Of a stretch of DNA of 64,000 bases, positions 1-64,000 are shown in pieces (the first letter of the stretch is position 1; the number at the start of each line of letters is the position of its first letter). The stretch is from Streptomyces venezuelae (GTDB taxonomy: Bacteria > Actinomycetota > Actinomycetes > Streptomycetales > Streptomycetaceae). The stretch spans positions 5,642,001 through 5,706,000 of the forward strand of contig NZ_CP029192.1 in NCBI RefSeq assembly GCF_008642315.1, read 5' to 3'. Below the pieces are notes generated by a model that saw only the letters and a list, made by a program, of their open reading frames with translations, searched no databases and was not told the DNA's origin. The translations under genes and the position numbers were made by a program.

Positions 1-947
1 ACGCCGAGCGCGATGACGACCGCCTTGACCCCGGTACGGCTCAGCACGTCCCGGTCGAACCGGGAGAGCCCGCTGGGATTGATCGCGGGGTTGCCGAGCC
101 CGTCGGAGAGGATGCGGTTGCCGCTGATGCCCTGGTTCACGACGCCGTAGCGCGGCGCGCCCGACTCCTCGCGCAGCCGGTCCGCGAGGACGTCCGTCCA
201 GCGCCGGTTCGCGCCCATCGTGGACGAGATGCCGTCGGTGATGGAGTCACCGAAGACGACGACCGTACCGTCGGTCTCGTTGCTCAGGACGTCCACCGCG
301 GAGAGGTAGCGCCAGTACGGGCTCTGCTCCGTGTACGCGTCGCCCAGCTGGTCTTCCGTGCGGTCGCCCTCGGCGACGTAGCTGATCTGGCGGGCGTGCG
401 GGTGGTAGGTGACGGGCCCCGACGGGGTCGGCGAGTACGTCGTGACGAGCAGGTCCGCGTCGTGCGGCACCCGCAGCCGCGCCGCGTCGCTCATCACCTG
501 GGCGCCCGGCGGGATCACCACCGACGTGTTGCCGTTGAAGGTGAGCCTGCGCAGCGTGCCGGCCGCGGCGGCCGGGTTGTTCGACGCGGAGGCCAGCGCG
601 ATCGACGCGTGCGTGATGCTGAGCGGCGTCGTGCCGTACAGGTTGGAGAGGGTGATGCGGGCGCTGCTGCCGCCGACGCTCGTGTGCACGACGTTGCGGA
701 TCGAGCGGCCCGCGAACCCCTTCCGCTCCGTGCCCGGTTCCGACCCCGCGGGCGAGGCGGACCAGGAGCCGACCCAGATGCCGGAGGAGGCGGGTGCGGC
801 GGAGTTGCGGGGACCGCTGGGGCCCGCGCTGATCGTGTCCTTCGAGCCGTCGTCGGTGCCTGCGACCCCGACGTATATGGCTGCGGAAATCACCACTATG
901 ACCGCGAGAACCGCGGCGAGAAGGGCATAACCGTGTCGCTTGGTCAT
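1..947 (-). CDS. SGNH/GDSL-family hydrolase (3' end beyond window)
   Basis: The coding strand is the complement, from an ATG at 947, and the C-terminus lies left of the window. The protein opens with a basic MTKRHG stretch and a hydrophobic segment (about residues 7-29), so it is exported or membrane-anchored. A spacer and a beta-rich region follow, then the GDSL block VVFGDSITDG near residue 230, which holds the nucleophilic Ser. A further VNQGISGN block near residue 265 fits SGNH esterases that also carry an N-terminal beta domain. The Asp/His block is off the edge. It is a probable secreted esterase or lipase of unknown substrate. No operon partner is visible; the DUF445 gene is divergent. 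Confidence 0.85.
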   Translation of the reverse strand, partial: MTKRHGYALLAAVLAVIVVISAAIYVGVAGTDDGSKDTISAGPSGPRNSAAPASSGIWVGSWSASPAGSEPGTERKGFAGRSIRNVVHTSVGGSSARITLSNLYGTTPLSITHASIALASASNNPAAAAGTLRRLTFNGNTSVVIPPGAQVMSDAARLRVPHDADLLVTTYSPTPSGPVTYHPHARQISYVAEGDRTEDQLGDAYTEQSPYWRYLSAVDVLSNETDGTVVVFGDSITDGISSTMGANRRWTDVLADRLREESGAPRYGVVNQGISGNRILSDGLGNPAINPSGLSRFDRDVLSRTGVKAVVIALG

Positions 948-1200
948 GCGGGCTCTTTCTCCTCGGGCAGGGGGAGCCCCGAGGCTCCGGTGTGATCACC
1001 CCATGATGCGGCATGGGCCGTGAGGCGGCCGACACTGCCCCCCTCCGTCCCATGAGACGCCGGGAACTTGTCGTCCGTTCCAGGAGTAGGTCAGGAAGGG
1101 GCGTAGGACACAGTCGATGGGGACAATCGGGACAGTGGGCAGGACGCAGGACAGGGGAACAGTGCGGACGGCTACTAGGTGAACGGGCCAGGTGGACTGA

Positions 1201-2646
1201 GTGGAACGCGCAAATGCGGAGGAACCGGCTGAGGTGCACGGCGATGAGCATGCCCGCGGGGACGGCGCCGCAAGCCGGGCGCTCCGGGCCGCACCGGACA
1301 CCCCGGCGGGAAACACGGGGAACGGTTCCACGAATGGCCTAAAGGCGGCGGTGCGGGAGCCCCGCGTGCCCCGAGCCCCCGGCGGCCTCACGTACAGCCC
1401 CGCCGACGAGGAGAAGCGGCGCGGTGTCCGCCGTATGAAGATCACGGCGACGGGCCTGCTCGTCTTCGTCGCCGTCGTCTACGTACTGGCGAAGTGGGCG
1501 CAGCACTCCGGCGCGGGCCCCTGGGCGGGTTACGTGGCGGCGGCCGCCGAGGCGGGCATGGTCGGCGCTCTGGCCGACTGGTTCGCGGTGACCGCTCTCT
1601 TCCGCCACCCGCTCGGTCTGCCCATCCCGCACACGGCGATCATCCCGAACAAGAAGGACCAGCTTGGCGCCTCGCTGGGTGATTTCGTGGGGGAGAACTT
1701 CCTCTCCGCCGATGTCGTACGGGACCGGCTGCACGCCGTCGGCATCGCAGGGCGCCTCGGTGCCTGGCTGGCCGAGCCGGCGCACGCGGACCGCGTGACC
1801 GCCGAGCTCGCCACGGCCCTGCGCGGCGCCCTGACCGTCCTGCGCGACTCCGACGTGCAGGCCGTCGTCGGCGAGGCGATCACGCGGCGCGCCGACGCCC
1901 AGGAGATCGCCCCCGGCATGGGGAAGATGCTGGAGAAGGTCGTCGCGGACGGCGGCCACAAACGGGTCGTGGACCTGGTCTGCGTACGGGCGCACGACTG
2001 GCTGGTGGAGCACGCCGACTCGGTGATGGACGCGGTGCAGGGCGGGGCGCCCGGCTGGACCCCGAAGTTCGTCGACAAGCGGGTCGGCGAGCGGGTCTAC
2101 AAGGAGTTGCTCCGCTTCGTCACCGAGATGCGGGACATGCCGGGCCACCCCGCGCGCGGCGCCGTGGACCGCTTCCTCGCCGACTTCGCCGCGGACCTCC
2201 AGTCCGACTCGGACACGCGTGAGCGCGTGGAGCGGCTGAAGCGGGAGGTGCTGGGCCGCGACGAGGTCCAGGACCTCATCGCCTCCGCCTGGTCGGCCGT
2301 GCGCGCGATGATCGTCGCCGCGGCCGAGGACGAGCGCAGCGAGCTGCGGCTGCGCGTGCGGGCCTCGCTGCTTTCGCTCGGCGCGCGGATGGCGGACGAC
2401 GGGCGGCTCCAGCAGAAGGTGGACGGCTGGGTGGAGGGCGCGGCGGTGTACGTGGTGACGACGTACCGCGACGAGATCACCTCGCTCATCAGCGACACGG
2501 TGGCGGGCTGGGACGCCGAGCACACCTCGAAGAAGATCGAGGCGCACATCGGCCGTGACCTGCAGTTCATCCGCATCAACGGCACGGTGGTCGGCTCCCT
2601 GGCGGGTCTTGCGATCTATGCGGTGTCGCGGCTGCTGGGGGCGTAA
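1201..2646 (+). CDS. DUF445 (YjiN-like) membrane protein
   Basis: The product is 481 aa from a GTG at 1201. A GTG at 1234 preceded by a perfect GGAGGAA (1218-1224, 9-nt spacer) is an equally good or better start and would give 470 aa. A hydrophobic segment follows the RRMKITATG stretch (about residues 79-100). Next comes the DUF445 signature with AEAGMVGALADWFAV and FRHPLGLPIPHTAI. A long helical region of about 300 residues leads to a second C-terminal hydrophobic segment (VVGSLAGLAIYAV). DUF445 proteins are envelope-associated and have no assigned reaction. It stands alone, divergent from the SGNH hydrolase. Confidence 0.85.
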   Translation: MERANAEEPAEVHGDEHARGDGAASRALRAAPDTPAGNTGNGSTNGLKAAVREPRVPRAPGGLTYSPADEEKRRGVRRMKITATGLLVFVAVVYVLAKWAQHSGAGPWAGYVAAAAEAGMVGALADWFAVTALFRHPLGLPIPHTAIIPNKKDQLGASLGDFVGENFLSADVVRDRLHAVGIAGRLGAWLAEPAHADRVTAELATALRGALTVLRDSDVQAVVGEAITRRADAQEIAPGMGKMLEKVVADGGHKRVVDLVCVRAHDWLVEHADSVMDAVQGGAPGWTPKFVDKRVGERVYKELLRFVTEMRDMPGHPARGAVDRFLADFAADLQSDSDTRERVERLKREVLGRDEVQDLIASAWSAVRAMIVAAAEDERSELRLRVRASLLSLGARMADDGRLQQKVDGWVEGAAVYVVTTYRDEITSLISDTVAGWDAEHTSKKIEAHIGRDLQFIRINGTVVGSLAGLAIYAVSRLLGA

Positions 2647-2821
2647 GGGGGTGCGGGCGCAGGGGGTGCGGGCGGCGTAAGCGCACTTCAGCGCGCGTGA
2701 TCGGGGGTTCGCTGGGCACTCTGGAGGAGCCCCTCGGCGTAGAGGTGGCCGTCGTCCGGTGGTGCGGAGGGCTCGTGTCCCGCGTCCGGCGACGTGGCTG
2801 CAGCGGAAGGAGCCGCCCGCC

Positions 2822-4303
2822 ATGACCGCGTCGTCCACGCCTCCCCAGCCCCCGCCGGGCCCGGCGACCTCCGAGAACACCGTCACCACGGCGGTCCCGG
2901 CCCGTCTGGACCGGCTGCCCTGGTCCCGCTGGCACTGGATGATCGTGATCGGCCTCGGCACGGTCTGGATCCTGGACGGCCTGGAAGTCACCACCGTCGG
3001 CAACATCGCGAGCCGCCTCTCCGAGGAGGGCAGCGGCCTGGCGATCAGCTCGGCCCAGGTGACGGGCACAGCGGCAGCCCTCTATGTCGCGGGCGCCTGC
3101 GCGGGCGCCCTCTTCTTCGGCCGTATGACGGACAAGTTCGGCCGCAAGAAGCTCTTCATGGTCACCCTCGCCGTGTACCTCGCGGCCACCGCCCTCACGG
3201 CACTCTCCTTCGACGCCTGGTGGTTCTTCCTCTTCCGCTTCCTGACGGGCTTCGGCATCGGCGGTGAGTACGCGGCCATCAACTCGGCGATCGACGAGTT
3301 GATCCCGTCCAAGTACCGCGGCCGCGTCGACCTGATCATCAACGGCAGCTACTGGCTGGGCGCGATCGGCGGCTCGCTGCTGTCTGTCGTGATGCTCAAC
3401 ACGAGCATCTTCCCCAAGGACCTCGGCTGGCGGCTCACCTTCGCCCTCGGCGTCGTACTCGGCCTGGTGATCCTGCTCGTACGCCGCCACGTACCGGAGA
3501 GCCCGCGCTGGCAGTTCATCCACGGCCAGGGTGAGGAGGCGGAGCGCCTGGTCTCATCGGTGGAGCGCGAGATCGAGGAAGAGAAGGGCGAACGCCTCTC
3601 ACCCCCCGACCGCGAGATCACCATCCACCAGCGCAAGAGCATCGGCTTCGGCCTCATCGCCAAGACGGTGTTCCGCGAGTACCCGAAGCGTTCGATCCTC
3701 GGCCTGTCGCTCTTCATCGGCCAGGCGTTCCTCTACAACGCGATCACCTTCGGTTTCGGCGCGATCCTGACCAAGTTCTTCGACGTCCCGTCCGGCAACA
3801 CGGGCTACTACTTCGCCGTCATCGCCGCCGGCAACTTCCTCGGCCCGCTCTTCCTCGGCAAGCTCTTCGACACGGTCGGCCGCCGGATCATGATCTCGTC
3901 GACGTACATCCTCTCCGGCCTCCTCCTCTTCGCCACGGCCTGGCTCTTCGACCGCGGCTCACTGACCGCGACGACGCTCACGGCGTGCTGGTGCGTGGTC
4001 CTGTTCTTCGCATCGGCGGGCGCGAGCAGCGCGTATCTGACGGTCTCGGAGATCTTCCCGATGGAGACACGAGCGATGGCCATCGCCTTCTTCTACGCGA
4101 TCGGCACGGCGGCGGGCGGCATCAGCGGCCCCCTGATCTTCGCCGACCTGACGGAGTCGGGCGTGGTCGGCGACACGGTCCTGGCGTTCCAGATCGGCGC
4201 GGGCCTGATGTGCGCGGCGGGCCTGGTGGCGGCGGCGCTGGCGGTGAACGCGGAGCGGCGCTCGCTGGAGGACATCGCGAAGCCGTTGTCGGCGACGGAG
4301 TAA
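2822..4303 (+). CDS. MFS transporter, sugar-porter/metabolite-proton-symporter type
   Basis: The product is 493 aa with an ATG at 2822 behind AAGGAG, chosen over a longer GTG start at 2759. It shows the 12-TM MFS layout. A D-G-L-E motif sits in TM1 ([10 protein letters not shown]). The loop 2-3 signature [13 protein letters not shown] is present, as are [13 protein letters not shown] in TM4, PESPRW at the end of the N-half, and [13 protein letters not shown] between TM8 and TM9. These fit the sugar-porter-related branch that includes aromatic-acid and metabolite symporters. The substrate cannot be read from sequence. The next gene starts 22 bp downstream on the same strand and may be co-transcribed. 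Confidence 0.88.
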
Positions 4304-4324
4304 TGGCGGAGCATTCACCGGATC

Positions 4325-5314
4325 ATGACTACTTCTGCTCACCGCGTGGCGGTACTCGTGCGGGACGGCGTGCTGCCGATGGAACTGGGCCTGGTGCACC
4401 AGTTGTTCGGCGCGGCGAGGGACCCGGCGGGGGAGCGGCTCTACGAGGTACGGACGTGCGCGCTGTCGGGCCCCGGCCTGATCCGCACGGACGCGGACTT
4501 CCCGGTGGGCGCGCAGCACGGCCCGGAGGCGCTGGAGTGGGCGGACACGGTGATCGTGCCCGCCTCGCACGAGGAGGACGAGTCGCTGACGCCGGGCGGT
4601 CTGCCGGCCCCGTTGGCGCGTGCGCTGGACGCGTCGGCGGCGCCGGACTCCCTCACTCGCCTCGCCTCGATCTGCACGGGGGCGTTCGTGCTGGCGGCGG
4701 CGGGTTTGCTGGACGGCCGCCGCGCGACGACACACTGGCTCTCGACGGACCTGTTCGCCCGCACCTTCCCGTCGGTGACGGTGGACCCCGACGTCCTGTA
4801 CGTGGACGAGGGCCGCATCCTGACGTCGGCGGGGGAGGCGGCGGGCGTGGACCTGTGCCTGCACATGATCCGCGAGGACCACGGCACGGCGGTGGCGGCG
4901 GACGTGGCACGCCGGACGGTGGTGCCGCCGCACAGGGAGGGAGGCCAGGCGCAGTACATCCAACGCCCGGTCCCGGCCCGGGAGTCGACGTCGACGAGCG
5001 TGGCGCGGGCCTGGGCGGAGGACCACTTGCACGACCCCCTGACGCTGGGGGAGCTGGCCGCCCAGGCCTCGATGAGCGTACGCACGTTCAACCGCCGCTT
5101 CCGAGAGGAGACGGGCCTGACGCCGATGCAGTGGCTGACGCGACGGAGGGTCGACCGCGCGCGGGAACTCCTCGAATCCACGGACCACACGGTGGACCGG
5201 GTGGCGACGGAGGCGGGCTTCGGAACGGCGGCGTCGCTGCGGCAGCACTTCGTGGCGGCGGTGGGGGTGTCGCCGGGGGCGTACCGGGCGACGTTCCGGG
5301 GCGCGAGGTCCTAG
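4325..5314 (+). CDS. GlxA-family transcriptional regulator (DJ-1/PfpI + AraC HTH)
   Basis: The product is 329 aa. Residues about 5-190 form a class-I glutamine-amidotransferase-like (DJ-1/PfpI) domain, with SICTGAFVLAAAGLLDGRRATTHW around the nucleophile elbow. Residues about 220-325 form an AraC double HTH (LGELAAQASMSVRTFNRRF; VATEAGFGTAASLRQHF). This is the standard layout of GlxA-type regulators, where the amidotransferase-like domain senses a ligand and the C-terminus binds DNA. It is unrelated to the copper oxidase GlxA near 45 kb. It follows the MFS gene by 22 bp, so it may control that transporter. Confidence 0.9.
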   Translation: MTTSAHRVAVLVRDGVLPMELGLVHQLFGAARDPAGERLYEVRTCALSGPGLIRTDADFPVGAQHGPEALEWADTVIVPASHEEDESLTPGGLPAPLARALDASAAPDSLTRLASICTGAFVLAAAGLLDGRRATTHWLSTDLFARTFPSVTVDPDVLYVDEGRILTSAGEAAGVDLCLHMIREDHGTAVAADVARRTVVPPHREGGQAQYIQRPVPARESTSTSVARAWAEDHLHDPLTLGELAAQASMSVRTFNRRFREETGLTPMQWLTRRRVDRARELLESTDHTVDRVATEAGFGTAASLRQHFVAAVGVSPGAYRATFRGARS

Positions 5315-5334
5315 AGCCTGTCCGGCGGCAGGGG

Positions 5335-5889
5335 TCAGCGCCAGTCGTTGTTGCTGGTGTGGTCGCCGGCGAGCCAGCGGGCGAGGTCGGCGTGTGCCGT
5401 GGCGCGCCGCTCGGCGTCGATCTTCTCCACATCGGGGTGGTCGACGGCGAATTCCAGGATGAGCCCGTTGGGGTCCGTGACGTACAGCGAGACGCAGAAG
5501 CCGTGGTCGAGCACGTGCGCGTTCGCGTCGGCGTGACCGGCGGACTCGACGCGCTTGAGGATGGCTTCCTGTGTCTCGGTCTCGACCTTGAAGGCGATGT
5601 GGCGCAGGGGCGTGACGTTGAGGTCCGTCTTGAACTCCTCCTGGTCCTTGGGGTCGGCGAACTGGAAGAAGGCGAGCGCGCTGCCGTCGGCCATGCCGTA
5701 GAGGGCGTGGCTGTAGGCGCGTTCGGCCCCGGCGAGCACGTCGCTCTCGGTCCAGGTGGCCACGAGGGGGAGGCCGATGACGTCCTCGTAGAAGCGCCGG
5801 TTGGCCTCCTGGTCGTCGGTGATCCATGCGTGGTGGTGGAGGCGGAGCGGCAGGGGCTGGGTCTGGGTCTGGGTCCGGGTCTGGGGCAT
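5335..5889 (-). CDS. VOC (glyoxalase/dioxygenase-fold) family protein
   Basis: The product is 184 aa. The ATG at 5889 is preferred because AAGGGAG (complement of 5899-5905) lies 9 nt upstream, while it abuts the in-frame ATG at 5898. After a T/Q-rich leader come two betaalphabetabetabeta modules. They include LRLHHHAWITDDQEANRRFY, RHIAFKV, and SLYVTDPNGLILEFAVD with the terminal metal-ligand-type Glu. The pattern suits a vicinal-oxygen-chelate enzyme of the extradiol dioxygenase or glyoxalase type. The substrate is unknown. It is convergent with the GlxA-type regulator, and its upstream region holds two related AT-rich motifs (5976-5987 and 6087-6101). Confidence 0.85.
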   Translation of the reverse strand: MPQTRTQTQTQPLPLRLHHHAWITDDQEANRRFYEDVIGLPLVATWTESDVLAGAERAYSHALYGMADGSALAFFQFADPKDQEEFKTDLNVTPLRHIAFKVETETQEAILKRVESAGHADANAHVLDHGFCVSLYVTDPNGLILEFAVDHPDVEKIDAERRATAHADLARWLAGDHTSNNDWR

Positions 5890-6281
5890 GGGGGTCATCT
5901 CCCTTGATTGACAGGGGTGTTGAGCGGGAGACCTGGGCGGTCTCCGTTGCTCCAATCAGCATGCCCTCTACATCAGTTGAATGTTAAAGGAAAACCGGCC
6001 ATTGTTCAGGGCGCCGAAACGTCGGCTCCTTGCCGGCTGACCCTGGTGGGGGGTGGTGACTCGCCGTGTGGATGGCGGCCGAAAATGGTTGAACATTAAC
6101 CAATGAGGGTCGGCGTCCTGCCGGAAGGCGGCCTGCGGCTGTCCTCGGCCTGTCTCGCCTGTCTCGGCCTGCCTTCGGTCGGGTGGCCGGAGCGGTCGGG
6201 GCGCATGGGGTGGGGTGGGTGAGTACGGCATGAGTACCCGTACTCTGTCGCGCCCCCACGTCACGGGGCACCGTCGCACAC
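5890..6281. promoter_or_regulatory. Intergenic region with two related AT-rich motifs
   Basis: No credible gene lies here. GTTGAATGTTAA (5976-5987) and GGTTGAACATTAACC (6087-6101) are related. The second has inverted GGTT/AACC ends. They are strikingly AT-rich for this genome and sit upstream of the VOC gene, so they could be binding sites of an unidentified regulator. The remainder shows nothing recognisable. Confidence 0.35.
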
Positions 6282-6782
6282 ATGAACGCGACGGCGAACA
6301 CGACGGCGAACACGAACGCGAACAGGACCGCGAACAGGACCGCGAACAGGACCGCGAAAATGAGCGCGATACGGACCCCGCTCCGGAAGACCGCACCGCT
6401 GCCCCGGTACGCGACCCGCATCCTGGGCGCGGCCCTCGCCGCCGCGGCGTATCTGGCGTGCCTGCCATGGGACCTGCGCAACCGCGCGGAGACCCCGGGC
6501 GCGCTCAACGAGACGTCCCCCGTGACGACGGCGGGCATCACGCTCCTGGCGGTCTCCCTCGTGGCCCTGGCGGCCTACTTCGGCATCAGGGACCGCGCGG
6601 CGTGGACGCTGCTGGTGGTGGCGGCCCCGCCGTCGACGCTGCTCTACGTCTCCTTCGACACGCACCCCACGCAGGACGCACAGGTGTGGCCGCTGGCGTG
6701 GGCGGCGTTCACGCTGCTCTTCGGGGTGGGGACGCTGGTGACGGCGGTGGTGGCGAGGCGGGTGACGCGGGCCGCGGACTGA
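6282..6782 (+). CDS. Small integral membrane protein with N-terminal Asn/Thr/Ala repeats
   Basis: The product is 166 aa if the first ATG (6282) is used. Residues about 1-26 are a low-complexity N-A-T/N-R-T-A run encoded by tandem 12-mers. An internal ATG at 6360 would remove them and start at MSAIRTPLRK. The body has four likely TM segments (about residues 47-66, 83-100, 108-126, 138-158) and a basic tail. No family is recognised. Overlapping ORFs in other frames of the same DNA look like shadows. No convincing ribosome-binding site precedes either ATG. Confidence 0.6.
   Translation: MNATANTTANTNANRTANRTANRTAKMSAIRTPLRKTAPLPRYATRILGAALAAAAYLACLPWDLRNRAETPGALNETSPVTTAGITLLAVSLVALAAYFGIRDRAAWTLLVVAAPPSTLLYVSFDTHPTQDAQVWPLAWAAFTLLFGVGTLVTAVVARRVTRAAD
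6318..6353. repeat. Three perfect tandem 12-mers
   Basis: The unit GCGAACAGGACC occurs at 6318-6329, 6330-6341 and 6342-6353, with degenerate copies just upstream. The length is a multiple of 3, so copy-number change would add or remove four residues without a frameshift in the overlapping membrane-protein gene. Confidence 0.85.
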
Positions 6783-6857
6783 CCCGCGCTGGGTCTGCGG
6801 GCCTGGGATAGACCTCGGGCTGAGCCCGCCCCGGGCCTGCCCCGGTTCCGTCCCTGG

Positions 6858-7160
6858 CTAAGCCCGGCGGTCGGCGAGCACCCAGGAGGCGAGCCCGACG
6901 CCACCGGCGACACCGAGGACGGCGGGCCAGGCGCCCACCTTCTTGGCGAGGGGATGGGACCCGCCGAACCCGGCGACGTAGGCGGCGGTGAGCGCGGCGG
7001 CGGTCTTGCCCCCCGCGGCCTCACGCCACTGCCGGGCGGCAACGACCCCGGCGGTGCCGAGCACGACCCCGCCGAGGGGTCGCTTCTTGGTGACCCGGGC
7101 GGTGGCGTACCCACCGATGAGCCCGCTCACAGCCACGACTGTCGCCGGAATCCTCGCCAT
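6858..7160 (-). CDS. Small conserved membrane protein of unknown function
   Basis: The product is 100 aa from an ATG at 7160. It contains Gly/Ala-rich hydrophobic segments: TVVAVSGLIGGYATA, GVVLGTAGVVAARQW, AAALTAAYVAGFGG and AVLGVAGGVGLASWVL. Between them lie basic loops (RVTKKRPL, HPLAKKVG). It resembles small Streptomyces membrane proteins without assigned function. The ORF has codon bias typical of the genome and sits between the small membrane protein and the deaminase gene. Confidence 0.65.
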   Translation of the reverse strand: MARIPATVVAVSGLIGGYATARVTKKRPLGGVVLGTAGVVAARQWREAAGGKTAAALTAAYVAGFGGSHPLAKKVGAWPAVLGVAGGVGLASWVLADRRA

Positions 7161-7247
7161 GATTGATCCGCCTCTCGGTAATAAGTCCAGGTTGTCCTGT
7201 CTATGGGGTGAGGCTAACGCGCAGCGATTCGCCCCCGGCAGGCACCC

Positions 7248-7787
7248 TCAGAGCTTCGGCTCGACCGGCTCCGGCTGCTCGTCGGCCCACGCGGCGAGAA
7301 CGCCGACCGCGGCCGAACGGACGTCCCCCTCGAAGGCCACCTCGTCCATCAACCGCCGCTCCCCGTTGGGCAACGCGAGCTCCCGATAGAACTGCAGGTC
7401 GGGATGCCCGTTGCGGGCGGCGTCGTGCCGGTCGGCGGCGTACACGAGGCGACCGATCCCCGCCCAATAGCAGGCGGTGAGACACATGGGACAGGGCTCG
7501 CAACTGGAGTACAGAGTGGCCCCCTCCAGGAGGTAAGTCCCGAGCCGCTGCCCCGCGTCCCGCAGCGCGACGACCTCGGCATGAGCGGTCGGATCACACG
7601 CCTCGACGACCCGATTGCTCCCGACCCCCACGACTTCCCCGCCCATGACGACGACGGCCCCGAAGGGCTTCTTGGTGCCGGGGCCGAGGGAGCGCCGGGA
7701 CTGGGCGATGGCTTGCTCGAGGAACGCGCGGTCGTGGTCTCGCGCGGGGGCGTAGGGCAAGGGGTTCTCCTCCTCGTACGACGTCAT
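7248..7787 (-). CDS. Nucleoside/guanine deaminase-like enzyme (CMP/dCMP deaminase superfamily)
   Basis: The product is 179 aa. The zinc signature is complete: T-A-H-A-E-V (His ligand and catalytic Glu) followed about 28 residues later by SSCEPCPMCLTACYWAG (two Cys ligands). An upstream PFGAVVVMGGEVVGVGSNRV strand and the downstream phenylalanine/tyrosine-rich segment fit guanine deaminase (GuaD) or generic nucleoside deaminases better than TadA. It would hydrolytically deaminate a purine or nucleoside in the cytosol. It is the last gene before the AT-richer island begins. Confidence 0.85.
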   Translation of the reverse strand: MTSYEEENPLPYAPARDHDRAFLEQAIAQSRRSLGPGTKKPFGAVVVMGGEVVGVGSNRVVEACDPTAHAEVVALRDAGQRLGTYLLEGATLYSSCEPCPMCLTACYWAGIGRLVYAADRHDAARNGHPDLQFYRELALPNGERRLMDEVAFEGDVRSAAVGVLAAWADEQPEPVEPKL

Positions 7788-8185
7788 ACGGCGTCGTGGC
7801 GTGCCGCCTCCTGAGCCCGGAAGCGGTCAGAGTGGAATGAGATGGACATAACGGGGCATCCATTACGTCCGACTAGGGCTTGCACCGGTCGATAGCCGCT
7901 TGATGAAACCCGGCGTGCCCGATGAAGCGGAACGCGCCCAACCACGAGCGGCAGTCACCGACTGAAGCCCACACCTCCGACCTGCGAGGGCGAGGCCCCC
8001 GCCCATCTGGGCCGCTCGCTCGCTTCTCCCACGCGCTGGAACGCCTTGAGTCAAGGGTGGAGCGCAGCGGAATCGGCGAAGCCGACGCGTAGCGCAGCGA
8101 AGCGCCCTTTACTCAAGGCGTGGAAGCGCGACACTGACCAAGAAGCGAGTGGCCTTACGGCACTTCATGGTGGGGTCCAGCAGTG
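7788..8185. other. Gene-free edge of the AT-richer island, holding a large inverted repeat
   Basis: Short ORFs on both strands (7863-8054 minus and 8046-8285 plus) lack family features and ribosome-binding sites and run through the inverted repeat, so none is called. The main structure is the inverted repeat at about 8031-8130. The deaminase promoter presumably lies in 7788-7860. Confidence 0.5.
8031..8130. repeat. Large nested inverted repeat (cruciform-capable)
   Basis: The left arm ACGCCTTGAGT with AAGGG (8041-8057) pairs with CCCTT/ACTCAAGGCGT (8105-8121), with one mismatch between the blocks. Outside these, CGCGCT pairs with AGCGCG across a three-base mismatch. Inside, TCGGC-GAA-GCCGA (about 8073-8085) forms a second small hairpin. 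The total footprint is about 100 nt. It could be a mobile-repeat remnant, a terminator for neighbouring genes, or an extruded structure. Confidence 0.7.
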
Positions 8186-8401
8186 TCACCTTGCGCCGAT
8201 ACCGGACGCGATGAAGAGGGACCAGGTCTCGCTGCGCATGGCGAGGGCAGGACCATCGGGCCCTCGCTTGGAGTCCCGGACGTAGACGGTCTCAAGGGTG
8301 CGGGCGCACTCGACGCATTCACCGCCCGCGTTATTGCTGTATGAGGAGGTGAACCAGACGAGGTCGGCTGGGAGGTACGGGGTGGTGTCGCCGGTGCTCA
8401 T
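8186..8401 (-). CDS. DUF397 domain protein
   Basis: The product is 71 aa. It has the DUF397 hallmarks: W-F-T-S-S-Y-S-N-N near the N-terminus, G-G-E-C-V-E-C-A, V-Y-V-R-D-S-K near the middle, and a C-terminal W-x-x-F. The ATG overlaps the TGA of the upstream DUF5753 reading frame (ATGA), so the two are translationally coupled. In Streptomyces, DUF397 proteins travel with XRE/DUF5753 regulators and act as small partners, often toxin-like or developmental. Here the partner regulator is frameshifted. Confidence 0.92.
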   Translation of the reverse strand: MSTGDTTPYLPADLVWFTSSYSNNAGGECVECARTLETVYVRDSKRGPDGPALAMRSETWSLFIASGIGAR

Positions 8402-9245
8402 CGCGTGTATTCCTTCAGGATCGATTGGATCAGCTGGGATGACTGTAGGGGGCTCAATGCGACCGCGCGCAGGTCGTCGAAGGCGCGGGTGTACTGGCGC
8501 ACATGATGCTCCCCCTCCAGGTAAACCGCATCCGTGATGCCATCGCGGTAAACGATGTCGGGATCCTCTGGATCTGGAAAGCCCAGCATGGTGAAGGGGC
8601 CGGTCATCGGGTAGATGCCGGAGCCAAAGGGGAGGATCTGCACGGTGACCGAGGGCAACCTCATGTCGTCCACCAGGTGGTCCAACTGCATGCGCATCAA
8701 GGAACGTTCGCCGATGATATTCCGCAGTGCTGCCTCATGGATGACGAACCAGGCGTCCGGTGCGTCCGTGTTCCTCAGGAGGCTCTGGCGCTCCAGGCGC
8801 ACCTGAACTGCCCGCGCGACGTTCTCCTCCGAGATCCCATGACTGCAGGTGTACATCTCGCGAACGTATTCAGGGATCTGCAGAAGGCCCGGGATCATCT
8901 CAACCTGGTACTGGCGGAAGGAGGAGGCTTCCTGCTCAAGGCCGATGTAGATGTTGAACCACTCGGGGATTCCTCCGGCGTGCTGCTGCCACCAGCCTTC
9001 GTCCGAGCTTGCTTGGCAAGTGCCTTGAGGAACTCCCTTACCTCGTCACTGGTTTCGTAGAAACGACACAGTGCGTCAACGTCGGAGGTCTGGACGCGGC
9101 CGTGACCGGTCTCCATGCGGTTCACCTTGGATCCGCTCCAGTCGAGGGCGGCCCCAACCTGAGCGCATGTCACTCCATTTGACTCGCGTAGCTTCTTCAA
9201 CTCGATGGATAGCCGGCGACGCCGCGCCGTTGGGGACCCTGCCAT
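8398..9245 (-). pseudogene. XRE-family regulator with DUF5753 domain, frameshifted
   Basis: The ATG at 9245 has GGAGG 8 nt upstream. The first frame encodes an XRE HTH (LKKLRESNGVTCAQVGAAL; SKVNRMETGHG) up to AKQARTKAGG, then degenerates to an S/P-rich tail ending at 8895. Between about 8900 and 8994 another frame encodes the expected family linker (WWQQHAGGIPEWFN, then FRQYQVEMIPGLLQ), and the DUF5753 domain continues in that frame to 8398. The shift lies near 8989-8996, exactly where the family has AG-x-WW. Loss of 4 nt from a CTGG direct repeat would explain it. Two partial products could still be made from 9245 and 8898. Confidence 0.85.
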
Positions 9246-9456
9246 TCCGGCACCTCCTCGTTAGCCCGCCACAGTCTTCATGGGGAGAAGCATGCTTGCC
9301 AATCACTCCATCGCGTGATTCTCTCCGTGCACATTGCATCTCGGGATGTGTGCAAGCCACTCTGTGAGGCACGCAGACGCGCTGCCGATCGTGCAACAAG
9401 CCCAGTGACGAGGCCGGTTGCGGTGCTGTGAGCGCGTGATCCTCAACGGAGAGGAG

Positions 9457-10140
9457 ATGTACGTGATCCAGGGAAATTGCATGCAGCGCAAGCCGTGGGA
9501 GCTCGCCTTCCTCGCAGAGCCGGAGGAAGTGGCGGCGTTGCGTCGGCTGCTCCGCCTGCATCTGGGAGTTTGGGGGCTGCACGCACTGGTCGATGCAGCG
9601 CAGCTGTGCGTGACCGAGTTGGTGACCAATGTGGTCACACACGTGGGTATCGGTACACCGACCCGTCTGGCAGTGGCCATGAACGATGCCTACCTGCGCA
9701 TCGAGGTTCATGACCCGGACGCTAAGGCCCTGCCAACCCTTCTTTCGGGCACGCAAAGGATGCCGCTGCTCGGAGAGGCGGAGACAGGACGCGGGCTGGC
9801 CTTGGTAGATGCGGTGGCGGATCGGTGGGGTGTCCAGCTACGGGCAGACGGAAAAGTCACCTGGTGTGAGCTGAGGGCGAACCTGAGCTCGCCGTACGGA
9901 CACACGGGTGGACCGCGCGTGACGCGTGCCGAGGGCATCCTCGGTCTGTATGGATGGGCGGCGAGGGAGCATCCCGAACGAGTCGAAGAGGCACACCTGT
10001 TGTCGGCCTTGGCAGGCCGGACGCCGGCGATCGAAGTGATCGCCGACATCCTTCATTGGCTGCACGCCCACGGGCACGACCCGGATGACGCCCTCGTTTG
10101 CGCGCAGACCCGCTTTGAGGCCGAGATCGAGGTCGCGTGA
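9457..10140 (+). CDS. ATP-binding (HATPase_c) anti-sigma/regulatory kinase-like protein
   Basis: The product is about 227 aa. The start is ATG 9457 or GTG 9463, both behind GGAGAGGAG (9448-9456); a longer TTG start at 9418 is less likely. The HATPase_c fold of RsbW-like Streptomyces proteins is visible: N-box LCVTELVTNVVTHVG, then VHDPDAKALP, and GRGLALVDAVADRWG. A C-terminal extension of about 80 residues (LHWLHAHGHDPDD) is unusual. Such proteins lie beside XRE/DUF5753-DUF397 genes and bind partner sigma or anti-sigma factors, though many are orphans. It is divergent from the frameshifted regulator. Confidence 0.85.
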   Translation: MYVIQGNCMQRKPWELAFLAEPEEVAALRRLLRLHLGVWGLHALVDAAQLCVTELVTNVVTHVGIGTPTRLAVAMNDAYLRIEVHDPDAKALPTLLSGTQRMPLLGEAETGRGLALVDAVADRWGVQLRADGKVTWCELRANLSSPYGHTGGPRVTRAEGILGLYGWAAREHPERVEEAHLLSALAGRTPAIEVIADILHWLHAHGHDPDDALVCAQTRFEAEIEVA

Positions 10141-10180
10141 CTGACAGTGAGAGCGGAGGCGGCTCAGGCTCCACTCAGCC

Positions 10181-13100
10181 TTAAGAGGGCGCGACCTTGG
10201 AGTAGGTGAAGACATCGGCTGGGAGCTCGTACTGGAGCTCCCACTCGATGGCCATCGGCTTACTGCCCTTGTGGGTTCGGTACGTCGCAGGACCCAAGAA
10301 CATCCACGGCTGTGACTTGCCGATGTCGGTGTCCTTGTAGCGGCGCATGAACAGGAGAACGTGGCTGCCGCGCTCTGCATGTTGCTGATACCGAAGCCCA
10401 GTAGGTGAGTGCTCAGACGTGGTGCTCTGTGACTCCCAGTGGAAGATCTTCGGGCTGAGTGCGTAGTCCTTGTAGCGGACCGTCGGGGAGAAGTCCTTCT
10501 CGTTCTTCTCCAGCGTGATCAGCAGGGTGTCCGACTCGTGCTCAGGCGCCCAAACCACCCCCTGAGCGAAGGCGCCGGGCATCTGCCCGCCGAGCTTCGC
10601 GATGCCGAGGGCTGCAAGCACCTCGGATCGGTTGTAGGCACTGTGGATCTTCAACGGCAGATCTGCGTGCGGTCCTTCTGGACTGATCGGAAGGTGGTCA
10701 GCCATGCCGATCACGTACTCAATGACCTGGCTGAGTTCGCTTCGGAAAGCGCTTTGGCTGCGCAAGGAATTGAGCCCGTCACTGTAGCTGGAGAAGCCAC
10801 CGGCCTTATCCCACAGGTTGAAGAACAACATCCGTGCGTAACCTTGTTCGCGCGGGCTCAAATCGGCGTAGTGGGGGGCATCGTCGGCGAGCAGTCGAAG
10901 GTACGTCTGCGCGCGCTCCGGGTCGTCTACGTGCAGGAAGGAGTGGACGCGCTTGAGTAGATCCTCCTCTCCGGGCTGCGGGGCTTCGTCGAGGAGGCCA
11001 GCACGGCGGAGGACTGTCGACCACGAATTGCTGTTCTTGTACAGCTCCTTGATTTCGCGGCGACTCTCCTTGAGGTACTTTTTTAACTCCGGTGCCGCAT
11101 AGTCCCTGGCCTCCCTGGCGAGGATCTGAATGTTCGCCTTGATCTGAGTGCGAATGTTCTCGATCACAAGGTCCTTCGACTTTCCCTCCAGAATGATCTG
11201 GCAGCCGGAAGGTAGCTGAGGAAAGTCGTGCTCCGCATGCTCCAGAAGGCGATTACGGGAGAGGTTGGTTAGGGCGCGGAACTGCTCCTCGAACCGGAAC
11301 TCTTTGCGGTGCTGGCCAATGAAGTCGAGAACGGTGAGAACCGGCTTCGTTTCCGTGCGGCGCAGTCCACGCCCCAGCTGTTGGAGGAACACTGTGGCGC
11401 TATTGGTGGGGCGCAACAGGAGCAGCGCATCGACGTCAGGGATGTCTAGCCCCTCATTGAAAAGATCCACTGAGAAGATCACTTGAATCTCGCCCTTGCG
11501 GAGCTGGTCAAGCGCAGCCTTGCGATCCTCGGTACGTGACTCGCTGTCGAGGGCAACAGCCTGGAACCCCGCCTCGCGGAATGTCTGCGCCATGAAATGC
11601 GCGTGCTTTCTGTTGACGCAGAAGCCGAGGGCGCGCATCGAGGATGGGTCGGATACCTTGTCTTTCACCTGCTTGATGACGATGCGGGCCCGGGCGTTAT
11701 CTCCGGTGTAGAGGTTCCCGAGTTGGTTCACGTCGTAAGTGCCAGACGACCAGTTGAGCTGGGTTAGGTCGGTACCGTCGGGCACCCCGAAGTAGTGGAA
11801 GGGGCACAGGAGATCATTCTCAAGTGCTTCCCATAGGCGCATCTCAGCGGCAATGCGCCCATCGAAATATAGGTCCTGCACATTGCGGCCGTCCGCCCTC
11901 TCGGGCGTCGCGGTAAGGCCGAGTAGCTGGCCCGGCTTGAAGTGCTTGATGATTCGTTCATACGTGTCTGCTGCCGCGTGGTGGAACTCATCAATGACGA
12001 TTACGTCGAATTGATCAGGGGTGAGCTCCTCCAGGCGGTCGGCCTTGAGTGACTGAACGCTAGCGAAGACATGCTTCCAGTCGCTGGGCTGCTCACCGCT
12101 AAAGAGGAGTTCACCGAAGGAAGCGTCGTCCAGCACCTCGCGATATGTGCGCAGTGACTGTCGTAGGATCTCCTGGCGGTGTGCGACGAACAGGAGGCGA
12201 GGGAGCTTGCCGTCCGCCTTATTGCGTAGGTTTCGGTAGTCGATGGCGGCCATGACGGTCTTGCCGGTCCCGGTGGCAGCGACTAGAAGGTTTTCGTGTC
12301 TTCCTCTCAACTCCCGCTCGATTTCCAGGCGTTCAAGCATGTCCTGCTGGTGGGGATAGGGGCGCACTTCAAGACCAGACAGGTTGATCTGCAAGTCCTC
12401 GCCGCGTCCGGTTCCACCTGCTTGGCGTAGGGCAATATCGAGGCGCGGGCCGTCGCGGTCGGGGACGTAGGTTTCGAAGGCGATGTCGTTCCAGTACGCA
12501 TCGAAGGTCGCTTCGAACTTGTTCAGCACGGCCGGCGTGGCGATCGCTGATAGGCGTACATTCCACTCCAGCCCGTCTAGTAGCGCGGCCTTGGAGAGGT
12601 TTGAGCTGCCTACGTAGGCCGTGTCGAAGCCGGAGTTGCGCCTGAAGAGCCAGGCCTTCGCGTGTAGACGTGTCGAGCGGATCTCATAATTGACCTTTAC
12701 TTCGGCGCCGAAGTCCCGGACGAGACGGTCGAGCGCAGTGCGGTCGGTGGCGCCGATGTACGTCGTCGTGATCACGCGGATTGGAACCCCACGCTCGGCA
12801 GCGGCCCGCAAGGAGTCTTCAAGGACGCGGATGCCGTACCACTTCACGAAGGCGCAGAGGAGGTCGATGCGGTCAGCGGTTGCTAGCTCGGCCCGAAGCT
12901 CTGCTCCGAGGCTGGGATCTTCAGGGGAGTTGGTGATGAGCGCCGTCTCGGAGAGCGGAGTCAGCGGGCGGATGCTGTACACGCCTGCGGCTTCTCGCTC
13001 GGCGAGGGCAAGGAGTTGGCGCGGGCCATCAGTGATGAGACCGGCAGCCGACGTGGTGTCCACGTCTGGTGCGACCGACTCCAAGGTCTCCAAAAGCTGA

Positions 13101-13324
13101 TTAGCCGCGGCGACTCGCTTGCCGTGCGGAAGTTGGCTGAGTCGGTGCTCGATGGCCGTACTGAGATAGCGAGCGAGCACATGGGGCGAGGACTCTTCGC
13201 TGACCTCGGCGTCGATGGCCTTCCAACCTGCGGCTTCCAGACGATCGAGGTCGCTTCGAAGACCTAAGGTCACGACCTTCTCGTACACCCCTGCTGATTG
13301 CTCGCTGCGTTGCGGCTCCGCCAC
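10181..13324 (-). CDS. PLD-nuclease / SF2 helicase / DUF3427 fusion protein
   Basis: The product is about 1047 aa from GTG 13324, with AGAGGAG 5 nt upstream. A GTG at 13366 would add 14 residues. An N-terminal region is followed by a PLD-like nuclease domain with one H-x-K motif (RLHAKAWLF, about 221) and GSSNLS. The SF2 helicase core has Walker A ATGTGKT (about 350), DEFHH (about 445), GLTATPERADG and QLGRGLRR. The last 350 residues match DUF3427. The architecture is found in genomic and defence islands and probably translocates on and cleaves nucleic acid. It is divergent, 126 bp away, from an SRA-like nuclease gene, and its codon use is AT-richer than flanking genes. Confidence 0.88.
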   Translation of the reverse strand: MAEPQRSEQSAGVYEKVVTLGLRSDLDRLEAAGWKAIDAEVSEESSPHVLARYLSTAIEHRLSQLPHGKRVAAANQLLETLESVAPDVDTTSAAGLITDGPRQLLALAEREAAGVYSIRPLTPLSETALITNSPEDPSLGAELRAELATADRIDLLCAFVKWYGIRVLEDSLRAAAERGVPIRVITTTYIGATDRTALDRLVRDFGAEVKVNYEIRSTRLHAKAWLFRRNSGFDTAYVGSSNLSKAALLDGLEWNVRLSAIATPAVLNKFEATFDAYWNDIAFETYVPDRDGPRLDIALRQAGGTGRGEDLQINLSGLEVRPYPHQQDMLERLEIERELRGRHENLLVAATGTGKTVMAAIDYRNLRNKADGKLPRLLFVAHRQEILRQSLRTYREVLDDASFGELLFSGEQPSDWKHVFASVQSLKADRLEELTPDQFDVIVIDEFHHAAADTYERIIKHFKPGQLLGLTATPERADGRNVQDLYFDGRIAAEMRLWEALENDLLCPFHYFGVPDGTDLTQLNWSSGTYDVNQLGNLYTGDNARARIVIKQVKDKVSDPSSMRALGFCVNRKHAHFMAQTFREAGFQAVALDSESRTEDRKAALDQLRKGEIQVIFSVDLFNEGLDIPDVDALLLLRPTNSATVFLQQLGRGLRRTETKPVLTVLDFIGQHRKEFRFEEQFRALTNLSRNRLLEHAEHDFPQLPSGCQIILEGKSKDLVIENIRTQIKANIQILAREARDYAAPELKKYLKESRREIKELYKNSNSWSTVLRRAGLLDEAPQPGEEDLLKRVHSFLHVDDPERAQTYLRLLADDAPHYADLSPREQGYARMLFFNLWDKAGGFSSYSDGLNSLRSQSAFRSELSQVIEYVIGMADHLPISPEGPHADLPLKIHSAYNRSEVLAALGIAKLGGQMPGAFAQGVVWAPEHESDTLLITLEKNEKDFSPTVRYKDYALSPKIFHWESQSTTSEHSPTGLRYQQHAERGSHVLLFMRRYKDTDIGKSQPWMFLGPATYRTHKGSKPMAIEWELQYELPADVFTYSKVAPS

Positions 13325-13438
13325 GGCGACTCCTCTGGTCTCAGACGGGAACGGTGTGCTCAGCACAAGTCATAACAGGATCTTCCGTGAGTGCTGGCTG
13401 GCATGAGGGAGGGACGATCCCTTGTCAGTGGCGACTTG

Positions 13439-13444
13439 TATCGT
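13439..13444 (+). promoter_or_regulatory. Predicted -10 element of the nuclease gene (leaderless)
   Basis: TATCGT fits the TANNNT -10 pattern and ends exactly 6 nt before the ATG at 13451. No Shine-Dalgarno sequence is seen, so a leaderless transcript is plausible. No clear -35 element is visible. Confidence 0.4.
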
Positions 13445-13450
13445 CCGAAC

Positions 13451-14413
13451 ATGACCGAATGGACGATCAATCCTGGCGATGTTGTTAGCCGTGCTGACCT
13501 CAAGTCGAGGTACGGCGGGGGCATTCAGGGAGGAATCCTCTCCTCTCGGGACAATGAGCACGTCCGTCTGTTCTCTGACGATGGCAAGGCGGCAGAGAAC
13601 GGCTACCGGGATGGATGGCTGGCAGAAGAAGACGAGCGGGGAGCGGTCTTCGAGTACACGGGTCAAGGGCGACTGGGGAACCAGACTCTCGGCGGGAACA
13701 ACGGCACCGTGGCCAACCATGTTGGAAGAGGTAAGAGGCTGCACCTCTTTGTTGCCGATGGGAAGAGGGCGGGCAGCGGCGCTGTTTGGCAGCGGTATGT
13801 AGGAGAGTTCGCCCTCGATGAGGTCGAGCCCTTCACCTTTCGGAGGGCGAAGGATGCCGAGGGCGAAATGAGGGAAGTAGTTGTCTTCAGGCTGCGCCCG
13901 CTCGAAGAGCATGAGCATCGGAAAGAGGACCGAATAGTCCCTTCTCCCAAGACGGACGTTCGCCGCTTCAGCGCCTCACAGACGGAGAGTTCTCTCGCGG
14001 CGACGGAGAAGCATGCGAGTGCGGAGGGCGAGCGCGCAGCGTCCCCGGCCGGTGTGGCTGTGCGTCGGGAGTCTGACCTGCGTACGGCGTACGAGTCGTT
14101 CCTCATCGCTCAGAACCACAGTGTTTTTCGGCACCGGATACGGATAAGGGGGTACTCCGCGGCCTTCTGGACGGATCTCTACGACAGCACTGAAAACGTC
14201 CTGTACGAGGCAAAGGGGTCGTCGACACGCGGGGCAATAAGGGAAGCAATTGGGCAACTGTTTGACTATCGCCGACACATAGAAGAGAGCGACGCGAAAC
14301 TTGCTGTCTTGCTCCCTGAGGCTCCTAGTGGCGACCTCAGGGATCTCCTCGCTGTAGTGGGGATCTCGCTGGCCTATCGGGAAGATGGCCAGTTCATTCG
14401 CGAGATGTTCTAA
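13451..14413 (+). CDS. SRA-like / PD-(D/E)XK endonuclease, probable modification-dependent restriction enzyme
   Basis: The product is 320 aa from ATG 13451. Residues about 10-152 resemble the SRA-like module of ScoMcrA-type enzymes: YGGGIQGGI, GYRDGW, EYTGQGRLGNQT, RLHLFV, RYVGEF and REVVVFRLRP. After a linker, residues about 205-320 form a PD-(D/E)XK nuclease: an alpha-helix with Glu, then D242/D245, E253-A-K255, and the Q269-xxx-Y273 helix typical of RecB/Cas4-like nucleases. The inferred role is reading modified DNA and cutting it, that is, type IV restriction. No methyltransferase is nearby. It is divergent from the PLD-helicase-DUF3427 gene and AT-rich compared with the genome. Confidence 0.75.
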   Translation: MTEWTINPGDVVSRADLKSRYGGGIQGGILSSRDNEHVRLFSDDGKAAENGYRDGWLAEEDERGAVFEYTGQGRLGNQTLGGNNGTVANHVGRGKRLHLFVADGKRAGSGAVWQRYVGEFALDEVEPFTFRRAKDAEGEMREVVVFRLRPLEEHEHRKEDRIVPSPKTDVRRFSASQTESSLAATEKHASAEGERAASPAGVAVRRESDLRTAYESFLIAQNHSVFRHRIRIRGYSAAFWTDLYDSTENVLYEAKGSSTRGAIREAIGQLFDYRRHIEESDAKLAVLLPEAPSGDLRDLLAVVGISLAYREDGQFIREMF

Positions 14414-14444
14414 GGGCTGGGCTAATTCCCTAGTTTGCACTCCG

Positions 14445-15488
14445 TTAAGCCGGATCTGTCGCGGCCCCGTGACATGACGAGTAGGTCTGCCCCGACCCAC
14501 ACCAACAAGCCCCATCCCCCTCCGGCGGCCAAGAAACCGCCCGCCCCCGTGCCGCCAGCGTCGTCGCGTACTGGGGGAGGAGTGAGGGGTCCTCCGGGGA
14601 GGACGCCTCCGAGGCCGCGAACGCCTCGTAGGACGGGACCGTGCCGGTGACGATGCCCAGGTTCGGCGTGCCGGAGGCGGAGAGTTCGCGGAGCGAGGAC
14701 TCTATGGTCGACAGGTGCGCCTCGTGGGACGGGTACTCCGAGGTCAGGGCCGGGTACGCCGTCAGGAGTTCCGTCAGTTCAGGGGCGGGCCAGTGGAGGA
14801 CCGCCACCGGGAAGGGGCGGGACAGCGCCTGCCTGTAGGAGCCCAACTCCGCCTGGATGCGGGCGATTTCCGCGCGCAGCTCCGCCGGGTTCTCCGAGCC
14901 CAGCGACCAGACCCGCTTCGGGTCGTGCAGTTCGTCCAGCGGGACCGCGGAGGAGGAGACCTGGTCCGCCAGCGCGTCCCAGTCGTCGTGGTCCGCGCCC
15001 AGGAGGCGGCGTACGCGGTGGCGGCCGAAGAGGATCGGGTGGGTGGAGTAAGGGGGCTCCGCCGCGGCGGGAATCAAAAGCGTCGCCGCCTCCGTGAACG
15101 CCGCGTGCGCCTGCTCCAGCTCGTCGTGGGATTCGAGCGACTCCGCCACGATCACCCAGGGCGCCGGGTCACGCGGCGCGGCCGCGCGGACGCCGTCGAT
15201 GATCGCCCTCGCCTCCGCCTCGTGCCCGTACTCCCACAGGTTCGACGCCTTCAGGGCGCGGATGAGGAGCGGGGAGGAGGGCGGGTGCGGGGCCGAAGGG
15301 GAGAGGAGGTTGTCGTAGAGAGTTGTTGCGCGGTCTCGGGCGCCGGCCAGTTCCAGGTGGGCCGCGGCCTGGAGGAGGAGCTGTTCGGCGTCCTCCGGGT
15401 ACAGGTCGGCCGTGCGTTCCAGGCGCGCGGCTTCGGCGATGTGGTCGACGTCGACGTCAGCGGCAGCAGCAGGCTTCTCGGGGCGCAT
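14445..15488 (-). CDS. SEC-C motif protein with helical (TPR-like) repeats
   Basis: The product is 347 aa from ATG 15488; a GTG at 15497 is possible. The N-terminal half is helical and TPR-like (ARLERTADLYPEDAEQLLLQ; AARDPAPWV-type segments). The extreme C-terminus is a SEC-C zinc motif, CWCGSGQTYSSCHG, as found at the end of SecA and in many stand-alone proteins that bind zinc and possibly ribosomes. The function is unknown. It converges with the SRA-like nuclease gene with 31 bp between stops and marks the return to typical high GC. Confidence 0.85.
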   Translation of the reverse strand: MRPEKPAAAADVDVDHIAEAARLERTADLYPEDAEQLLLQAAAHLELAGARDRATTLYDNLLSPSAPHPPSSPLLIRALKASNLWEYGHEAEARAIIDGVRAAAPRDPAPWVIVAESLESHDELEQAHAAFTEAATLLIPAAAEPPYSTHPILFGRHRVRRLLGADHDDWDALADQVSSSAVPLDELHDPKRVWSLGSENPAELRAEIARIQAELGSYRQALSRPFPVAVLHWPAPELTELLTAYPALTSEYPSHEAHLSTIESSLRELSASGTPNLGIVTGTVPSYEAFAASEASSPEDPSLLPQYATTLAARGRAVSWPPEGDGACWCGSGQTYSSCHGAATDPA

Positions 15489-15659
15489 ACGGGACACGGT
15501 ACTGCCGAGAGGGGCTTGTGCAGGAGGGTCGGTACGGTTCCCGCCCTGGTCGGGCCGTGGCGGCCTGGGAACTCTCGGGCATGGATTGTTGTGGGTGCTG
15601 CGCCTATCCTCCCCGCGGCCGGGGGCGGGATTCCGGCGTCGTCGGGGCGAGGAGGCGTC

Positions 15660-16487
15660 GTGCGCGTACGGGTACCTGTCGTTCAGCAGGGGCGTTCGTC
15701 GGCCCGCCCTCGCGCCGTGCGGCTGCTGTGGAACGGGGCCGAGGTCGCCGTCACTCTCGGGGTTGTTCTGCTGCTTCTCGTCGCGCATCAGCTGTGGTGG
15801 ACCAACCGGCAGGCCCGCGCCGCCGCCGAGCGCAAGGTCGAGGCCCTTGAGGAGGAGTGGGGGCGGGAGTGGGGGCGGTCGGATGGTTCCGGGGGTGAGG
15901 GGGGAGGGGCCGGCCCTCGCCCGGGAGGTCCGGGGCGGGGGGCAGAGGCGGGCGGCTCCGGTCGGTCTGATTCCGCGCCCGGTTCCGGCGGTCGCGCCGG
16001 CGCCCCCGCACAGTCCGGCCACCCCCCACCCCGCTGGGACCAGGCCTACGCCGTCCTCCGTATCCCCCGCATCGGCATCCGCGTCCCCGTCGCCGAGGGG
16101 GTCAGCAAAGGGGGCGTGCTCAACAAGGGGTACGTCGGGCACTATCCCCGCACCGCCCAGCCGGGCCAGGGCGGCAACTTCGCCCTCGCCGGGCATCGCA
16201 ACACCCACGGCGAGCCGTTCCGCTACATCAACCGGCTCCGGAACGGGGACGAGGTGCGTGTGGAGACCAGGGAGGCCGTGTACACGTACGTCGTCGACAA
16301 GGCGTTGGCGCGGACCTCCGCCCACGACGGTGGCGTCATACGTGACGTGCCGCGCAGCGACGTGCGCAAGGGGTACGGGTACAGCCGGGCCGGGTACTAC
16401 ATCACGCTCACCACCTGCACCCCCGAGTACACCTCCAAGTACCGGCTCGTCGTCTGGGGGAAGCTTCGGGCCATGCGGCCCCGGTAG
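15660..16487 (+). CDS. Class E sortase
   Basis: The product is 275 aa from GTG 15660, with GAGGAGG 5 nt upstream. An N-terminal TM segment (VAVTLGVVLLLLVAH) is followed by a Glu/Arg then Gly/Ser/Pro-rich linker of about 70 residues. The catalytic domain (about 120-270) has LRIPRIGI, the His motif FALAGHRNT, the Cys motif LTTCTP, and the Arg in SKYRLVVWG. Class E sortases recognise LAxTG in high-GC actinobacteria. A candidate substrate ending LAETG lies at 30575-31369. The 3' end carries a 20-bp tandem duplication that includes the stop codon. Confidence 0.93.
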   Translation: MRVRVPVVQQGRSSARPRAVRLLWNGAEVAVTLGVVLLLLVAHQLWWTNRQARAAAERKVEALEEEWGREWGRSDGSGGEGGGAGPRPGGPGRGAEAGGSGRSDSAPGSGGRAGAPAQSGHPPPRWDQAYAVLRIPRIGIRVPVAEGVSKGGVLNKGYVGHYPRTAQPGQGGNFALAGHRNTHGEPFRYINRLRNGDEVRVETREAVYTYVVDKALARTSAHDGGVIRDVPRSDVRKGYGYSRAGYYITLTTCTPEYTSKYRLVVWGKLRAMRPR

Positions 16488-16514
16488 CGGGAACGCGGCC
16501 CCAGTAGCGGGAAC
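16475..16514. repeat. 20-bp tandem duplication across a stop codon
   Basis: GCGGCCCCGGTAGCGGGAAC (16475-16494) is repeated at 16495-16514 with one substitution. The first copy contains the sortase stop codon TAG. It is a recent replication-slippage type duplication. Confidence 0.85.
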
Positions 16515-16537
16515 GCGGCCGCGGCACGGGCAGCCGC

Positions 16538-16543
16538 TAAGGT
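16538..16543 (+). promoter_or_regulatory. Predicted -10 of DUF3311-symporter operon (leaderless)
   Basis: TAAGGT (TANNNT) ends 6 nt before the GTG at 16550, and no ribosome-binding site precedes that codon. The arrangement matches leaderless transcripts common in Streptomyces. A -35 element is not obvious. Confidence 0.4.
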
Positions 16544-16549
16544 CGGGCC

Positions 16550-16762
16550 GTGATCGCTCGACGTCCCCATCTCCTCTGGCTGCTCGTCCCCTTCGTGCTG
16601 TACCTCGGGGTCCTGCCGTTCGCCAACCGCGTCCGGCCCGTCGTCCTCGGGCTGCCTTTTCTTTTCTTCTGGTTGCTGTGCGCGACGGTGCTCACCCCGG
16701 TCTGCGTGGCGATGGCCCACCGGGGCGACCGCAAGAAGAAGGCGGAGCGTGCCGCGTCATGA
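16550..16762 (+). CDS. DUF3311 small membrane protein
   Basis: The product is 70 aa from GTG 16550. It has two TM helices (LLWLLVPFVLYLGVLPF; GLPFLFFWLLCATVLTPV) and a basic tail RGDRKKKAER. Small DUF3311 proteins are encoded immediately upstream of SSS-family symporters. The TGA overlaps the ATG of the next gene, so the pair is translationally coupled. It is a probable accessory subunit of the transporter. Confidence 0.88.
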   Translation: MIARRPHLLWLLVPFVLYLGVLPFANRVRPVVLGLPFLFFWLLCATVLTPVCVAMAHRGDRKKKAERAAS

Positions 16763-18291
16763 GTGACGGAGCCGTCGCCACCACCGTCTTCGCCGTGTTC
16801 ATGGCCGGCACCGTCGCCCTCGGTCTCGCCGCCGTCCGCGGGCGCGGCAAACAGGGCGGGATCGCCGAGTGGTCCGTGGGCGGGCGCAGCCTCGGCGCCG
16901 TCTTCATCTGGGTGCTGATGGCGGGGGAGGGGTACACCAGCTTCAGTTATCTGGGGGCCGCCGGGTGGGGGTACAACTACGGCGCCCCCGTGTTGTACGT
17001 CGTCGCCTACATGTCCTGCGGGTACGCCGTCGGGTACGTCGTCGGGCCCATGCTCTGGGCCTACGCCCGTCGGCACGGGCTCGTCAGCATCTCCGACATG
17101 GTCGCCCACCGGTACGGGCGGCCCTGGCTCGGTGCCGGAGTCGCGCTGCTCGTCACCGTCTTCCTGCTGCCCTACATCCAGTTGCAGATCACCGGCATGG
17201 GCGTGGTCGTGTCGACGATCTCGTACGGCGCCATCAGCCTCAACTGGGCCTACTTCATCGGCTTCGCCGTCACGACCGGGTTCGTGGTCGTGAGCGGGCT
17301 GCGCGGCAGCGCATGGGTGTCCGTCCTCAAAGACGTGCTGGTGGTCGGGACGCTCGCCTTCCTCGCCATTTATGTGCCTCTTCACTACTTCGACGGATAC
17401 GGGGTGTTCCTCGACCGGATCGTCGAGGAGAAGAGCGACTGGCTGACGCTGCCGGGGAGCGGCGGGAGCGCGTACGGGGAGGCCTGGTTCGCCACGACCT
17501 CGCTGCTCAACGCGCTGACTGTGGTCATCTTCCCGACCACCGTCGCGGGGTATCTGGGCGCGCGCAGCGCCGACGGGCTGCGGCGCAACGCCGTCTGGCT
17601 GCCCGCCTACAACGTGCTGCTGTTCGTGCCGATGCTGCTCGGCATGGCCGCGCTCTTCGTCGTGCCGGGGCTCGTCGGTGCCGAGTCCAATCTCGCGCTC
17701 TTCAAGCTCGTGGTCGACTCGCTGCCCGCATGGGCCGTCGGCGTCATCGGGGTTGCCGCCGCGCTCTCCTCCATCGTGCCCATGGCGGTGTTCATGCTGG
17801 TCATCGGGACGATGTGGGGCAGCAGCGTGCTGTCGCTGCTGCCCCGGTGGCGTAGTTCGCAGCGGCAGAAGCTGGCCTCGCAGGGCGTCGTCGTCGTGGC
17901 GGGCGCGCTCGCGCTCGCGATGACGTACGGGGCGCCCAACACGCTCGTACGGCTCTCGCTCATCTCGTACGAGGGGATGGCGCAGCTCGTACCGATGCTG
18001 CTTCTGGGGCTGGTGTGGCGGAAGTTGAGCCTGGTGGGTGCGTTGAGCGGGCTCGCGGTGGGTGTCGGGATCGTGTGCGCGCTCGTCTTCAGCGAGCACG
18101 ATCCCGTCTTCGGGGTCAACGCGGGGATCGTCGCGCTCGCCGCGAATCTGGCGGTCGCGCTCGTGGTGTCGTACGCCGGTCCTGCCGACCGGGAGGACGG
18201 GCGGCCGGACGAGGACGTCCTCGCGCGTGATCCGCTGGAGGAGACGGAGGACGTCAGTCCCGGCGCCGCTCCCGCAGCAGGAGCACGCTGA
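16759..18291 (+). CDS. Sodium:solute symporter (SSS family)
   Basis: The product is 510 aa with ATG 16759 overlapping the DUF3311 stop. It has about 13 TM helices. The N-terminus carries the WSVGGRSLG motif of the family (usually W-x-x-G-R-S/N), then GEGYTSFSYLGAAGWGY, the conserved GLRGSAWVSVLKD, and VVIFPTTVAGYLGARSADGLRRNA. A DUF3311 partner is typical of monocarboxylate or related SSS members (MctP type). The exact substrate is not readable. Its last 38 bp overlap the convergent MFS gene. Confidence 0.9.
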   Translation: MSDGAVATTVFAVFMAGTVALGLAAVRGRGKQGGIAEWSVGGRSLGAVFIWVLMAGEGYTSFSYLGAAGWGYNYGAPVLYVVAYMSCGYAVGYVVGPMLWAYARRHGLVSISDMVAHRYGRPWLGAGVALLVTVFLLPYIQLQITGMGVVVSTISYGAISLNWAYFIGFAVTTGFVVVSGLRGSAWVSVLKDVLVVGTLAFLAIYVPLHYFDGYGVFLDRIVEEKSDWLTLPGSGGSAYGEAWFATTSLLNALTVVIFPTTVAGYLGARSADGLRRNAVWLPAYNVLLFVPMLLGMAALFVVPGLVGAESNLALFKLVVDSLPAWAVGVIGVAAALSSIVPMAVFMLVIGTMWGSSVLSLLPRWRSSQRQKLASQGVVVVAGALALAMTYGAPNTLVRLSLISYEGMAQLVPMLLLGLVWRKLSLVGALSGLAVGVGIVCALVFSEHDPVFGVNAGIVALAANLAVALVVSYAGPADREDGRPDEDVLARDPLEETEDVSPGAAPAAGAR

Positions 18292-19702
18292 CCGTGGCGA
18301 GCACGGCGAGGCCGGCCGAGACCGTCATCGCGAGGTTCGCGCCGTGCGCGAGGTCGTCCGTCGAGGTCGACACCGCGATCATCAGGGCGACGCCCGCGGC
18401 CGAACCGACGTAGCGCGCCGTGTTGTTGGCGCCCGAGCCCATCGCGGTGCGTTCGGCCGGCACGGACTCGACCGAGAGCAGCGGGAGCGCCGCGTTCAGG
18501 AGGCCACTGCCCGCGCCGGAGACGAGGAGGCCGGGCAGCAGCCGGGTCCAGGAGCCCGAGGACGCCGCGCCCAGCATCGTCACGGCGGCGACGGCGTGCA
18601 GGGCGAAGCCGACGGCCAGTTGGTGGCGGGCGGAGACCCGGCCGGTGAGCCGCCTGGCCTGCAGCGCCGCCACGAAGGACGTGCCCGACCAGATCACGAG
18701 CAGCCAGGCCGTGCCCATGACGGAGAGGCCCAGCGTGTGCTGGAGCAGCGTCGGCAGGTAGCTGAACAGACCGATCACGGAGAACCCCGTGAACAGGGCG
18801 CCCGTCGTCGACGCCAGGAACAGCGGGCGGCGCAGCAGGGCGAGGTCGAGCATCGGGGTGCGGACGCGGTGTTCCACCGCCACGAACGCGGCGAGCAGTA
18901 CGGCTGCCGCGACCAGGAGCGCCGCCACGGGCGCCCGCAGCCAGCCGTCCCGCCCGAGGGTGAGGGCGGCCACCAGCGCCGTCAGGGCCAGGCCGAGGGT
19001 GGCCGCGCCCGCGAGGTCCGGGCGGCCGCGGCGCGCGGCGCGGGACTCGGTCAGCGCGTGCGGGGCGAGGGCGGCGACCGCGAGGGCGGCGGCGCCGAGT
19101 GCGGCGTACGCCCAGCGCCAGCCGTCCGGGCCCTCTCCCGTCAGGGCCCCCGCGACCGGCGGGCCCGCCGCGATGCCGCCGCTCACGCACGCGCCCCAGA
19201 TGCCGGTCGCCCTGATCCGCCCCGCGCCGGCGGGGAACGCGTGCACGAGCAGTCCGAGGCTGCTCGCGAGGATGGCCGCGCTCGCCGCGCCCTGGGCCAG
19301 GCGGGCCAGGGTGAACAGCCAGGTCGACCCGGCGAGTGCGGAGAGCACGGCGGTGACGCCGAGCGCGACCGTGCCGGAGAGGAAGATCCGCCGTCGGCCG
19401 TAGTCGTCGGCGAGGCTCCCCGCGACCAGGAGCACCGCGGCCAGACCGAGCGGTGTGCCGTTGAGCAGCCAGGCCTGGGCGGAGAGCGGGGTGTGCAGGG
19501 CGGCGGCCGTGTCGGGGAGCGTGATCATCGGCGCCGTGTACGTCATGAGGGTCACGGCCGTGGCGGCGCTGGTGACGGCGAGGGTGGCGCGGGCGTGCGG
19601 GGTGCCGGACGGGAGAGCAGGGGTGTTCGGAGCGGGGGTGCCCGGTGTCGGAGTGGTGGCCGGTGCCGGGGCGGTGGAGGCGCGGGCGAGGCGGGGGGAC
19701 AT
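18254..19702 (-). CDS. MFS efflux transporter (DHA2-like)
   Basis: The product is 482 aa from ATG 19702. A Pro/Thr/Ala-rich N-terminus precedes about 14 TM segments. Motif A (GSLADDYGRRRIFL) lies between TM2 and TM3, motif C-like GIWGACVSGGIAAGPPVAGAL lies in TM5, and GSGANNTARYVGSAAGVAL lies late in the protein. This fits multidrug:H+ antiporters of the DHA2 type. It is divergent from an HxlR regulator, with two palindromic operators in the 107-bp gap, so repression relieved by a toxic ligand is likely. Its 3' end overlaps the symporter gene. Confidence 0.9.
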   Translation of the reverse strand: MSPRLARASTAPAPATTPTPGTPAPNTPALPSGTPHARATLAVTSAATAVTLMTYTAPMITLPDTAAALHTPLSAQAWLLNGTPLGLAAVLLVAGSLADDYGRRRIFLSGTVALGVTAVLSALAGSTWLFTLARLAQGAASAAILASSLGLLVHAFPAGAGRIRATGIWGACVSGGIAAGPPVAGALTGEGPDGWRWAYAALGAAALAVAALAPHALTESRAARRGRPDLAGAATLGLALTALVAALTLGRDGWLRAPVAALLVAAAVLLAAFVAVEHRVRTPMLDLALLRRPLFLASTTGALFTGFSVIGLFSYLPTLLQHTLGLSVMGTAWLLVIWSGTSFVAALQARRLTGRVSARHQLAVGFALHAVAAVTMLGAASSGSWTRLLPGLLVSGAGSGLLNAALPLLSVESVPAERTAMGSGANNTARYVGSAAGVALMIAVSTSTDDLAHGANLAMTVSAGLAVLATVSVLLLRERRRD

Positions 19703-19718
19703 GGTAGAGCCCTTCGAG

Positions 19719-19733
19719 GTTCAGTCATTGAAC
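19719..19733. promoter_or_regulatory. HxlR operator site 1, GTTCA-N5-TGAAC
   Basis: This is a perfect inverted repeat GTTCA-GTCAT-TGAAC, 17 bp upstream of the MFS start codon. It matches site 2 in both arms; only the 5-nt spacer differs. It is a probable binding site of the divergent HxlR regulator for repressing the transporter gene. Confidence 0.7.
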
Positions 19734-19763
19734 TCGGTGAGTGCGTCGACCGTAGCATTCGGA

Positions 19764-19778
19764 GTTCATTCACTGAAC
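19764..19778. promoter_or_regulatory. HxlR operator site 2, GTTCA-N5-TGAAC
   Basis: This is a perfect inverted repeat GTTCA-TTCAC-TGAAC, with its centre 45 bp from site 1. It overlaps the likely -35 region of the HxlR gene, which suggests autoregulation as well as control of the MFS gene. Confidence 0.7.
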
Positions 19779-19803
19779 CTCGTACGGGGGAAATGGTTAG
19801 AGT
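19773..19803 (+). promoter_or_regulatory. Predicted HxlR promoter, leaderless
   Basis: TAGAGT (19798-19803) ends 6 nt before the ATG at 19810. A weak -35-like CTGAAC (19773-19778) lies inside operator 2 with a 19-nt spacer. No Shine-Dalgarno sequence is present. Confidence 0.45.
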
Positions 19804-19809
19804 GGGGTC

Positions 19810-20340
19810 ATGGCTCTCGGTAAGGACTACGTCGCGCAGGAGTGCTCGATGGCTCGCGCCCTTGAGGTCGTGGGCGAGCGCTGGACGCTGCTCATCGTCC
19901 GCGACGCCCTTTACGGAGTGCGGCGGTACAACGACTTCCTCGCGCACCTCGGCATCCCGCGCGCCGTCCTCGCCGCCCGCCTGCAGACGCTCGTCGCCGC
20001 GGGCGTCCTCGACAAACGGCCGTGCCCCGAAGCGCCGAGGCGGCACGAGTACGTGGTGACGGAGCGCGGCGAGGCCCTGTGGCCGGTGCTCCGCGCGCTC
20101 GGGGCGTGGGGGCGCGACCACATCTCCGGCACCAGGCCGCCGCGCTATTTCCGGCACGCGGCGTGCGGCACCGAGCTGGGTGCCGGGGGCGACTGCCCGG
20201 CCTGTGGCGGCCCCGTCCCCGTCAGGGACGTCGAGATGCTGCCGGGCCCCGGGCTCGATCCGGACCCGAAGGATCCGGTCAGCCGCGCGCTGGCCCGGCC
20301 CCGCAGGCTCCTTCAGCCGGTCGAAGTCGATCCTGTATAA
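19810..20340 (+). CDS. HxlR-family winged-helix regulator with C-terminal zinc-ribbon-like tail
   Basis: The product is 176 aa. The HxlR core is clear: C-S-M-A-R-A-L-E-V-V-G-E-R-W-T, then RDALYGVRRYNDFLAHLGIPRAVLAARL, and VVTERGEALWPVLRALGAWG. A C-terminal extension has a Cys pattern (HAACGTELGAGGDCPACGG) suggesting a small zinc knuckle, seen in some actinobacterial HxlR proteins. It is divergent from the MFS pump, with twin operators between them. The N-terminal Cys may be redox-sensing. Confidence 0.92.
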   Translation: MALGKDYVAQECSMARALEVVGERWTLLIVRDALYGVRRYNDFLAHLGIPRAVLAARLQTLVAAGVLDKRPCPEAPRRHEYVVTERGEALWPVLRALGAWGRDHISGTRPPRYFRHAACGTELGAGGDCPACGGPVPVRDVEMLPGPGLDPDPKDPVSRALARPRRLLQPVEVDPV

Positions 20341-20405
20341 CGGCAGTAGGCAGCACAGCGGTACGACAAGTCGGCAGTACGACCAGGTGTGAGAGGGGGA
20401 CGGCG

Positions 20406-20726
20406 ATGCATGACGTGATCCGTGGCTGGAAGGCCGCCGCGCGCCCCGCCCTGCTCCTGCTCTTCCTCCTCGTCGAGGTCGTCCTCGTCGACACCGGAAG
20501 CCTCGCCTCCGCCGTCGCGCTCGCCGCGACCGCCGCAGCGGGCTCCGCGCTCGCCGTCTGCTCCGTCATCGCCGCGCGCTGCGCGCCCCTCGTGCCCCGC
20601 ACCCGCGTGCGCACGGCCATCCGCGACCGTGAGATGCGTACGGCCTTCCTGCCCCAACGCGACCCCGACGCCAGGGGCCGCAGGCGCCCCCGAGCACCCG
20701 GCCGTCCCGTCCTGACGGCCGCGTAG
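20406..20726 (+). CDS. Small membrane protein (DUF6412-like)
   Basis: The product is 106 aa from ATG 20406 behind GAGAGGGGG. Two TM segments (ALLLLFLLVEVVLVD; VALAATAAAGSALAVCSVIAAR) are followed by an Arg-rich cytoplasmic tail with RTAFLPQRDPDARGRRRPRAPGR. It resembles small proteins encoded directly upstream of YidC-like insertase paralogues in Streptomyces. The following gene is such an insertase, about 200 bp downstream. Confidence 0.75.
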   Translation: MHDVIRGWKAAARPALLLLFLLVEVVLVDTGSLASAVALAATAAAGSALAVCSVIAARCAPLVPRTRVRTAIRDREMRTAFLPQRDPDARGRRRPRAPGRPVLTAA

Positions 20727-20775
20727 GGGAACGCACCCGGCAATAACCGGGAGCATCCGGGAGTGTCCGGAGCAA

Positions 20776-20812
20776 CCATCCGGAACAGCCATCCGGAACG
20801 ACCATCCGGAAC
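20776..20812. repeat. 13-bp-period tandem repeats before the insertase gene
   Basis: CCATCCGGAAC occurs at 20776-20786, 20789-20799 and 20802-20812, with degenerate ATCCGG/GTCCGG copies just upstream (20741-20770). The array lies in the leader between the small membrane protein and the YidC-like gene. No unique spacers are present, so this is not a CRISPR. Confidence 0.85.
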
Positions 20813-20924
20813 AACCCGGCTTTTCCGAAGCGTCCCCTCGCGGGTCGTCATGCCGACGCGACGGCAGCCCTCGCTGACCGCCGCCCTCCTTTCCGGCACG
20901 ACGAGACCCCCGGAGGGCTCCTCC

Positions 20925-21686
20925 ATGTCCGCCTTCATGTCCCTGTTCGCCGAGCTGGTCGGCCACATCGCCGATCTGCTCGACCCGCTGTTCCACGCCT
21001 CGGCGACCGCCGCCGCGATCGTGCTGTTCACCGCCTGCGTACGGCTCCTCGTCCACCCGCTCTCGCGCGCCGCGGCCCGCGGCCAGAAGGCGCGCGCCAG
21101 GCTGAACCCGCAGATCGCGGAGTTGCGCAAGAAGCACGCCAAGAACCCCGAGAAGCTCCAGAAAGCCGTCCTCGAACTGCACCGCAAGGAGCAGGTGTCG
21201 CCGCTCTCCGGGTGCCTGCCGAGCCTCTTCCAGCTGCCGGCGTTCTTCCTCCTCTACCACCTGTTCTCCAGCTCCAGCATCGGCGGCGACGCCAACACGC
21301 TCCTCGACCACACGCTCTTCGCCGCGCCGCTCGGCGGCCGCTGGACGGACGCGCTGGCGGACGGCGGGGTGTTCGGGGCGCAGGGCCTGGTCTACGTCGG
21401 ACTGTTCCTGCTCGTCGCGGCCGTCGCCACGTTCAACTTCCGGCGCACCAAGTCGCAGATGGGGGCCAACCCGCTGCCCCAGGGCGGTGACCAGCAGGTG
21501 CCCGGTATGGGGGCGATCACGAAGGTCATGCCGTTGATGTCGTTCATGACTCTGTTCACGGTGGCCGTGGTGCCGCTGGCGGCCGCGCTGTACGTGGTGA
21601 CCAGTACGACGTGGAGCGCGGTCGAACGAGCCGTGCTGTACCGGGACATGCCGGGCACCGCGGGGGTTCTGGCTACCGCCGGGTAA
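20925..21686 (+). CDS. YidC/Oxa1-family membrane protein insertase
   Basis: The product is 253 aa from ATG 20925, with GGAGG 8 nt upstream. It has an N-terminal TM, then LFTACVRLLVHPLSRAAARGQKARARLNP with the positively charged groove region. The coiled segment QIAELRKKHAKNPEKLQKAVLELHRKE and the hallmark SPLSGCLPSLFQLPAFFLLYHLF follow. C-terminal TMs include ITKVMPLMSFMTLFTVAVVPLAAALY. It lacks the long basic tail of the housekeeping YidC, so it is probably a paralogue, perhaps for a subset of membrane proteins. Confidence 0.9.
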   Translation: MSAFMSLFAELVGHIADLLDPLFHASATAAAIVLFTACVRLLVHPLSRAAARGQKARARLNPQIAELRKKHAKNPEKLQKAVLELHRKEQVSPLSGCLPSLFQLPAFFLLYHLFSSSSIGGDANTLLDHTLFAAPLGGRWTDALADGGVFGAQGLVYVGLFLLVAAVATFNFRRTKSQMGANPLPQGGDQQVPGMGAITKVMPLMSFMTLFTVAVVPLAAALYVVTSTTWSAVERAVLYRDMPGTAGVLATAG

Positions 21687-21799
21687 CGGTCCAGTACGTG
21701 AACGGGGTATTGCGGAGCGGACGGCGACCTTGGACGATCGACCAAACCTCCGATGGCCGCAACCCATCGGCCGGGCTACCGAAGGAATGGAGTCTGACC

Positions 21800-22657
21800 A
21801 TGAAGCTGCTGCGAGTCGGTACGTCAGGCGCGGAGCGCCCCGCGCTCCTCGACGCCGAGGGAACCCTCAGGGACCTGTCGGGGGTGGTCGCCGACATCGA
21901 CGGCAGCGTGCTCGCCGACGCGGCCGCGCTCGACCGGATCAGGGCCGCCGCCGACGCCGGTGACCTGCCGGTACTCGACGCGGACGGGCTGCGCGTCGGC
22001 CCGCCCGTGGGGCGGATAGGCAAGGTCGTCTGCATCGGCCTGAACTACCACGACCACGCCCGCGAGACGGGCGTCGAGCCGCCCGCCGAGCCCGTCGTCT
22101 TCTTCAAGGCGGCGGACACGGTGGTCGGCCCCGACGACACCGTCCTGGTGCCGCGCCGCTCCGTGAAGACCGACTGGGAGGTCGAGCTCGCCGTGGTCAT
22201 CGGACGTACGGCGCGCTACCTGGAGTCGGCCGAGGAGGCGCTCGCGCACGTCGCGGGGTACGCGGTGGCGCACGACGTGTCCGAGCGGGAGTTCCAGATC
22301 GAGCGGGGCGGCACCTGGGACAAGGGCAAGAACTGCGAGACGTTCAACCCGCTCGGCCCCTGGCTCGTCACCGCGGACGAGGTCGCCGACCCGCAGGCGC
22401 TGTCGCTGAAGCTCTGGGTCAACGGCGAGCTGAAGCAGGACGGCACGACCGCCGACCAGATCTTCCCGGTCGCGGAAGTGGTGCGCTACGTGAGCCAGTT
22501 CATGACCCTCCACCCCGGTGACGTGATCAACACGGGGACGCCGGCGGGCGTGGCGATGGGCCAGCCGGAGCCGAAGCCGTACCTGCGGGCCGGTGACGTG
22601 GTGGAGCTGGAGGTCGAGGGGCTCGGGCGGCAGCGGCAGGAGTTGAAGGACGCGTAG
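21800..22657 (+). CDS. Fumarylacetoacetate hydrolase family protein
   Basis: The product is 285 aa from ATG 21800, with GGAATGGAG upstream. The family core is complete: VVCIGLNYHDHARETG, PVVFFKAADTVVGP, and DWEVELAVVIGR with the metal-binding Glu pair. AHDVSEREFQ, GKNCETFNPLGPWLV and VINTGTPAGVAMGQ follow. Members with this layout hydrolyse or decarboxylate oxo-acid dienes (2-hydroxyhepta-2,4-diene-1,7-dioate-type, acylpyruvase, or ureidoglycolate lyase annotations). The specific substrate is unknown. No pathway neighbours are visible. Confidence 0.92.
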   Translation: MKLLRVGTSGAERPALLDAEGTLRDLSGVVADIDGSVLADAAALDRIRAAADAGDLPVLDADGLRVGPPVGRIGKVVCIGLNYHDHARETGVEPPAEPVVFFKAADTVVGPDDTVLVPRRSVKTDWEVELAVVIGRTARYLESAEEALAHVAGYAVAHDVSEREFQIERGGTWDKGKNCETFNPLGPWLVTADEVADPQALSLKLWVNGELKQDGTTADQIFPVAEVVRYVSQFMTLHPGDVINTGTPAGVAMGQPEPKPYLRAGDVVELEVEGLGRQRQELKDA

Positions 22658-22739
22658 CCCGCCGGGAGACATAGGGGCGCGACGTTCCCGGTTCGCCGGG
22701 GGCGTCCGCGCGCCATGATGTCGCCATGGGGATGACGCC

Positions 22740-23327
22740 ATGGGACTGACTCCGGCCGAAGCGGCGCTCACCGGCACGGCGTTCGGCGCCCTGGCCACGT
22801 TCTCCAGCGCGTGGCTCATCCAACGGGCCACGACCAGACGCGAGCACGAGAACCGCGTGTGGGACCGGCGTATGGCCGTCTACGACGAAGTCATGATCGC
22901 CGTCAGACGGATGGCGGACCTCAGGGAGACGGTCCGCAGGACCGGCGCGTTCCCCGAACGCCCGCCCGGCGCGACGGTCCCCGCCGAGGACATGTCCCCG
23001 CTCCTCGCGCGCTTGGAGATCTACGGCAGCGACGCGCTCCTCACCGCCTGCAAGCGCGCCTTCGCGGCCCGGCGGCGGTGGAAACTGGCCTGGGGGACCT
23101 GGCACACCCAGCGGGACAACAACCCTCGGATCAGCGACAACGATCCGTACTGGGTCGATTTCAAAAAGACCGTGAAAAAATCAAGAAAAGCGGATCACCG
23201 TCTCCTTGAGCTGCTGCGGTCCGAGATTCATCCCGAAAGGATCTCGATGAGACGGAAGTGGTCGGCGAGGCTCAAGCGTTGGAGGTTTTCCGGACTCCGC
23301 AGAGCGCGCCCGGTAATCCCGGACTGA
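22740..23327 (+). CDS. Single-TM protein of unknown function
   Basis: The product is 195 aa from ATG 22740. An N-terminal hydrophobic segment (AALTGTAFGALATFSSAWLIQ) is followed by a basic helical stretch (RATTRREHENRVWDRRMAVYDEVMIAVRRMADL). A coiled helical body with many Arg/Lys/Trp completes it. This resembles small membrane-tethered helical proteins of Streptomyces with no assigned role. It lies 112 bp upstream of the trypsin-like protease gene on the same strand and might belong to that locus, though no coupling is visible. Confidence 0.6.
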   Translation: MGLTPAEAALTGTAFGALATFSSAWLIQRATTRREHENRVWDRRMAVYDEVMIAVRRMADLRETVRRTGAFPERPPGATVPAEDMSPLLARLEIYGSDALLTACKRAFAARRRWKLAWGTWHTQRDNNPRISDNDPYWVDFKKTVKKSRKADHRLLELLRSEIHPERISMRRKWSARLKRWRFSGLRRARPVIPD

Positions 23328-23439
23328 ATATTCCCGGAGATGTGCCACGGGCCCATTCCCCGGCAACCAATTCTGGTTACCATGGCGTCTTCCGGGCGAA
23401 ATCGGGGGTTCGCTCAGGGTCCGGACGGGGGGCTGGCCC

Positions 23440-24267
23440 GTGGTGTACGACGAACACTTCATCGAGATCTTCCGCAGCGGCTGCCGGCAGGGAGCCGAAT
23501 GCCGCCGGGGGGCCGACTGCGGGCAGGACGAAGGGCTCGGGCAGGGTGACAGCTGCCGCCGCGGCTCGGGTGTGCGCCTCACCCGGGAGTTCGCCCTCAC
23601 CGCCGCGCACTGCCTCAAGGACCGTGAGCTCAAGGGCCTCGACCTGGTCATGCTCCGCCTCTCCGACGGCAAGCAGGCCATGGGGAAGGTGCACGACCAC
23701 GACCGCCGCTCGGACCTCGCGCTCCTGAACCTCACCTTCGCCGAGGGCGAGGACGTCCGGCTCCCCAGGGTCTGCTTCGACGACGCGCGGCAGGACGAGG
23801 AGTGGAAGGCGACGCACCAGCCGCCCGACACCGACGACGTGCTGACCGGCAGCGTGGCCGACGTCTCCTACGAGTACGGGGATCCGGAGAAGGGCGTGAA
23901 CGTCTGTGCCCTGCGGCTCAACTGCCACGTGAGCATGGACGACTACACGAAGTTCGCGGGCAGCCCGGTGGAGCGCGGCGACCCGTACCGGCCGACGGCG
24001 GTCCTGGGCCTCATCGTGAAGCGGCACGCGGGCACGGTGGGGGACACGGTCTTCGCCGGGACCATCCGCGAGGCCGTCAGGCAGTTCGACCGGTTCCGGT
24101 TCCGGATCGAGGACCTGGCGAGGGACCAGTGGCCGCTCTCCGTCAGGCCGTACTCGGTGGAGGCGTCCGAGACGGAACAGAAACTGCGGATCAACGCCGC
24201 TGTGGCGGAGGCCCTGAAGAAGTCGGGGCACGACTCCGTGGTGGCGGTGCACTGGATACGCCGCTGA
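23440..24267 (+). CDS. Trypsin-like serine protease domain protein, cytosolic
   Basis: The product is 275 aa from GTG 23440 or 23443. No signal peptide is present. A Cys-rich N-terminus (C15, C21, C27, C39) precedes a trypsin fold with LTAAHC (His57), RRSDLALL (Asp92) and AGSP (Ser175), giving a full catalytic triad order. The Ser context is GSPV rather than GDSG, so activity or specificity may be atypical. Cytosolic trypsin-like modules of this kind occur as effectors in bacterial conflict systems. The TPR/PLD-like gene begins 43 bp downstream, probably in the same operon. Confidence 0.75.
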   Translation: MVYDEHFIEIFRSGCRQGAECRRGADCGQDEGLGQGDSCRRGSGVRLTREFALTAAHCLKDRELKGLDLVMLRLSDGKQAMGKVHDHDRRSDLALLNLTFAEGEDVRLPRVCFDDARQDEEWKATHQPPDTDDVLTGSVADVSYEYGDPEKGVNVCALRLNCHVSMDDYTKFAGSPVERGDPYRPTAVLGLIVKRHAGTVGDTVFAGTIREAVRQFDRFRFRIEDLARDQWPLSVRPYSVEASETEQKLRINAAVAEALKKSGHDSVVAVHWIRR

Positions 24268-24310
24268 CCCAGCACACCGGCAGTGGGCCGGCGACCTCCC
24301 GGGAGGGACC

Positions 24311-26026
24311 ATGACGACGACGCAGTACCTGGACGACGCGATAGCCGTCGCCGAAGAGATGCTCCTGGAGGAGATGCACGCGGAGCCCCCGGGGCCACGC
24401 CCCCGGGACAGGAGCCGCCTCGCGGCCTACGTGAAGCACGTCCGCAGGCCCGACCCCACCGACAAGTACCAGCAGTTACGCGCCGGACAGCTCATCCACC
24501 TCGCCAAACTGCTGAGCGCCCTCGGCATGAAGACCCTGTCCCTTTCCGTGGCCGACATGACACTGCGGCACATGGAGATCGTCGAGGCGGACCGCGAGGT
24601 GTACGCGGCGTCCGTCTGGAACGAGCTCGGGGCCCTGCTCGCCGAACACGGCGAGCTGGAGCGGTCGCGGCTCGTCCTGTGCCGCGCGCTGAGCAGGGCC
24701 GAACGCGGCAGCCACGTCCCCGAACGCGGCAGGATCCTCGCCAACCTGGGAGCTGTCAGCCTGCGCAGGGGCGACCTCGGGGACGCCGGGTTCTGGGCCG
24801 ACAAGGCGCTGGAGGAGATGGACACACGGCCCGGCGACGACCCCGACGCACGCCTGACGGCGGACTGGGTGCGCCTGGAGGTCGCCAGGGGGGAGACCGA
24901 CCGCGACCTGCACCGCATCGGCGACACCTTGCAGAAGTTCGACCGGTCCGCGGAGCACTCCATCGCGCTCAAGCGCGGTGACCATCCGGCGGCCATCGCC
25001 GCGCGGCGCGCGCTGGCCACGGCGAAGTTCGAGGCGGCCGCGGCCGCCCATGACGTGGAGCTCAGCGAGCGGCAGCTGAGCGAGCTTGAGATCGTGCGGC
25101 TGAACGCGTCGGCGTTCCTCGGGGCGACCCACCGCGAGACGATCGTGGCCCAGGCGGCGCTGGCCGTCGCGGAGTTCGAGGCGGCGAGCGGCGGTTCGGG
25201 GAGTCTGTCGCGGAGGCAGCGGGCGGTGTCGCTGCTCGAATCGGCCGAGGAGATGGCCGTGGAGTCCCTCGGCAGGGAGCATGCGCAGACCCTCGCGATA
25301 CGGGAGGCGCTGGCGCATCTGCGGGCCGCGACGGTGCAGGTGGACGACCTGCCGTACCGCATCGACCGCACCTACACGCCGCAGGAGAACGACGTCCGCA
25401 ACACCGCCAAGAAGAAGGCGATCGACGCGGAACGGAACGTGATCCGGCTGACGGCGCACGCGGGCGCCTCCTACTTCCTTGCCGACCTGGACATTTTCTA
25501 CTGGCAGATACACCGCGCCCTGGAACGGGGCACTTACTTTCACGTCATTCTGAGCAGCCCTTGGAACAATCTCGCGATCTTCATGCAGCACGGCGCGGAC
25601 TCGGAACCGGTGAGTCACCAGAACATCGTGGACCGGGTGCGGGCCAGCACGTATTACCAGGAGACGTTTCTGCCGGTGATCGAATCGTACAAGGATCTGC
25701 GCAACCGTTTCCCCGCCCACATCGAACTGAAGCTGACCCCCACCGACATATCGGGGTCGACGCTGCTCACCTCGGAAGCCGGTTTCTTCGAGCCGTACAT
25801 CACCATGAATCCGCTGCAGCGCACCCGCAGGGGCCTGAGTGTGTTCGAGCACCAGTTCCTGAAGGACAGCAAGTACTACGAGGACAGCCTGGCGGCGTTC
25901 CGCACGCAGTGGGAACTCACGAGTACGTGGGAGCAGTTCGGCATGCATGAGGAGAAGCACATGGAAAGGCTGCGCGCGCTGATGACGACACAGTCCGACG
26001 ACCGGTGGTGCAAGAGCACGGAGTGA
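24311..26026 (+). CDS. TPR-repeat protein with PLD-like C-terminal domain
   Basis: The product is 571 aa with ATG 24311 behind GGGAGG. Residues about 50-340 are helical repeats ([43 protein letters not shown]), with a Leu/Arg-rich superhelix. Residues about 370-540 resemble the inactive PLD-like domain of DUF5919 type: [21 protein letters not shown], then [32 protein letters not shown], and FRTQWELTS. No HxK motif is seen, so it may be a ligand-sensing rather than catalytic module. It follows the protease gene, and its last 110 bp overlap the convergent NUDIX gene. Confidence 0.7.
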
Positions 26027-26432
26027 GTACGGAGATGACGCCCTCCGAGCCGACGAAGAGCGGCTCGGGCAGCCCGTCCAGGGGCCAGAACTGCCAGCGC
26101 AGGCAGCGGTGGGGTTCGCGCAGGCGGACGGCGCCCACGTAGTCGAGGACCTCGACGCCGACCTGCATGTGGTGGTTGGTCGCGGGGTCGGGGTCGGTGA
26201 GGCAGACGACGCGCAGGTCCAGGGCGTCGATGCCGGTCTCCTCGGCCAGCTCCCTGCGGGCGGCCTGCTGCAGGGTCTCGCCCAGTTCGAGGTGGCCGCC
26301 GGGCAGGCCCCAGGAGCCCGCGCCGAAGCAGTTGGCCCGCAGACCGAGCAGGATCTCGTCGGCCGCGCCGCCCTCACCTGTGCCGTCGCGGCGGACGATT
26401 GCCTGCACACCCACACGTACATGCGCCGTCAT
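25917..26432 (-). CDS. NUDIX hydrolase (NUDT15-like nucleotide diphosphatase)
   Basis: The product is 171 aa from ATG 26432. It has RVGVQAIV at the N-terminus, [16 protein letters not shown], and a complete Nudix box from G46 (E52, R60-E61, E64-E65, G67). It ends with [13 protein letters not shown], the conserved end of NUDT15/MTH1-like enzymes that hydrolyse nucleoside di- or triphosphates. The last 35 residues are Ser/Thr/Cys-rich, look unlike the family, and come from antisense of the TPR gene, so the stop may have been lost. It follows the radical-SAM gene by 10 bp on the same strand. Confidence 0.85.
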
Positions 26433-26442
26433 CGGGAGCTCC

Positions 26443-27315
26443 TCACGGGTCCGGGTAGGTGCCGGCGAAGTTCTCGACGTTCCTGGCAGGGGTGATCAGT
26501 TCGGCGGGTTGGAGGGTGTCGTCCGCCAGCTTTTCGAAAAGGTTCCCGATTCTGCGTTCCTCACCCTCGTCGACGACGACGATCCCGCAGTCCGGGTCGA
26601 TGAAGAAGTAACTGCCGGTGCGCGTGGAGTTCCTGTACACCCGCAGGGGCACGCCGCGCCGCCGTGCGGCCTCCTCGCACTCGCTCACGACGTCCTCGAA
26701 CTCCTCGTCGCCGAGGGCGAGCCAGTCCCTGTTGTCCGCGCCGTAGTTGGTCTCGGACATCTGGTAGACCTTCCAGACGTCCGGCAGGGACGCGTCCTCG
26801 ATCAGGTCGAGGACCTTCGGGGCGCCCGCCACGTTGAGGCGGGTGACGACGGTGCCCAGCTTCACGCGCACGTGCGCGTGGTCCTCGCGGACCGCACCGA
26901 GCAGACGCAGCACCCGGTCGCGGTGCGGCGCGGGGCTGCCGGTGCGCAGGAGCCCGTGCTCCTCCCGGTCCGCGGACTCCAGGGGCAGGGCGATCCAGGA
27001 GAGGTGGGGCAGGACGCGGTCCATGGCCTTCCGGGGCGCGAGTCCGTTGGTGCTGAGGACGACGCGGGGGGTGGGCCGCCCGTCGTCGAAGGGCTTGCGC
27101 AGCGCCCCTACGAGGTCGGGCAGGTAGGGGAGCAGAGTCGGTTCACCACCGGAGATGACGACACCCTGCACCCCGCCGTCCCGCAGGACGTCGACCACGT
27201 TCCGAGCTGTCTCCCATGACATGGAAGGGACCTCGTGACGAGGTCCGAAACAGAAGGGGCAGCTGAGATTGCAGCGGCCGATGGGGCGTAGGTCCACGAA
27301 TGCGGGCAGCTGCAT
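26443..27315 (-). CDS. Radical SAM enzyme with viperin-like features
   Basis: The product is 290 aa. The cluster motif C15-xxx-C19-xx-C22 lies in [11 protein letters not shown], and SGGEP is at 55-59. Further segments line up by eye with viperins: [11 protein letters not shown] (viperin has F-K-I-N-S-V-I-N-R-F-N), WKVYQM (viperin W-K-V-F-Q), GDEEFE and [15 protein letters not shown]. The Asn of K-I-N is Gly here, and the viperin C-terminal tail is absent, so the substrate may differ from CTP. It is co-directional with a NUDIX gene 10 bp downstream. No Shine-Dalgarno sequence is present; a leaderless -10 precedes the ATG. Confidence 0.8.
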
Positions 27316-27321
27316 GGAGGG

Positions 27322-27327
27322 AGACTA
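27322..27327 (-). promoter_or_regulatory. Predicted -10 of radical SAM-NUDIX operon (leaderless)
   Basis: On the minus strand, TAGTCT lies 6 nt upstream of the ATG at 27315. The intervening bases are pyrimidine-rich and offer no ribosome-binding site. Confidence 0.45.
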
Positions 27328-27338
27328 GAGGGCTCCCC

Positions 27339-27366
27339 GCGGCCCCGCGGACAAGCGGGGGGCCGC
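27339..27366 (-). terminator. GC-rich hairpin downstream of UPF0303 gene
   Basis: GCGGCC-CCGC (27339-27348) pairs with GCGG-gg-GGCCGC (27355-27366) across a 6-nt loop with a 2-nt bulge. It is placed to end the Gfo/Idh-UPF0303 transcript before the radical SAM gene. No U-tract is visible. Confidence 0.4.
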
Positions 27367-27439
27367 GCCACACGTTCGGCTGAACAGTCGTCGTTCGGCT
27401 GCACGGGCAAGGGGTGCAGGTGGTCGAATTCCAGACGGT

Positions 27440-27919
27440 CTACGCCTTGAGGTGCCTCTCCAACGCCTCCACCACCAACGCATGGTCCTTCACCTGCGGC
27501 AGCCCCGACACCACCACCGCGCCGATCACCCCCGCGCCCTCGACCGCGATCGGGAACGCGCCGCCGTGGGCCGCGTACGCGTCGGGGTCGAGGCGGGAGG
27601 AGTCCTCGAAGGTCGTGCCCTTGGCGCGGAAGCGGGAGCCGACCAGGAGGGAGGAGCAGCCGTAGCGCTCCACGACGCGGCGTTTGCGGGCGATCCAGGC
27701 GTCGTTGTCCGGGGTCGAGCCGGGCAGGGCCGCGTGGAAGAGCTGCTGGCCGCCGCGGTGGATGTCGATCGCCACGGGGGCCTCGCGCTCGCGGGCCAGC
27801 TCCACCAGGAGCGTGCCGAGGGCCCACGCGTCGTCGTACGTGAAGTGGGGCAGGACCAGGCGGCGTTCCTGGGCCTCCAGCTCGTCGATGGACGGGGCGG
27901 CGGGGGGCGTGGAGGTCAC
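27440..27919 (-). CDS. UPF0303 / heme-degrading-domain family protein
   Basis: The product is 159 aa from GTG 27919, overlapping the Gfo/Idh stop (GTGA). It contains EAPVAIDIHRGGQQLFHAALPGSTPDNDAWIARKRRVV, GGAFPIAV and GAVVVSGLPQVKDHALVVEAL. These are hallmarks of the GlcG/HbpS-UPF0303 fold. Members bind small ligands or heme, and some are annotated as heme-degrading; enzymatic activity is not shown by sequence. It is coupled translationally to the oxidoreductase and under the same promoter. Confidence 0.85.
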   Translation of the reverse strand: MTSTPPAAPSIDELEAQERRLVLPHFTYDDAWALGTLLVELAREREAPVAIDIHRGGQQLFHAALPGSTPDNDAWIARKRRVVERYGCSSLLVGSRFRAKGTTFEDSSRLDPDAYAAHGGAFPIAVEGAGVIGAVVVSGLPQVKDHALVVEALERHLKA

Positions 27920-29019
27920 AGCGTCACCGTCACACCGTCGCGGGCCGAGCGGCGCGCCGCCTCCAGGACGTCCAGGGCCGCCGCCGCCTCGTGCGCGGAG
28001 ACGGGGTTCTCGCCCTCGCCGCGCAGGGCAGCGGCCACCGCCGCGTAGTACGCGGGGTAGTCGCCCGGCAGGGTCGGGGCGGGGCTGCCGCCGCCGGTCA
28101 GCGGGGACTCGCCGGAGCCGACCCGGCCCCACATCGACTCGGGCTCCACGCCCCACGGGGTCCCGGCCGCCGGGCGCCTGCCGTCGCGCAGGGCGGCCTC
28201 CTGCGGGTCGAGGCCGTACTTCACGTAACCCGCCTCGGAGCCGAGGACGCGGAAGCGCGGGCCGAGCTGGGCCGTCGTCGCGCTGACGTACAGGTGCGAG
28301 CGGACGCCGTTCGCGTGGGTGACGGCGAGGAACGTGTCGTCGTCGGCCTCCGCGCCGGGGCGCCGGACGTCCGACTCGGCGTACACGCTCACCGCCGGGC
28401 CGAACAGGACGAGGGCCTGGTCGACGACGTGGCTGCCCAGGTCGTAGAGGAGGCCGCCGATCTCCTCCGGGTCGCCGGACTCGCGCCAGCCGCCCTTCGG
28501 CCGCGGCCGCCACCGCTCGAAGCGGGACTCGAAGCGCCATACGTCGCCGAGCTCACCGCCGTCGAGCAGCGCGCGCAGCGTACGGAAGTCGTTGTCCCAG
28601 CGGCGGTTCTGGAAGACGGACAGGAGCAGCCCGCGCTCGTCGGCGAGGGCCGCCAGCTCACGCGCCTCGGCGGCCGTGCCGGCGATCGGCTTGTCGACGA
28701 CGGCCGGCAGACCCGCCTTGAGGGCGGCGGTCGCGAGCGCCACGTGGGTCTTGTTGGGGGAGGCGATGACGATCAGGTCGAGCTCGTCCGCCCGGTCCCA
28801 CAGCTCGTCGGCGGAGGCCGCGCAGCGCAGGTCGTCGCCGAACTCGGCGCGGGCCTGTGCCTGGCGCTCGGGGTTCGACGTCACGACCGTGTCGAGGACG
28901 AGGCCCTCGGTGGCGGCGATCAGCGGGGCGTGGAAGACGGAGCCCGCGAGGCCGTACCCGATGAGGCCGACGCGGAGCGGGGAGCCCGGGGAGGGGCGCG
29001 TGGGTCCTGTACCAGTCAT
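27916..29019 (-). CDS. Gfo/Idh/MocA-family oxidoreductase
   Basis: The product is 367 aa from ATG 29019; GTG 29028 is an alternative. An N-terminal Rossmann fold has LRVGLIGYGLAGSVFHAP, and the conserved catalytic-loop EKP-type motif appears as VVDKPIAGT. A C-terminal GFO_IDH_MocA domain includes GGLLYDLGSHVVDQAL. It is an NAD(P)-dependent sugar or inositol-type dehydrogenase of unknown substrate. It is divergent from a ROK regulator, with a palindromic operator in the 56-bp gap, so sugar-responsive repression is likely. Confidence 0.9.
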   Translation of the reverse strand: MTGTGPTRPSPGSPLRVGLIGYGLAGSVFHAPLIAATEGLVLDTVVTSNPERQAQARAEFGDDLRCAASADELWDRADELDLIVIASPNKTHVALATAALKAGLPAVVDKPIAGTAAEARELAALADERGLLLSVFQNRRWDNDFRTLRALLDGGELGDVWRFESRFERWRPRPKGGWRESGDPEEIGGLLYDLGSHVVDQALVLFGPAVSVYAESDVRRPGAEADDDTFLAVTHANGVRSHLYVSATTAQLGPRFRVLGSEAGYVKYGLDPQEAALRDGRRPAAGTPWGVEPESMWGRVGSGESPLTGGGSPAPTLPGDYPAYYAAVAAALRGEGENPVSAHEAAAALDVLEAARRSARDGVTVTL

Positions 29020-29032
29020 GCTCTCCACTTAA

Positions 29033-29045
29033 GCAACGGTGTTGC
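29033..29045. promoter_or_regulatory. Palindromic operator GCAAC-GGT-GTTGC between Gfo/Idh and ROK genes
   Basis: This is a perfect 5-3-5 inverted repeat with partly symmetrical flanks (CTTAA and CAAAG). It lies just upstream of the Gfo/Idh start and overlaps the -35 of the ROK gene. It is a likely ROK repressor site for divergent control. Confidence 0.6.
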
Positions 29046-29069
29046 CAAAGTGCAAGCGGTCGGGACAAT
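29042..29069 (+). promoter_or_regulatory. Predicted ROK gene promoter
   Basis: A -35 TTGCCA (29042-29047) and a -10 GACAAT (29064-29069) have a 16-nt spacer. The -10 ends 6 nt before the GTG start at 29076, indicating a leaderless mRNA. The -35 overlaps the palindrome at 29033-29045. Confidence 0.5.
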
Positions 29070-29075
29070 GGGGGC

Positions 29076-30281
29076 GTGAAGTCGTACGTGCACAGGGAAA
29101 ACTCAGGCGTGAACCTGCCGGCGCTGCGCGGGCACAACGCGGCGCTCGTACTCGATCTGCTGCGGGCCGCGGGCGGGACCGGCATCAGCCGCCTGGAGCT
29201 CGCCGAGCGCACCGGGCTCACGCCGCAGGCGGTCAGCAAGATCACGGCGCGGCTGCGGGCGGAGGGTCTCGCGGCGGAGGCGGGCCGTCGCGCCTCGACG
29301 GGCGGCAAGCCCCGTACGGTGCTGCGCCTCGTGCCCGGCGCGGGCCACGCGGTCGGCCTCCACCTGGACAGGGACGAGCTGACGGCCGTCCTCGTGGACC
29401 TGACCGGCACGGTCGTCGCCGAACGCCGCGCCCCGCTCGCCTTCGGCGCGGGGGCGCGGGCGGTCGTGGAGGCGGCGGCCGGTGAGGTGCGGGAGCTGCT
29501 GGACGCGGCGGGGCGTGGTGAGGGCGCCGGGCCGGTCTCCGGGGTCGGGGTCGCGCTGCCCGGCCCGCTCGACCACGTGGAGGGGGTGCTGCACCGGGTC
29601 ACCGGGTTTCCGGAGTGGGACGGGTTCCCTCTGCGGGACGCGCTCGAGGAACGGCTCGGGCTGCCGGTCACGGTCGACAAGGACACGAACGCCGCGGCGC
29701 TCGGCCTCGCTCTCGCGGGCGCCGCGGACTCCTTCGCGTACGTCCATCTGGGTACGGGGCTCGGCGCCGGCCTCGTGCTCGGCGGGGCCGTCCACCGCGG
29801 GGCGCGCACGGGGGCGGGGGAGTTCGGGCACCAGGTGCTCCAGCTGGACGGGCCGCGGTGCGAGTGCGGGGACCGGGGGTGCGTGGAGGCGCTCTGCCTC
29901 GCCGCGGTCGCGCGGGGCGAGGTCGAGGAGGCGGCGCGGGTGCTCGGCACGGCCGCGGGGAACCTCGTCGGGCTCCTCGACATCGACCGCGTGCTGCTCG
30001 GGGGGCGGACGGTGTTCGCGGCGGAGGACGTCTTCGTACGCGGGGTGGGGGCGGTCGTCGCGGAACGGGTCCGGCGCGGGGGCGGGAGAGGGGGCGGAGG
30101 AGCGGACGGGGGCGCGGACGGGGGTGCGGACGGGGCGACCCAGGGTCCCGTGCCGGTGCCGGTGAGTCTTGCTCCCGGTGGGGAGCGGGCCGTCGCGGAG
30201 GGCGCGGCGCAGCTCGTCCTCGCGCCCGTCTTCGGCCGCGCGGACGTGGCCTTTCCCGCGCGCCGCGGGGGCCGGGGCTGA
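29076..30281 (+). CDS. ROK-family transcriptional regulator
   Basis: The product is 401 aa from GTG 29076. An N-terminal winged HTH (ISRLELAERTGLTPQAVSKITARLRAEGL) is followed by a sugar-kinase-like ROK domain with GVGVALPG, VDKDTNAAALG and GTGLGAGLVLGG. The zinc motif CECGDRGCVEAL is present. A Gly/Ala-rich low-complexity insert (about residues 330-355) interrupts the C-terminal part. ROK repressors sense sugars or their phosphates. The divergent Gfo/Idh oxidoreductase is the probable target. Confidence 0.92.
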   Translation: MKSYVHRENSGVNLPALRGHNAALVLDLLRAAGGTGISRLELAERTGLTPQAVSKITARLRAEGLAAEAGRRASTGGKPRTVLRLVPGAGHAVGLHLDRDELTAVLVDLTGTVVAERRAPLAFGAGARAVVEAAAGEVRELLDAAGRGEGAGPVSGVGVALPGPLDHVEGVLHRVTGFPEWDGFPLRDALEERLGLPVTVDKDTNAAALGLALAGAADSFAYVHLGTGLGAGLVLGGAVHRGARTGAGEFGHQVLQLDGPRCECGDRGCVEALCLAAVARGEVEEAARVLGTAAGNLVGLLDIDRVLLGGRTVFAAEDVFVRGVGAVVAERVRRGGGRGGGGADGGADGGADGATQGPVPVPVSLAPGGERAVAEGAAQLVLAPVFGRADVAFPARRGGRG

Positions 30282-30574
30282 GCGCAACCGGCCGAGCGGG
30301 GAATCTCGCCTGATCGAGGGGACTCCGGCGGGCCGATCGGGCCTAACGGGCGGTGGCGGGACGGCCGGGGCGGGGGCGCGTGACAGGGTCTCAGCCCACG
30401 ACGACGGGCCCACTCCATGGTCCCGCTCCGGCTCCCGTCCCGCGCTCGCTCCCGTCCCGCTCCGGCTTCCGTCCCGCTCCCGCTCGCGCTCTCCCGCTCT
30501 CGCTTCCGCCCCACGCCGGTGCCGGTCCCCACGTCCCCCTCCCGCTCCCGGCACCCGCTCAGCAAAGGTCCCGC
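30282..30574. other. Gene-free region with CT-rich degenerate repeats
   Basis: About 293 bp with no supported gene. From about 30420 to 30545 the plus strand is a degenerate array of CTCCCG/GTCCCG/CTCGC units, strongly pyrimidine-rich on one strand. Such asymmetry can form non-B DNA. The following secreted-protein gene has AAAGG 8 nt before its ATG. Confidence 0.5.
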
Positions 30575-31369
30575 ATGCGCTTCCGCAGTTCCCTCGTCCT
30601 CGGCATCGCCGCCACGGTCGTCGCCCTGGCGCCCGCCACCGCCGCCGGGCTGCCCGACGTGCCCGACGCGGCCGGCGAGGGCGGGGCGGCGATGAGCAGC
30701 CGAGGGGCAGCCGTCCGCCAGGCCGCCGACCACCCCACCTGCACCTCCGCGGACGCCGCCGAGTTCCCCCTCGTCACCCGCATCCATCCGGGGCCCGGCG
30801 CCTACGAGGCCGGCGGGGAGCCGCAGGACTGGACGCTGGACATCAGCAACTCGACCGACGGGACGTGCGGCGACATCCACCCCGTCCTCGTACTCGTCGA
30901 CCAGGAACGGACGTTGAAGCCCCGGCAGGTGCGGCTGGAGTTCGCGGACGGGGCACGGTGGCGGGAGGTCCGTTTCCAGCGGACCGGGCAGGGCGAGAAC
31001 GTCGGCGTCTTCGATGACGGGTTCCCCGGGTTCACGGTCGGACCCGGCCGTACCGTCACCGTCGAGGTCCGTCTCTCCTTCACCCCCGACGCCGAGCCCG
31101 ACCACGTGGTGGCGTCCGCCGCGCTCGTCCAGCGCAGGGACGACGACGGCGACTGGGTCGGCGCCTCCAACGACTACCCCTTCGACATCGTCCCCGAAGG
31201 CACGGCCGTCCCCGCCGAGTCCGGGTCCCCCTCCGCCGCACGGCTCCAGGAGCTCGCCGAGACGGGGACCGGCACCACGCTGGGCATCGGCATTGCATCG
31301 GGCGCCGTCCTCCTCGGTGTCGGCGCGCTCACCGTGGGGGCGCGTCGGCTGCGCGCAGGGAAGCGGTGA
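30575..31369 (+). CDS. Secreted cell-surface protein with LAxTG-type sorting signal
   Basis: The product is 264 aa. A signal peptide (MRFRSSLVLGIAATVVALAPATAA) precedes a beta-rich extracellular region with two Cys. The C-terminus has L-A-E-T-G followed by a hydrophobic helix (IGIASGAVLLGVGALTV) and a basic tail RRLRAGKR. This is the class E sortase sorting-signal format. A class E sortase is encoded at 15660-16487. No enzymatic domain is recognised; the folded part may mediate surface adhesion or structure. Confidence 0.88.
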   Translation: MRFRSSLVLGIAATVVALAPATAAGLPDVPDAAGEGGAAMSSRGAAVRQAADHPTCTSADAAEFPLVTRIHPGPGAYEAGGEPQDWTLDISNSTDGTCGDIHPVLVLVDQERTLKPRQVRLEFADGARWREVRFQRTGQGENVGVFDDGFPGFTVGPGRTVTVEVRLSFTPDAEPDHVVASAALVQRRDDDGDWVGASNDYPFDIVPEGTAVPAESGSPSAARLQELAETGTGTTLGIGIASGAVLLGVGALTVGARRLRAGKR

Positions 31370-31441
31370 GACCGGGCCCCCAACTCCCCGCGCCACCCCG
31401 CGTTCACCCGCCCGTTCACGTCCGTCTGCGAACATCCCCGG

Positions 31442-32221
31442 GTGGACAACCTCACCCCCGAACCCCCCGCCCACCTGCTGACGCAGGCACCCGGCGCGCC
31501 CATCCGGTCCGGCATTCCCGAGCACGGGCGCATCCCGAAGTACTACGCCGTGAAGGCCAGGATCGCGGGGCTCATCGAGGAGTTGGGGGACGGGCAGACG
31601 CTGCCCACCGAGCGCGACCTCGCCGAGCGGTACGAGGTGGCGCGCGAGACCGTGCGGCAGGCGTTGCGGGAACTGCTCCTGGAGGGGCGGCTCCGCAGGC
31701 AGGGGCGCGGCACCGTCGTCGCGGGGCCCAAGCTGGAGCAGCCGCTGTCGCTCGCGAGTTACACGGAAGGCGTGCGGAGGCAGGGGCGTACGCCGGGACG
31801 CAACCTCATCTCCCTCGACCGCTTCCCGTGCCCCGCCCCCCTCGCCGCCGAGATCGGCGCCGAACCGGGCGCTCCCGTCTGGCACATGGAGCGCGTCCTG
31901 CTCGCCGACGACGAGCGGGTCGGCCTGGAGAGCACCTACGTGTCCGTGTCCCGCGCACCCCGCCTCGACGTCGACTTCGAACCCGACTCGTCCTTCTACG
32001 CGTACCTGCGCGAGAGCCTCGGCATCTCCTTCGGCGACGCCGACGAGAGGATCGAGACGGTCCTCGCCACCCCCCGCGAGGCCCTTCTCATCGGGACGCC
32101 GCCCGCCCTCCCGATGCTGCTGATCCACCGGCTCTCCCGGGACACGGACCGCAGGCCGCTCGAACGCGTACGCACCCTCTACCGCGGGGACCGGTTCTCC
32201 TTCACCACCCACCTCGGCTGA
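31442..32221 (+). CDS. GntR/UTRA (HutC-type) transcriptional regulator
   Basis: The product is 259 aa from GTG 31442. Its GntR winged HTH includes LPTERDLAERYEVARETVRQALRELLLEGRLRRQGRGTVV. A UTRA effector domain follows, with SLASYTEGVRRQGRTPGRNLI and WHMERVLLADDERVGLESTYV. It lies directly upstream of and co-directional with a phosphonate catabolism and transport operon, so a PhnR/PhnF-like role sensing phosphonate is likely. A HutC-type operator-like sequence sits in the gap before the first catabolic gene. Confidence 0.9.
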   Translation: MDNLTPEPPAHLLTQAPGAPIRSGIPEHGRIPKYYAVKARIAGLIEELGDGQTLPTERDLAERYEVARETVRQALRELLLEGRLRRQGRGTVVAGPKLEQPLSLASYTEGVRRQGRTPGRNLISLDRFPCPAPLAAEIGAEPGAPVWHMERVLLADDERVGLESTYVSVSRAPRLDVDFEPDSSFYAYLRESLGISFGDADERIETVLATPREALLIGTPPALPMLLIHRLSRDTDRRPLERVRTLYRGDRFSFTTHLG

Positions 32222-32268
32222 CGCGTCCGCCGTGCGCCGCACGAACAGCGATGTCACGGATACGTAAC

Positions 32269-32280
32269 GGGTCTAGTCCA
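32269..32280. promoter_or_regulatory. HutC/DasR-type operator-like motif before phosphonate operon
   Basis: GGGTCTAGTCCA closely matches the TGGTCTAGTCCA/TGGTCTAGACCA form bound by GntR/UTRA regulators such as DasR. It sits 76 bp before the FAD oxidoreductase start and 48 bp after the GntR stop. The local GntR/UTRA protein, or DasR itself, could bind. Confidence 0.5.
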
Positions 32281-32355
32281 AGCTTGGGTGGCCGTTCACC
32301 GTCCCGTTGCCCGCCCGCCCCGCCCGGGTCACCGGCCCCCAGCAGCGTTGCCGCC

Positions 32356-33480
32356 GTGAGAGTCATCGTCGTAGGAGCCGGCGTGGTGGGAACCATGCAC
32401 GCCTGGCACGCACTGGACCGCGGCCACGAGGTCGTACAGATCGAGCGAGAGAGCGAGGCGCGGGGCGCGTCGCTGCGCAACTTCGGACAGATATGGGTGA
32501 GCGGCCGGGCGGGCGGCGAGGAGCTCGACACCGCCCTGCGCGCCCGCGAACTGTGGGAGGAGATCGGCGCCCGCGTCCCGGGCCTCGGGTTCCGGGCCAA
32601 CGGCTCCCTCACCCCCGTCCGCAACGACCGCGAGCACGCCGTCGCCGAGTCCGCGCTCGCCCGCACCGACGCGGCCGCCCGCGGGTACAAGCTGCTCACC
32701 TCCGACGAGGCACGGGCGCTCAACCCGGCCCTGCGCGGCGAGTTCAGCGGCGCCCTGTGGTGCGAGCGGGACGCGGCCGTCGAGCCGCGCACCGCCCAGC
32801 TGAGGCTGCGGGAGGCGCTGTCCGCGTCGCCCCGCTACACCTTCCTGCCCGGCCGCGAGGTCCGTGACGTCGTCGGCGAGAGCGCCGTGCGCGACGACCA
32901 CGGCGACGTGCACCGCGGCGACGCCGTCGTCCTCGCCACCGGCGCCTGGCTCGGCGGCCTCGTCCGCGAGCTCGCCGGACCCGACCTGCCCGTGCGCCGC
33001 GTACGGCTGCAGATGATGCAGACCGAGCCCCTCGGTGAGCCGCTCACCACCTCGGTCGCCGACGCGGACAGCTTCCGCTACTACCCGGCGTACAAGTCGG
33101 ACGCCCTCGACGCGCTCGACGCCGGGCAGCCGCAGACGCCGACCGCCGCCGCGCACAAGATGCAGCTGCTCATGGTGCAGCGCGAGGACGGCGGCCTCAC
33201 CATCGGCGACACCCACGAGTACGAGCACCCCTTCGCCTTCGACACCGTCGAGGACCCCTACGAACACCTCACCGAGGTCGTCGAGGGCTTCCTCGGCCGC
33301 CCGCTGCCGAAGGTCAGGCGGCGCTGGGCCGGGGTGTACGCGCAGTGCGTCGACACGAGCCGTGTCGTGCACCGGCAGCAGGTGCGCGACGGCGTGTGGC
33401 TGGTCACCGGGCCCGGCGGGCGCGGCATGACCTGCTCGCCCGCCATCGCCGAGAAGACCGCCGACGAGCTGGGATGGTGA
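32356..33480 (+). CDS. TIGR03364-family FAD-dependent oxidoreductase (phosphonate-associated)
   Basis: The product is 374 aa from GTG 32356. An N-terminal FAD dinucleotide motif VIVVGAGVVGTMHAW is followed by ERESEARGASLRNFGQIW, ATGAWLGGLV, and a C-terminal VTGPGGRGMTCSPAIAE. It is a glycine-oxidase/DadA-type flavoenzyme. TIGR03364 proteins cluster with phosphonatase and 2-aminoethylphosphonate (AEP) transporters and are thought to oxidise N-substituted or free AEP to phosphonoacetaldehyde. No PhnW transaminase gene is visible, so this enzyme may replace it. Confidence 0.88.
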   Translation: MRVIVVGAGVVGTMHAWHALDRGHEVVQIERESEARGASLRNFGQIWVSGRAGGEELDTALRARELWEEIGARVPGLGFRANGSLTPVRNDREHAVAESALARTDAAARGYKLLTSDEARALNPALRGEFSGALWCERDAAVEPRTAQLRLREALSASPRYTFLPGREVRDVVGESAVRDDHGDVHRGDAVVLATGAWLGGLVRELAGPDLPVRRVRLQMMQTEPLGEPLTTSVADADSFRYYPAYKSDALDALDAGQPQTPTAAAHKMQLLMVQREDGGLTIGDTHEYEHPFAFDTVEDPYEHLTEVVEGFLGRPLPKVRRRWAGVYAQCVDTSRVVHRQQVRDGVWLVTGPGGRGMTCSPAIAEKTADELGW

Positions 33481-33497
33481 GGGAGTTGACGACAGAC

Positions 33498-34205
33498 ATG
33501 CGGGGAACCGCCGCGGACGGCAGCCGGATCGGCCTCGTCGTGCTCGACATGGCCGGGACCACCGTCGCCGACGGAGGCCTCGTCGAGCAGGCCTTCGCCG
33601 CCGCCGCGCGCGAACTCGGCGTCGAGCCCGGCTCGGCCGACCACGCCGCGAAACTGGAGTACGTCCGCGCCACCATGGGCGAGTCCAAGATCTCCGTCTT
33701 CCGGCACCTGTTCGGCGAGGAGAAGCGCGCGCGGCAGGCGAACGTCGCCTTCGAGAAGGCGTACGGGACGCTCGTCGAGGCCGGCCGCATCGCACCCGTC
33801 CCCGGTGCCCGCGAGGCCATCGAGGAGCTCGCGGACGACGGCCGCACCGTCGTCCTCACCACGGGGTTCGCCCGCGTCACCCAGGACGCCATCCTCGACG
33901 CGCTCGGGTGGCGGGACCTGGTCGGCCTCACCCTGTGCCCCGCCGACGCGGGCGGCCGCGGGCGCCCCTACCCGGACATGGTGCTCGCCGCCTTCCTGCG
34001 GACCGGCGCCGTGGACGGCGTGCGGGACGTCGCCGTCGCGGGCGACACGGCCTACGACATGCTCAGCGGCGTACGCTCCGGCGCCTGTGTGGTCGCGGGA
34101 GTGCTCACCGGCGCCCACGACGGCGCCGCGCTGCGCGAGGCGGGCGCCACGCACGTACTCGGCTCCGTCGCCGAACTGCCCGCCGTCCTCCGGGGAGTCG
34201 GCTGA
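33498..34205 (+). CDS. Phosphonatase-like HAD hydrolase (TIGR03351 type)
   Basis: The product is about 235 aa. The start is ATG 33498 behind AGGGAG; ATG 33474 or GTG 33477, overlapping the previous stop, are alternatives. HAD motif I is LVVLDMAGTTV (D-x-A-G-T-T as in phosphonoacetaldehyde hydrolase), and motif II is VVLTTGFAR. The C-terminal acidic motif is VAVAGDTAYD. The cap segment MGESKISVF places a Lys where PhnX has its Schiff-base Lys. Predicted to cleave a phosphonoaldehyde, probably phosphonoacetaldehyde, to phosphate. It is translationally coupled (TGATG) to the ABC ATPase. Confidence 0.88.
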   Translation: MRGTAADGSRIGLVVLDMAGTTVADGGLVEQAFAAAARELGVEPGSADHAAKLEYVRATMGESKISVFRHLFGEEKRARQANVAFEKAYGTLVEAGRIAPVPGAREAIEELADDGRTVVLTTGFARVTQDAILDALGWRDLVGLTLCPADAGGRGRPYPDMVLAAFLRTGAVDGVRDVAVAGDTAYDMLSGVRSGACVVAGVLTGAHDGAALREAGATHVLGSVAELPAVLRGVG

Positions 34206-35257
34206 TGGGCAGCGGCATCCGCTTCGACCGGGTCTCCGTCGCGTACGACGGGAACACCGTCCTCGACTCCCTCGACCTGACCGTGGCGCCCGGCGAGGTC
34301 ATGGCCCTGCTCGGGCCCTCGGGGTCCGGCAAGACCACCGCGCTGCGGGCCGTCGCGGGGTTCGTGCGGCCCGTGTCCGGGCGGGTGTTCCTCGGGGAGC
34401 GCGACGTCACGGACCTGCCGCCGCACCAGCGGGGCATCGGCATGGTCGTCCAGCAGTACGCGCTCTTCCCGCACATGCGGGTCGGGGACAACGTGGCCTT
34501 CGGCCTGAGGGCGCGGAAGGCGGCCAAGGGGGACATCGGAGCACGGGTCGCCGAAGCGCTCGACATGGTCGGCATGGCCTCGTACGCCGAGCGGTACCCG
34601 CGCGAGCTCTCGGGCGGCCAGCAGCAGCGCGTCGCCATCGCGCGGGCGCTCGCCATCCGGCCCGACGTCCTCCTGCTCGACGAGCCGCTGTCCGCGCTCG
34701 ACGCACAGCTGCGCTCGGGCATGCTGGGCGAACTCGCGAGCCTGCACCGCGAGTTGCCGGAGGTCTCGATCCTGTACGTCACCCACGACCAGGTCGAGGC
34801 GCTCACCCTCGCCGACCGGATCGCCGTCATGGACCGGGCGCGCCTCCGGGACTGCGGGACACCCCAGGAGTTGTACCGGGCGCCGCGTACGGAGTTCACC
34901 GCGTCCTTCGTCGGCAACGCGAACCTCCTCGCGGTGACGGTGGGGGCGGACGGGGTGTCCCTCGGCGACGCCCGGCTGAAGGTCGACACGGGGAGCGTGG
35001 CCGCCGGGGTGACGGCCACGCTCTGCGTGCGGCCGCATCTGGTCGGACTCGGGGAGGGCCCCAATGCCCTCACCGGTCGGGTCACCGAGGTCCAGTGGCG
35101 GGGCGCCACGCATCGGGTGTACGTCGATGTCGCCGGGGAGCGGGTGAAGGCGGACCTCCGGGAACTCCGCGATCCGCCCGCCATCGGTGACGTGGTCACC
35201 CTGCACTTCGCGCCCGAGGACGCGGTGCTCCTGGCCGGAGGGGTGACCGATGGGTAG
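34205..35257 (+). CDS. phnT: ABC transporter ATPase, 2-aminoethylphosphonate type
   Basis: The product is 350 aa with ATG 34205 overlapping the HAD stop. Walker A GPSGSGKT, Q-loop VQQYALFPHMRV, signature ELSGGQQQRV, Walker B VLLLDEPLSALDAQ and H-loop YVTHDQVEAL are all present. The C-terminal TOBE-like region (about 260-345) is typical of PotA/FbpC/PhnT importers. Neighbours are two permeases, a binding protein and phosphonate catabolic genes, supporting AEP import. It overlaps the permease start. Confidence 0.85.
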   Translation: MGSGIRFDRVSVAYDGNTVLDSLDLTVAPGEVMALLGPSGSGKTTALRAVAGFVRPVSGRVFLGERDVTDLPPHQRGIGMVVQQYALFPHMRVGDNVAFGLRARKAAKGDIGARVAEALDMVGMASYAERYPRELSGGQQQRVAIARALAIRPDVLLLDEPLSALDAQLRSGMLGELASLHRELPEVSILYVTHDQVEALTLADRIAVMDRARLRDCGTPQELYRAPRTEFTASFVGNANLLAVTVGADGVSLGDARLKVDTGSVAAGVTATLCVRPHLVGLGEGPNALTGRVTEVQWRGATHRVYVDVAGERVKADLRELRDPPAIGDVVTLHFAPEDAVLLAGGVTDG

Positions 35258-36194
35258 TCCCACGGAACGCCTCACGTCGCGTGAACCGGCACCGGGGGCT
35301 GTGCCCACCCGTTCCGCCATGCGGAACGCCTGCCCACAGCAGGGACGGCGGGGACAGCAGGGGAGGCGGGGGCTGCGCATGCCGCGGGTCGTTTGGGTCC
35401 TGCCACCCGTTGCCCTGCTCGGGGTCTTCTTTCTCTACCCCCTCTTCCTCGTCGTGCAGCAGTCCGTGCGGCCCGACACCGGCGGGACCTCCCTTCAGCC
35501 CTACTCCGACGTGTTCGCCTCCGAGGCGTTCCGGGAGGCGCTCGGGACCACCGTGTGGCTGGCGCTCGGGGCGACCGTCGGGTGTCTCGTGCTCGGGTTC
35601 GCGCTCGCGCTGGTCATCGCCTTCGTGCCGTTCCCCGGCGGGAAGGCCGTCGCGAAGTTCATCGACGTGTTCCTGTCCTTCCCGTCCTTCCTGATCACGC
35701 TCGCCCTCCTCTTCCTCTACGGGACGAAGGGCATGGCCAACGGCGTGTGGACGGACGCGACCGGCGCCGCCGAGGGGCCGGTCCAGTTCCTGACCACGCC
35801 GTGGGGCGTGCTGCTCGCCGAGATCACGTACTTCACGCCCTTCGTGATGCGGCCCCTGCTCGCCGCGTTCTCGCAGATCGACACCGCGCAGATCGAGGTC
35901 GCGTCGAGCCTCGGCGCCCGGCCGGCCCGCATCGTGCGCCGCGTCATCCTGCCCGAGGCGCTGCCCGCGCTCGCCGCGGGCGGCAGCCTCGTCCTCGTCA
36001 TGTGCCTGAACGAGTTCGGGATCGTCCTCTTCACGGGGGCCAAGGGCGTCACGACCCTGCCGATGCTCGTCTACAGCAAGGCCATCCTCGAGTCCGACTA
36101 CCCGGCCGCCTGCGTCGTCGCCGTCGTCAACATCGTGATCTCCGTGGGCCTCTACGGCCTGTACCGGGTGGTGAGCCGTCGTGTTGGTGCATAG
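35250..36194 (+). CDS. phnU: ABC permease, 2-aminoethylphosphonate type
   Basis: The product is 314 aa from ATG 35250, overlapping the ATPase gene by 8 bp. An Arg/Gln-rich N-terminal extension of about 42 residues precedes six TM helices. The EAA loop reads QIEVASSLGARPARIVRRVILPEALP. TM segments include VLPPVALLGVFFLYPLFLV and SLVLVMCLNEFGIVLFTG. It pairs with the next permease; the two genes overlap by 14 bp. Confidence 0.85.
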   Translation: MGSPTERLTSREPAPGAVPTRSAMRNACPQQGRRGQQGRRGLRMPRVVWVLPPVALLGVFFLYPLFLVVQQSVRPDTGGTSLQPYSDVFASEAFREALGTTVWLALGATVGCLVLGFALALVIAFVPFPGGKAVAKFIDVFLSFPSFLITLALLFLYGTKGMANGVWTDATGAAEGPVQFLTTPWGVLLAEITYFTPFVMRPLLAAFSQIDTAQIEVASSLGARPARIVRRVILPEALPALAAGGSLVLVMCLNEFGIVLFTGAKGVTTLPMLVYSKAILESDYPAACVVAVVNIVISVGLYGLYRVVSRRVGA

Positions 36195-36978
36195 CCGCAA
36201 GGGGAAGTGGGCCGTCTGGGTCCTGTTCTTCGTGCTCTTCCTGCCGCTCTTCGCGCTGCCGCTGCTCGTGATCCTCATGGCGTCCTTCGCCGAGCACTGG
36301 TCGGGCGCCTTCCCGTCCGGGTTCACCGGCGAGCACTACGCGTCGGCGACGCGGGGCGAGTCGCTGCGGGCCCTCACCACCAGCCTGGTCACCGCCGTCG
36401 CCGCCAGCGTGCTCGCGCTCGCCGTGGGGTCCTGGGCCGCGCTCGCCGCCGCCTCCCTGAAGCGGGGCGGCAGGAGGCTCATGGACGCCCTGTTCGTGCT
36501 GCCCGTCGCCGTGCCGTCCGTGGTCGTCGGGCTCGCCGTCCTCGTCGCGTTCTCCAAGCCGCCGATGATCCTCAACGGCACGCGGTGGATCGTGATCCTC
36601 GCCCACGCCCTCCTCGTCACCGCCTTCGCCCACCAGTCGGTCTCGGCCGCGATCGCGCGGCTCGACCCGGCGTACGAACAGGCGGCCGCGTCGCTCGGCG
36701 CCCGGCCCTCGTACGTCCTGTGGAAGGTGAGACTGCCCCTCCTGCTGCCGTCCCTGAACGCGGCCGCCGGGCTCTGCTTCGCCCTGTCCATGGGCGAGTT
36801 GAGCGCCACGATGATGCTCTACCCGCCGGACTGGATGCCGCTTCCCGTACGGATCTACGCCGCCACCGACCGCGGCTCCACCTTCACCGGCGCCGCCGTC
36901 GCGGTGGTCCTGATGGCGGCCACGCTGCTCGTCCTCCTGGCCGTCTCCCGGATCAGGACCCGCGCCTCCTACCGCTGA
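36181..36978 (+). CDS. phnV: ABC permease, 2-aminoethylphosphonate type, second subunit
   Basis: The product is 265 aa from GTG 36181. Six TM helices are seen, and the EAA loop is YEQAAASLGARPSYVLWKVRLPLLLP. TM1 reads AVWVLFFVLFLPLFALPLLVIL. It completes the heterodimeric permease with the preceding gene. The binding-protein gene starts 42 bp downstream with its own AAGGAG, keeping the operon order ATPase-permease-permease-binding protein. Confidence 0.85.
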   Translation: MLVHSRKGKWAVWVLFFVLFLPLFALPLLVILMASFAEHWSGAFPSGFTGEHYASATRGESLRALTTSLVTAVAASVLALAVGSWAALAAASLKRGGRRLMDALFVLPVAVPSVVVGLAVLVAFSKPPMILNGTRWIVILAHALLVTAFAHQSVSAAIARLDPAYEQAAASLGARPSYVLWKVRLPLLLPSLNAAAGLCFALSMGELSATMMLYPPDWMPLPVRIYAATDRGSTFTGAAVAVVLMAATLLVLLAVSRIRTRASYR

Positions 36979-37020
36979 ACTCGCCCGCGTCCACAAGTTC
37001 TTCAAGGAGTACACAACGCC

Positions 37021-38106
37021 ATGCCCCGCCTTACCCGCGCCCCGCACCTCCGCACGGTCGCCGCCGTCACCGGCGGTCTCGTCCTCGCCGGAACCCTCAC
37101 CGCGTGCGGCGGCAGCTCCGCCGCATCCGACGACAAGGTCGTCACCGTCTACAGCGCCGACGGCCTCAAGGGCGAGAACGGCGACGGCTGGTACGACCGG
37201 GTCTTCAAGGACTTCGAGAAGAAGACCGGCATCAAGGTCAACTACGTGGAGGGCGGCTCCGGCGAGATGGTGCAGCGCGCCGTCCGCGAGAAGTCCAACA
37301 CGCAGGCCGACGTCCTCGTCACCCTGCCGCCGTTCATCCAGCAGGCCGACGAGCGGGGGCTGTTGCAGGCGTACGAGCCCAAGGGGTCGGACCAGGTCGA
37401 CGGGGCCGGCAAGGACCCCGACGGCAAGTGGACCTCCGTCGTGAACAACTACTTCGGGTTCATCTACAACAAGAAGGAGCTGAGTGGCGGCAAGGCGCCC
37501 AGGACCTGGGAGGACCTCACCGACGGCTCGTACAAGAACAAGGTGCAGTACTCCACGCCCGGCGTCGCGGGCGACGGCACCGCCGTGCTCATCAAGGCGA
37601 TGCACGACTTCGGCGGCAAGGGGCCGGCGATGGAGTACCTGAAGAAGCTGCAGAGCAACAACGTCGGCCCGTCCGCCTCCACCGGCAAGCTCGCGCCCAA
37701 GGTCGACAAGGGCGAGCTGCTCGCCGCCAACGGCGACGTCCAGATGAACTACGCCCAGTCCAAGGACATGCCGAACCTCGGCATCTGGTTCCCGGCGACC
37801 GCGAAGAGCCCGGACAGGCCCACCACCTTCGCGCTGCCCTACGCGGCCGGGCTCGTGACCAAGGCCCCGCACAACGCCAACGCCAGGAAGTTCCTCGACC
37901 ACCTGCTCGGCGAGGAGGCGCAGCGGCAGGTCAGCGAGGTCGGCGGCGGGTTCTCCGCCCGCAGGGACATCAAGGCCACCGACGCCAACGCCGTCGCCCT
38001 CGACAAGATCATCGACGGGGTCGAGATCTTCGAGCCGGACTGGGCGGACGTCTCCGAGAACCTCCAGTCGTACGTGGAGGACTGGAAGTCGGCGACCGGC
38101 AGCTGA
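37021..38106 (+). CDS. phnS: Substrate-binding lipoprotein of the phosphonate importer
   Basis: The product is 361 aa from ATG 37021 with AAGGAG upstream. The lipobox is LAGTLTAC, with lipidated Cys near residue 29. The mature part is a periplasmic-binding fold of the Fe3+/spermidine/AEP class: VVTVYSADGLKGENGDGWYDRVFKDFEKKTGI, DVLVTLPPFIQQADERGLLQ and NNYFGFIYNKK. It ends at a strong hairpin (38181-38210), so this is the last gene of the operon. Confidence 0.88.
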   Translation: MPRLTRAPHLRTVAAVTGGLVLAGTLTACGGSSAASDDKVVTVYSADGLKGENGDGWYDRVFKDFEKKTGIKVNYVEGGSGEMVQRAVREKSNTQADVLVTLPPFIQQADERGLLQAYEPKGSDQVDGAGKDPDGKWTSVVNNYFGFIYNKKELSGGKAPRTWEDLTDGSYKNKVQYSTPGVAGDGTAVLIKAMHDFGGKGPAMEYLKKLQSNNVGPSASTGKLAPKVDKGELLAANGDVQMNYAQSKDMPNLGIWFPATAKSPDRPTTFALPYAAGLVTKAPHNANARKFLDHLLGEEAQRQVSEVGGGFSARRDIKATDANAVALDKIIDGVEIFEPDWADVSENLQSYVEDWKSATGS

Positions 38107-38180
38107 GCGTTCACCGACACATCACCGTCGCACCTCTGGCCCCACGGGGTCAGGTAGCGAAAAGATAACGGGTATGGACC

Positions 38181-38210
38181 CAACGCCCCTGGTGCGCCAG
38201 GGGCGTTGGC
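38181..38210 (+). terminator. Perfect 13-bp hairpin ending the phosphonate operon
   Basis: CCAACGCCCCTGG (38181-38193) and CCAGGGGCGTTGG (38198-38210) flank a TGCG loop with no mismatches. No T-tract follows, as is common in Streptomyces. It lies 75 bp after the binding-protein stop and 40 bp before the next start. Confidence 0.8.
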
Positions 38211-38249
38211 GTGCGCCGACCCCCGCCACCACGCTCTCCGGAGGAACAC

Positions 38250-39749
38250 GTGTCGTCAGGCACCGGAATCACCCGCCGCTCGCTGCTCGTCTCCACCGCC
38301 GTCGCCGCCCTCGCCGCGGGCCCCCTCGCCGCCACCGCCAAGGCCGCGGCCAAAGCCCCGAAAGTCCTGGTCATCGGCCTGGACGGCGCCCTGCTCAACA
38401 GAATCGAGGACGCGGACACTCCCGCCCTGAAGGGGCTGATGGCCGCCGGTCTCACCGCGCCGAGCGCCCTCTACGCCGACCCGCTCGCCCCCACCTCGTC
38501 GGGGCCCGGCTGGTCGACGCTCATCACCGGCGTCTGGCCCGACAAGCACAAGGTCCTGAACAACGACTTCACCGGCCACCAGCTCGCGAAGTACCCGGAC
38601 TTCATGACCCGGATCGAGGCCGCGAAGCCCGGCCTGCGGACGTACGCGGTCGCGTCCTGGAACCCCGTCACCGACATCATCTTCTCCGCGAAGGTCGACA
38701 CCCGGGTCTCGACCCCGGCCGCCGAGTACGACGCGGGCACCACGTCGCGTGCCGTCGCCGAGATCGCGGACGGCGACCCCGACGCGGTCTTCGTCCACCT
38801 CGACAACGTCGACCACGCGGGACACGACAGCGGCGCCGCGAGCCAGGCCTACCTGGACGCGCTGCACGGCGTCGACACCCAGGTCGGGCGGATCCTCGCC
38901 GCCGTGAAGTCCCGTGCCACGTACGGGAACGAGAGCTGGCTCGTCATGATCACCGCCGACCACGGGCACACCGACGCGGGCGGCCACGGCGGCTCAAGCT
39001 GGGCCGAGCGCCAGACGTTCCTGATCGCCACCGGAGCCACCATCACCCCGGGCTCCGTCCGTCACGACGTCCGCATGCCCGACGTCGCCGCGACCGCCCT
39101 CGCCCACCTCGGCGTCGCCATCGACCCCGCCTGGGGCCTCGACGGGCGCCCCGTCCAGCAGCCGCGGCCCGACGACTTCGACGCCCTGCGGGACACCCTG
39201 CGCGGACCCGTCGACGAGGGCGGCATCGGGTCCGGCGTCCTCGGCTTCACCCACACGCCGCCGAGCGGCTGGACGGTCGACAACGCGAGGATGGGGAGCG
39301 GGGGCGTCACCGAGTGGCGCGGCTGGTCCTTCACCACGGACGAGTTCTGGACCAAGGCCGCCCGCGACCAGGGACGCGAGAACAACATCCGCGCACGCGG
39401 CGTCTTCGCGGTCGCCGACGGCGACGAGTGGAGCGACAGGACCACCTCGGGCACCTTCGACTCGACGCTGGTCAGCCCCCCGTACGACGTGCGGGGCGGG
39501 GCCGCGGCGACGCTCACGTACACGACGTACTACCGCCACGAGGCCCCGCAGAAGGGCGAGGTGCTCGTCTCCTACGACGGAGGGGCCCCGGTCGTCGTGA
39601 AGACGTACGCGGCGGACACGCCCTCCGTCGTCGAGAACATCGCGCTCAAGGTCCCCGCCGGCGCCCGGAAGGCACAGGTCCGCTTCCGCTACAGCGGGGG
39701 CAACAACTGGTACTGGACGATCGACGGGGTCAAGATCAGCGCGGCTTGA
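38250..39749 (+). CDS. Alkaline-phosphatase-superfamily (NPP-like) Tat-exported protein
   Basis: The product is 499 aa from GTG 38250, with GGAGGAA 5 nt upstream. A Tat-type signal (TRRSLLVSTAVAALAAG) precedes a metal-dependent phosphohydrolase domain: LVIGLDGALL, TSSGPGWSTLITG with the nucleophile Thr/Ser, DNVDHAGHDSG, and DHGHTDAGGHGG. The C-terminal about 150 residues form a beta-sandwich with WYWTIDGVKIS, suggesting carbohydrate or surface binding. It may hydrolyse phosphodiesters or phosphonates outside the membrane. It is separated from the phosphonate operon by a hairpin and may have its own promoter. Confidence 0.85.
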   Translation: MSSGTGITRRSLLVSTAVAALAAGPLAATAKAAAKAPKVLVIGLDGALLNRIEDADTPALKGLMAAGLTAPSALYADPLAPTSSGPGWSTLITGVWPDKHKVLNNDFTGHQLAKYPDFMTRIEAAKPGLRTYAVASWNPVTDIIFSAKVDTRVSTPAAEYDAGTTSRAVAEIADGDPDAVFVHLDNVDHAGHDSGAASQAYLDALHGVDTQVGRILAAVKSRATYGNESWLVMITADHGHTDAGGHGGSSWAERQTFLIATGATITPGSVRHDVRMPDVAATALAHLGVAIDPAWGLDGRPVQQPRPDDFDALRDTLRGPVDEGGIGSGVLGFTHTPPSGWTVDNARMGSGGVTEWRGWSFTTDEFWTKAARDQGRENNIRARGVFAVADGDEWSDRTTSGTFDSTLVSPPYDVRGGAAATLTYTTYYRHEAPQKGEVLVSYDGGAPVVVKTYAADTPSVVENIALKVPAGARKAQVRFRYSGGNNWYWTIDGVKISAA

Positions 39750-39820
39750 TTAGGCTGTGGGCGTCGGCACAGCGCTGTCCCGGCGCCCCAGCCACCTCGT
39801 ACACCGCAGGAGTGCACCGC

Positions 39821-40600
39821 ATGGCAGAGCGCAAGCCCATCGAATCGTGGCTCACCGACATGGACGGCGTGCTCATCCACGAGGGAGTGCCGATCCCCGG
39901 AGCCGACGCCTTCATCAAGAAGCTGCGCGAGTCGGGCAAGCCGTTTCTCGTCCTGACGAACAACTCCATCTACACCGCGCGCGACCTCCAGGCCAGGCTG
40001 ACCCGCATGGGCCTCGAAGTGCCCGTCGAGAACATCTGGACGTCCGCGCTCGCCACCGCGAAGTTCCTCGACGACCAGCGCCCCGGCGGTACCGCCTACG
40101 TCATCGGCGAGGCCGGCCTGACCACCGCCCTGCACGACATCGGGTACGTCCTCACCGACCACGACCCCGACTACGTGGTCCTCGGCGAGACCCGCACGTA
40201 CTCCTTCGAGGCCATGACCAAGGCCGTCCGCCTCATCAACGGCGGCGCCCGCTTCATCTGCACCAACCCCGACGAGACCGGCCCCTCCACCGAGGGCCCG
40301 CTGCCCGCCACCGGAGCCGTCGCGGCCCTCATCACCAAGGCGACCGGCAAGAACCCGTACTTCGCGGGCAAGCCGAACCCGCTGATGATGCGGACCGGGC
40401 TGAACGCGATCGGCGCGCACTCGGAGACCAGCGCGATGATCGGCGACCGCATGGACACGGACGTCCTCGCGGGCCTGGAGGCGGGCATGGAGACGTTCCT
40501 GGTCCTCACCGGCCTGACGTCCCGCGCCGACATCGACCGGCACCCGTTCCGGCCGTCGAACGTCGTGGACTCCATCGCCGACCTGGTCGAACGCGTCTGA
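39821..40600 (+). CDS. HAD-IIA (NagD-like) hydrolase
   Basis: The product is 259 aa from ATG 39821 with AGGAG upstream. Motif I is WLTDMDGVLIHEG, motif II LVLTNNSI, a large C2-type cap carries GEAGLTTAL and ICTNPDETGPS, the motif III Lys is in FAGKPNPLMM, and motif IV is MIGDRMDTDVLAGLEAG. NagD-type enzymes dephosphorylate small sugar or nucleotide phosphates. It lies 71 bp after the phosphatase-superfamily gene on the same strand. Confidence 0.92.
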   Translation: MAERKPIESWLTDMDGVLIHEGVPIPGADAFIKKLRESGKPFLVLTNNSIYTARDLQARLTRMGLEVPVENIWTSALATAKFLDDQRPGGTAYVIGEAGLTTALHDIGYVLTDHDPDYVVLGETRTYSFEAMTKAVRLINGGARFICTNPDETGPSTEGPLPATGAVAALITKATGKNPYFAGKPNPLMMRTGLNAIGAHSETSAMIGDRMDTDVLAGLEAGMETFLVLTGLTSRADIDRHPFRPSNVVDSIADLVERV

Positions 40601-40680
40601 TCCACGTCCGGTCCAACCCTGATCCGCGCCCGGGCCGCCCCGTTTGCCGCGCATCGAGATGCGGAGTCGCGCCGGTCGGG

Positions 40681-40703
40681 TGAACCTCGTAGGTGGAGGT
40701 TCA
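40681..40703 (+). promoter_or_regulatory. RBS-sequestering hairpin before the anchored secreted protein
   Basis: TGAACCTC (40681-40688) pairs perfectly with GAGGTTCA (40696-40703). The right arm contains most of the GGAGG ribosome-binding site (40695-40699) of the ATG at 40709. The hairpin could act as a translational switch, or the repeat could be a protein-binding operator. Confidence 0.5.
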
Positions 40704-40708
40704 TCACG

Positions 40709-41260
40709 ATGCGTATATGTTCCCTTGCTGTCCGTGGGGCGGGGGCGGCCGTCGTTCTGGCCGTCGTCCTTCCCGCGGGCGCGGTCCAGGCCCACGACAA
40801 CGGCTCCGTGCGGGCCACCGTCACCCCCGCGAGCACCGCGCCCGGCGCCACCGTGGAGGTGAGCGTGACGGGCTGCGGCGGGACCACCGGCACCGCCGGT
40901 TCCGGGGCCTTCGAGGGGGACGCCGAGCTCACCGGCCGGGACGGCGACAAGTACACGCTCAACGGCAGTGCGAGGATCAAGCACGGCGTCTCCGGTACGT
41001 ACGACGTCACCGTCACCTGCGACGGCCACCCGCACCAGGGCGTCGGCACCGTCCGCGTCGAGCGGCACGACCCCGAACCGGTCTCCCCGGTGCGGGCCGG
41101 TGGCGGCGGCACCGCGCGGCTGGCCACGGTCGCGGAAGCGGACGCGGAGGCGAACGAGGCGGGCCCCGGCACCCGGCACGCCGTGATCGGCCTGATCCTC
41201 GCCGGGGTCGCCGCCGTCGCGGTGGCGTTCCGCAGCGTCCGCCGGCGCCGCTCCGAGTGA
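40709..41260 (+). CDS. Secreted, C-terminally membrane-anchored protein
   Basis: The product is 183 aa. A signal peptide (LAVRGAGAAVVLAVVLPAGAVQA) precedes a beta-rich Ig-like domain, with two Cys about 67 residues apart (GCGG and TCDG). A linker ends in a C-terminal hydrophobic helix (AVIGLILAGVAAVAVAF) with tail RSVRRRRSE. No LPxTG-like motif precedes the helix. The class F sortase starts 17 bp downstream, so it is a candidate partner or unusual substrate. The function is unknown. Confidence 0.8.
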   Translation: MRICSLAVRGAGAAVVLAVVLPAGAVQAHDNGSVRATVTPASTAPGATVEVSVTGCGGTTGTAGSGAFEGDAELTGRDGDKYTLNGSARIKHGVSGTYDVTVTCDGHPHQGVGTVRVERHDPEPVSPVRAGGGGTARLATVAEADAEANEAGPGTRHAVIGLILAGVAAVAVAFRSVRRRRSE

Positions 41261-41276
41261 CGGGCGGAACGGCATC

Positions 41277-41945
41277 ATGTCCGGCACCGGACGCGCCTGC
41301 CGACCGGGACGGCTCCTGACCGGAGTCGCCTGGGCGGTCCTCCTGGTCGGCCTCTGCCTCTGGGGCAGCGGCATCACGGGCCTGCGCGGCGGCCTCATCG
41401 CACCCGCGACGGGCGACGTCGCCGCGGTCGGCCGCCCCCTCGGCATCGAACTGCCGCCCGCGCACGAACCGTTGACGCCTGCACGCCCCGAGCGCGTCGA
41501 TGTGCCCGCGCTGAAGATCCGGGCCCCCGTGGCACCCCGCGGCCTGGACGGTGACGGCGCGATAGACCCGCCGTCCTTCGCCGAGTCGGACACCGTCGGC
41601 TGGTACGGCGGCGGCACCCGCCCCGGCGCCCCCGGCGCCGCCCTCTTCGTCGGCCACGTCGACACGGAGACCGAGCGCGCCGTCTTCTACGACCTCAGCA
41701 CCCTGCGCCCCGGCGAGAAGGTCGAGGTCGCCCGCACCGACGGCAGGACCGCCGAGTTCACGGTGGAGGACGTCCAGGTCGTCAGCCGGGAACGCTTCGA
41801 CGCGAAGGCGGCGTACGGCCCGCACGAGGACGGCCGCGCGGAGCTGCGCCTCATCACCTGCGGCGGCACCTTCGACAAGAACGCGCGCACCTACACGGCG
41901 AACGTGATCGTCTCCGCGTATCTGACCGGCGTGAGCGGGACTTGA
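41277..41945 (+). CDS. Class F sortase
   Basis: The product is 222 aa. An N-terminal TM (LLTGVAWAVLLVGLCLWG) precedes the sortase domain with VDVPALKIRAPVAP, GGTRPGAPGAALFVGHVDT (catalytic His), RLITCGG (catalytic Cys) and a downstream Arg in NART. Class F sortases in actinobacteria have loosely defined substrates. It is co-directional with the anchored secreted protein, and a 17-bp hairpin terminator follows 36 bp later. Confidence 0.92.
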   Translation: MSGTGRACRPGRLLTGVAWAVLLVGLCLWGSGITGLRGGLIAPATGDVAAVGRPLGIELPPAHEPLTPARPERVDVPALKIRAPVAPRGLDGDGAIDPPSFAESDTVGWYGGGTRPGAPGAALFVGHVDTETERAVFYDLSTLRPGEKVEVARTDGRTAEFTVEDVQVVSRERFDAKAAYGPHEDGRAELRLITCGGTFDKNARTYTANVIVSAYLTGVSGT

Positions 41946-42249
41946 CCCGACCACAGGTGGCCCATGCACGCATTCCGTACCCAGCCCGGTCGGCGGCCCG
42001 CTCCCCCCGGAGCCGCCGACCGGGCTGGTCCTCGACCGCGCGCGCACGAGCTGCGGGAGAAACCCGGCGCCGGCGCGGGAGGTACGGGGACCATTCCCGA
42101 ATTGCGGAACGGTCGACTGGCCGGGGGCTTGGGCCGTGCAACCGACTCTAGAACGAATGAGCGCGGGGGCCTAGAGGCGATGGCGACAGAATGACGCCAA
42201 GTCGCACACCCTTCTCTCTCCGTGATCACCGCAGGTGGGACGCCCTGCA
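41946..42249. other. Gene-free region with a strong terminator hairpin
   Basis: About 304 bp between the class F sortase and the GAF-ANTAR gene, which are convergent. It holds the hairpin at 41981-42028 near its left end. The remainder, including a slightly AT-richer stretch around 42145-42235, shows nothing recognisable. Confidence 0.5.
41981..42028. terminator. 17-bp perfect hairpin, bidirectional terminator
   Basis: CCAGCCCGGTCGGCGGC (41981-41997) and its exact complement (42012-42028) flank a 14-nt loop. The length and position between convergent genes indicate transcription termination on the plus strand and possibly on both. Confidence 0.8.
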
Positions 42250-43035
42250 TCAGGAAGGTGCGGACCTACCCGGACGGAGCTTCTTCTTGTCGATCTTCCC
42301 CCTGATCACCTGGGTGGCCACAAGGTCGATGACCTGCTGTTCTCTGCGTGCGTAACCCCGCAGGGCCTCGAATGCCTCGTCCATGCCGGTGTGCCAGCGC
42401 TCGGCGAGCACACCTTTGGCTTGTTCCACGTGAATGCGGCTGTCCAGCGCGGTCTGCAATTGTTCCGAGAGGGCTCGGTATGCGCTGTGGGTGCGATGGT
42501 TGTGCAGGCCCGTGGCCGCGGCATCGGCCAGGGTCTGCGCGATCCGCAGCCCGAGTTCGGACGGCACTCCGTCCTCGGGTCCGCCCGGCCCGCTCTCCGC
42601 GCCGGCCGTCGCCACGAAGACGTTGAGCACGCCGAGCACCGTGCCGCCCCGCCGGATCGGCACCGCGTACGTCTCCCCGACGCCCTGCTCGCCCGCGCGC
42701 CGGGCGAAGTGCGGCCAGCGGGCCCCCGCCCCGTCGGGAAAGATCCGCGTCGGCCGCACCGGCAGCCCGGTGCTGAAGCTCTCCACGCACGGGCCTCCGT
42801 GGCACTGGATCTCCAGCAGCCCCCGCACCGCCGCCCGTCGACGGGCACAGGGAATGACGCGGACCGAGTCCTCCCCGCCGGTGTACATCACGCCGACGCC
42901 CCGGGCGCCGACCAGCTCCGTGCAACGGTCCGCGAGCCACTCCAGATAGCGCTCGATATCGAAATCCTCGGTCAGGGTGTCCGCGGTCTGCACCAGGACG
43001 TCCGCAAGCCGCAGTTCGCTGTCGCGGTCCCGCAT
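42250..43035 (-). CDS. GAF-ANTAR regulatory protein
   Basis: The product is 261 aa from ATG 43035, with GGGAGG about 10 nt upstream. Residues about 30-180 form a GAF domain (LADRCTELVGARGVGVMYT; YAVPIRRGGTVLGVLNVF). Residues about 190-250 form an ANTAR RNA-binding domain with the characteristic ALDSRIHVEQAKGVLAER helix. ANTAR proteins bind dual-hairpin antiterminators in mRNA, and the GAF domain would supply the signal. No target transcript is identifiable. It is divergent from cslZ. Confidence 0.92.
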   Translation of the reverse strand: MRDRDSELRLADVLVQTADTLTEDFDIERYLEWLADRCTELVGARGVGVMYTGGEDSVRVIPCARRRAAVRGLLEIQCHGGPCVESFSTGLPVRPTRIFPDGAGARWPHFARRAGEQGVGETYAVPIRRGGTVLGVLNVFVATAGAESGPGGPEDGVPSELGLRIAQTLADAAATGLHNHRTHSAYRALSEQLQTALDSRIHVEQAKGVLAERWHTGMDEAFEALRGYARREQQVIDLVATQVIRGKIDKKKLRPGRSAPS

Positions 43036-43192
43036 GCCCCATGTACCTCCCCTCCCCGCAGACTGCGACTACCCATCCGGGGCAGGCTGTAACAGCTCTC
43101 CTACAGCTCTCCGCGCGGGCCGGACGAACCTCGTGGGCAGGGAAGACGTGTGTCAGGATTGAGAAACGGACAGTGCACCCGAGGGGGAGTGG

Positions 43193-44224
43193 ATGTACCG
43201 CAAAGGCACCGGTCGCGGGCACGGTCTCGCGGCCAGGGGGATGCGGGCGGGAGCGGCGCTCGCGGGGGCCGCGCTGGTCCTCGCCGGGTGCTCCTCCGGC
43301 GGTGACTCGGAGGACGACACGTCGAGTCCGCCCGTCAAGCAGCAGCCCAAGGGCAAGGACCCGTACTGGGTCAACCCGGACGGGAACGCGGCCAAGCAGG
43401 TCGACGCGTACGCCGAGGACGGCAAGAAGGACGAGGCCGCGCAGATCCGCAAGATCGCCGAGCAGCCGGTCGCCGAATGGCTCGTCCCGGAGAACGCGGA
43501 GGACCAGGCGCGCGGATTCACCGAGGCGGCGGAGAAGGCCGACCGCGACGCGCTGCTCGTCCTCTACAACATCCCGCACCGCGACTGCGGCCAGTACTCG
43601 GGCGGCGGCGCGGCCGACGGCAACGCGTACCGCGCGTTCGTCGACCAGGTCGCCAAGGGCATCGGCGACCGCCACGCCACGGTGATCCTGGAGCCTGACG
43701 CGGTCCTGCACATGGTCGACAACTGCACGCCCGAGCAGTTCCACGAGGAGCGGTACGACCTCCTCAAGGGCGCCATCGGCAAGCTCAAGTCCCTGAAGAA
43801 CACGAAGGTGTACCTGGACGCGGGCAACGCGGGCTGGAAGAACCCCGACTCGCTCTGGGAGCCCCTGCAGCGGTCGGGCGTCGGGCAGGCCGACGGCTTC
43901 TCGGTGAACGTCTCCAACTTCCAGACCACCGAGGTCAGCACGGAGTTCGGCAAGAAGCTGTCGGCGAAGATCGGCGGGAAGCCGTTCGTCATCGATACGG
44001 GACGCAACGGCGCTGGGCCGTACGACAAGGGCAAGGACCCCTGGTGCAACCCTCCCGGCCGCGCGCTCGGCGAGGCTCCGACGACGAGGACGTCCGATCC
44101 CCTCGTCGACGCGTACCTCTGGGTCAAGCGGCCCGGTGAGTCCGACGGCACGTGCCGGGGCGGCCCCAAGGCCGGCCAATGGTGGCCCGAATACGCGTTG
44201 GGCCTCACGAAGGCGTCCGGCTAG
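43193..44224 (+). CDS. cslZ: GH6 endoglucanase-type lipoprotein of the tip-polysaccharide locus
   Basis: The product is 343 aa with ATG 43193 behind GAGGGGGAG. The lipobox is LVLAGC. A GH6 domain follows with LYNIPHRDCGQYSGGGA, VILEPDAVLHMVDNC (catalytic acid Asp), VNVSNFQTT, WCNPPGRALG and DAYLWVKRPGESDG. In Streptomyces the GH6 protein next to cslA/glxA is thought to trim or release the CslA-made beta-glucan. It ends 8 bp from the convergent glxA stop. Confidence 0.9.
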   Translation: MYRKGTGRGHGLAARGMRAGAALAGAALVLAGCSSGGDSEDDTSSPPVKQQPKGKDPYWVNPDGNAAKQVDAYAEDGKKDEAAQIRKIAEQPVAEWLVPENAEDQARGFTEAAEKADRDALLVLYNIPHRDCGQYSGGGAADGNAYRAFVDQVAKGIGDRHATVILEPDAVLHMVDNCTPEQFHEERYDLLKGAIGKLKSLKNTKVYLDAGNAGWKNPDSLWEPLQRSGVGQADGFSVNVSNFQTTEVSTEFGKKLSAKIGGKPFVIDTGRNGAGPYDKGKDPWCNPPGRALGEAPTTRTSDPLVDAYLWVKRPGESDGTCRGGPKAGQWWPEYALGLTKASG

Positions 44225-44232
44225 GGGCGCCC

Positions 44233-46170
44233 CTAGGGCACCCTCACCCACTGCGCCTTGCTCGGCGTGCCCTGGTCGTCCGTGACGAAGAGCATGTACC
44301 AGCCGGACTCGACCAGGGAGCGGTTCTTCGGAAGGGTCACGGAGACCGAACCCTTCGACTTCTTCAGGTCGAGCGCGATCGACGTCTGGTCGATGTCCGT
44401 GACGTGCGTCGAAGCACTCGGCTTGATGAGGCGGGCCGTCTTGATGGACGAGGAGTGCTTCGTGGGGAACGTTCCCGAGCCACCCCGTGCGATCGTCTTC
44501 GGCCCCGCGCCCAGCGACGGCTGCGAACCGTGGTACAGGTACGGCGGCGTGTAGATCTCGATGCGCTGCTCGAACACGCCCGGCTTCGTGTTGGCCTTGT
44601 CGGAGTAGAGCGAGTCGGAGCCGAAGAACATCACGCGGCCGTCGGGCAGCAGGATCGACCCTGAGTGGTAGTTGCGTCCCACCTCGGGGTCCGCCACCCG
44701 CTTCATCTCACCGGTCTTCGCGTCGTAGATCCGCGCCTGGTGGATGTTGGAGTCGCTGCGTCCGCGGTAGTCCTCGGAGCCGCCGGAGATGAGGACCGTG
44801 TCGTCGGGCAGCGTCGAGATCTGCGGGTAGCGCGTGCCCTTTTCCAGGGAGGGGCCGTCGACGAAGCGCGGCTGGTCCGCCTCGAGGTCGACGATGCGTG
44901 TCTTCTCGCTGGACTCCTTGGACTCGCCGACACCGCCGCCGCCGACCACCATGTACTTCTGGTCCTGGGCGGGCGGCAGTTCGACCGTGCCGGAGGTCTC
45001 CATGAGCTTCGGGTCGCTCAGGCCCGGGATGCCCTGCCACTTGTTGGTCTCCAGGTCCCAGACGCCGGGCTTGCGGCCGACGTCGTCCGGGCCGTACCCG
45101 GCGTTGGAACCGGAGTAGAACAGCTTGCCGTCGGCCATCTGGAAGATCGCCGGGTAGGTCGGGAACTGACGGATGCCCTTGGTGTACGTCCACTTCTTGG
45201 TCTTCGGGTCGTACACCTCGTTCTTGCCCGGGACGAGCTGCCCGATCTCGTCGAGGCCCGAGGTGGAGAGGATCTTGCCGTCGGTGAGCGTGGTCAGCGT
45301 GGGGTACCAGCGCGCCTCGTTCATCGGGTCGACCTTGATGTACCGCTCGGCGACCGGGTCGAACTCGAAGGTGTCCTTGATCCCCTGGAAGTCCTTCTTG
45401 TCCAGGGCGAGTTTCTGCGCCATGCCGTAGACGTTGCGGGTGTCGGCGCCCTTCAGGCCCTGGATGCGGTAGTTGTCCTGGGTGCCCGTCTCGTGTTCCG
45501 CCCCGCTCTGCTGCGCCTCCACGTAGACCCGGCCGAGGCCCGGCTCCGTGCGCACGAACGCGCCGGTCTGCTTGTCGAAGACCTTCTTCGCCTTCTCGAC
45601 CAGGATGTTGTCCTGGGAGACGAACGTCTTGCCGTTCTTCTTGCCGGTGAACTTCGTCCCCTTGGGGATCGTCTTCGGTTCGTCCGGATCCTCGTTGTGG
45701 ACGATCATCAGGCCGCCGGCCTTGGTGATGTCGCCCTTCAGCTTCTCGTAGCGCTGCGTGCCGCCCGCGATCAGCAGATTGCCGTTGCCCAGCTGGGTGT
45801 GGCCCGTGCAGAACAGGTCGGTGGGCGTCGGGATCTTCTTGATGGTGTTCTTGACCGGGTCCCACAGCCGGGTGTCGAACTTCTTCCTGTCGAAGTTCTT
45901 CTGGTTGTTGCCGGACCCGGCGACCAGCAGGACCTTGCCCGTGTGCAGGAGCGCCGCGTGGATGGTGTTCTGGCGGTACTCCTCCGGGAAGTCGATGACC
46001 TCCCAATGGCCGTTGTCCGCCTTGTACTCCGGCTTGTTGATCTTGTAGTCGTGGTACTTCTCGGAGCCCACGCGCCACAGCCACGGGCCGTTCATCCCCG
46101 CCAGCGCGAGGACGACCGCCGCGCCTATCGCGATGCGGCGGGCGCGACGGCGGCTGGAGGGGTCTTTCAT
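44233..46170 (-). CDS. glxA: GlxA radical-copper oxidase
   Basis: The product is 645 aa. An N-terminal TM anchor (about 13-30) precedes a seven-bladed kelch-type galactose-oxidase fold. The cofactor residues are in the positions described for S. lividans GlxA: Cys121 (LFCTGHT), then Trp288-Tyr289 (EARWYPTL). Copper ligands by alignment are Tyr501-His502 (GRNYHSGS) and His589 (SASTHVTD). GlxA oxidises the CslA-made glycan at hyphal tips. Its ATG overlaps the cslA TGA, so the two are translationally coupled. Confidence 0.96.
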   Translation of the reverse strand: MKDPSSRRRARRIAIGAAVVLALAGMNGPWLWRVGSEKYHDYKINKPEYKADNGHWEVIDFPEEYRQNTIHAALLHTGKVLLVAGSGNNQKNFDRKKFDTRLWDPVKNTIKKIPTPTDLFCTGHTQLGNGNLLIAGGTQRYEKLKGDITKAGGLMIVHNEDPDEPKTIPKGTKFTGKKNGKTFVSQDNILVEKAKKVFDKQTGAFVRTEPGLGRVYVEAQQSGAEHETGTQDNYRIQGLKGADTRNVYGMAQKLALDKKDFQGIKDTFEFDPVAERYIKVDPMNEARWYPTLTTLTDGKILSTSGLDEIGQLVPGKNEVYDPKTKKWTYTKGIRQFPTYPAIFQMADGKLFYSGSNAGYGPDDVGRKPGVWDLETNKWQGIPGLSDPKLMETSGTVELPPAQDQKYMVVGGGGVGESKESSEKTRIVDLEADQPRFVDGPSLEKGTRYPQISTLPDDTVLISGGSEDYRGRSDSNIHQARIYDAKTGEMKRVADPEVGRNYHSGSILLPDGRVMFFGSDSLYSDKANTKPGVFEQRIEIYTPPYLYHGSQPSLGAGPKTIARGGSGTFPTKHSSSIKTARLIKPSASTHVTDIDQTSIALDLKKSKGSVSVTLPKNRSLVESGWYMLFVTDDQGTPSKAQWVRVP

Positions 46171-48122
46171 TTCTTACGTCCCCCAAGGGAAATCTGCATG
46201 GTCTGGTCGGGCGCGGCCCAACTGGGCTTCTGCTGCGCGGGGTGCGGCGCGGCCTGCGGTGCGGGCGGGCCGGCGTGCGGCGGCTGCGCCATGGCGTCCC
46301 GCTGCTGCGGGACGGTCGCGTCCGGCGCGGGCGGCGGCTTCTTCTTGTCCTGCCGCATGCCCCAGCGCCACGCGAAGATCGGCGCGGCCGTGATCAGCAG
46401 GGCGAAGGTGGCCCAGGTGATCATCGCCGGGTGGGAGTGGCCGTACATGAAGGAGGCGGCCATCGAGGCGCCGAAGACCAGGATGAAGAACAGGTGGATC
46501 CGGAAGGTCCCGAACAGGGTGTCGGGGCTCGCCGAGTCGCCCTTGGGGGTCACCACGAACTTGCTCTTGCGGCGCAGGGCCGCGTCCATCAGTGAGCGGG
46601 CGTAGACGGGCGCGGAGAGCGCCGACATCACCATGCCCGCCACACCGCCGGAGCCCTCGGGCTCGTGCGGGGAGACGTTGTGCCTGCGGTTCCAGATGTA
46701 CAGGCCGATCTGCAGCGCGGAGGCGTTGCCGTAGAGCATCAGCCAGATGGTCGGGTCGATGTTCACGCCGGACGCGCCGAGACCCAGGAACAGCGCACAG
46801 CTCAGCGCCGCGAGGATCCAGTTCATGGCGGACATCGGGTAGAAGATGACCATCATCGTGTAGTTGAAGAGACGGCCCGGGGGCAGCGAGAACGGTGCCT
46901 TCCAGAACTGCTTGAGGATCGTCTCGTACGTTCCGCGGGACCAGCGCAGCTGCTGGGTGAAGAAGTCCGTCCAGGCGTTGGGGCCCTCGCCGACGGCGAG
47001 CACGTCCGGCGTGTAGACCGACTTCCACTTCTTGCCGGTGGCCGGGTTGGTGGCGCGGTGGATCTCGAACCCGGTCGCCATGTCCTCGGTGATCGAGTCG
47101 TACAGGCCACCGATCTGCTTCAGGGCCTTGATGCGCACCGCGTTGGAGGTGCCGACGAACATCGGGGCGCCGTACGCGTTGCCCGCGCGCTGGATCAGCG
47201 CGTGGAAGAGGAACTGCTGCGACTCGGCGGCCTTGGTGACGAAGTTGTCGTAGTTGCCGTAGACCTGCGGGCCGATGACGAAGCCGACGTTCTCGTCCCG
47301 GAAGAAGCCGAGCATCCGCTCCAGGTAGTTCGGCATCGGGACGTGGTCGGTGTCGACCGAGGCGAAGTAGTCGTAGTCGTCGCCGTGGGCGTCGAGCCAG
47401 GCGTTGTAGTTGCCGTGCTTGGTCCTGGCGCGGTGCGGGCCCTTCGTCATGTTCCACTTCGCGACGCCCTTGCGGGAGAAGTGGTGGACGCCGAGCCGCC
47501 GGCAGACCTCCTTGACCTCCGGGTCGTCACCCTCGTCGAGGAGCCATACGTGCAGCAGACCGCGGTGACGGATCCTGACCGCGGCCTCCAGCGTCTTCGT
47601 CACCATCTCGATCGGCTCCTTGCCGGGCACGAACGAGGTGAGGAAGGCGACTCTGGTGCCGGTCTCGGGCACCACGGGTATCGGGTCGCGGGCGACGAGC
47701 GTGGCGTGCGCGTTGGAGAGCACGTTCATGCAGCGGAAGAACTCGATCAGACCGATGGATATGAGCATGACGACGTCGAGGACCGGCAGCCAGTCGTTGG
47801 CGACGTAGTCCCGCTCCGTCCAGTGCTCGGGCTGGAGCAGCCAGCCGAGCAGCACCAGGGAGAGCAGCGGGGCCGCGCCCAGCATCAGCGCGGCCCGTAC
47901 CTTGTGCGGCTCCTGCGAGAGCAGTGAGCGGTACCTCACCTTGTAGGGCTTGCTCGGGTCGGGCTGCGTCAGCGGGCCCGCGAGCCGGCTGTAGTGCTCG
48001 TAGTCGTACCGCGGCAGGGTCTTCTTGATTCTTCGGAAGCCACCCGTCGTGTGCGACGGCACCCGGAGCTGGGTCGTCTCTGACGGGTCGTTCTGCCGCG
48101 CGCCCGTCGGCGTCGACGTCAT
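46167..48122 (-). CDS. cslA: CslA cellulose-synthase-like glycosyltransferase
   Basis: The product is 651 aa from ATG 48122 behind GGGGGG. A cytosolic N-terminus, TM1-2 (VRAALMLGAAPLLSLVLLGWLL; VLDVVMLISIGLIEFF), and a GT2 domain with DEGDD, SVDTDHVP (DxD), TED and QQLRWSRG follow. Several C-terminal TM helices precede a Pro/Ala/Gln-rich tail. It makes a beta-glucan at the hyphal tip needed for normal morphology and attachment. It is divergent from the FadR-type regulator and upstream of glxA. A palindrome lies about 100 bp upstream. Confidence 0.96.
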   Translation of the reverse strand: MTSTPTGARQNDPSETTQLRVPSHTTGGFRRIKKTLPRYDYEHYSRLAGPLTQPDPSKPYKVRYRSLLSQEPHKVRAALMLGAAPLLSLVLLGWLLQPEHWTERDYVANDWLPVLDVVMLISIGLIEFFRCMNVLSNAHATLVARDPIPVVPETGTRVAFLTSFVPGKEPIEMVTKTLEAAVRIRHRGLLHVWLLDEGDDPEVKEVCRRLGVHHFSRKGVAKWNMTKGPHRARTKHGNYNAWLDAHGDDYDYFASVDTDHVPMPNYLERMLGFFRDENVGFVIGPQVYGNYDNFVTKAAESQQFLFHALIQRAGNAYGAPMFVGTSNAVRIKALKQIGGLYDSITEDMATGFEIHRATNPATGKKWKSVYTPDVLAVGEGPNAWTDFFTQQLRWSRGTYETILKQFWKAPFSLPPGRLFNYTMMVIFYPMSAMNWILAALSCALFLGLGASGVNIDPTIWLMLYGNASALQIGLYIWNRRHNVSPHEPEGSGGVAGMVMSALSAPVYARSLMDAALRRKSKFVVTPKGDSASPDTLFGTFRIHLFFILVFGASMAASFMYGHSHPAMITWATFALLITAAPIFAWRWGMRQDKKKPPPAPDATVPQQRDAMAQPPHAGPPAPQAAPHPAQQKPSWAAPDQTMQISLGGRKK

Positions 48123-48420
48123 GAGTATCCCCCCGCACGCGGTCACCCGCGTGTTCGTAGGTCGTTCCGTCCGCTCCGGTGCCCCTGGACCTTCACGAAC
48201 GCATCAGCAGCAGGCCGACTTGTCCTAAGACATGGAAAGGCGACCTTCCGGTTGCATGATGCCCCCCTCGACATCGCTTCATGAACGGGACCCCCGTCCC
48301 TGTCCCGCCGCGGTCGTCTCGGGCCCCCAACTGCCCCGTATCGCCCGCCTCATGAGAGCCAATGGCTCCAGGACAGGGTTCTACGCCTTACGGCATGATC
48401 GCAAGAGCGATACAAGGGGT
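48123..48420. promoter_or_regulatory. cslA upstream region with palindrome
   Basis: About 298 bp between cslA and the 3' end of the FadR-type gene. TGTC-CTAA-GACA (48221-48232) is the only clear short palindrome. The segment around 48390-48440 is slightly AT-richer. No gene is supported. Confidence 0.4.
48221..48232. promoter_or_regulatory. Palindrome TGTC-CTAA-GACA upstream of cslA
   Basis: A perfect 4-4-4 inverted repeat about 100 bp before the cslA ATG. Position and form fit a repressor site. The neighbouring FadR/GntR regulator is one candidate; no second copy was found at that gene's own promoter. Confidence 0.35.
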
Positions 48421-49134
48421 TTACCGGTCATACGAGCGATTTGGTGCGTCTGTTGGGACAGGTGAGCCCAAACGGGTTCGAATGTTGCCGAAGTGTTCGC
48501 GTATGGCCTGCTCAGCCCGGAGGGCGTCGCCGGAGCGCACCGCTTCCAGAATCTCGCGGTGCTGACGACAGGTGATCTTGGGGTCCGGTGGTACGTCCAC
48601 GAGATCCGTCCGGACCCGGTGGAAAGCGTCCCAAAACGCTTCCAGAACCTCGCCCAGGAGCAGGTTTCCGAGGCCGCGGTACAGCGTGGCGTGAAACGCA
48701 CGGTCGGTCTCGGCCCGCACCTCGCCCTCCGGGGAGGCCGCCTCGGCCTCCATCCGTGCGACGAGCGCGTCCAGTTCGGCCAGGTCGGCCTCGGGTACGC
48801 GGCCCGCGAGGCGCGCGATGAGCCCGGTCTCCACGGCCTCCCTCAGCTCCAGGAGCTGGAGCAGGCTGTCCTCGCCGCGGTAGTGGCCCGCGACCGTGCG
48901 GAAGGCCAGGCCCTCGATCATCGGTGCGACCGACATCGGGCCGACATACGTCCCGAAACCGTGCCGGATCTCCACGATTCCCATGGCCTGGAGGGCCTTC
49001 AGGGCCTCCCGCACGGAGTTCCTGCTGACCCCGAGGCGCTCCATCAGCTCGGGCTCGGTCGGCAGCGAGGCCCCGGAGGGCAGCCTCGAATCGATGATCA
49101 GCTTCTTGATCCGCTCCTGGATGTCTCGCGCCAT
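48421..49134 (-). CDS. FadR/GntR-family (FCD domain) transcriptional regulator
   Basis: The product is 237 aa. An N-terminal winged HTH has LPTEPELMERLGVSRNSVREALKALQAMGIVEIRHGFGTYV. The FCD ligand domain (about 85-225) has the metal-binding pattern with D-R-x-F-H-A-T-L, and H residues in QHREIL and REHFGNI. FCD regulators usually sense acids or sugar acids. It lies upstream of, and on the same strand as, cslA, and may act on the cslA promoter. An 18-bp tandem repeat and a leaderless-type -10 sit before its start. Confidence 0.9.
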   Translation of the reverse strand: MARDIQERIKKLIIDSRLPSGASLPTEPELMERLGVSRNSVREALKALQAMGIVEIRHGFGTYVGPMSVAPMIEGLAFRTVAGHYRGEDSLLQLLELREAVETGLIARLAGRVPEADLAELDALVARMEAEAASPEGEVRAETDRAFHATLYRGLGNLLLGEVLEAFWDAFHRVRTDLVDVPPDPKITCRQHREILEAVRSGDALRAEQAIREHFGNIRTRLGSPVPTDAPNRSYDR

Positions 49135-49140
49135 GGCGAC

Positions 49141-49146
49141 ACGGTA
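49141..49146 (-). promoter_or_regulatory. Predicted -10 of the FadR-type regulator (leaderless)
   Basis: On the minus strand TACCGT (TANNNT) ends 6 nt before the ATG at 49134. No ribosome-binding site is visible. Confidence 0.4.
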
Positions 49147-49158
49147 GCGGTACGCGCA

Positions 49159-49194
49159 CGGCGGCCGGTCCCTGTACGGCGGCCGGTCCCCGTA
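49159..49194. repeat. 18-bp tandem repeat upstream of FadR-type gene
   Basis: CGGCGGCCGGTCCCTGTA (49159-49176) is repeated at 49177-49194 with one substitution. It lies where the -35 region of the regulator gene should be, so it could be a pair of direct-repeat binding sites. Confidence 0.7.
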
Positions 49195-49203
49195 CGGGAA
49201 CGA

Positions 49204-49235
49204 CGAAGGCCCTCCGCGTGAACGGAGGGCCTTCG
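49204..49235 (-). terminator. Terminator of tRNA-Lys (left copy)
   Basis: CGAAGGCCCTCCG (49204-49216) and its complement (49223-49235) form a perfect 13-bp stem with a 6-nt loop, 8 nt past the tRNA 3' end. Confidence 0.85.
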
Positions 49236-49242
49236 CTGTCTG

Positions 49243-49316
49243 TGCGCCGCCAGGGACTCGAACCCCGGACCCGCTGATTAAGAGTCAGCTGCTCTAACCA
49301 ACTGAGCTAGCGGCGC
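49243..49316 (-). tRNA. tRNA-Lys (anticodon CTT)
   Basis: A 74-nt cloverleaf. The acceptor GCGCCGC/GCGGCGC is followed by discriminator A. It has a D-arm with AGTTGGTTA, an anticodon stem GCTGA/TCAGC with loop CTCTTAA (anticodon CTT), and a T-arm with TTCGAGT. CCA is not encoded. It is identical to the copy at 59136-59209 in the opposite orientation. Confidence 0.97.
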
Positions 49317-49524
49317 CTGCTGACCTGGAGAACTCTACCGGATGTCCGGGGGTGCTCCGAACCACCCGGCGGGCGCCCGCCGGGCCCGGGCGGTGGGGAG
49401 GCGGGGGCGCCGGGGGAGGCAATGCATCATTCGGACCGTCAACATGCGGTATCCCGGGACGGTTGAGAAACTGACGGACGTGCAGATGCGAGAACATTCT
49501 TTTCCGGGGTGTGAGGGGAATCGC
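49317..49524. other. Upstream region of the peptidoglycan-binding gene and tRNA
   Basis: About 208 bp. A TAGAGT motif on the minus strand (complement of 49333-49338) is a possible -10 for the tRNA. Several in-frame GTG/ATG codons precede the chosen ATG of the next gene. No riboswitch consensus, including the c-di-AMP type, was recognised. Confidence 0.35.
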
Positions 49525-50886
49525 ATGGAGACCGCTCCGGCATTCGAGGAATTCACCCCCGAGAGCGACTGCGACTGTCCCGGCTGTATTCAATGGCGGC
49601 GCACGGCGCCGCACGCTCTCCCGCCCCGGCTCGGCGGCCACCCCGCGGCATACGGCGCGCGCCGCGCGCTCGTCCTCGCCGCGGCCGCGGGCACCGTGCT
49701 CGGCGGCCAGACGCTGCCCGCGGCGGCATCCGCCGAGGTGGGAGGCCACCTGGCGGACAGGGGCGCGAGCCCGGGCGCGGGCCTGAGGGTGGCTCCCGCC
49801 GACGAAGGACCCGGCACCCCGCAAGGCGGCAAGAGCCCGCTGCACGGCCGCACGGCCACCGCCGCACCGGGCCCGCCGGGCGTCGCCGCCGTCCGGGCGA
49901 CCACCCGGGCGGCGATCATCAACCGGGCCGAGAAGTGGGTCGCGGCGCAGGTGCCGTACCGCATGGACGCGTACTGGTCCGACGGCTACCGGCAGGACTG
50001 CTCGGGCTTTGTCTCGATGGCCTGGAACCTGAGCGGAAACGAATGGACGGGCAGTCTCGGCACGTATGCCGTGCGCATTGCCAAGGACCAGCTGCAGCCC
50101 GGCGACATTCTTCTGTTCCACAATCCGGCGGACCCCAACAAGGGATCGCACGTCACCCTTTTCGGGGGCTGGACGGACTCCGCGCACACGCAATACCTCG
50201 CCTACGAACAGGCGCGTCCGCACGCCAGGAAACAGGCGACTCCCTATGCCTACTGGACCAACGGGAACCGCTATCTGGCCTACCGCTACAAGGGCGTGGG
50301 CGGCGGCACCCCGGGCGGCTCGGGCTCGGCGGACTCCGCCACGACCCGGTACCCGGGCGCGGGGTCCTTCGGTCCCGGGGCGAACAACGGATACGTGACG
50401 CAGCTCGGCAGGGCACTGGTCGCCCGCGGGGGCAAACGGTTCTACCGGTCGGGCCCGGGGCCCCGCTGGAGCGACGCCGACCGCAGGGCGACGCAGGCGT
50501 TCCAGCTGGCGCAGGGCTGGCGGGGCAAGGACGCGGACGGGCTGCCGGGGCCGACGACGTGGACGTACCTGATGAAGGGGAAGGGCCGGGACATCCCGAA
50601 GGCGGGCGCGCCGGGGCCCGGCGCCGCCGCGGGCGCCACCGCGGGCGCCCCGGCCTACCCGGGGCGTGACATCTTCCGGCCCGGCCGCTCGCACCCGGCG
50701 ATCGAGCGGCTCGGCAGACAGCTGGTGAGGAAGGGCTTCGGCAAGCACTACGCACGGGGCCCGGGCCGAACCTGGAGCGAGAGCGACCGCCGCAACGTGG
50801 AGGCGTTCCAGCGCTCCCAGGGCTGGCGCGGCACGGCAGCCGACGGCCATCCGGGGCCGGAGACGTGGCGGCGGTTGTTCCGGTGA
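49525..50886 (+). CDS. Secreted NlpC/P60-like protein with two peptidoglycan-binding-like repeats
   Basis: The product is 453 aa from ATG 49525 with GAGGGG upstream; earlier in-frame starts exist. A hydrophobic stretch (RRALVLAAAAGTVLGG) gives probable export. The NlpC/P60-like core has YRQDCSGFVSMAW (catalytic Cys), GDILLFHNPADPNKGSHVTLFGGW (His) and an acidic or polar residue further on. Two C-terminal repeats follow (VTQLGRALVARGGKRFY...W and IERLGRQLVRKGFGKHY...W), each ending in LPGP/HPGPxTW. It probably hydrolyses or binds cell wall near the tip-glycan machinery. Confidence 0.88.
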   Translation: METAPAFEEFTPESDCDCPGCIQWRRTAPHALPPRLGGHPAAYGARRALVLAAAAGTVLGGQTLPAAASAEVGGHLADRGASPGAGLRVAPADEGPGTPQGGKSPLHGRTATAAPGPPGVAAVRATTRAAIINRAEKWVAAQVPYRMDAYWSDGYRQDCSGFVSMAWNLSGNEWTGSLGTYAVRIAKDQLQPGDILLFHNPADPNKGSHVTLFGGWTDSAHTQYLAYEQARPHARKQATPYAYWTNGNRYLAYRYKGVGGGTPGGSGSADSATTRYPGAGSFGPGANNGYVTQLGRALVARGGKRFYRSGPGPRWSDADRRATQAFQLAQGWRGKDADGLPGPTTWTYLMKGKGRDIPKAGAPGPGAAAGATAGAPAYPGRDIFRPGRSHPAIERLGRQLVRKGFGKHYARGPGRTWSESDRRNVEAFQRSQGWRGTAADGHPGPETWRRLFR

Positions 50887-51173
50887 GCGGGGCGGCGGAG
50901 GTGCCGGGGGGCGGGGCGCCGCTGGCGGGCGGAGTGAGTCCGCCGGTGGGTGGTGTGAGTCCGGTGGCGGGTGGCGTGGGTCCGGTGGCGGTGGCGGGTG
51001 CGGTGAGTCCGCTGGTCAGTGACGCGAGCTCTTCGGCGGGCGCGGTGAGTCCGCCAGTGGGTGGCGTGGGGCCTTCGGTGGGCGTGGTGAGTCCGCCGGT
51101 GGACGACGCGAGGCCGCCGGGTCGGCGGTGTGTGCACGTACGAGATCGAGGTCCGAACGAGTCGGAGGCACGG
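50887..51173. repeat. Degenerate GTGAGTCCGCCGGTGGGTGG-type repeat region
   Basis: About 250 bp of loosely repeated GTGAGTCC-G-(C/G)-CGGTGG units between about 50930 and 51120. The region is open in the frame of the SPFH gene and would encode V-S-P-P-V-G-G repeats, so an N-terminal extension cannot be excluded. The SPFH start at 51174 has its own GGAGG. Confidence 0.55.
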
Positions 51174-52430
51174 ATGAGTGCGACGGCAGCTTCACAGCCC
51201 CAGTCCCCCCAGTCCCGCCAGTCCCCGCAATCCCCTCCGTCCTCTCAGACTCCTCCGTCCTCTCAGGCCCCTCCGTCCTCGCAGTCCCCTCAGCCGTCGC
51301 AGTCCGACGGGGTCTCCGAGTCCGGTGTGCGTGCGCTGCGGGTGATTCAGAGCGAGGCCACCACCGAGATCCCCGTGCACCTCCTCTTCCGTGACGACCC
51401 GGACGACGCGACGGGCGTTCCGCTCGCGCCCGCCGTGGTGCGGCGCAGGCAGGGGTCGGGGGAGCAGCCGCGGGTGACGCGGCGGAGCACGCCGTACGTG
51501 ACCGCGCCGGTCGCCCGGCCCGTGCCCGACGTCGACCCGGCTCTCGTGGCGCGCCGGGCGCGCGTCCTGCCGGGGCTCGCCGGGGTGCTCGGCGGATGCG
51601 CGGGCGTCGCCGGGTGCGCGCTCTCGATGTGGTGGGCGGGCGTGCTGCCGGAGCCCGCGCTGCGGGTGACGGGGCTGCCCGGGTACGAGGGCGCCGGGCT
51701 CGGCGCCGCACAGTGGGCGTCGCTCGCCGGGTCGGGGACGCTCGGCCTCTTCGGGTTCGGCGGACTCGCGCGCGGGCGGGTCGGGCGGGCCTGGGTGCTC
51801 ACCCTCTTCGGCCGCTACCGGGGCACGGTCCGCCGCACCGGCCTCATGTGGGTCAACCCGCTGCTGCTGCGCCGCCGTGTCGACGTACGGCTGCGGCACT
51901 GGCGGAGCGAGCCGATGCCGGCCGTGGACCGCAGCGGCGTCGCGCTGCGGGTCGTGCTCCTCGTGGTGTGGCGGGTCAAGGACCCGGCGCGGGCGACGCT
52001 CGCGGTCGAGGACCACCAGGAGTACCTGCGGGAGTGCGTGGAGGCGACCACGGCACGGGTCCTCTCGCGGCTGCCCGCCGACGCCTTCCACGAGGACGGC
52101 CCGACCCTGCGCGACGCCGACGCCGTGGGCGCCGCGCTGACCCGGGCGCTCGCCGCCGACGCGGAGGCGGTGGGCGTCGAGATCTTCTCGGCACAGCCGA
52201 GCCGCATCGAGTACGCCCCCGAGGTCGCGGACGTGATGCGGCGCCGCCGGGTCGCCGCCCTCGACGCGCGGCACCGCGACACCGTCCTGACCTCGGTGGT
52301 CGACTCGGTCGAGGACACGGTGACGCGGCTGACGACCCGGGGGCTCGTGGAGCTGGACGACTACGAGCGCAAGGCTTTGGTGAAGGACCTGACGGTGGCG
52401 TTCTATACGGGCCATGGAGAACACCGATGA
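51174..52430 (+). CDS. SPFH/band-7 domain membrane protein
   Basis: The product is 418 aa from ATG 51174, with GGAGG 6 nt upstream. An S/P/Q-rich N-terminal repeat (QSPQS, PPSSQ units) and a cytosolic stretch precede two TM segments (VLPGLAGVLGGCAGVAGCALSMWWAG; WASLAGSGTLGLFGFGGLA). An SPFH domain follows, with FGRYRGTVRRTGLMWVNPLLLRRRVDVRL, VDRSGVALRVVLLVVWRV and a coiled tail. SPFH proteins scaffold membrane microdomains. The kinase gene starts 17 bp before its stop. Confidence 0.88.
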   Translation: MSATAASQPQSPQSRQSPQSPPSSQTPPSSQAPPSSQSPQPSQSDGVSESGVRALRVIQSEATTEIPVHLLFRDDPDDATGVPLAPAVVRRRQGSGEQPRVTRRSTPYVTAPVARPVPDVDPALVARRARVLPGLAGVLGGCAGVAGCALSMWWAGVLPEPALRVTGLPGYEGAGLGAAQWASLAGSGTLGLFGFGGLARGRVGRAWVLTLFGRYRGTVRRTGLMWVNPLLLRRRVDVRLRHWRSEPMPAVDRSGVALRVVLLVVWRVKDPARATLAVEDHQEYLRECVEATTARVLSRLPADAFHEDGPTLRDADAVGAALTRALAADAEAVGVEIFSAQPSRIEYAPEVADVMRRRRVAALDARHRDTVLTSVVDSVEDTVTRLTTRGLVELDDYERKALVKDLTVAFYTGHGEHR

Positions 52431-53127
52431 CGTGCAGAACGCCGATGACGTGGAGAACGCGGGCGGGGCGGCCGCGACCGCGGCCGGGGCGATCGGGCTC
52501 GCGGAGCTCGCCGCCGACGCCTGGCGGCTGACGGACGGCGGCGTCCCGCGCACCGTCCTCGGCATCGCCGGCCCACCCGGCACCGGCAAGTCGACGCTCG
52601 CGCGGGCCCTGGCCGACCGGATCGGGGAGGGCGCCGCGTATCTGCCGCTGGACGGGTTCCACCTCTCCAACGGCCAGCTGGCGCGGCTCGGCCTCACCGC
52701 CCGCAAGGGCTCGGAGCCCAGTTTCGACGTGGCGGGATACGTCGCCCTGCTGCGCCGCGTACTCGAAGACCCGGGGCACGACATCTACGTACCCGATTAC
52801 GACCGCACGCTGAACGAACCGATCGCGGCCCGCCACCTCGTCGCCCCGGGAGCCCGTCTCGTGATCACCGAGGGGAACTATCTCGCCTGCGATCTGCCCG
52901 GCTGGCGGGAGGCGCGGGCGCTGATGGGGGAGTGCTGGTACCTGGACTCACCTGGAGAGGTACGTCAACAGCGGCTCATGGAGCGTCAGTTGGCGGGCGG
53001 GCGGACGCCGGAGCAGGCCGCGGAGTGGCTCGCGACGAACGACGGGCCCAACGGTGAACTCGTGGAGACCTCGCGCCGACGATGCGGACGGATCCTCTCC
53101 ACGATTGGTATGGACATGTTCAACTAA
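52414..53127 (+). CDS. P-loop nucleoside/sugar kinase family protein
   Basis: The product is 237 aa from ATG 52414, overlapping the SPFH gene. After an Asp/Ala-rich N-terminus comes Walker A GIAGPPGTGKSTLA, then PLDGFHLSNGQLARLG, the Asp-rich IYVPDYDRTLNEP, VITEGNYLACD and LATNDGPNGELVE. This is the uridine-kinase/pantothenate-kinase-like group used for nucleosides, fructose or other sugars. The true substrate is unknown. Confidence 0.9.
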   Translation: MENTDDVQNADDVENAGGAAATAAGAIGLAELAADAWRLTDGGVPRTVLGIAGPPGTGKSTLARALADRIGEGAAYLPLDGFHLSNGQLARLGLTARKGSEPSFDVAGYVALLRRVLEDPGHDIYVPDYDRTLNEPIAARHLVAPGARLVITEGNYLACDLPGWREARALMGECWYLDSPGEVRQQRLMERQLAGGRTPEQAAEWLATNDGPNGELVETSRRRCGRILSTIGMDMFN

Positions 53128-53142
53128 CGGCAATAACCTCAG

Positions 53143-53161
53143 ACTTGGTCTAGACCGCAGT
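53143..53161. promoter_or_regulatory. DasR-responsive (dre) element before the LPMO gene
   Basis: ACTTGGTCTAGACCGCAGT differs by two central-flank positions from the dre consensus A-C/G-TGGTCTAGACCA-C/G-T, and its core TGGTCTAGACC is intact. It lies 44 bp upstream of the LPMO ATG. DasR, a GntR/HutC regulator, represses chitin and GlcNAc genes and is released by GlcN-6-P-type ligands. Confidence 0.75.
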
Positions 53162-53204
53162 GCGCGCACGTCCCACGGAACCCCACGTTCGGCAGGAGCG
53201 GCAC

Positions 53205-53807
53205 ATGCGAAACAAGAAGATGTACGCGGCCATGGTCGGCCTCGGCACGGTCGGCGCGTTCGCGCTCTCCGCCGGGGGCGCGAGCAGCCACGGCTACACG
53301 GATCTGCCGGCCAGCCGGCAGATCAACTGTGCGAAAGGCGTGGTGACGAACTGCGGCTCCATCCAGTGGGAGCCACAGAGCGTCGAGGGGCCCAAGGGCT
53401 TCCCGGCCGGGGGTCCTGCCGACGGCAAGATCTGTTCGGCGGGCATCGCCGGATTCGACCAGCTCAACTCGCCCAAGGCGCCGAACGGCGGGGCCTGGCC
53501 GACGACGAAGGTGAGCGGCGGCCAGAACTACACGTTCCGCTGGCAGTTCACCGCGCGCCACCGCACCACGGACTTCAAGTACTACATCACCAAGCAGGGC
53601 TGGGACGACAGCAAGGCGGTGACCAGGTCCGCCCTGGAGACCACGCCGTTCCTCAATGTGCCGTACAACAGCCAGCAGCCGCCCGCGACCCTCTCGCACA
53701 GCGGCACGATCCCCGGTGGCCGCAGCGGGCACCACGTGATCGTCGCCGTCTGGACGGTCGCGGACACGGCGAACGCGTTCTACGCCTGCTCGGACGTCCA
53801 ATTCTGA
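53205..53807 (+). CDS. AA10 lytic polysaccharide monooxygenase (CslA-associated type)
   Basis: The product is 200 aa from ATG 53205 with AGGAG upstream. A 28-aa signal peptide leaves mature His1 (His29 of the precursor, HGYTDLPASRQ). The second brace His is His119 (TARHRTTDF), and the axial-site Phe is near 192 (NAFYACSD). Four Cys fit two disulfides. It is the single-domain AA10 type. The S. lividans homologue near cslA/glxA (LpmP) acts with that glycan system. A dre-like site precedes the gene. Confidence 0.94.
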   Translation: MRNKKMYAAMVGLGTVGAFALSAGGASSHGYTDLPASRQINCAKGVVTNCGSIQWEPQSVEGPKGFPAGGPADGKICSAGIAGFDQLNSPKAPNGGAWPTTKVSGGQNYTFRWQFTARHRTTDFKYYITKQGWDDSKAVTRSALETTPFLNVPYNSQQPPATLSHSGTIPGGRSGHHVIVAVWTVADTANAFYACSDVQF

Positions 53808-53811
53808 TGCC

Positions 53812-53851
53812 GAGCGGCGCTCGAGAGTTCTGAGCGGCGCTCGAGAGTTCT
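53812..53851. repeat. Two perfect 20-bp tandem repeats
   Basis: GAGCGGCGCTCGAGAGTTCT occurs at 53812-53831 and 53832-53851, followed by a degenerate third copy (GAGCATTGCTTGAGGAAC). It lies just after the LPMO stop codon. Confidence 0.9.
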
Positions 53852-53893
53852 GAGCATTGCTTGAGGAACTTCCCCTCACCCCACGGGTAGGTT

Positions 53894-53928
53894 CTGCGCA
53901 CGCCGTGCCGACCTCACGGCGTGCGCAG
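53894..53928. terminator. 14-bp perfect hairpin between LPMO and DUF3592 genes
   Basis: CTGCGCACGCCGTG (53894-53907) pairs with CACGGCGTGCGCAG (53915-53928) across a 7-nt loop. It could terminate LPMO transcription or attenuate the following gene, whose ATG is 50 nt away. Confidence 0.7.
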
Positions 53929-53977
53929 AGCCGCACGCACGCATCGTGCGCGGCCGGAACAGACCGCGGGGGTCCTC

Positions 53978-54442
53978 ATGGAGTTCATGTTCTACGCCCT
54001 GCCCGGAATCATCGCCGTAGGGGTGCTCTTCATGGCCGCTCAGGTGGTCAGGCGCTCCACCCAGCTGAGCCGGGCCTGGAACAGCGGTCTGACGGCGGAG
54101 GCGCGCTGCCTGCGCACGTACACGACGACCAGCGGCAGCGACGACAGCGTCTCCACGACCCTGCACCACGTCTACGAATTCCTCACCCGCGAGGGCCGCT
54201 CCGTCCGCTTCGAGGAGGAGGACGGCCCGGCGACGACCGTCGAGGGCGACATCGTCACCGTGCACTACACGGCCGAGAGCCCCGAAGCCGCCACCGCCCA
54301 CGCGCCGCGCCCCTTCGCGATGGCGGCGGGCACGGTGGCGATGCTCTGCTTCCTCGGCCTGATGCTGGCGTTCTGCGTCTTCTTCATGACGACCGTGCAC
54401 TCGTTCTTCGAGGCCGACGACATGTTCACCGACATGCCGTGA
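53978..54442 (+). CDS. DUF3592 membrane protein
   Basis: The product is 154 aa from ATG 53978. It has an N-terminal TM (FYALPGIIAVGVLFMAAQVV), a soluble beta-rich middle with HVYEFLTREGRSVRFEEEDGP and V-H-Y-T, and a C-terminal TM (AMLCFLGLMLAFCVFFMTT). This two-TM plus central beta domain layout is DUF3592. The function is unknown. A strong hairpin precedes it. Confidence 0.85.
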   Translation: MEFMFYALPGIIAVGVLFMAAQVVRRSTQLSRAWNSGLTAEARCLRTYTTTSGSDDSVSTTLHHVYEFLTREGRSVRFEEEDGPATTVEGDIVTVHYTAESPEAATAHAPRPFAMAAGTVAMLCFLGLMLAFCVFFMTTVHSFFEADDMFTDMP

Positions 54443-54482
54443 CGCTCCACTTCTGACGCGGCGTCAATTATGGTGCGCGCCC

Positions 54483-56141
54483 ATGGAGTCCACCGGAGCA
54501 ACGGTCGCGGAACTCGTACAGGCGCGGTGGGGCGACCACCGCACCGGCCTGCGCCACGCGGGCGGTGAGCTGTCCCACCACCAGATGGCGGCGGGCGCGG
54601 CGGCCAGAGCCGCGCTCCTCGCCGACCTGCTGCCGCGCCACGCCGCACCGCACATCGGCGTTCTGCTCGACAACACCCCCGAGTACCCGCTCTGGCTGAG
54701 CGCGGCCGCCCTCGCGGGCACGGCCGTCGCGGGCATCAACCCCACCCGGCGCGGCCCGGAGCTGGCCCGCGACATCCTGCACACCGACTGCGCGGTCCTC
54801 GTGACGGAACGCGCCCACCTGCACCTGCTCGACGGCCTCGAACTCCCCGGCGTTCGCCTCCTGGTGACCGACACCGACGCCTACACGCACCTCCTCGCGC
54901 CCTACGCCGACGCCACCCCCGAGATCGCCCCCACCGTCCGCCCCGGCAGCCGCATGCTGCTCTACTTCACGTCCGGCTCGACCGGCGCACCCAAAGCGGC
55001 GATCTGCAGCCAGGGCAGGCTCGCCGCGGCCGGCCGTTCCCTGGTCGCGCACTTCGGCGTGCGCGCCGACGACACCCACTACATCTGCATGCCCATGTTC
55101 CACGGCAACGCGGTGATCGCCGACTGGGCCCCCGCGCTCGCCGCGGGCGCGGGTGTGGCGCTGCGGGCCCGCTTCTCCGCGTCCCGGTTCCTGTCCGATG
55201 TGCGGGAGTTCGGTGCCACGTACTTCACGTACGTCGGCCGCGCGGTCCAGTACGTCCTCGCCACGCCCGAGCGGCCCGACGACCGCGACAATCCGCTGCG
55301 GGTCGGCTTCGGCACCGAGGCGGGAGCGGTGGACGCGGCACGCTTCGAGAAGCGGTTCGGGGTGCGGCTCGTCGAGGGGTACGGATCCTCCGAGGGCGGC
55401 GCGGCGATCCAGCGCACCCCGGGCACGCCCCTGGGAGCGATCGGCCGGCAGGCACCCGGCGACGACCTCGCGGTCGTGGACCCGGACACGCGCCGGGAGT
55501 GCGAGACCGCCCGCTTCAGCGCGTCCGGCCGACTGCTGAACGGCGAGGCGGCGATAGGGGAGTTGGTGAACCGGGGGCCGAACCCCTTCGAGGGGTACTG
55601 GCGCAACGACGAGGCCCAGGCGGAACGCCGACGGGACGGCTGGTACTGGACGGGGGACCTCTTCTACCGCGACGGCGACGGCTACCTCTACTTCGCGGGA
55701 CGCACGGACGACCGGCTGCGGGTGGACAGCGAGAACCTGGCGGCGGCGATGATCGAGAACATCCTCGCGCGGTACGAGGGGGCGGCGGCCGTGGCGGTGT
55801 ACGCGGTGCCGGACCCGGTCGCGGGCGACCAGGTGATGGCGGCGCTCGCCCCGCCCCCCGACACCCCCTTCGACCCGCTCGCGTTCGCCGAATTCCTCGT
55901 CACACAGCCCGACTTGGGGACGAAGATGACACCACGTTTCGTGCGGGTGGTCCCGCGCATGCCGGTGACGGCGACGAACAAGGTCGCCCGGGGCGAACTG
56001 CGCCGCGAGGGCTTCCGCTGCGCCGACCCGGTCTGGTGGCGCCCGCCCGGCGCCTCCGTGTACGAACCCCTGACACCGGCGGACACGGAGACCCTGCTGG
56101 GCCACTACCGGGCCCAGGGCCGCGACGCCCTCCTGACGTAA
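54483..56141 (+). CDS. Acyl-CoA synthetase / AMP-binding enzyme (FadD-like)
   Basis: The product is 552 aa from ATG 54483. The P-loop is YFTSGSTGAPKA, then the A5 motif EGYGSSEGG, the A7 motif WYWTGDLFYRDGDGYLYFAGR, the A8 hinge TDDRLRVDSENL, and the C-terminal catalytic Lys in TNKVARGEL. It activates a carboxylate, probably a fatty or aromatic acid, to an acyl-CoA via an acyl-AMP. The N-terminal substrate pocket does not reveal chain length. A TATGGT -10-like motif is 8 nt before the ATG. Confidence 0.92.
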   Translation: MESTGATVAELVQARWGDHRTGLRHAGGELSHHQMAAGAAARAALLADLLPRHAAPHIGVLLDNTPEYPLWLSAAALAGTAVAGINPTRRGPELARDILHTDCAVLVTERAHLHLLDGLELPGVRLLVTDTDAYTHLLAPYADATPEIAPTVRPGSRMLLYFTSGSTGAPKAAICSQGRLAAAGRSLVAHFGVRADDTHYICMPMFHGNAVIADWAPALAAGAGVALRARFSASRFLSDVREFGATYFTYVGRAVQYVLATPERPDDRDNPLRVGFGTEAGAVDAARFEKRFGVRLVEGYGSSEGGAAIQRTPGTPLGAIGRQAPGDDLAVVDPDTRRECETARFSASGRLLNGEAAIGELVNRGPNPFEGYWRNDEAQAERRRDGWYWTGDLFYRDGDGYLYFAGRTDDRLRVDSENLAAAMIENILARYEGAAAVAVYAVPDPVAGDQVMAALAPPPDTPFDPLAFAEFLVTQPDLGTKMTPRFVRVVPRMPVTATNKVARGELRREGFRCADPVWWRPPGASVYEPLTPADTETLLGHYRAQGRDALLT

Positions 56142-56172
56142 CCGCCGTCACGACCGATTACGATCCACGACC

Positions 56173-56493
56173 ATGAGCGCGTCAGAACAGACCGAGCCGC
56201 AGGACCACCTCCACGACGAGGACGCGCCCCACGAGGGCCCCACCCCCGCCGCCCGCGCCCGGCGCGCCCGCATCGCCGCGGCCTCGCTGCTCATGGCCGC
56301 CGCCGCGGTCGTCCTCGCCCTGCGCCTGGCCAGCCGCTCCTCCGTCCTCGTCGTCGGCGTCTACGGCCTGCTGCTCATCCTCTGCGGCGGCGTCATCGAA
56401 CTGAGCCGCCGCGGCCGCACCCGGCTCGGCACGTATCTGCTCGCCGCGGGCCTCGCGGCGGCACTGGTCATGGACGGGTTCGTCCTCTCGTAA
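56173..56493 (+). CDS. Small acidic-tail membrane protein
   Basis: The product is 106 aa from ATG 56173. An acidic His/Asp/Glu-rich N-terminus (EQTEPQDHLHDEDAPHEGP) precedes three hydrophobic helices (IAAASLLMAAAAVVLAL; LVVGVYGLLLILCGGVI; YLLAAGLAAALVMDGF). No family is recognised. TACGAT lies 8 nt before the ATG, fitting a near-leaderless transcript. It is 31 bp after the acyl-CoA synthetase gene. Confidence 0.7.
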   Translation: MSASEQTEPQDHLHDEDAPHEGPTPAARARRARIAAASLLMAAAAVVLALRLASRSSVLVVGVYGLLLILCGGVIELSRRGRTRLGTYLLAAGLAAALVMDGFVLS

Positions 56494-56518
56494 CGTCCCT
56501 GCGCGAGCGTCCCCGTGC

Positions 56519-57163
56519 TCAGGACTCCAGGTACCGCAGCACCGCGAGCACCCGGCGGCTGTATCCCGTCGTGCGGTGCAGGCCCAGCTTGTCGAAGATC
56601 GCGTTGAGGTTCTTCTCGACCGCGCTCAGGGAGATGTGCAGCTTCTCGCCGATGGCCGCGTTGGTGTGGCCCTCGGCCAGTGCCTCCAGGACCGTGCGCT
56701 CCCTCGGGGTGAGGCGGGTCAGCGGGTCGACGTGGGTGGTGCGGATGAGCAACTGCCGTACGACTTCCGGGTCGATGGCGGCGCCTCCCGCGTGCACCCG
56801 CTCCAACGCGTCCAGGAACTCCTCGACCTGGGCGACCCGGTCCTTGAGGAGGTATCCGACGCGCTCGGCGCTCGAAGTGAGCAGCTGGGCCGCGTAGTTG
56901 CGCTCCACGTACTGGGAGAGGACGACCACGCCGATCTCCGGGCGCAGTTCACGGATGCGCACCGCCGCGCGCAGGCCCTCGTCGGTGTGGTCGGGCGGCA
57001 TCCGGATGTCGGTGACGACGACGTCGGGGGCGTGCGCCTCGACCTCGCGAAGGAGCGCGTCGGCGTCGCCCACGGCGGCGAGGACCTCGTGGCCCTCCTC
57101 GGCGAGCAGCCGGACCAGGCCCTCCCGCAGCAGGGTCGAGTCCTCGGCGAGGATTACGCGCAC
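56519..57163 (-). CDS. NarL/LuxR-family response regulator
   Basis: The product is 214 aa from GTG 57163, overlapping the kinase gene by 10 bp. The receiver domain has the acidic pocket (LAEDSTLL), phospho-Asp in VVTDIRMPP, and the Lys of GYLLKDR. A C-terminal LuxR HTH has LTPRERTVLEALAEGHTNAAIGEKLHISLSAVEKNL. It is the partner of the adjacent HisKA_3 kinase. The targets are unknown. Confidence 0.95.
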   Translation of the reverse strand: MRVILAEDSTLLREGLVRLLAEEGHEVLAAVGDADALLREVEAHAPDVVVTDIRMPPDHTDEGLRAAVRIRELRPEIGVVVLSQYVERNYAAQLLTSSAERVGYLLKDRVAQVEEFLDALERVHAGGAAIDPEVVRQLLIRTTHVDPLTRLTPRERTVLEALAEGHTNAAIGEKLHISLSAVEKNLNAIFDKLGLHRTTGYSRRVLAVLRYLES

Positions 57164-58311
57164 GGCAGCTCCGCGGTGATCGTGGTGGGTCCCCCGAGGG
57201 GGCTGTCGACACGCAGTGTGCCGTCGAGCGCGGCGACCCGGCTGCCCAGTCCGGTGAGCCCGCTGCCTGCCGGGTCCGCACCGCCGACGCCGGTGTCGCG
57301 GACGAGGACGGTGAGCGTCGAGCCCCGCTGCCGTACGCACACGGAGACCTCGTCGGCCGCCGCGTGCTTGGCGGCGTTGTTCACCGCCTCCGACACGACG
57401 AAGTAGGCGGCCGTCTCGACGGCGGACGGCAGCGGCTCCGGTACGTCGTACTCCATGCGCACGGGCACCGCGCACCGCTCCGACACCCCGCCGAGCGCCT
57501 CGCGGAGCCCGAGGCCGTCGAGCGCGGTGGGGTAGACCCGCCAGGCCACCTCGCGCAGTTCGGTGAGGACCTCCTGCGCCTCCTTGTGTGCCTGTTCGAG
57601 CAGGGCGTCGGCCCGCTCGGGGGTGCGGCCGCGGCGGGCCCGGCCGAGCAGCATGGCGAGGGCGACGAGCCGCTGCTGGACGCCGTCGTGCAGGTCGCGC
57701 TCGACGCGGCGCCGCTCCACGTCGACCGCGTGCACGACCGCGGCGCGGCTGGTGGCCAGCTCGTCGATGCGGCGCTGGAGGAGTTCCCGCTCGGAGGGGC
57801 CGAAGCACTCACGGGCCAGCCGGGCGTCCTGCTCGGTCAGCGCGCGCAGCCCCTGCACGGCGAGGAAGAGCAGGGTGCCGCCGAGCACGACCTGACTGAC
57901 CACGTCCACCCAGGTCATCGTGGAGCGGGTGGTGAGGGAGACCGCGAAGATCCCCGCGAGGACGGCGCCGAAGTCGACGAGACCGACCACGACGGCGCAC
58001 AGCAGCCCGGAGTACGTGCGGGCCGCGAGGTAGCGCAGGATCTGCCGGTCGTCGGCGCGGTGCTCGGGGAACACGTCGTGGAAGAAGAGGGACCGGCGCC
58101 CGCGCTCCAGCGCGGTGAGCCTGCGGGCGCCCGCCGCGAGCAGGGCATGGGCGCGGACGCGGGTGCGCGGCCAGAGCAGGAACGCGCCGAGGGCCGCCCC
58201 CGCGACGACGAAGTACAGCAGCCCGAGCAGGGCGGTCAGGCACCCCACGAGCACCCCGGCGACCCGCATGAGCAACGGCGCGGCTACGGGTTCCCTCACA
58301 TCTCCCGACAC
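57154..58311 (-). CDS. HisKA_3 sensor histidine kinase
   Basis: The product is 385 aa from ATG 58311. The N-terminal half has multiple TM helices (LVGCLTALLGLLYFVVAGAALGAFLLW; LLCAVVVGLVDFGAVLAGIFAVSL; VVSQVVLGGTLLFLAV). The H-box is ERDLHDGVQQRLVALAMLLG. The HATPase has an N-box VSEAVNNAAKHA and DTGVGGADPAGSGLTGLGSRV. It is translationally coupled to its response regulator. The ligand is unknown. Confidence 0.95.
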   Translation of the reverse strand: MSGDVREPVAAPLLMRVAGVLVGCLTALLGLLYFVVAGAALGAFLLWPRTRVRAHALLAAGARRLTALERGRRSLFFHDVFPEHRADDRQILRYLAARTYSGLLCAVVVGLVDFGAVLAGIFAVSLTTRSTMTWVDVVSQVVLGGTLLFLAVQGLRALTEQDARLARECFGPSERELLQRRIDELATSRAAVVHAVDVERRRVERDLHDGVQQRLVALAMLLGRARRGRTPERADALLEQAHKEAQEVLTELREVAWRVYPTALDGLGLREALGGVSERCAVPVRMEYDVPEPLPSAVETAAYFVVSEAVNNAAKHAAADEVSVCVRQRGSTLTVLVRDTGVGGADPAGSGLTGLGSRVAALDGTLRVDSPLGGPTTITAELPCA

Positions 58312-58321
58312 TAGCCGAGCC

Positions 58322-59002
58322 CTAGGAAGAGCGGCGGTGGCGGGCCTCGGCGGCGGGCCCCGGCCCCTTCCGCGACCGCACGCGCACCGCCACGTACACC
58401 GCGAGGGCCCCGAGGGCCAGCACCAGGACGGCCTTGGAGAGCAGCCCCACGTACGTCTCGACCGCGTCCCACTGGTCGCCGAGCCAGTACCCGGCGAGGA
58501 CGAGCACCGAGTTCCAGACCAGGCTGCCCAGCGCGGTCAGGGAGAGGAAGACCGGCAGCCGCATGCGCTCCACACCGGCCGGTACGGAGATCAGGCTGCG
58601 GAAGATCGGCACCATCCGTCCGAACAGGACCGCCTTGGTGCCGTGCTTGGCGAACCACGCCTCGGTCCGCTCCAGGTCGGCGGGCTTCACCAGCGGCAGC
58701 TTCGCCCACAGGGCGTGCATGCGCTCGCGCCCGAAGACCACCCCGATCCCGTACAGGGCGGCGGCGCCGACCACCGAGCCGAGCGTCGTCCAGAACAGCG
58801 CGGAGGCGAGGCTGATCACGCCCTGCCCCGCGGCGAAGCCGGTCAGCGGCAGGATCACCTCGCTGGGCAGCGGCGGGAAGAGGTTCTCCAGGGCGATGGC
58901 GAGTCCCGCACCGGGACCGCCCAGGGTGTCCACGAGGTCCGCGGCCCAGCCCGCGATGCCGCCGGCCGGCTCCTGGGGGAGGGCGAGAGTCATGAGGTCC
59001 AT
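58322..59002 (-). CDS. DedA-family membrane protein
   Basis: The product is 226 aa from ATG 59002, which is preferred over upstream starts. The DedA hallmarks are LENLFPPLPSEVILPLTGFAAGQG, GRERMHALWAKLPLVKPADLERTEAWFAKHG, FGRMVPIFRSLISVPAGVERMRL and a C-terminal TM. DedA/DTT-domain proteins flip lipid carriers such as undecaprenyl phosphate or phospholipids. It is divergent from the second tRNA-Lys. Confidence 0.92.
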   Translation of the reverse strand: MDLMTLALPQEPAGGIAGWAADLVDTLGGPGAGLAIALENLFPPLPSEVILPLTGFAAGQGVISLASALFWTTLGSVVGAAALYGIGVVFGRERMHALWAKLPLVKPADLERTEAWFAKHGTKAVLFGRMVPIFRSLISVPAGVERMRLPVFLSLTALGSLVWNSVLVLAGYWLGDQWDAVETYVGLLSKAVLVLALGALAVYVAVRVRSRKGPGPAAEARHRRSS

Positions 59003-59115
59003 GGCAGCAACGCTAGAAATCGCAGGTCGGCGCCGGTATGGGGGTTGCCGTCGGGTGAGGGTGCGGTTTCCCGCACCCGGTCGGGAGCTGGTCGGGAGCA
59101 CCCCCTGGGACCAGG

Positions 59116-59121
59116 TACTAT
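59116..59121 (+). promoter_or_regulatory. Possible -10 of tRNA-Lys (right copy)
   Basis: TACTAT lies 14 nt before the mature tRNA 5' end. No convincing -35 is seen. A small hairpin GGGTGCGG-TTTC-CCGCACCC (59059-59078) sits further upstream. Confidence 0.35.
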
Positions 59122-59135
59122 TAATGAGTCAGCAG

Positions 59136-59209
59136 GCGCCGCTAGCTCAGTTGGTTAGAGCAGCTGACTCTTAATCAGCGGGTCCGGGGTTCGAGTCCCT
59201 GGCGGCGCA
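59136..59209 (+). tRNA. tRNA-Lys (anticodon CTT), second copy
   Basis: Identical over 74 nt to the minus-strand copy at 49243-49316. The cloverleaf has the same acceptor, anticodon CTT and T-arm, and no encoded CCA. Confidence 0.97.
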
Positions 59210-59218
59210 CTTGCGAAT

Positions 59219-59259
59219 GCCGAAAGGGCGTTCCCGGTCTCCGGGGACGCCCTTTCGGC
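59219..59259 (+). terminator. Terminator of tRNA-Lys (right copy)
   Basis: GCCGAAAGGGCGT (59219-59231) pairs perfectly with ACGCCCTTTCGGC (59247-59259), with an internal CCC/GGG extension. It lies 9 nt past the tRNA 3' end. Confidence 0.85.
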
Positions 59260-59279
59260 GTACCGGCACCGGGGTTCCG

Positions 59280-60050
59280 CTAGATCGCGAGCGAGAGCAG
59301 CACCGGCGCCGCCCCGCGGTTGAGCGTGTCCGCGGCCTCCCGCAGCCGGTGGGCGTGCTCGACCGGCAGGGACAGGGCGAGGCAGCCGACGGCGGAGCCC
59401 GCGGTGATGGGGACGGCCGCGCAGACCGTGCCGACCGCGTACTCCTGGAGGTCGAGGACCGGGACCGTGGCGGGCTGCGACGCGAGGCGGTTGAGCAGGA
59501 CCTGCTCGTTCGTGATCGTCCGTGAGGTGAGGCGGGCCATCTTGTGGCGCGAGAGGTGGTCCCTGCGGCCGTTCACGTCGAGCTGGGTGAGCAGGCTCTT
59601 GCCGACCGCGCTGGCGTGGGCGGAGGAGCGGAAGTCGACCCATTCGTTGACCGCGGGGGTGCGGGGGCCCGCCGCGAAGTCGGTGACGCGGACCTCGCCG
59701 TCCACGTACCGGCTGATGTAGACCGCGGCGCCGATGGAGTCGCGCAGCCCGTCCAGCGTGCGCTGCAGCTTCTCGCGCAGCGCCTCCGCGTGGTCGCGGG
59801 TCGAGCCGATCCTGCTGAGGGTCTCACCCGTGACGTACGCCCCGCGGGTGCCGTCGTCCGTGAGCTGTTCGACGTACCCCTCGCTGGACAGCATGCGCAG
59901 GAGGGGGATCAGCCGGTCGAGGGGCAGTCCGGTGTCGCGGGCGATCCGGGTGGCGGTCACTCCGGTGCCGTGCCGTGCGACGGTCTCGAGGACCCGCAGG
60001 GCGCTCTGGACGGAGCGGTGCGGCGTGATCACCTCGTGCTGCAACGCCAC
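59280..60050 (-). CDS. IclR-family transcriptional regulator
   Basis: The product is 256 aa from GTG 60050 behind GGGGGAAG. The N-terminal winged HTH has SVQSALRVLETVARHGTGVTATRIARDTGLPLDRLIPLLRML. The IclR effector domain has SSAHASAVGKSLLTQL and CAAVPITAGSAVGCLALSLP. It is downstream of, and on the same strand as, the ehuBCDA-type operon (179 bp from ehuA), so it probably regulates osmolyte or amino-acid uptake there. Confidence 0.93.
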   Translation of the reverse strand: MALQHEVITPHRSVQSALRVLETVARHGTGVTATRIARDTGLPLDRLIPLLRMLSSEGYVEQLTDDGTRGAYVTGETLSRIGSTRDHAEALREKLQRTLDGLRDSIGAAVYISRYVDGEVRVTDFAAGPRTPAVNEWVDFRSSAHASAVGKSLLTQLDVNGRRDHLSRHKMARLTSRTITNEQVLLNRLASQPATVPVLDLQEYAVGTVCAAVPITAGSAVGCLALSLPVEHAHRLREAADTLNRGAAPVLLSLAI

Positions 60051-60229
60051 GGCTTCCCCCTGCGTGGAACGGTTCCGGACAGTCGGGCTCGGTTCCACGA
60101 TAGCCGTCAAATGACGTATGCGGAGAGTCTGTTGGGGACATTGGTGGCGCGTTCCGTGCCTGTCAACAGGAACGCGCCACTCTGGCATATGCCCAGGTCA
60201 CGACCCGGACGGTCGGCCCGTCCCAGCTG

Positions 60230-61045
60230 TCACAGCACCGCACTCAGGAATTCACGCGTGCGCTCGTGCTCCGGCTCGGTGAAGATCTTCTCCGGGGTGC
60301 CGGACTCGATGACACGGCCGGAGTCGAACATGAGTACCTGGTCGGAGATGTCCCGCGCGAAGTTCATCTCGTGCGTCACGCACAGCATCGTGATGTCCGT
60401 GGTGTGCGCGATGTCGCGGAGCACGTCCAGGACGCCCGCCACCAGCTCGGGGTCGAGCGCGGACGTCACCTCGTCGAGCAGCAGCACCTGCGGGCGCATC
60501 GCCAGCGCCCGCGCGATGGCCACCCGCTGCTGCTGGCCGCCGGAGAGCTGCGTCGGGTACGCGTCGCAGCGGTCCCCGAGCCCCACCAGGTCGAGCAGCT
60601 CGCGGGCCCGCTCCTCGGCCTCGTCCTTGGAGAGCCCGAGGACGGAGACGGGCGCCTCGGTGATGTTCCGCAGCACCTTCATGTTCGGGAAGAGGTTGAA
60701 CTGCTGGAACACCATCCCGATGTTCTTGCGGACCTCGCGGACGTGCTTCTCGCCCGCGGGCACGAGCTTGCCGTTCTTCTCCTCGTGGGTGAGGTACTTG
60801 CCGCCCACCTTGATCGTGCCCTGCTCCGGCTTCACCAGCGTCATCAATAGCCGCAGGATCGTGGTCTTGCCGGAGCCGGAGGGCCCGATCAGCGTCACGT
60901 GCTTGCCGGAGGCGACGGAGAAGTCCAGCTCGTCGAGGACGACGTTCGAGCCGTACCGCTTGACGACCTTGTCGAAGCGGATCAGCTCGCTGCCGTCGAC
61001 GGCGGGGTTGGGGATTTCCTGGGAAGTGCTGCTGTCAGCGGACAA
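60230..61045 (-). CDS. ehuA: Amino-acid/ectoine-type ABC transporter ATPase
   Basis: The product is 271 aa from a TTG at 61045, with GGAG 7 nt upstream; no ATG/GTG fits better. It overlaps the permease stop by 11 bp. Walker A GPSGSGKT, Q-loop FQQFNLFPNMKV, signature QLSGGQQQRVAIARAL, Walker B VLLLDEVTSALDPE and H-loop CVTHEMNFARDI are present. This is the polar amino-acid (PAAT) subfamily. Gene order with EhuB/C/D-like partners suggests ectoine/hydroxyectoine import. Confidence 0.88.
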   Translation of the reverse strand: MSADSSTSQEIPNPAVDGSELIRFDKVVKRYGSNVVLDELDFSVASGKHVTLIGPSGSGKTTILRLLMTLVKPEQGTIKVGGKYLTHEEKNGKLVPAGEKHVREVRKNIGMVFQQFNLFPNMKVLRNITEAPVSVLGLSKDEAEERARELLDLVGLGDRCDAYPTQLSGGQQQRVAIARALAMRPQVLLLDEVTSALDPELVAGVLDVLRDIAHTTDITMLCVTHEMNFARDISDQVLMFDSGRVIESGTPEKIFTEPEHERTREFLSAVL

Positions 61046-61682
61046 GGCGACGCTCCAAAACTCGCAGAAGAAGAGAGGCCGGGTAGGCGATGACGATGAA
61101 GGCGACACCGACCACGCTGATCGCCTCGAAGGTGAAGGTCGTCTGGCTGTAGTTCTGGGCCTGGCCCAGCATGTCGAGCGCGCCGATGGCGGCCATCTGC
61201 GGCGACTCCTTCAGCATGACGATCACGTAGTTGCCGAGTGCGGGGATCACCCTGCGCACCGCCTGCGGCAGGATCACGGACGTCCAGGTGCGCCGCTTGG
61301 AGAGGCTGAGCGCGGTCGCCGCCTCCCACTGCCCGGCCGGCACGCCCTCGATGCCGGCCCGGTAGACCTCCGAGGTGTACGTCGAGTAGTGCAGGCCGAG
61401 CCCGACGATGCCCGTGGTCAGCGGGGACATCGAGGGCCCCCACTCCGGCACCACGTAGAACAGGAAGAACAGCTGCACCAGGAGCGGGGTGTTCCGGATG
61501 AACTCCGTGACCACCGTGACCGGCCAGCGGATCCACTTCTTCTCCGAACGCTGGGCGACCGCCCAGACCAGACCGAGGGAGAAGGCGATCAGGGTGCCGA
61601 AGAGCAGCGCCTTCAGTGTGAGCTCCACACCGTCCCAGAAGAGCGGCATGAACTCGTCGACGTGATCCCAGTTCCAGTTCAC
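61035..61682 (-). CDS. ehuD: ABC permease, EhuD-like
   Basis: The product is 215 aa from GTG 61682, overlapping the EhuC-like stop (GTGA). PAAT permease features are FIRNTPLLVQLFFLFYVVP, HYSTYTSEVYRAGIEGVPAGQWEAATALSLSKRRTW and VILPQAVRRVIPALGNYVI. Five or six TM helices are expected. It would pair with the EhuC-like permease. Confidence 0.85.
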   Translation of the reverse strand: MNWNWDHVDEFMPLFWDGVELTLKALLFGTLIAFSLGLVWAVAQRSEKKWIRWPVTVVTEFIRNTPLLVQLFFLFYVVPEWGPSMSPLTTGIVGLGLHYSTYTSEVYRAGIEGVPAGQWEAATALSLSKRRTWTSVILPQAVRRVIPALGNYVIVMLKESPQMAAIGALDMLGQAQNYSQTTFTFEAISVVGVAFIVIAYPASLLLRVLERRLVR

Positions 61683-62413
61683 TTGGCACCCCCCGTGCCC
61701 GAGACGACGTCGATCGACGACTTGGAGCGCAACCCGCCGAACAGGCTCGTCTTCTCCGGCGTCTGCCCCACCCGCTTCTTGGCGTGCCGCTCCAGGAGCC
61801 GCATGCCGCGCGTGAGGATGAACGCGAAGACGAAGTACAGGGCGAGCAGCAGCGTGTAGATCGGCGCGCTCTCGTTCTTGACGAGCCGCAGCAGGTCACC
61901 GGCGAAGGTCATGTCGGCCACCGCGATGAGGGACACCAGCGAGGTGCCCTTCAGGAGCTCGATCAGCAGGTTGTTGAACGGCGGGATCATCTCCGGCCAG
62001 GCCTGCGGCAGTTCGATGCGGCGCAGCCGCTGCAGCGGGGTGAAGTTCAGGGCGATGCCCGCCTCGCGCTGCGCGGGCGGCACCGCGGCGAGCGCGCCGC
62101 GCACGATCTCCGACGCGTACGCCCCGTAGGTGATGCCGAGCGCGAGGACGCCCGCGAACATCGGCTGGAAGCTGATGTTGAACAGCGGCGGCACGGTGAA
62201 CGCGATCCAGAACATGAAGACCAGCGACGACGTGCTGCGGAAGATCTCGAAGTAGGCCCCGGCGAGGAAGCGCACGATCCAGAGCCGGGACGTGCGCAGC
62301 ACACCGATCGGGAACGCGATCACGAAGGCGAGCGCCGCGCTGAAGAACGTGACCTGGACGGTGATCCAGATGCCGGGCAGGAACCAGTTCCCGAAGAACT
62401 CCGACGACATCAT
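61679..62413 (-). CDS. ehuC: ABC permease, EhuC-like
   Basis: The product is 244 aa from ATG 62413 (ATG 62410 is also possible), overlapping the EhuB stop. PAAT permease features include EIFRSTSSLVFMFWIAF, YGAYASEIVRGALAAVPPAQREAGIALNFTPLQRL and IELPQAWPEMIPPFNNLLIELLKGTSL. A basic C-terminal tail extends to RSKSSIDVV. All four transport genes overlap or nearly overlap, forming one operon. Confidence 0.85.
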   Translation of the reverse strand: MMSSEFFGNWFLPGIWITVQVTFFSAALAFVIAFPIGVLRTSRLWIVRFLAGAYFEIFRSTSSLVFMFWIAFTVPPLFNISFQPMFAGVLALGITYGAYASEIVRGALAAVPPAQREAGIALNFTPLQRLRRIELPQAWPEMIPPFNNLLIELLKGTSLVSLIAVADMTFAGDLLRLVKNESAPIYTLLLALYFVFAFILTRGMRLLERHAKKRVGQTPEKTSLFGGLRSKSSIDVVSGTGGAK

Positions 62414-63342
62414 GAGGAAGCGCCCTTCGCCGGGGGACACAGCTTCTCGACGGTCAGATCCGTCATCTCGGCCTCGGTGAAGCCGAACGGCTTGACGATC
62501 CGCAGCAGTTCGCCGCTCTCCTTGAGCTTGTGCAGCTCCTTGTTGAAGGCGTCCCGCAGGTTCTTCTCGGAAGGACGGAAGGCGAAGCCGCCCGCTCCGT
62601 AGGCCGGCTTGCCGTCGACGACGGGCTGGAACGGCTTCGTCGCCTCGACCCGCGCGTTGTTCTTGATCACCGTGCGCACGGTGACGTTGGTGCCGGCGAA
62701 CGCGTCGACGCGGCCCTGGGCCACGGCGTCCATGCCCGCGACCTGGTCGGGCAGGACGAGCACGGACTTCACGCCCGCCGCCTTGGCGTAGTCGATCTCG
62801 GCGTAGGCCGTGCCGCTCGCCAGCTTCAGGCCCTTCTTGGCGATGTCCTCGTACCCCTTGATGCCGTGGGGGTTGCCCTTCTTCACGATGAAGGAGTCGA
62901 GCATGAGGTAGTCGGGGTCGGAGAAGAGGACCTGCTCGCACCGCGTCGGGTTGATGTACATGCCCGCCGAGACGACGTCGAACTGCCGGGCCTGTGTGAG
63001 CCCGGGGATCAGCGCGCCGAACTTCGTGGGCACCGCCTTGACCTTGGGTACGCCGAGGCGGGGGAAGATGACCTTGGCGATGGCCGGCGCCTCGCCCGTG
63101 ACCTCGCCGTTCTCGTCGATGTATCCGAACGGGACCTCGCCCGCGACACCGATCCTGACCGTGCCGCTGTCGCGCAGGCGGTCCAGCAGATCGCCCCCCT
63201 CAACCTTCCCCTCGTCGGGTACGCGGCTGCATGCCGACGCCCCGAGTACGCCCAGAGCCGCCCCGCCCGCTCCGGTGAGCAGTGCGCGGCGGCGCACCGC
63301 TCTGCCTGTGAATCCCTCGTTGTTCCCAAGTGGTGGAGCCAT
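62410..63342 (-). CDS. ehuB: Solute-binding lipoprotein, EhuB-like
   Basis: The product is 310 aa from ATG 63342, preferred over starts further upstream. Twin-Arg-like RRRALLTGAGGAALG and lipobox LGASAC give an exported lipoprotein. The SBP_bac_3 domain has VRIGVAGEVPFGYIDENGEVTGEAPAIAKVI, VSAGMYINPTRCEQVLFSDPDY and GRVDAFAGTNVTVRTVIK. This layout is close to EhuB of ectoine importers; amino-acid binding is the main alternative. It is divergent from the DUF3830 gene. Confidence 0.85.
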   Translation of the reverse strand: MAPPLGNNEGFTGRAVRRRALLTGAGGAALGVLGASACSRVPDEGKVEGGDLLDRLRDSGTVRIGVAGEVPFGYIDENGEVTGEAPAIAKVIFPRLGVPKVKAVPTKFGALIPGLTQARQFDVVSAGMYINPTRCEQVLFSDPDYLMLDSFIVKKGNPHGIKGYEDIAKKGLKLASGTAYAEIDYAKAAGVKSVLVLPDQVAGMDAVAQGRVDAFAGTNVTVRTVIKNNARVEATKPFQPVVDGKPAYGAGGFAFRPSEKNLRDAFNKELHKLKESGELLRIVKPFGFTEAEMTDLTVEKLCPPAKGASS

Positions 63343-63430
63343 GGGCGCGCGGCTACCCGACTCCAAGCGAGTTATGCCGTCGAATTCCGGCCCCTGATGC
63401 AATCGTTGTGCCCTTGACCCAGGGAGGAGC

Positions 63431-63940
63431 ATGGGACACATGGCAGAGCGATTCATCGAAGTCTCCCTCGCCAAGCGAGGGGTTCAGTGCACGGCGAAAC
63501 TGCTCGACGACCGGGCTCCGGTGACCTGCGCGGCGGTGTGGGAGGCACTGCCGCTCGGCTCGGACGTCTACCACGCGAAGTACGCGCGCAACGAGATCTA
63601 CGCCCTCTTCCCGGCCTTCGCGGACCGCGAGCCGCCCCTGGAGAATCCGACCGTCACACCCATCCCGGGAGATCTCTGTTATTTCTCCTTCTCCGGGACG
63701 GAACTGGGCACCCAGGCGTACGGCTACGAAGCGGGGGCCGACGTGAAGGCGGGCACCACCGTCGTCGACCTCGCCCTCTTCTACGAACGGAACAACCTGC
63801 TCCTCAACGGTGACGTGGGCTGGGTCCCCGGCATCGTCTGGGGCCAGATCGTCGAAGGCCTCGACCGGATGGCCGAGGCCTGCAACGACTTGTGGCGCGC
63901 GGGCGCGCAGGGGGAGACGCTGAGCTTCAAGCGCGCCTGA
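63431..63940 (+). CDS. DUF3830 family protein
   Basis: The product is 169 aa from ATG 63431 (GGAGGAG close upstream); ATG 63440 is an alternative. It has RFIEVSLAKRGVQCTAKLLDDRAPVTCAAVWEALPL at the N-terminus, then HAKYARNEIYALFPAF, PIPGDLCYFSFSG and VDLALFYERNNLLLNGDVGWVPG. These fit DUF3830, a cyclophilin-like small fold without a known reaction. It is divergent from ehuB and probably belongs to the same catabolic theme. Confidence 0.85.
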   Translation: MGHMAERFIEVSLAKRGVQCTAKLLDDRAPVTCAAVWEALPLGSDVYHAKYARNEIYALFPAFADREPPLENPTVTPIPGDLCYFSFSGTELGTQAYGYEAGADVKAGTTVVDLALFYERNNLLLNGDVGWVPGIVWGQIVEGLDRMAEACNDLWRAGAQGETLSFKRA

Positions 63941-63947
63941 GGCGCGT

Positions 63948-64000
63948 TCAGCCGAGTGCGGGTGGCGTCACGGAGGCGCTGCCCGACTCGTACAAAGCCT
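63948..64000 (-). CDS. C-terminal fragment of a minus-strand gene running off the window
   Basis: A TGA (complement of 63948-63950) ends an open frame that enters from the right edge with codons for ALYESGSASVTPPALG. Codon bias is consistent with coding. The family cannot be identified from this tail. It would end 8 bp from the DUF3830 stop. Confidence 0.4.
   Translation of the reverse strand, partial: ALYESGSASVTPPALG

What the first reader, a model, noticed from the sequence alone, without database searches (positions are those of the whole stretch)
10181..14413. Divergent PLD-helicase-DUF3427 and SRA-like/PD-(D/E)XK pair as a candidate modification-dependent restriction system
Seen: a 1047-aa protein with one H-x-K PLD motif, an SF2 helicase core and a DUF3427-type C-terminus is divergent, 126 bp away, from a 320-aa protein. 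The latter has a ScoMcrA-like SRA region and a D...E-A-K nuclease with a Q-xxx-Y helix. Known: SRA domains read modified cytosines, and SF2 helicases and PLD nucleases occur in restriction systems such as type IV and Mokosh. Inferred: the two act together on modified invading DNA. I do not recognise this exact pairing as a named system.
Basis: partly seen in the sequence, partly recalled or inferred. Interest (0 to 1): 0.75.

Follow-up and report, generated by a model that had tools for sequence, protein, structure and literature searches.

The report
Two modified-DNA restriction enzymes side by side
A Streptomyces chromosome carries, head to head, a known type of enzyme that destroys chemically marked foreign DNA and a second small protein that looks like a marked-DNA cutter; in many relatives the small one has lost its cutting residues yet is kept beside the big one, hinting that it may serve there as a reader.

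Summary

The pairing recurs: 18 of 87 Streptomyces helicase loci have this partner; 7 have an MrcB_N nuclease and 10 an SRA-HNH nuclease instead, none two. But none of 35 helicase loci from other genera has any of the three, and the site is a hotspot that also holds the latter two alone. A required joint system is not shown.

Unexpected: beside the helicase, 22 of 34 distinct SRA proteins lost the D/E-x-K triad while keeping conserved SRA residues and purifying selection; away from it, 1 of 86 did. Only two losses in paired groups underlie this, so it is suggestive. In the window both enzymes look intact.

Verdict: a known enzyme with an optional second modification-dependent nuclease; "reader without blade" adaptors are the testable novelty.

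The parts
10181..13366 (-). SauUSI-type ATP-dependent type IV restriction enzyme (1061 aa; 1047 aa from GTG 13324): PLD nuclease, SF2 motor, coupler, SRA-type reader
   Evidence: PADLOC mREase_IV PDLC03659, 1694 bits; SauUSI 7clg, E 1.1e-81 over residues 157-690
12491..12820 (-). PLDc_2 nuclease domain (residues 183-292) with the single HAK motif
   Evidence: HAK kept in every helicase in which the motif is readable (103 of 108; 5 gaps or truncated)
11360..12367 (-). SF2 motor: ResIII (residues 334-490) and Helicase_C (575-669)
   Evidence: Walker A, DEFH and motif VI conserved in nearly all helicases that cover them
10193..11140 (-). Coupler and SRA-type target-recognition domain (DUF3427)
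13325..13450 (.). 126-bp divergent intergenic region (using the inner start codons)
13451..14413 (+). 320-aa SRA-PD-(D/E)XK protein (its homologues carry PF26348, named ScoMcrA-like SRA)
13451..13927 (+). SRA domain (residues 1-159), modified-base reader by fold
13949..14401 (+). PD-(D/E)XK nuclease domain (residues 167-317): D242, E253-A-K255 (14207-14215), Q269-xxx-Y273
14445..15488 (-). SEC-C protein, boundary marker of the type IV hotspot (not a part of the enzyme pair)
   Evidence: SEC-C; found at 71 of 87 helicase loci
9436..10140 (+). HATPase_c protein, boundary marker on the other side (not a part of the enzyme pair)
   Evidence: found at 52 of 87 helicase loci

Best explanation
[quoted passage not shown] Enzyme 1 is a SauUSI-type enzyme: its C-terminal SRA-fold domain recognises a modified cytosine, the SF2 motor uses ATP to move on or remodel the DNA, and two PLD domains from a dimer form one active site that cuts (mechanism inferred from SauUSI; architecture shown here). 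Enzyme 2 is a small SRA-PD-(D/E)XK nuclease that flips out a modified base and cuts nearby without ATP (inferred from its folds, by analogy with MspJI and ScoMcrA). Together they would widen the range of modified invading DNA that is destroyed. There it most likely works as a modified-DNA-binding accessory of the SauUSI-type enzyme, or at least no longer needs its own blade because the partner cuts (inferred).
For: Helicase: PADLOC mREase_IV 1694 bits; SauUSI by sequence; C-terminus models as SauUSI coupler plus SRA. SauUSI needs ATP and cuts at S-5mC-NGS (passages of PMC7913695; section 20 of PMC3874153). Its presumed Streptomyces counterpart ScoA3I (Sco2863) restricts m5C DNA in vivo (Table 1 of PMC3874153, seen as a passage). 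Partner: SRA and PD-(D/E)XK folds. Recurrence: 18 of 87 loci, in five separate groups of the partner's tree with different gene orders. Reader kept, blade lost: 22 of 34 adjacent against 1 of 86 lone copies (1 of 72 when only lone copies with at least 4 kb on both sides are counted); Y52, Y69, T70, G71 and N84 in 22 of 22 degenerate copies and D54 in 21 of 22; median dN/dS 0.12-0.16 in their SRA domain; PLD HAK intact in all 19 helicases with a degenerate partner where it can be read. Three degenerate copies from genomes not used before also lie beside a helicase.
Against: No experiment. The helicase stands without any of the three partner families in 52 of 87 Streptomyces loci and in 35 of 35 loci fetched from other genera. 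The partner is lone in 86 of 120 copies. Shared hotspot residence can explain adjacency: 13 of 16 lone MrcB_N nucleases and the 4 lone SRA-HNH genes that I fetched sit at the same site without the helicase. Loss of the triad needs only three changes on the tree, and the paired sign test is not significant (median p 0.5). Paired groups hold 21% of the tree's length, so the chance of at least two of three losses falling there is 0.12. Three of the five paired groups, the window's included, kept the triad. The helicase tree and the partner type are not congruent (in one search the nearest helicase to L063 is that of L067, which has another partner type).
Confidence: 0.7

Rival explanations
1. Pure island effect: two (or more) independent stand-alone modification-dependent nucleases collect at one permissive chromosomal site and never interact. 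Triad loss in two groups is drift after functional redundancy.
For: 82 of 87 helicase loci carry a site marker; 13 of 16 lone MrcB_N nucleases and 4 of the 4 lone SRA-HNH genes fetched sit at the same site. No partner in 35 non-Streptomyces loci. Partner types are exchanged on the helicase tree.
Against: Lone SRA-PD-(D/E)XK genes are not at this site (1 of 86 with a marker), so this family reaches it almost only together with the helicase. Degenerate copies stay under purifying selection with conserved SRA residues. No locus holds two partner types (0 seen, 4.3 expected; nominal p 0.005, but 0.03, 0.20 and 0.38 after collapsing helicases at 90, 85 and 80% identity).
Confidence: 0.45
2. Obligate two-component system: helicase and SRA-nuclease are both needed to destroy modified DNA.
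For: Close divergent or co-directional pairing recurs (33-37 bp between ORFs in 11 of 12 copies of the S/A-x-R group, and in L346). Helicase and partner distances correlate within groups (r 0.55, p 0.002; r 0.73, p 0.001; r 0.81, p 0.12; shared ancestry alone can give this).
Against: Most helicases have none of the three partners (52 of 87; [quoted passage not shown]
Confidence: 0.08
3. The partner is a brake or guard: by binding modified sites it shields them, or restrains the ATP-dependent enzyme, and so protects host DNA; this needs no nuclease.
For: Triad loss with reader retention under purifying selection fits a binding-only role.
Against: 85 of 86 lone copies and 12 of 34 paired ones keep the nuclease triad, so a guard role would be derived; helicases without a partner are common.
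Confidence: 0.1
4. Degenerate partners are decaying genes.
For: Two degenerate-partner loci (L257, L263) also have a helicase ORF of about 740 aa without the PLD motif, and L147 has a split helicase; the C-domain of the E-x-T group is the most relaxed (median dN/dS 0.21-0.31).
Against: Long open frames in both groups; SRA-domain median dN/dS 0.12-0.16, like that of the two lone groups compared (0.10-0.16).
Confidence: 0.1

Closest known systems
SauUSI / ScoA3I (Sco2863) ATP-dependent type IV restriction enzymes
   Same: Single-chain PLD + SF2 + coupler + SRA-type C-terminus
   Different: About 110 aa more before the matched region than in SauUSI; phmmer match to SauUSI restricted to residues 157-690; a second SRA-nuclease gene lies beside it. 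ScoA3I itself was not compared: its sequence was not in a collection that I searched by name
ScoMcrA (SBD-SRA-HNH)
   Same: Same SRA subfamily by fold (best structural match) and by the family label PF26348 of the homologues
   Different: A PD-(D/E)XK instead of an HNH nuclease, and only 320 aa, so phosphorothioate dependence is not implied
MspJI family (SRA-like + PD-(D/E)XK)
   Different: No sequence match among solved structures; nuclease domain matches Can2, VC1899 and Card1 best
SRA-HNH enzymes (TagI, ScoA3IV kind) and MrcB_N nucleases
   Same: Lie beside the helicase in other Streptomyces (10 and 7 of 87 loci)
   Different: Other nuclease (HNH) or other reader (MrcB_N; Pfam)
Mokosh (MkoB)
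   Same: Helicase plus PLD nuclease in a defence context (recalled)
   Different: MkoB matches only the PLD region at 26 bits against 1694 bits for mREase_IV

Membership tests
SauUSI-type type IV enzyme (helicase) | N-terminal PLD nuclease with HxK | tested here: met
   PLDc_2 residues 183-292, 42 bits against cut-off 27; HAK present
SauUSI-type type IV enzyme (helicase) | SF2 ATPase with helicase motifs | tested here: met
   ResIII and Helicase_C; Walker A, DEFH and motif VI
SauUSI-type type IV enzyme (helicase) | Coupler plus SRA-fold target-recognition domain | tested here: met
SauUSI-type type IV enzyme (helicase) | ATP-dependent cleavage of 5mC/5hmC DNA | not testable with these tools
   Biochemistry needed
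MspJI-like SRA-nuclease (partner) | SRA domain followed by PD-(D/E)XK in one chain | tested here: met
MspJI-like SRA-nuclease (partner) | Sequence homology to MspJI | tested here: inconclusive
   No MspJI among phmmer hits to solved structures at E<=1; the whole-chain structural match has rmsd 13.8
MspJI-like SRA-nuclease (partner) | Modified-cytosine-dependent cleavage | not testable with these tools
   Biochemistry needed
ScoMcrA (partner) | SRA of the ScoMcrA type | tested here: met
   5zmm/5zmn rank first; homologues bear PF26348
ScoMcrA (partner) | HNH nuclease domain | tested here: not met
   No HNH family hit; the C-domain models as PD-(D/E)XK
Obligate helicase + SRA-nuclease two-gene system | Genes regularly found together | tested here: not met
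   Adjacent in 18 of 87 Streptomyces helicase loci and 0 of 35 elsewhere; partner lone in 86 of 120 copies
Mokosh | Full-length match to Mokosh proteins | tested here: not met
   MkoB 26 bits over the PLD region only

The most novel reading that the evidence does not exclude
A SauUSI-type enzyme in Streptomyces recruits exchangeable second readers (SRA-PD-(D/E)XK, MrcB_N-PD-(D/E)XK or SRA-HNH proteins), at most one per locus. In two lineages the SRA partner has become a nuclease-dead adaptor that hands modified DNA to the ATP-driven PLD nuclease: a modular type IV restriction complex with a separate specificity subunit.
Probability: 0.25. Interest if true: 0.7.

Novelty: new variant of a known kind. 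Interest (0 to 1): 0.48.

Why it matters
Restriction of methylated DNA is a known barrier to genetic work in Streptomyces, and SauUSI is described as sufficient on its own. If a catalytically dead SRA protein widens or steers the targets of such an enzyme, type IV restriction would gain a separable specificity subunit, directly testable by deleting one small gene. Even if it does not, the locus is a compact map of where Streptomyces keeps and swaps its modified-DNA nucleases, with an SRA-PD-(D/E)XK family of over a thousand members for which I saw no experimental description.

Tried and rejected
Mokosh and BREX-like readings: only weak partial PADLOC matches. An obligate pair: not borne out, because most helicases have no partner. 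A third gene in the 0.7-kb gap of the E-x-T group: no recurrent coding cluster in my gene calls (part of the output was cut). Single-sequence search of the partner against solved structures: no meaningful hit, so folds were used. The first partner labels (6 MrcB_N, 8 SRA-HNH loci) missed three loci because of my simple gene caller; correct this to 7 and 10, and the change counts use the old labels. Absence of doubles among partner types weakens when near-copies are collapsed. The paired sign test for triad loss is not significant. C-x-K members seen (for example P0022) could not be placed beside or away from a helicase: run with P0022, found no match above 63% identity. Loci L347 and L349 (degenerate) have too little flank to judge adjacency. 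L350 and L351 proved to be the same loci as L268 and L253 and are not new evidence. 14 of the 86 lone copies have under 4 kb of flank on one side, so 'lone' is an upper bound. Paper searches for the pairing listed no paper that I saw to describe it; I judged by listings, abstracts and the passages read, the library holds open-licence papers only, and the original S. coelicolor study of Sco2863 was not read.
Full report
What is there. The window is part of a single-contig 8.94-Mb genome, a Streptomyces by its nearest relatives. The minus-strand ORF 10181-13366 (1061 aa) and the plus-strand ORF ending at 14413 (340 aa from GTG 13391, 320 aa from ATG 13451) are as described. The helicase has PLDc_2, ResIII, Helicase_C and DUF3427 above their curated cut-offs. 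PADLOC's mREase_IV model PDLC03659 matches residues 118-1057 with 1694 bits. The best solved relative is 7clg (E 1.1e-81), which titles as the SauUSI structure.

How often are they neighbours? In 295 Streptomyces genomes I took 87 helicase loci: the window, all 84 other matches of at least 1300 bits, and two split genes (G057, G276); shorter partial matches such as G029, G006, G138 and G144 were not fetched. The SRA-PD-(D/E)XK partner lies within 6 kb in 18 of 87, an MrcB_N-PD-(D/E)XK protein in 7, an SRA-HNH protein in 10, none of these in 52, and no locus has two. Without regard to kinship the absence of doubles has p 0.005 (4.3 expected), but 0.03, 0.20 and 0.38 when helicases are collapsed at 90, 85 and 80% identity. 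In a sample of 394 genomes of the class, 55 have the helicase at E<=1e-100, in 27 of 137 genera including Streptomyces. I fetched 35 of the 36 such loci outside Streptomyces; none has any of the three partners in the stretch held, about 6 kb on each side and less at contig ends.

The site. 82 of 87 Streptomyces helicases lie beside a SEC-C protein gene and/or an HATPase gene. The same markers flank 13 of 16 lone MrcB_N nucleases (all that one search found away from a helicase) and 4 of 4 lone SRA-HNH genes fetched (the other lone matches were not fetched), but only 1 of 86 lone SRA-PD-(D/E)XK genes. The site is thus a hotspot where modification-dependent nucleases are swapped, and adjacency alone cannot prove joint action. 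For the window's own partner family, however, presence at the site goes almost wholly with the helicase.

The unexpected pattern. With 34 lone loci from the genus survey and 80 named loci I had 133 copies, 122 non-identical, 120 with a readable motif; two rows (L178 and a second copy in L250) were dropped. Within 6 kb of a helicase 22 of 34 have lost the D/E-x-K triad; elsewhere 1 of 86 (L177, a distant member) has (Fisher p 1.8e-14, which ignores kinship). Of the 86 lone copies 72 have at least 4 kb of flank on both sides. The losses are of two kinds: S/A-x-R (12 copies, same strand, ORF gap 33-37 bp in 11 and overlapping frames in L273) and E-P-T-like (10 copies with T, M, S or A in place of K, 0.6-2.6 kb downstream). 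On a tree built without the motif columns, adjacency changes 6 times and triad state 3 times; there are five paired groups, of which two lost the triad. That is too few events for significance (sign test p 0.5; chance of at least two of three losses on paired branches 0.12). The scan used conserved peptide patterns that fit intact copies better, so it under-samples degenerate ones.

Why the degenerate copies are probably not dead genes. Their SRA domain has a median dN/dS of 0.12-0.16, like the two lone groups compared (0.10-0.16); the C-domain has 0.13 (S/A-x-R) and 0.21-0.31 (E-x-T). Y52, W56, F67, Y69, T70, G71 and N84 are invariant in 22 of 22 and D54 is D in 21 of 22. That Y52, D54, Y69 and T70 correspond to the base pocket of UHRF1 is recalled, not tested. 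The helicases beside them keep the PLD HAK motif in 19 of 19 readable cases; three (L147, L257, L263) are split or truncated. Genomes not used before gave three more degenerate copies beside a helicase (L344; L346 and L348), two degenerate ones that cannot be judged for lack of flank (L347, L349) and, as a counter-example to any rule, a triad-intact copy beside a helicase (L290).

Reading. For the window, the supported statement is two apparently intact modification-dependent nucleases at a type IV hotspot, one of them a SauUSI-family enzyme that should work alone. Joint action is possible, not shown. For the family, the pattern of reader kept and blade lost beside an enzyme that has its own blade is the real lead: it suggests an accessory reader, or a guard, and can be tested by deleting one gene. 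Against a tight complex, partner type and helicase lineage are not congruent.

Known or new. SauUSI-type enzymes, SRA-nuclease fusions and ScoMcrA-type SRA domains are all known kinds (PMC12707154 passages; PMC7461809 passages). I saw no description of this pair or of nuclease-dead partners in seven paper searches of an open-licence library, judged from listings, abstracts and the passages read.

Noticed in passing
L063:4859-5833, L082:9907-10881, L089:10313-11290, L093:10433-11359: A gene of about 310-325 aa, with no Pfam or PADLOC match in the copy tested (L082), follows the S/A-x-R type SRA gene directly, giving a three-gene run with the helicase.
   Followed up: partly
L257:5048-7276 and L263:5128-7353: Helicase ORFs of about 740 aa that lack the PLD motif, beside SRA partners whose nuclease triad is also lost.
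   Followed up: no
window 8398-9245: The HTH and DUF5753 halves of a regulator are two overlapping minus-strand ORFs (116 and 166 aa), whereas relatives at this site are often single ORFs of about 281 aa.
   Followed up: no
window 26446-27315: Protein with a moderate match (81 bits) to PADLOC prokaryotic viperin models; it may be another radical-SAM protein.
   Followed up: no
L182-L192, L194, L197-L201: The same chromosomal site holds MrcB_N nucleases or SRA-HNH nucleases without the helicase: a type IV restriction hotspot of Streptomyces.
   Followed up: partly
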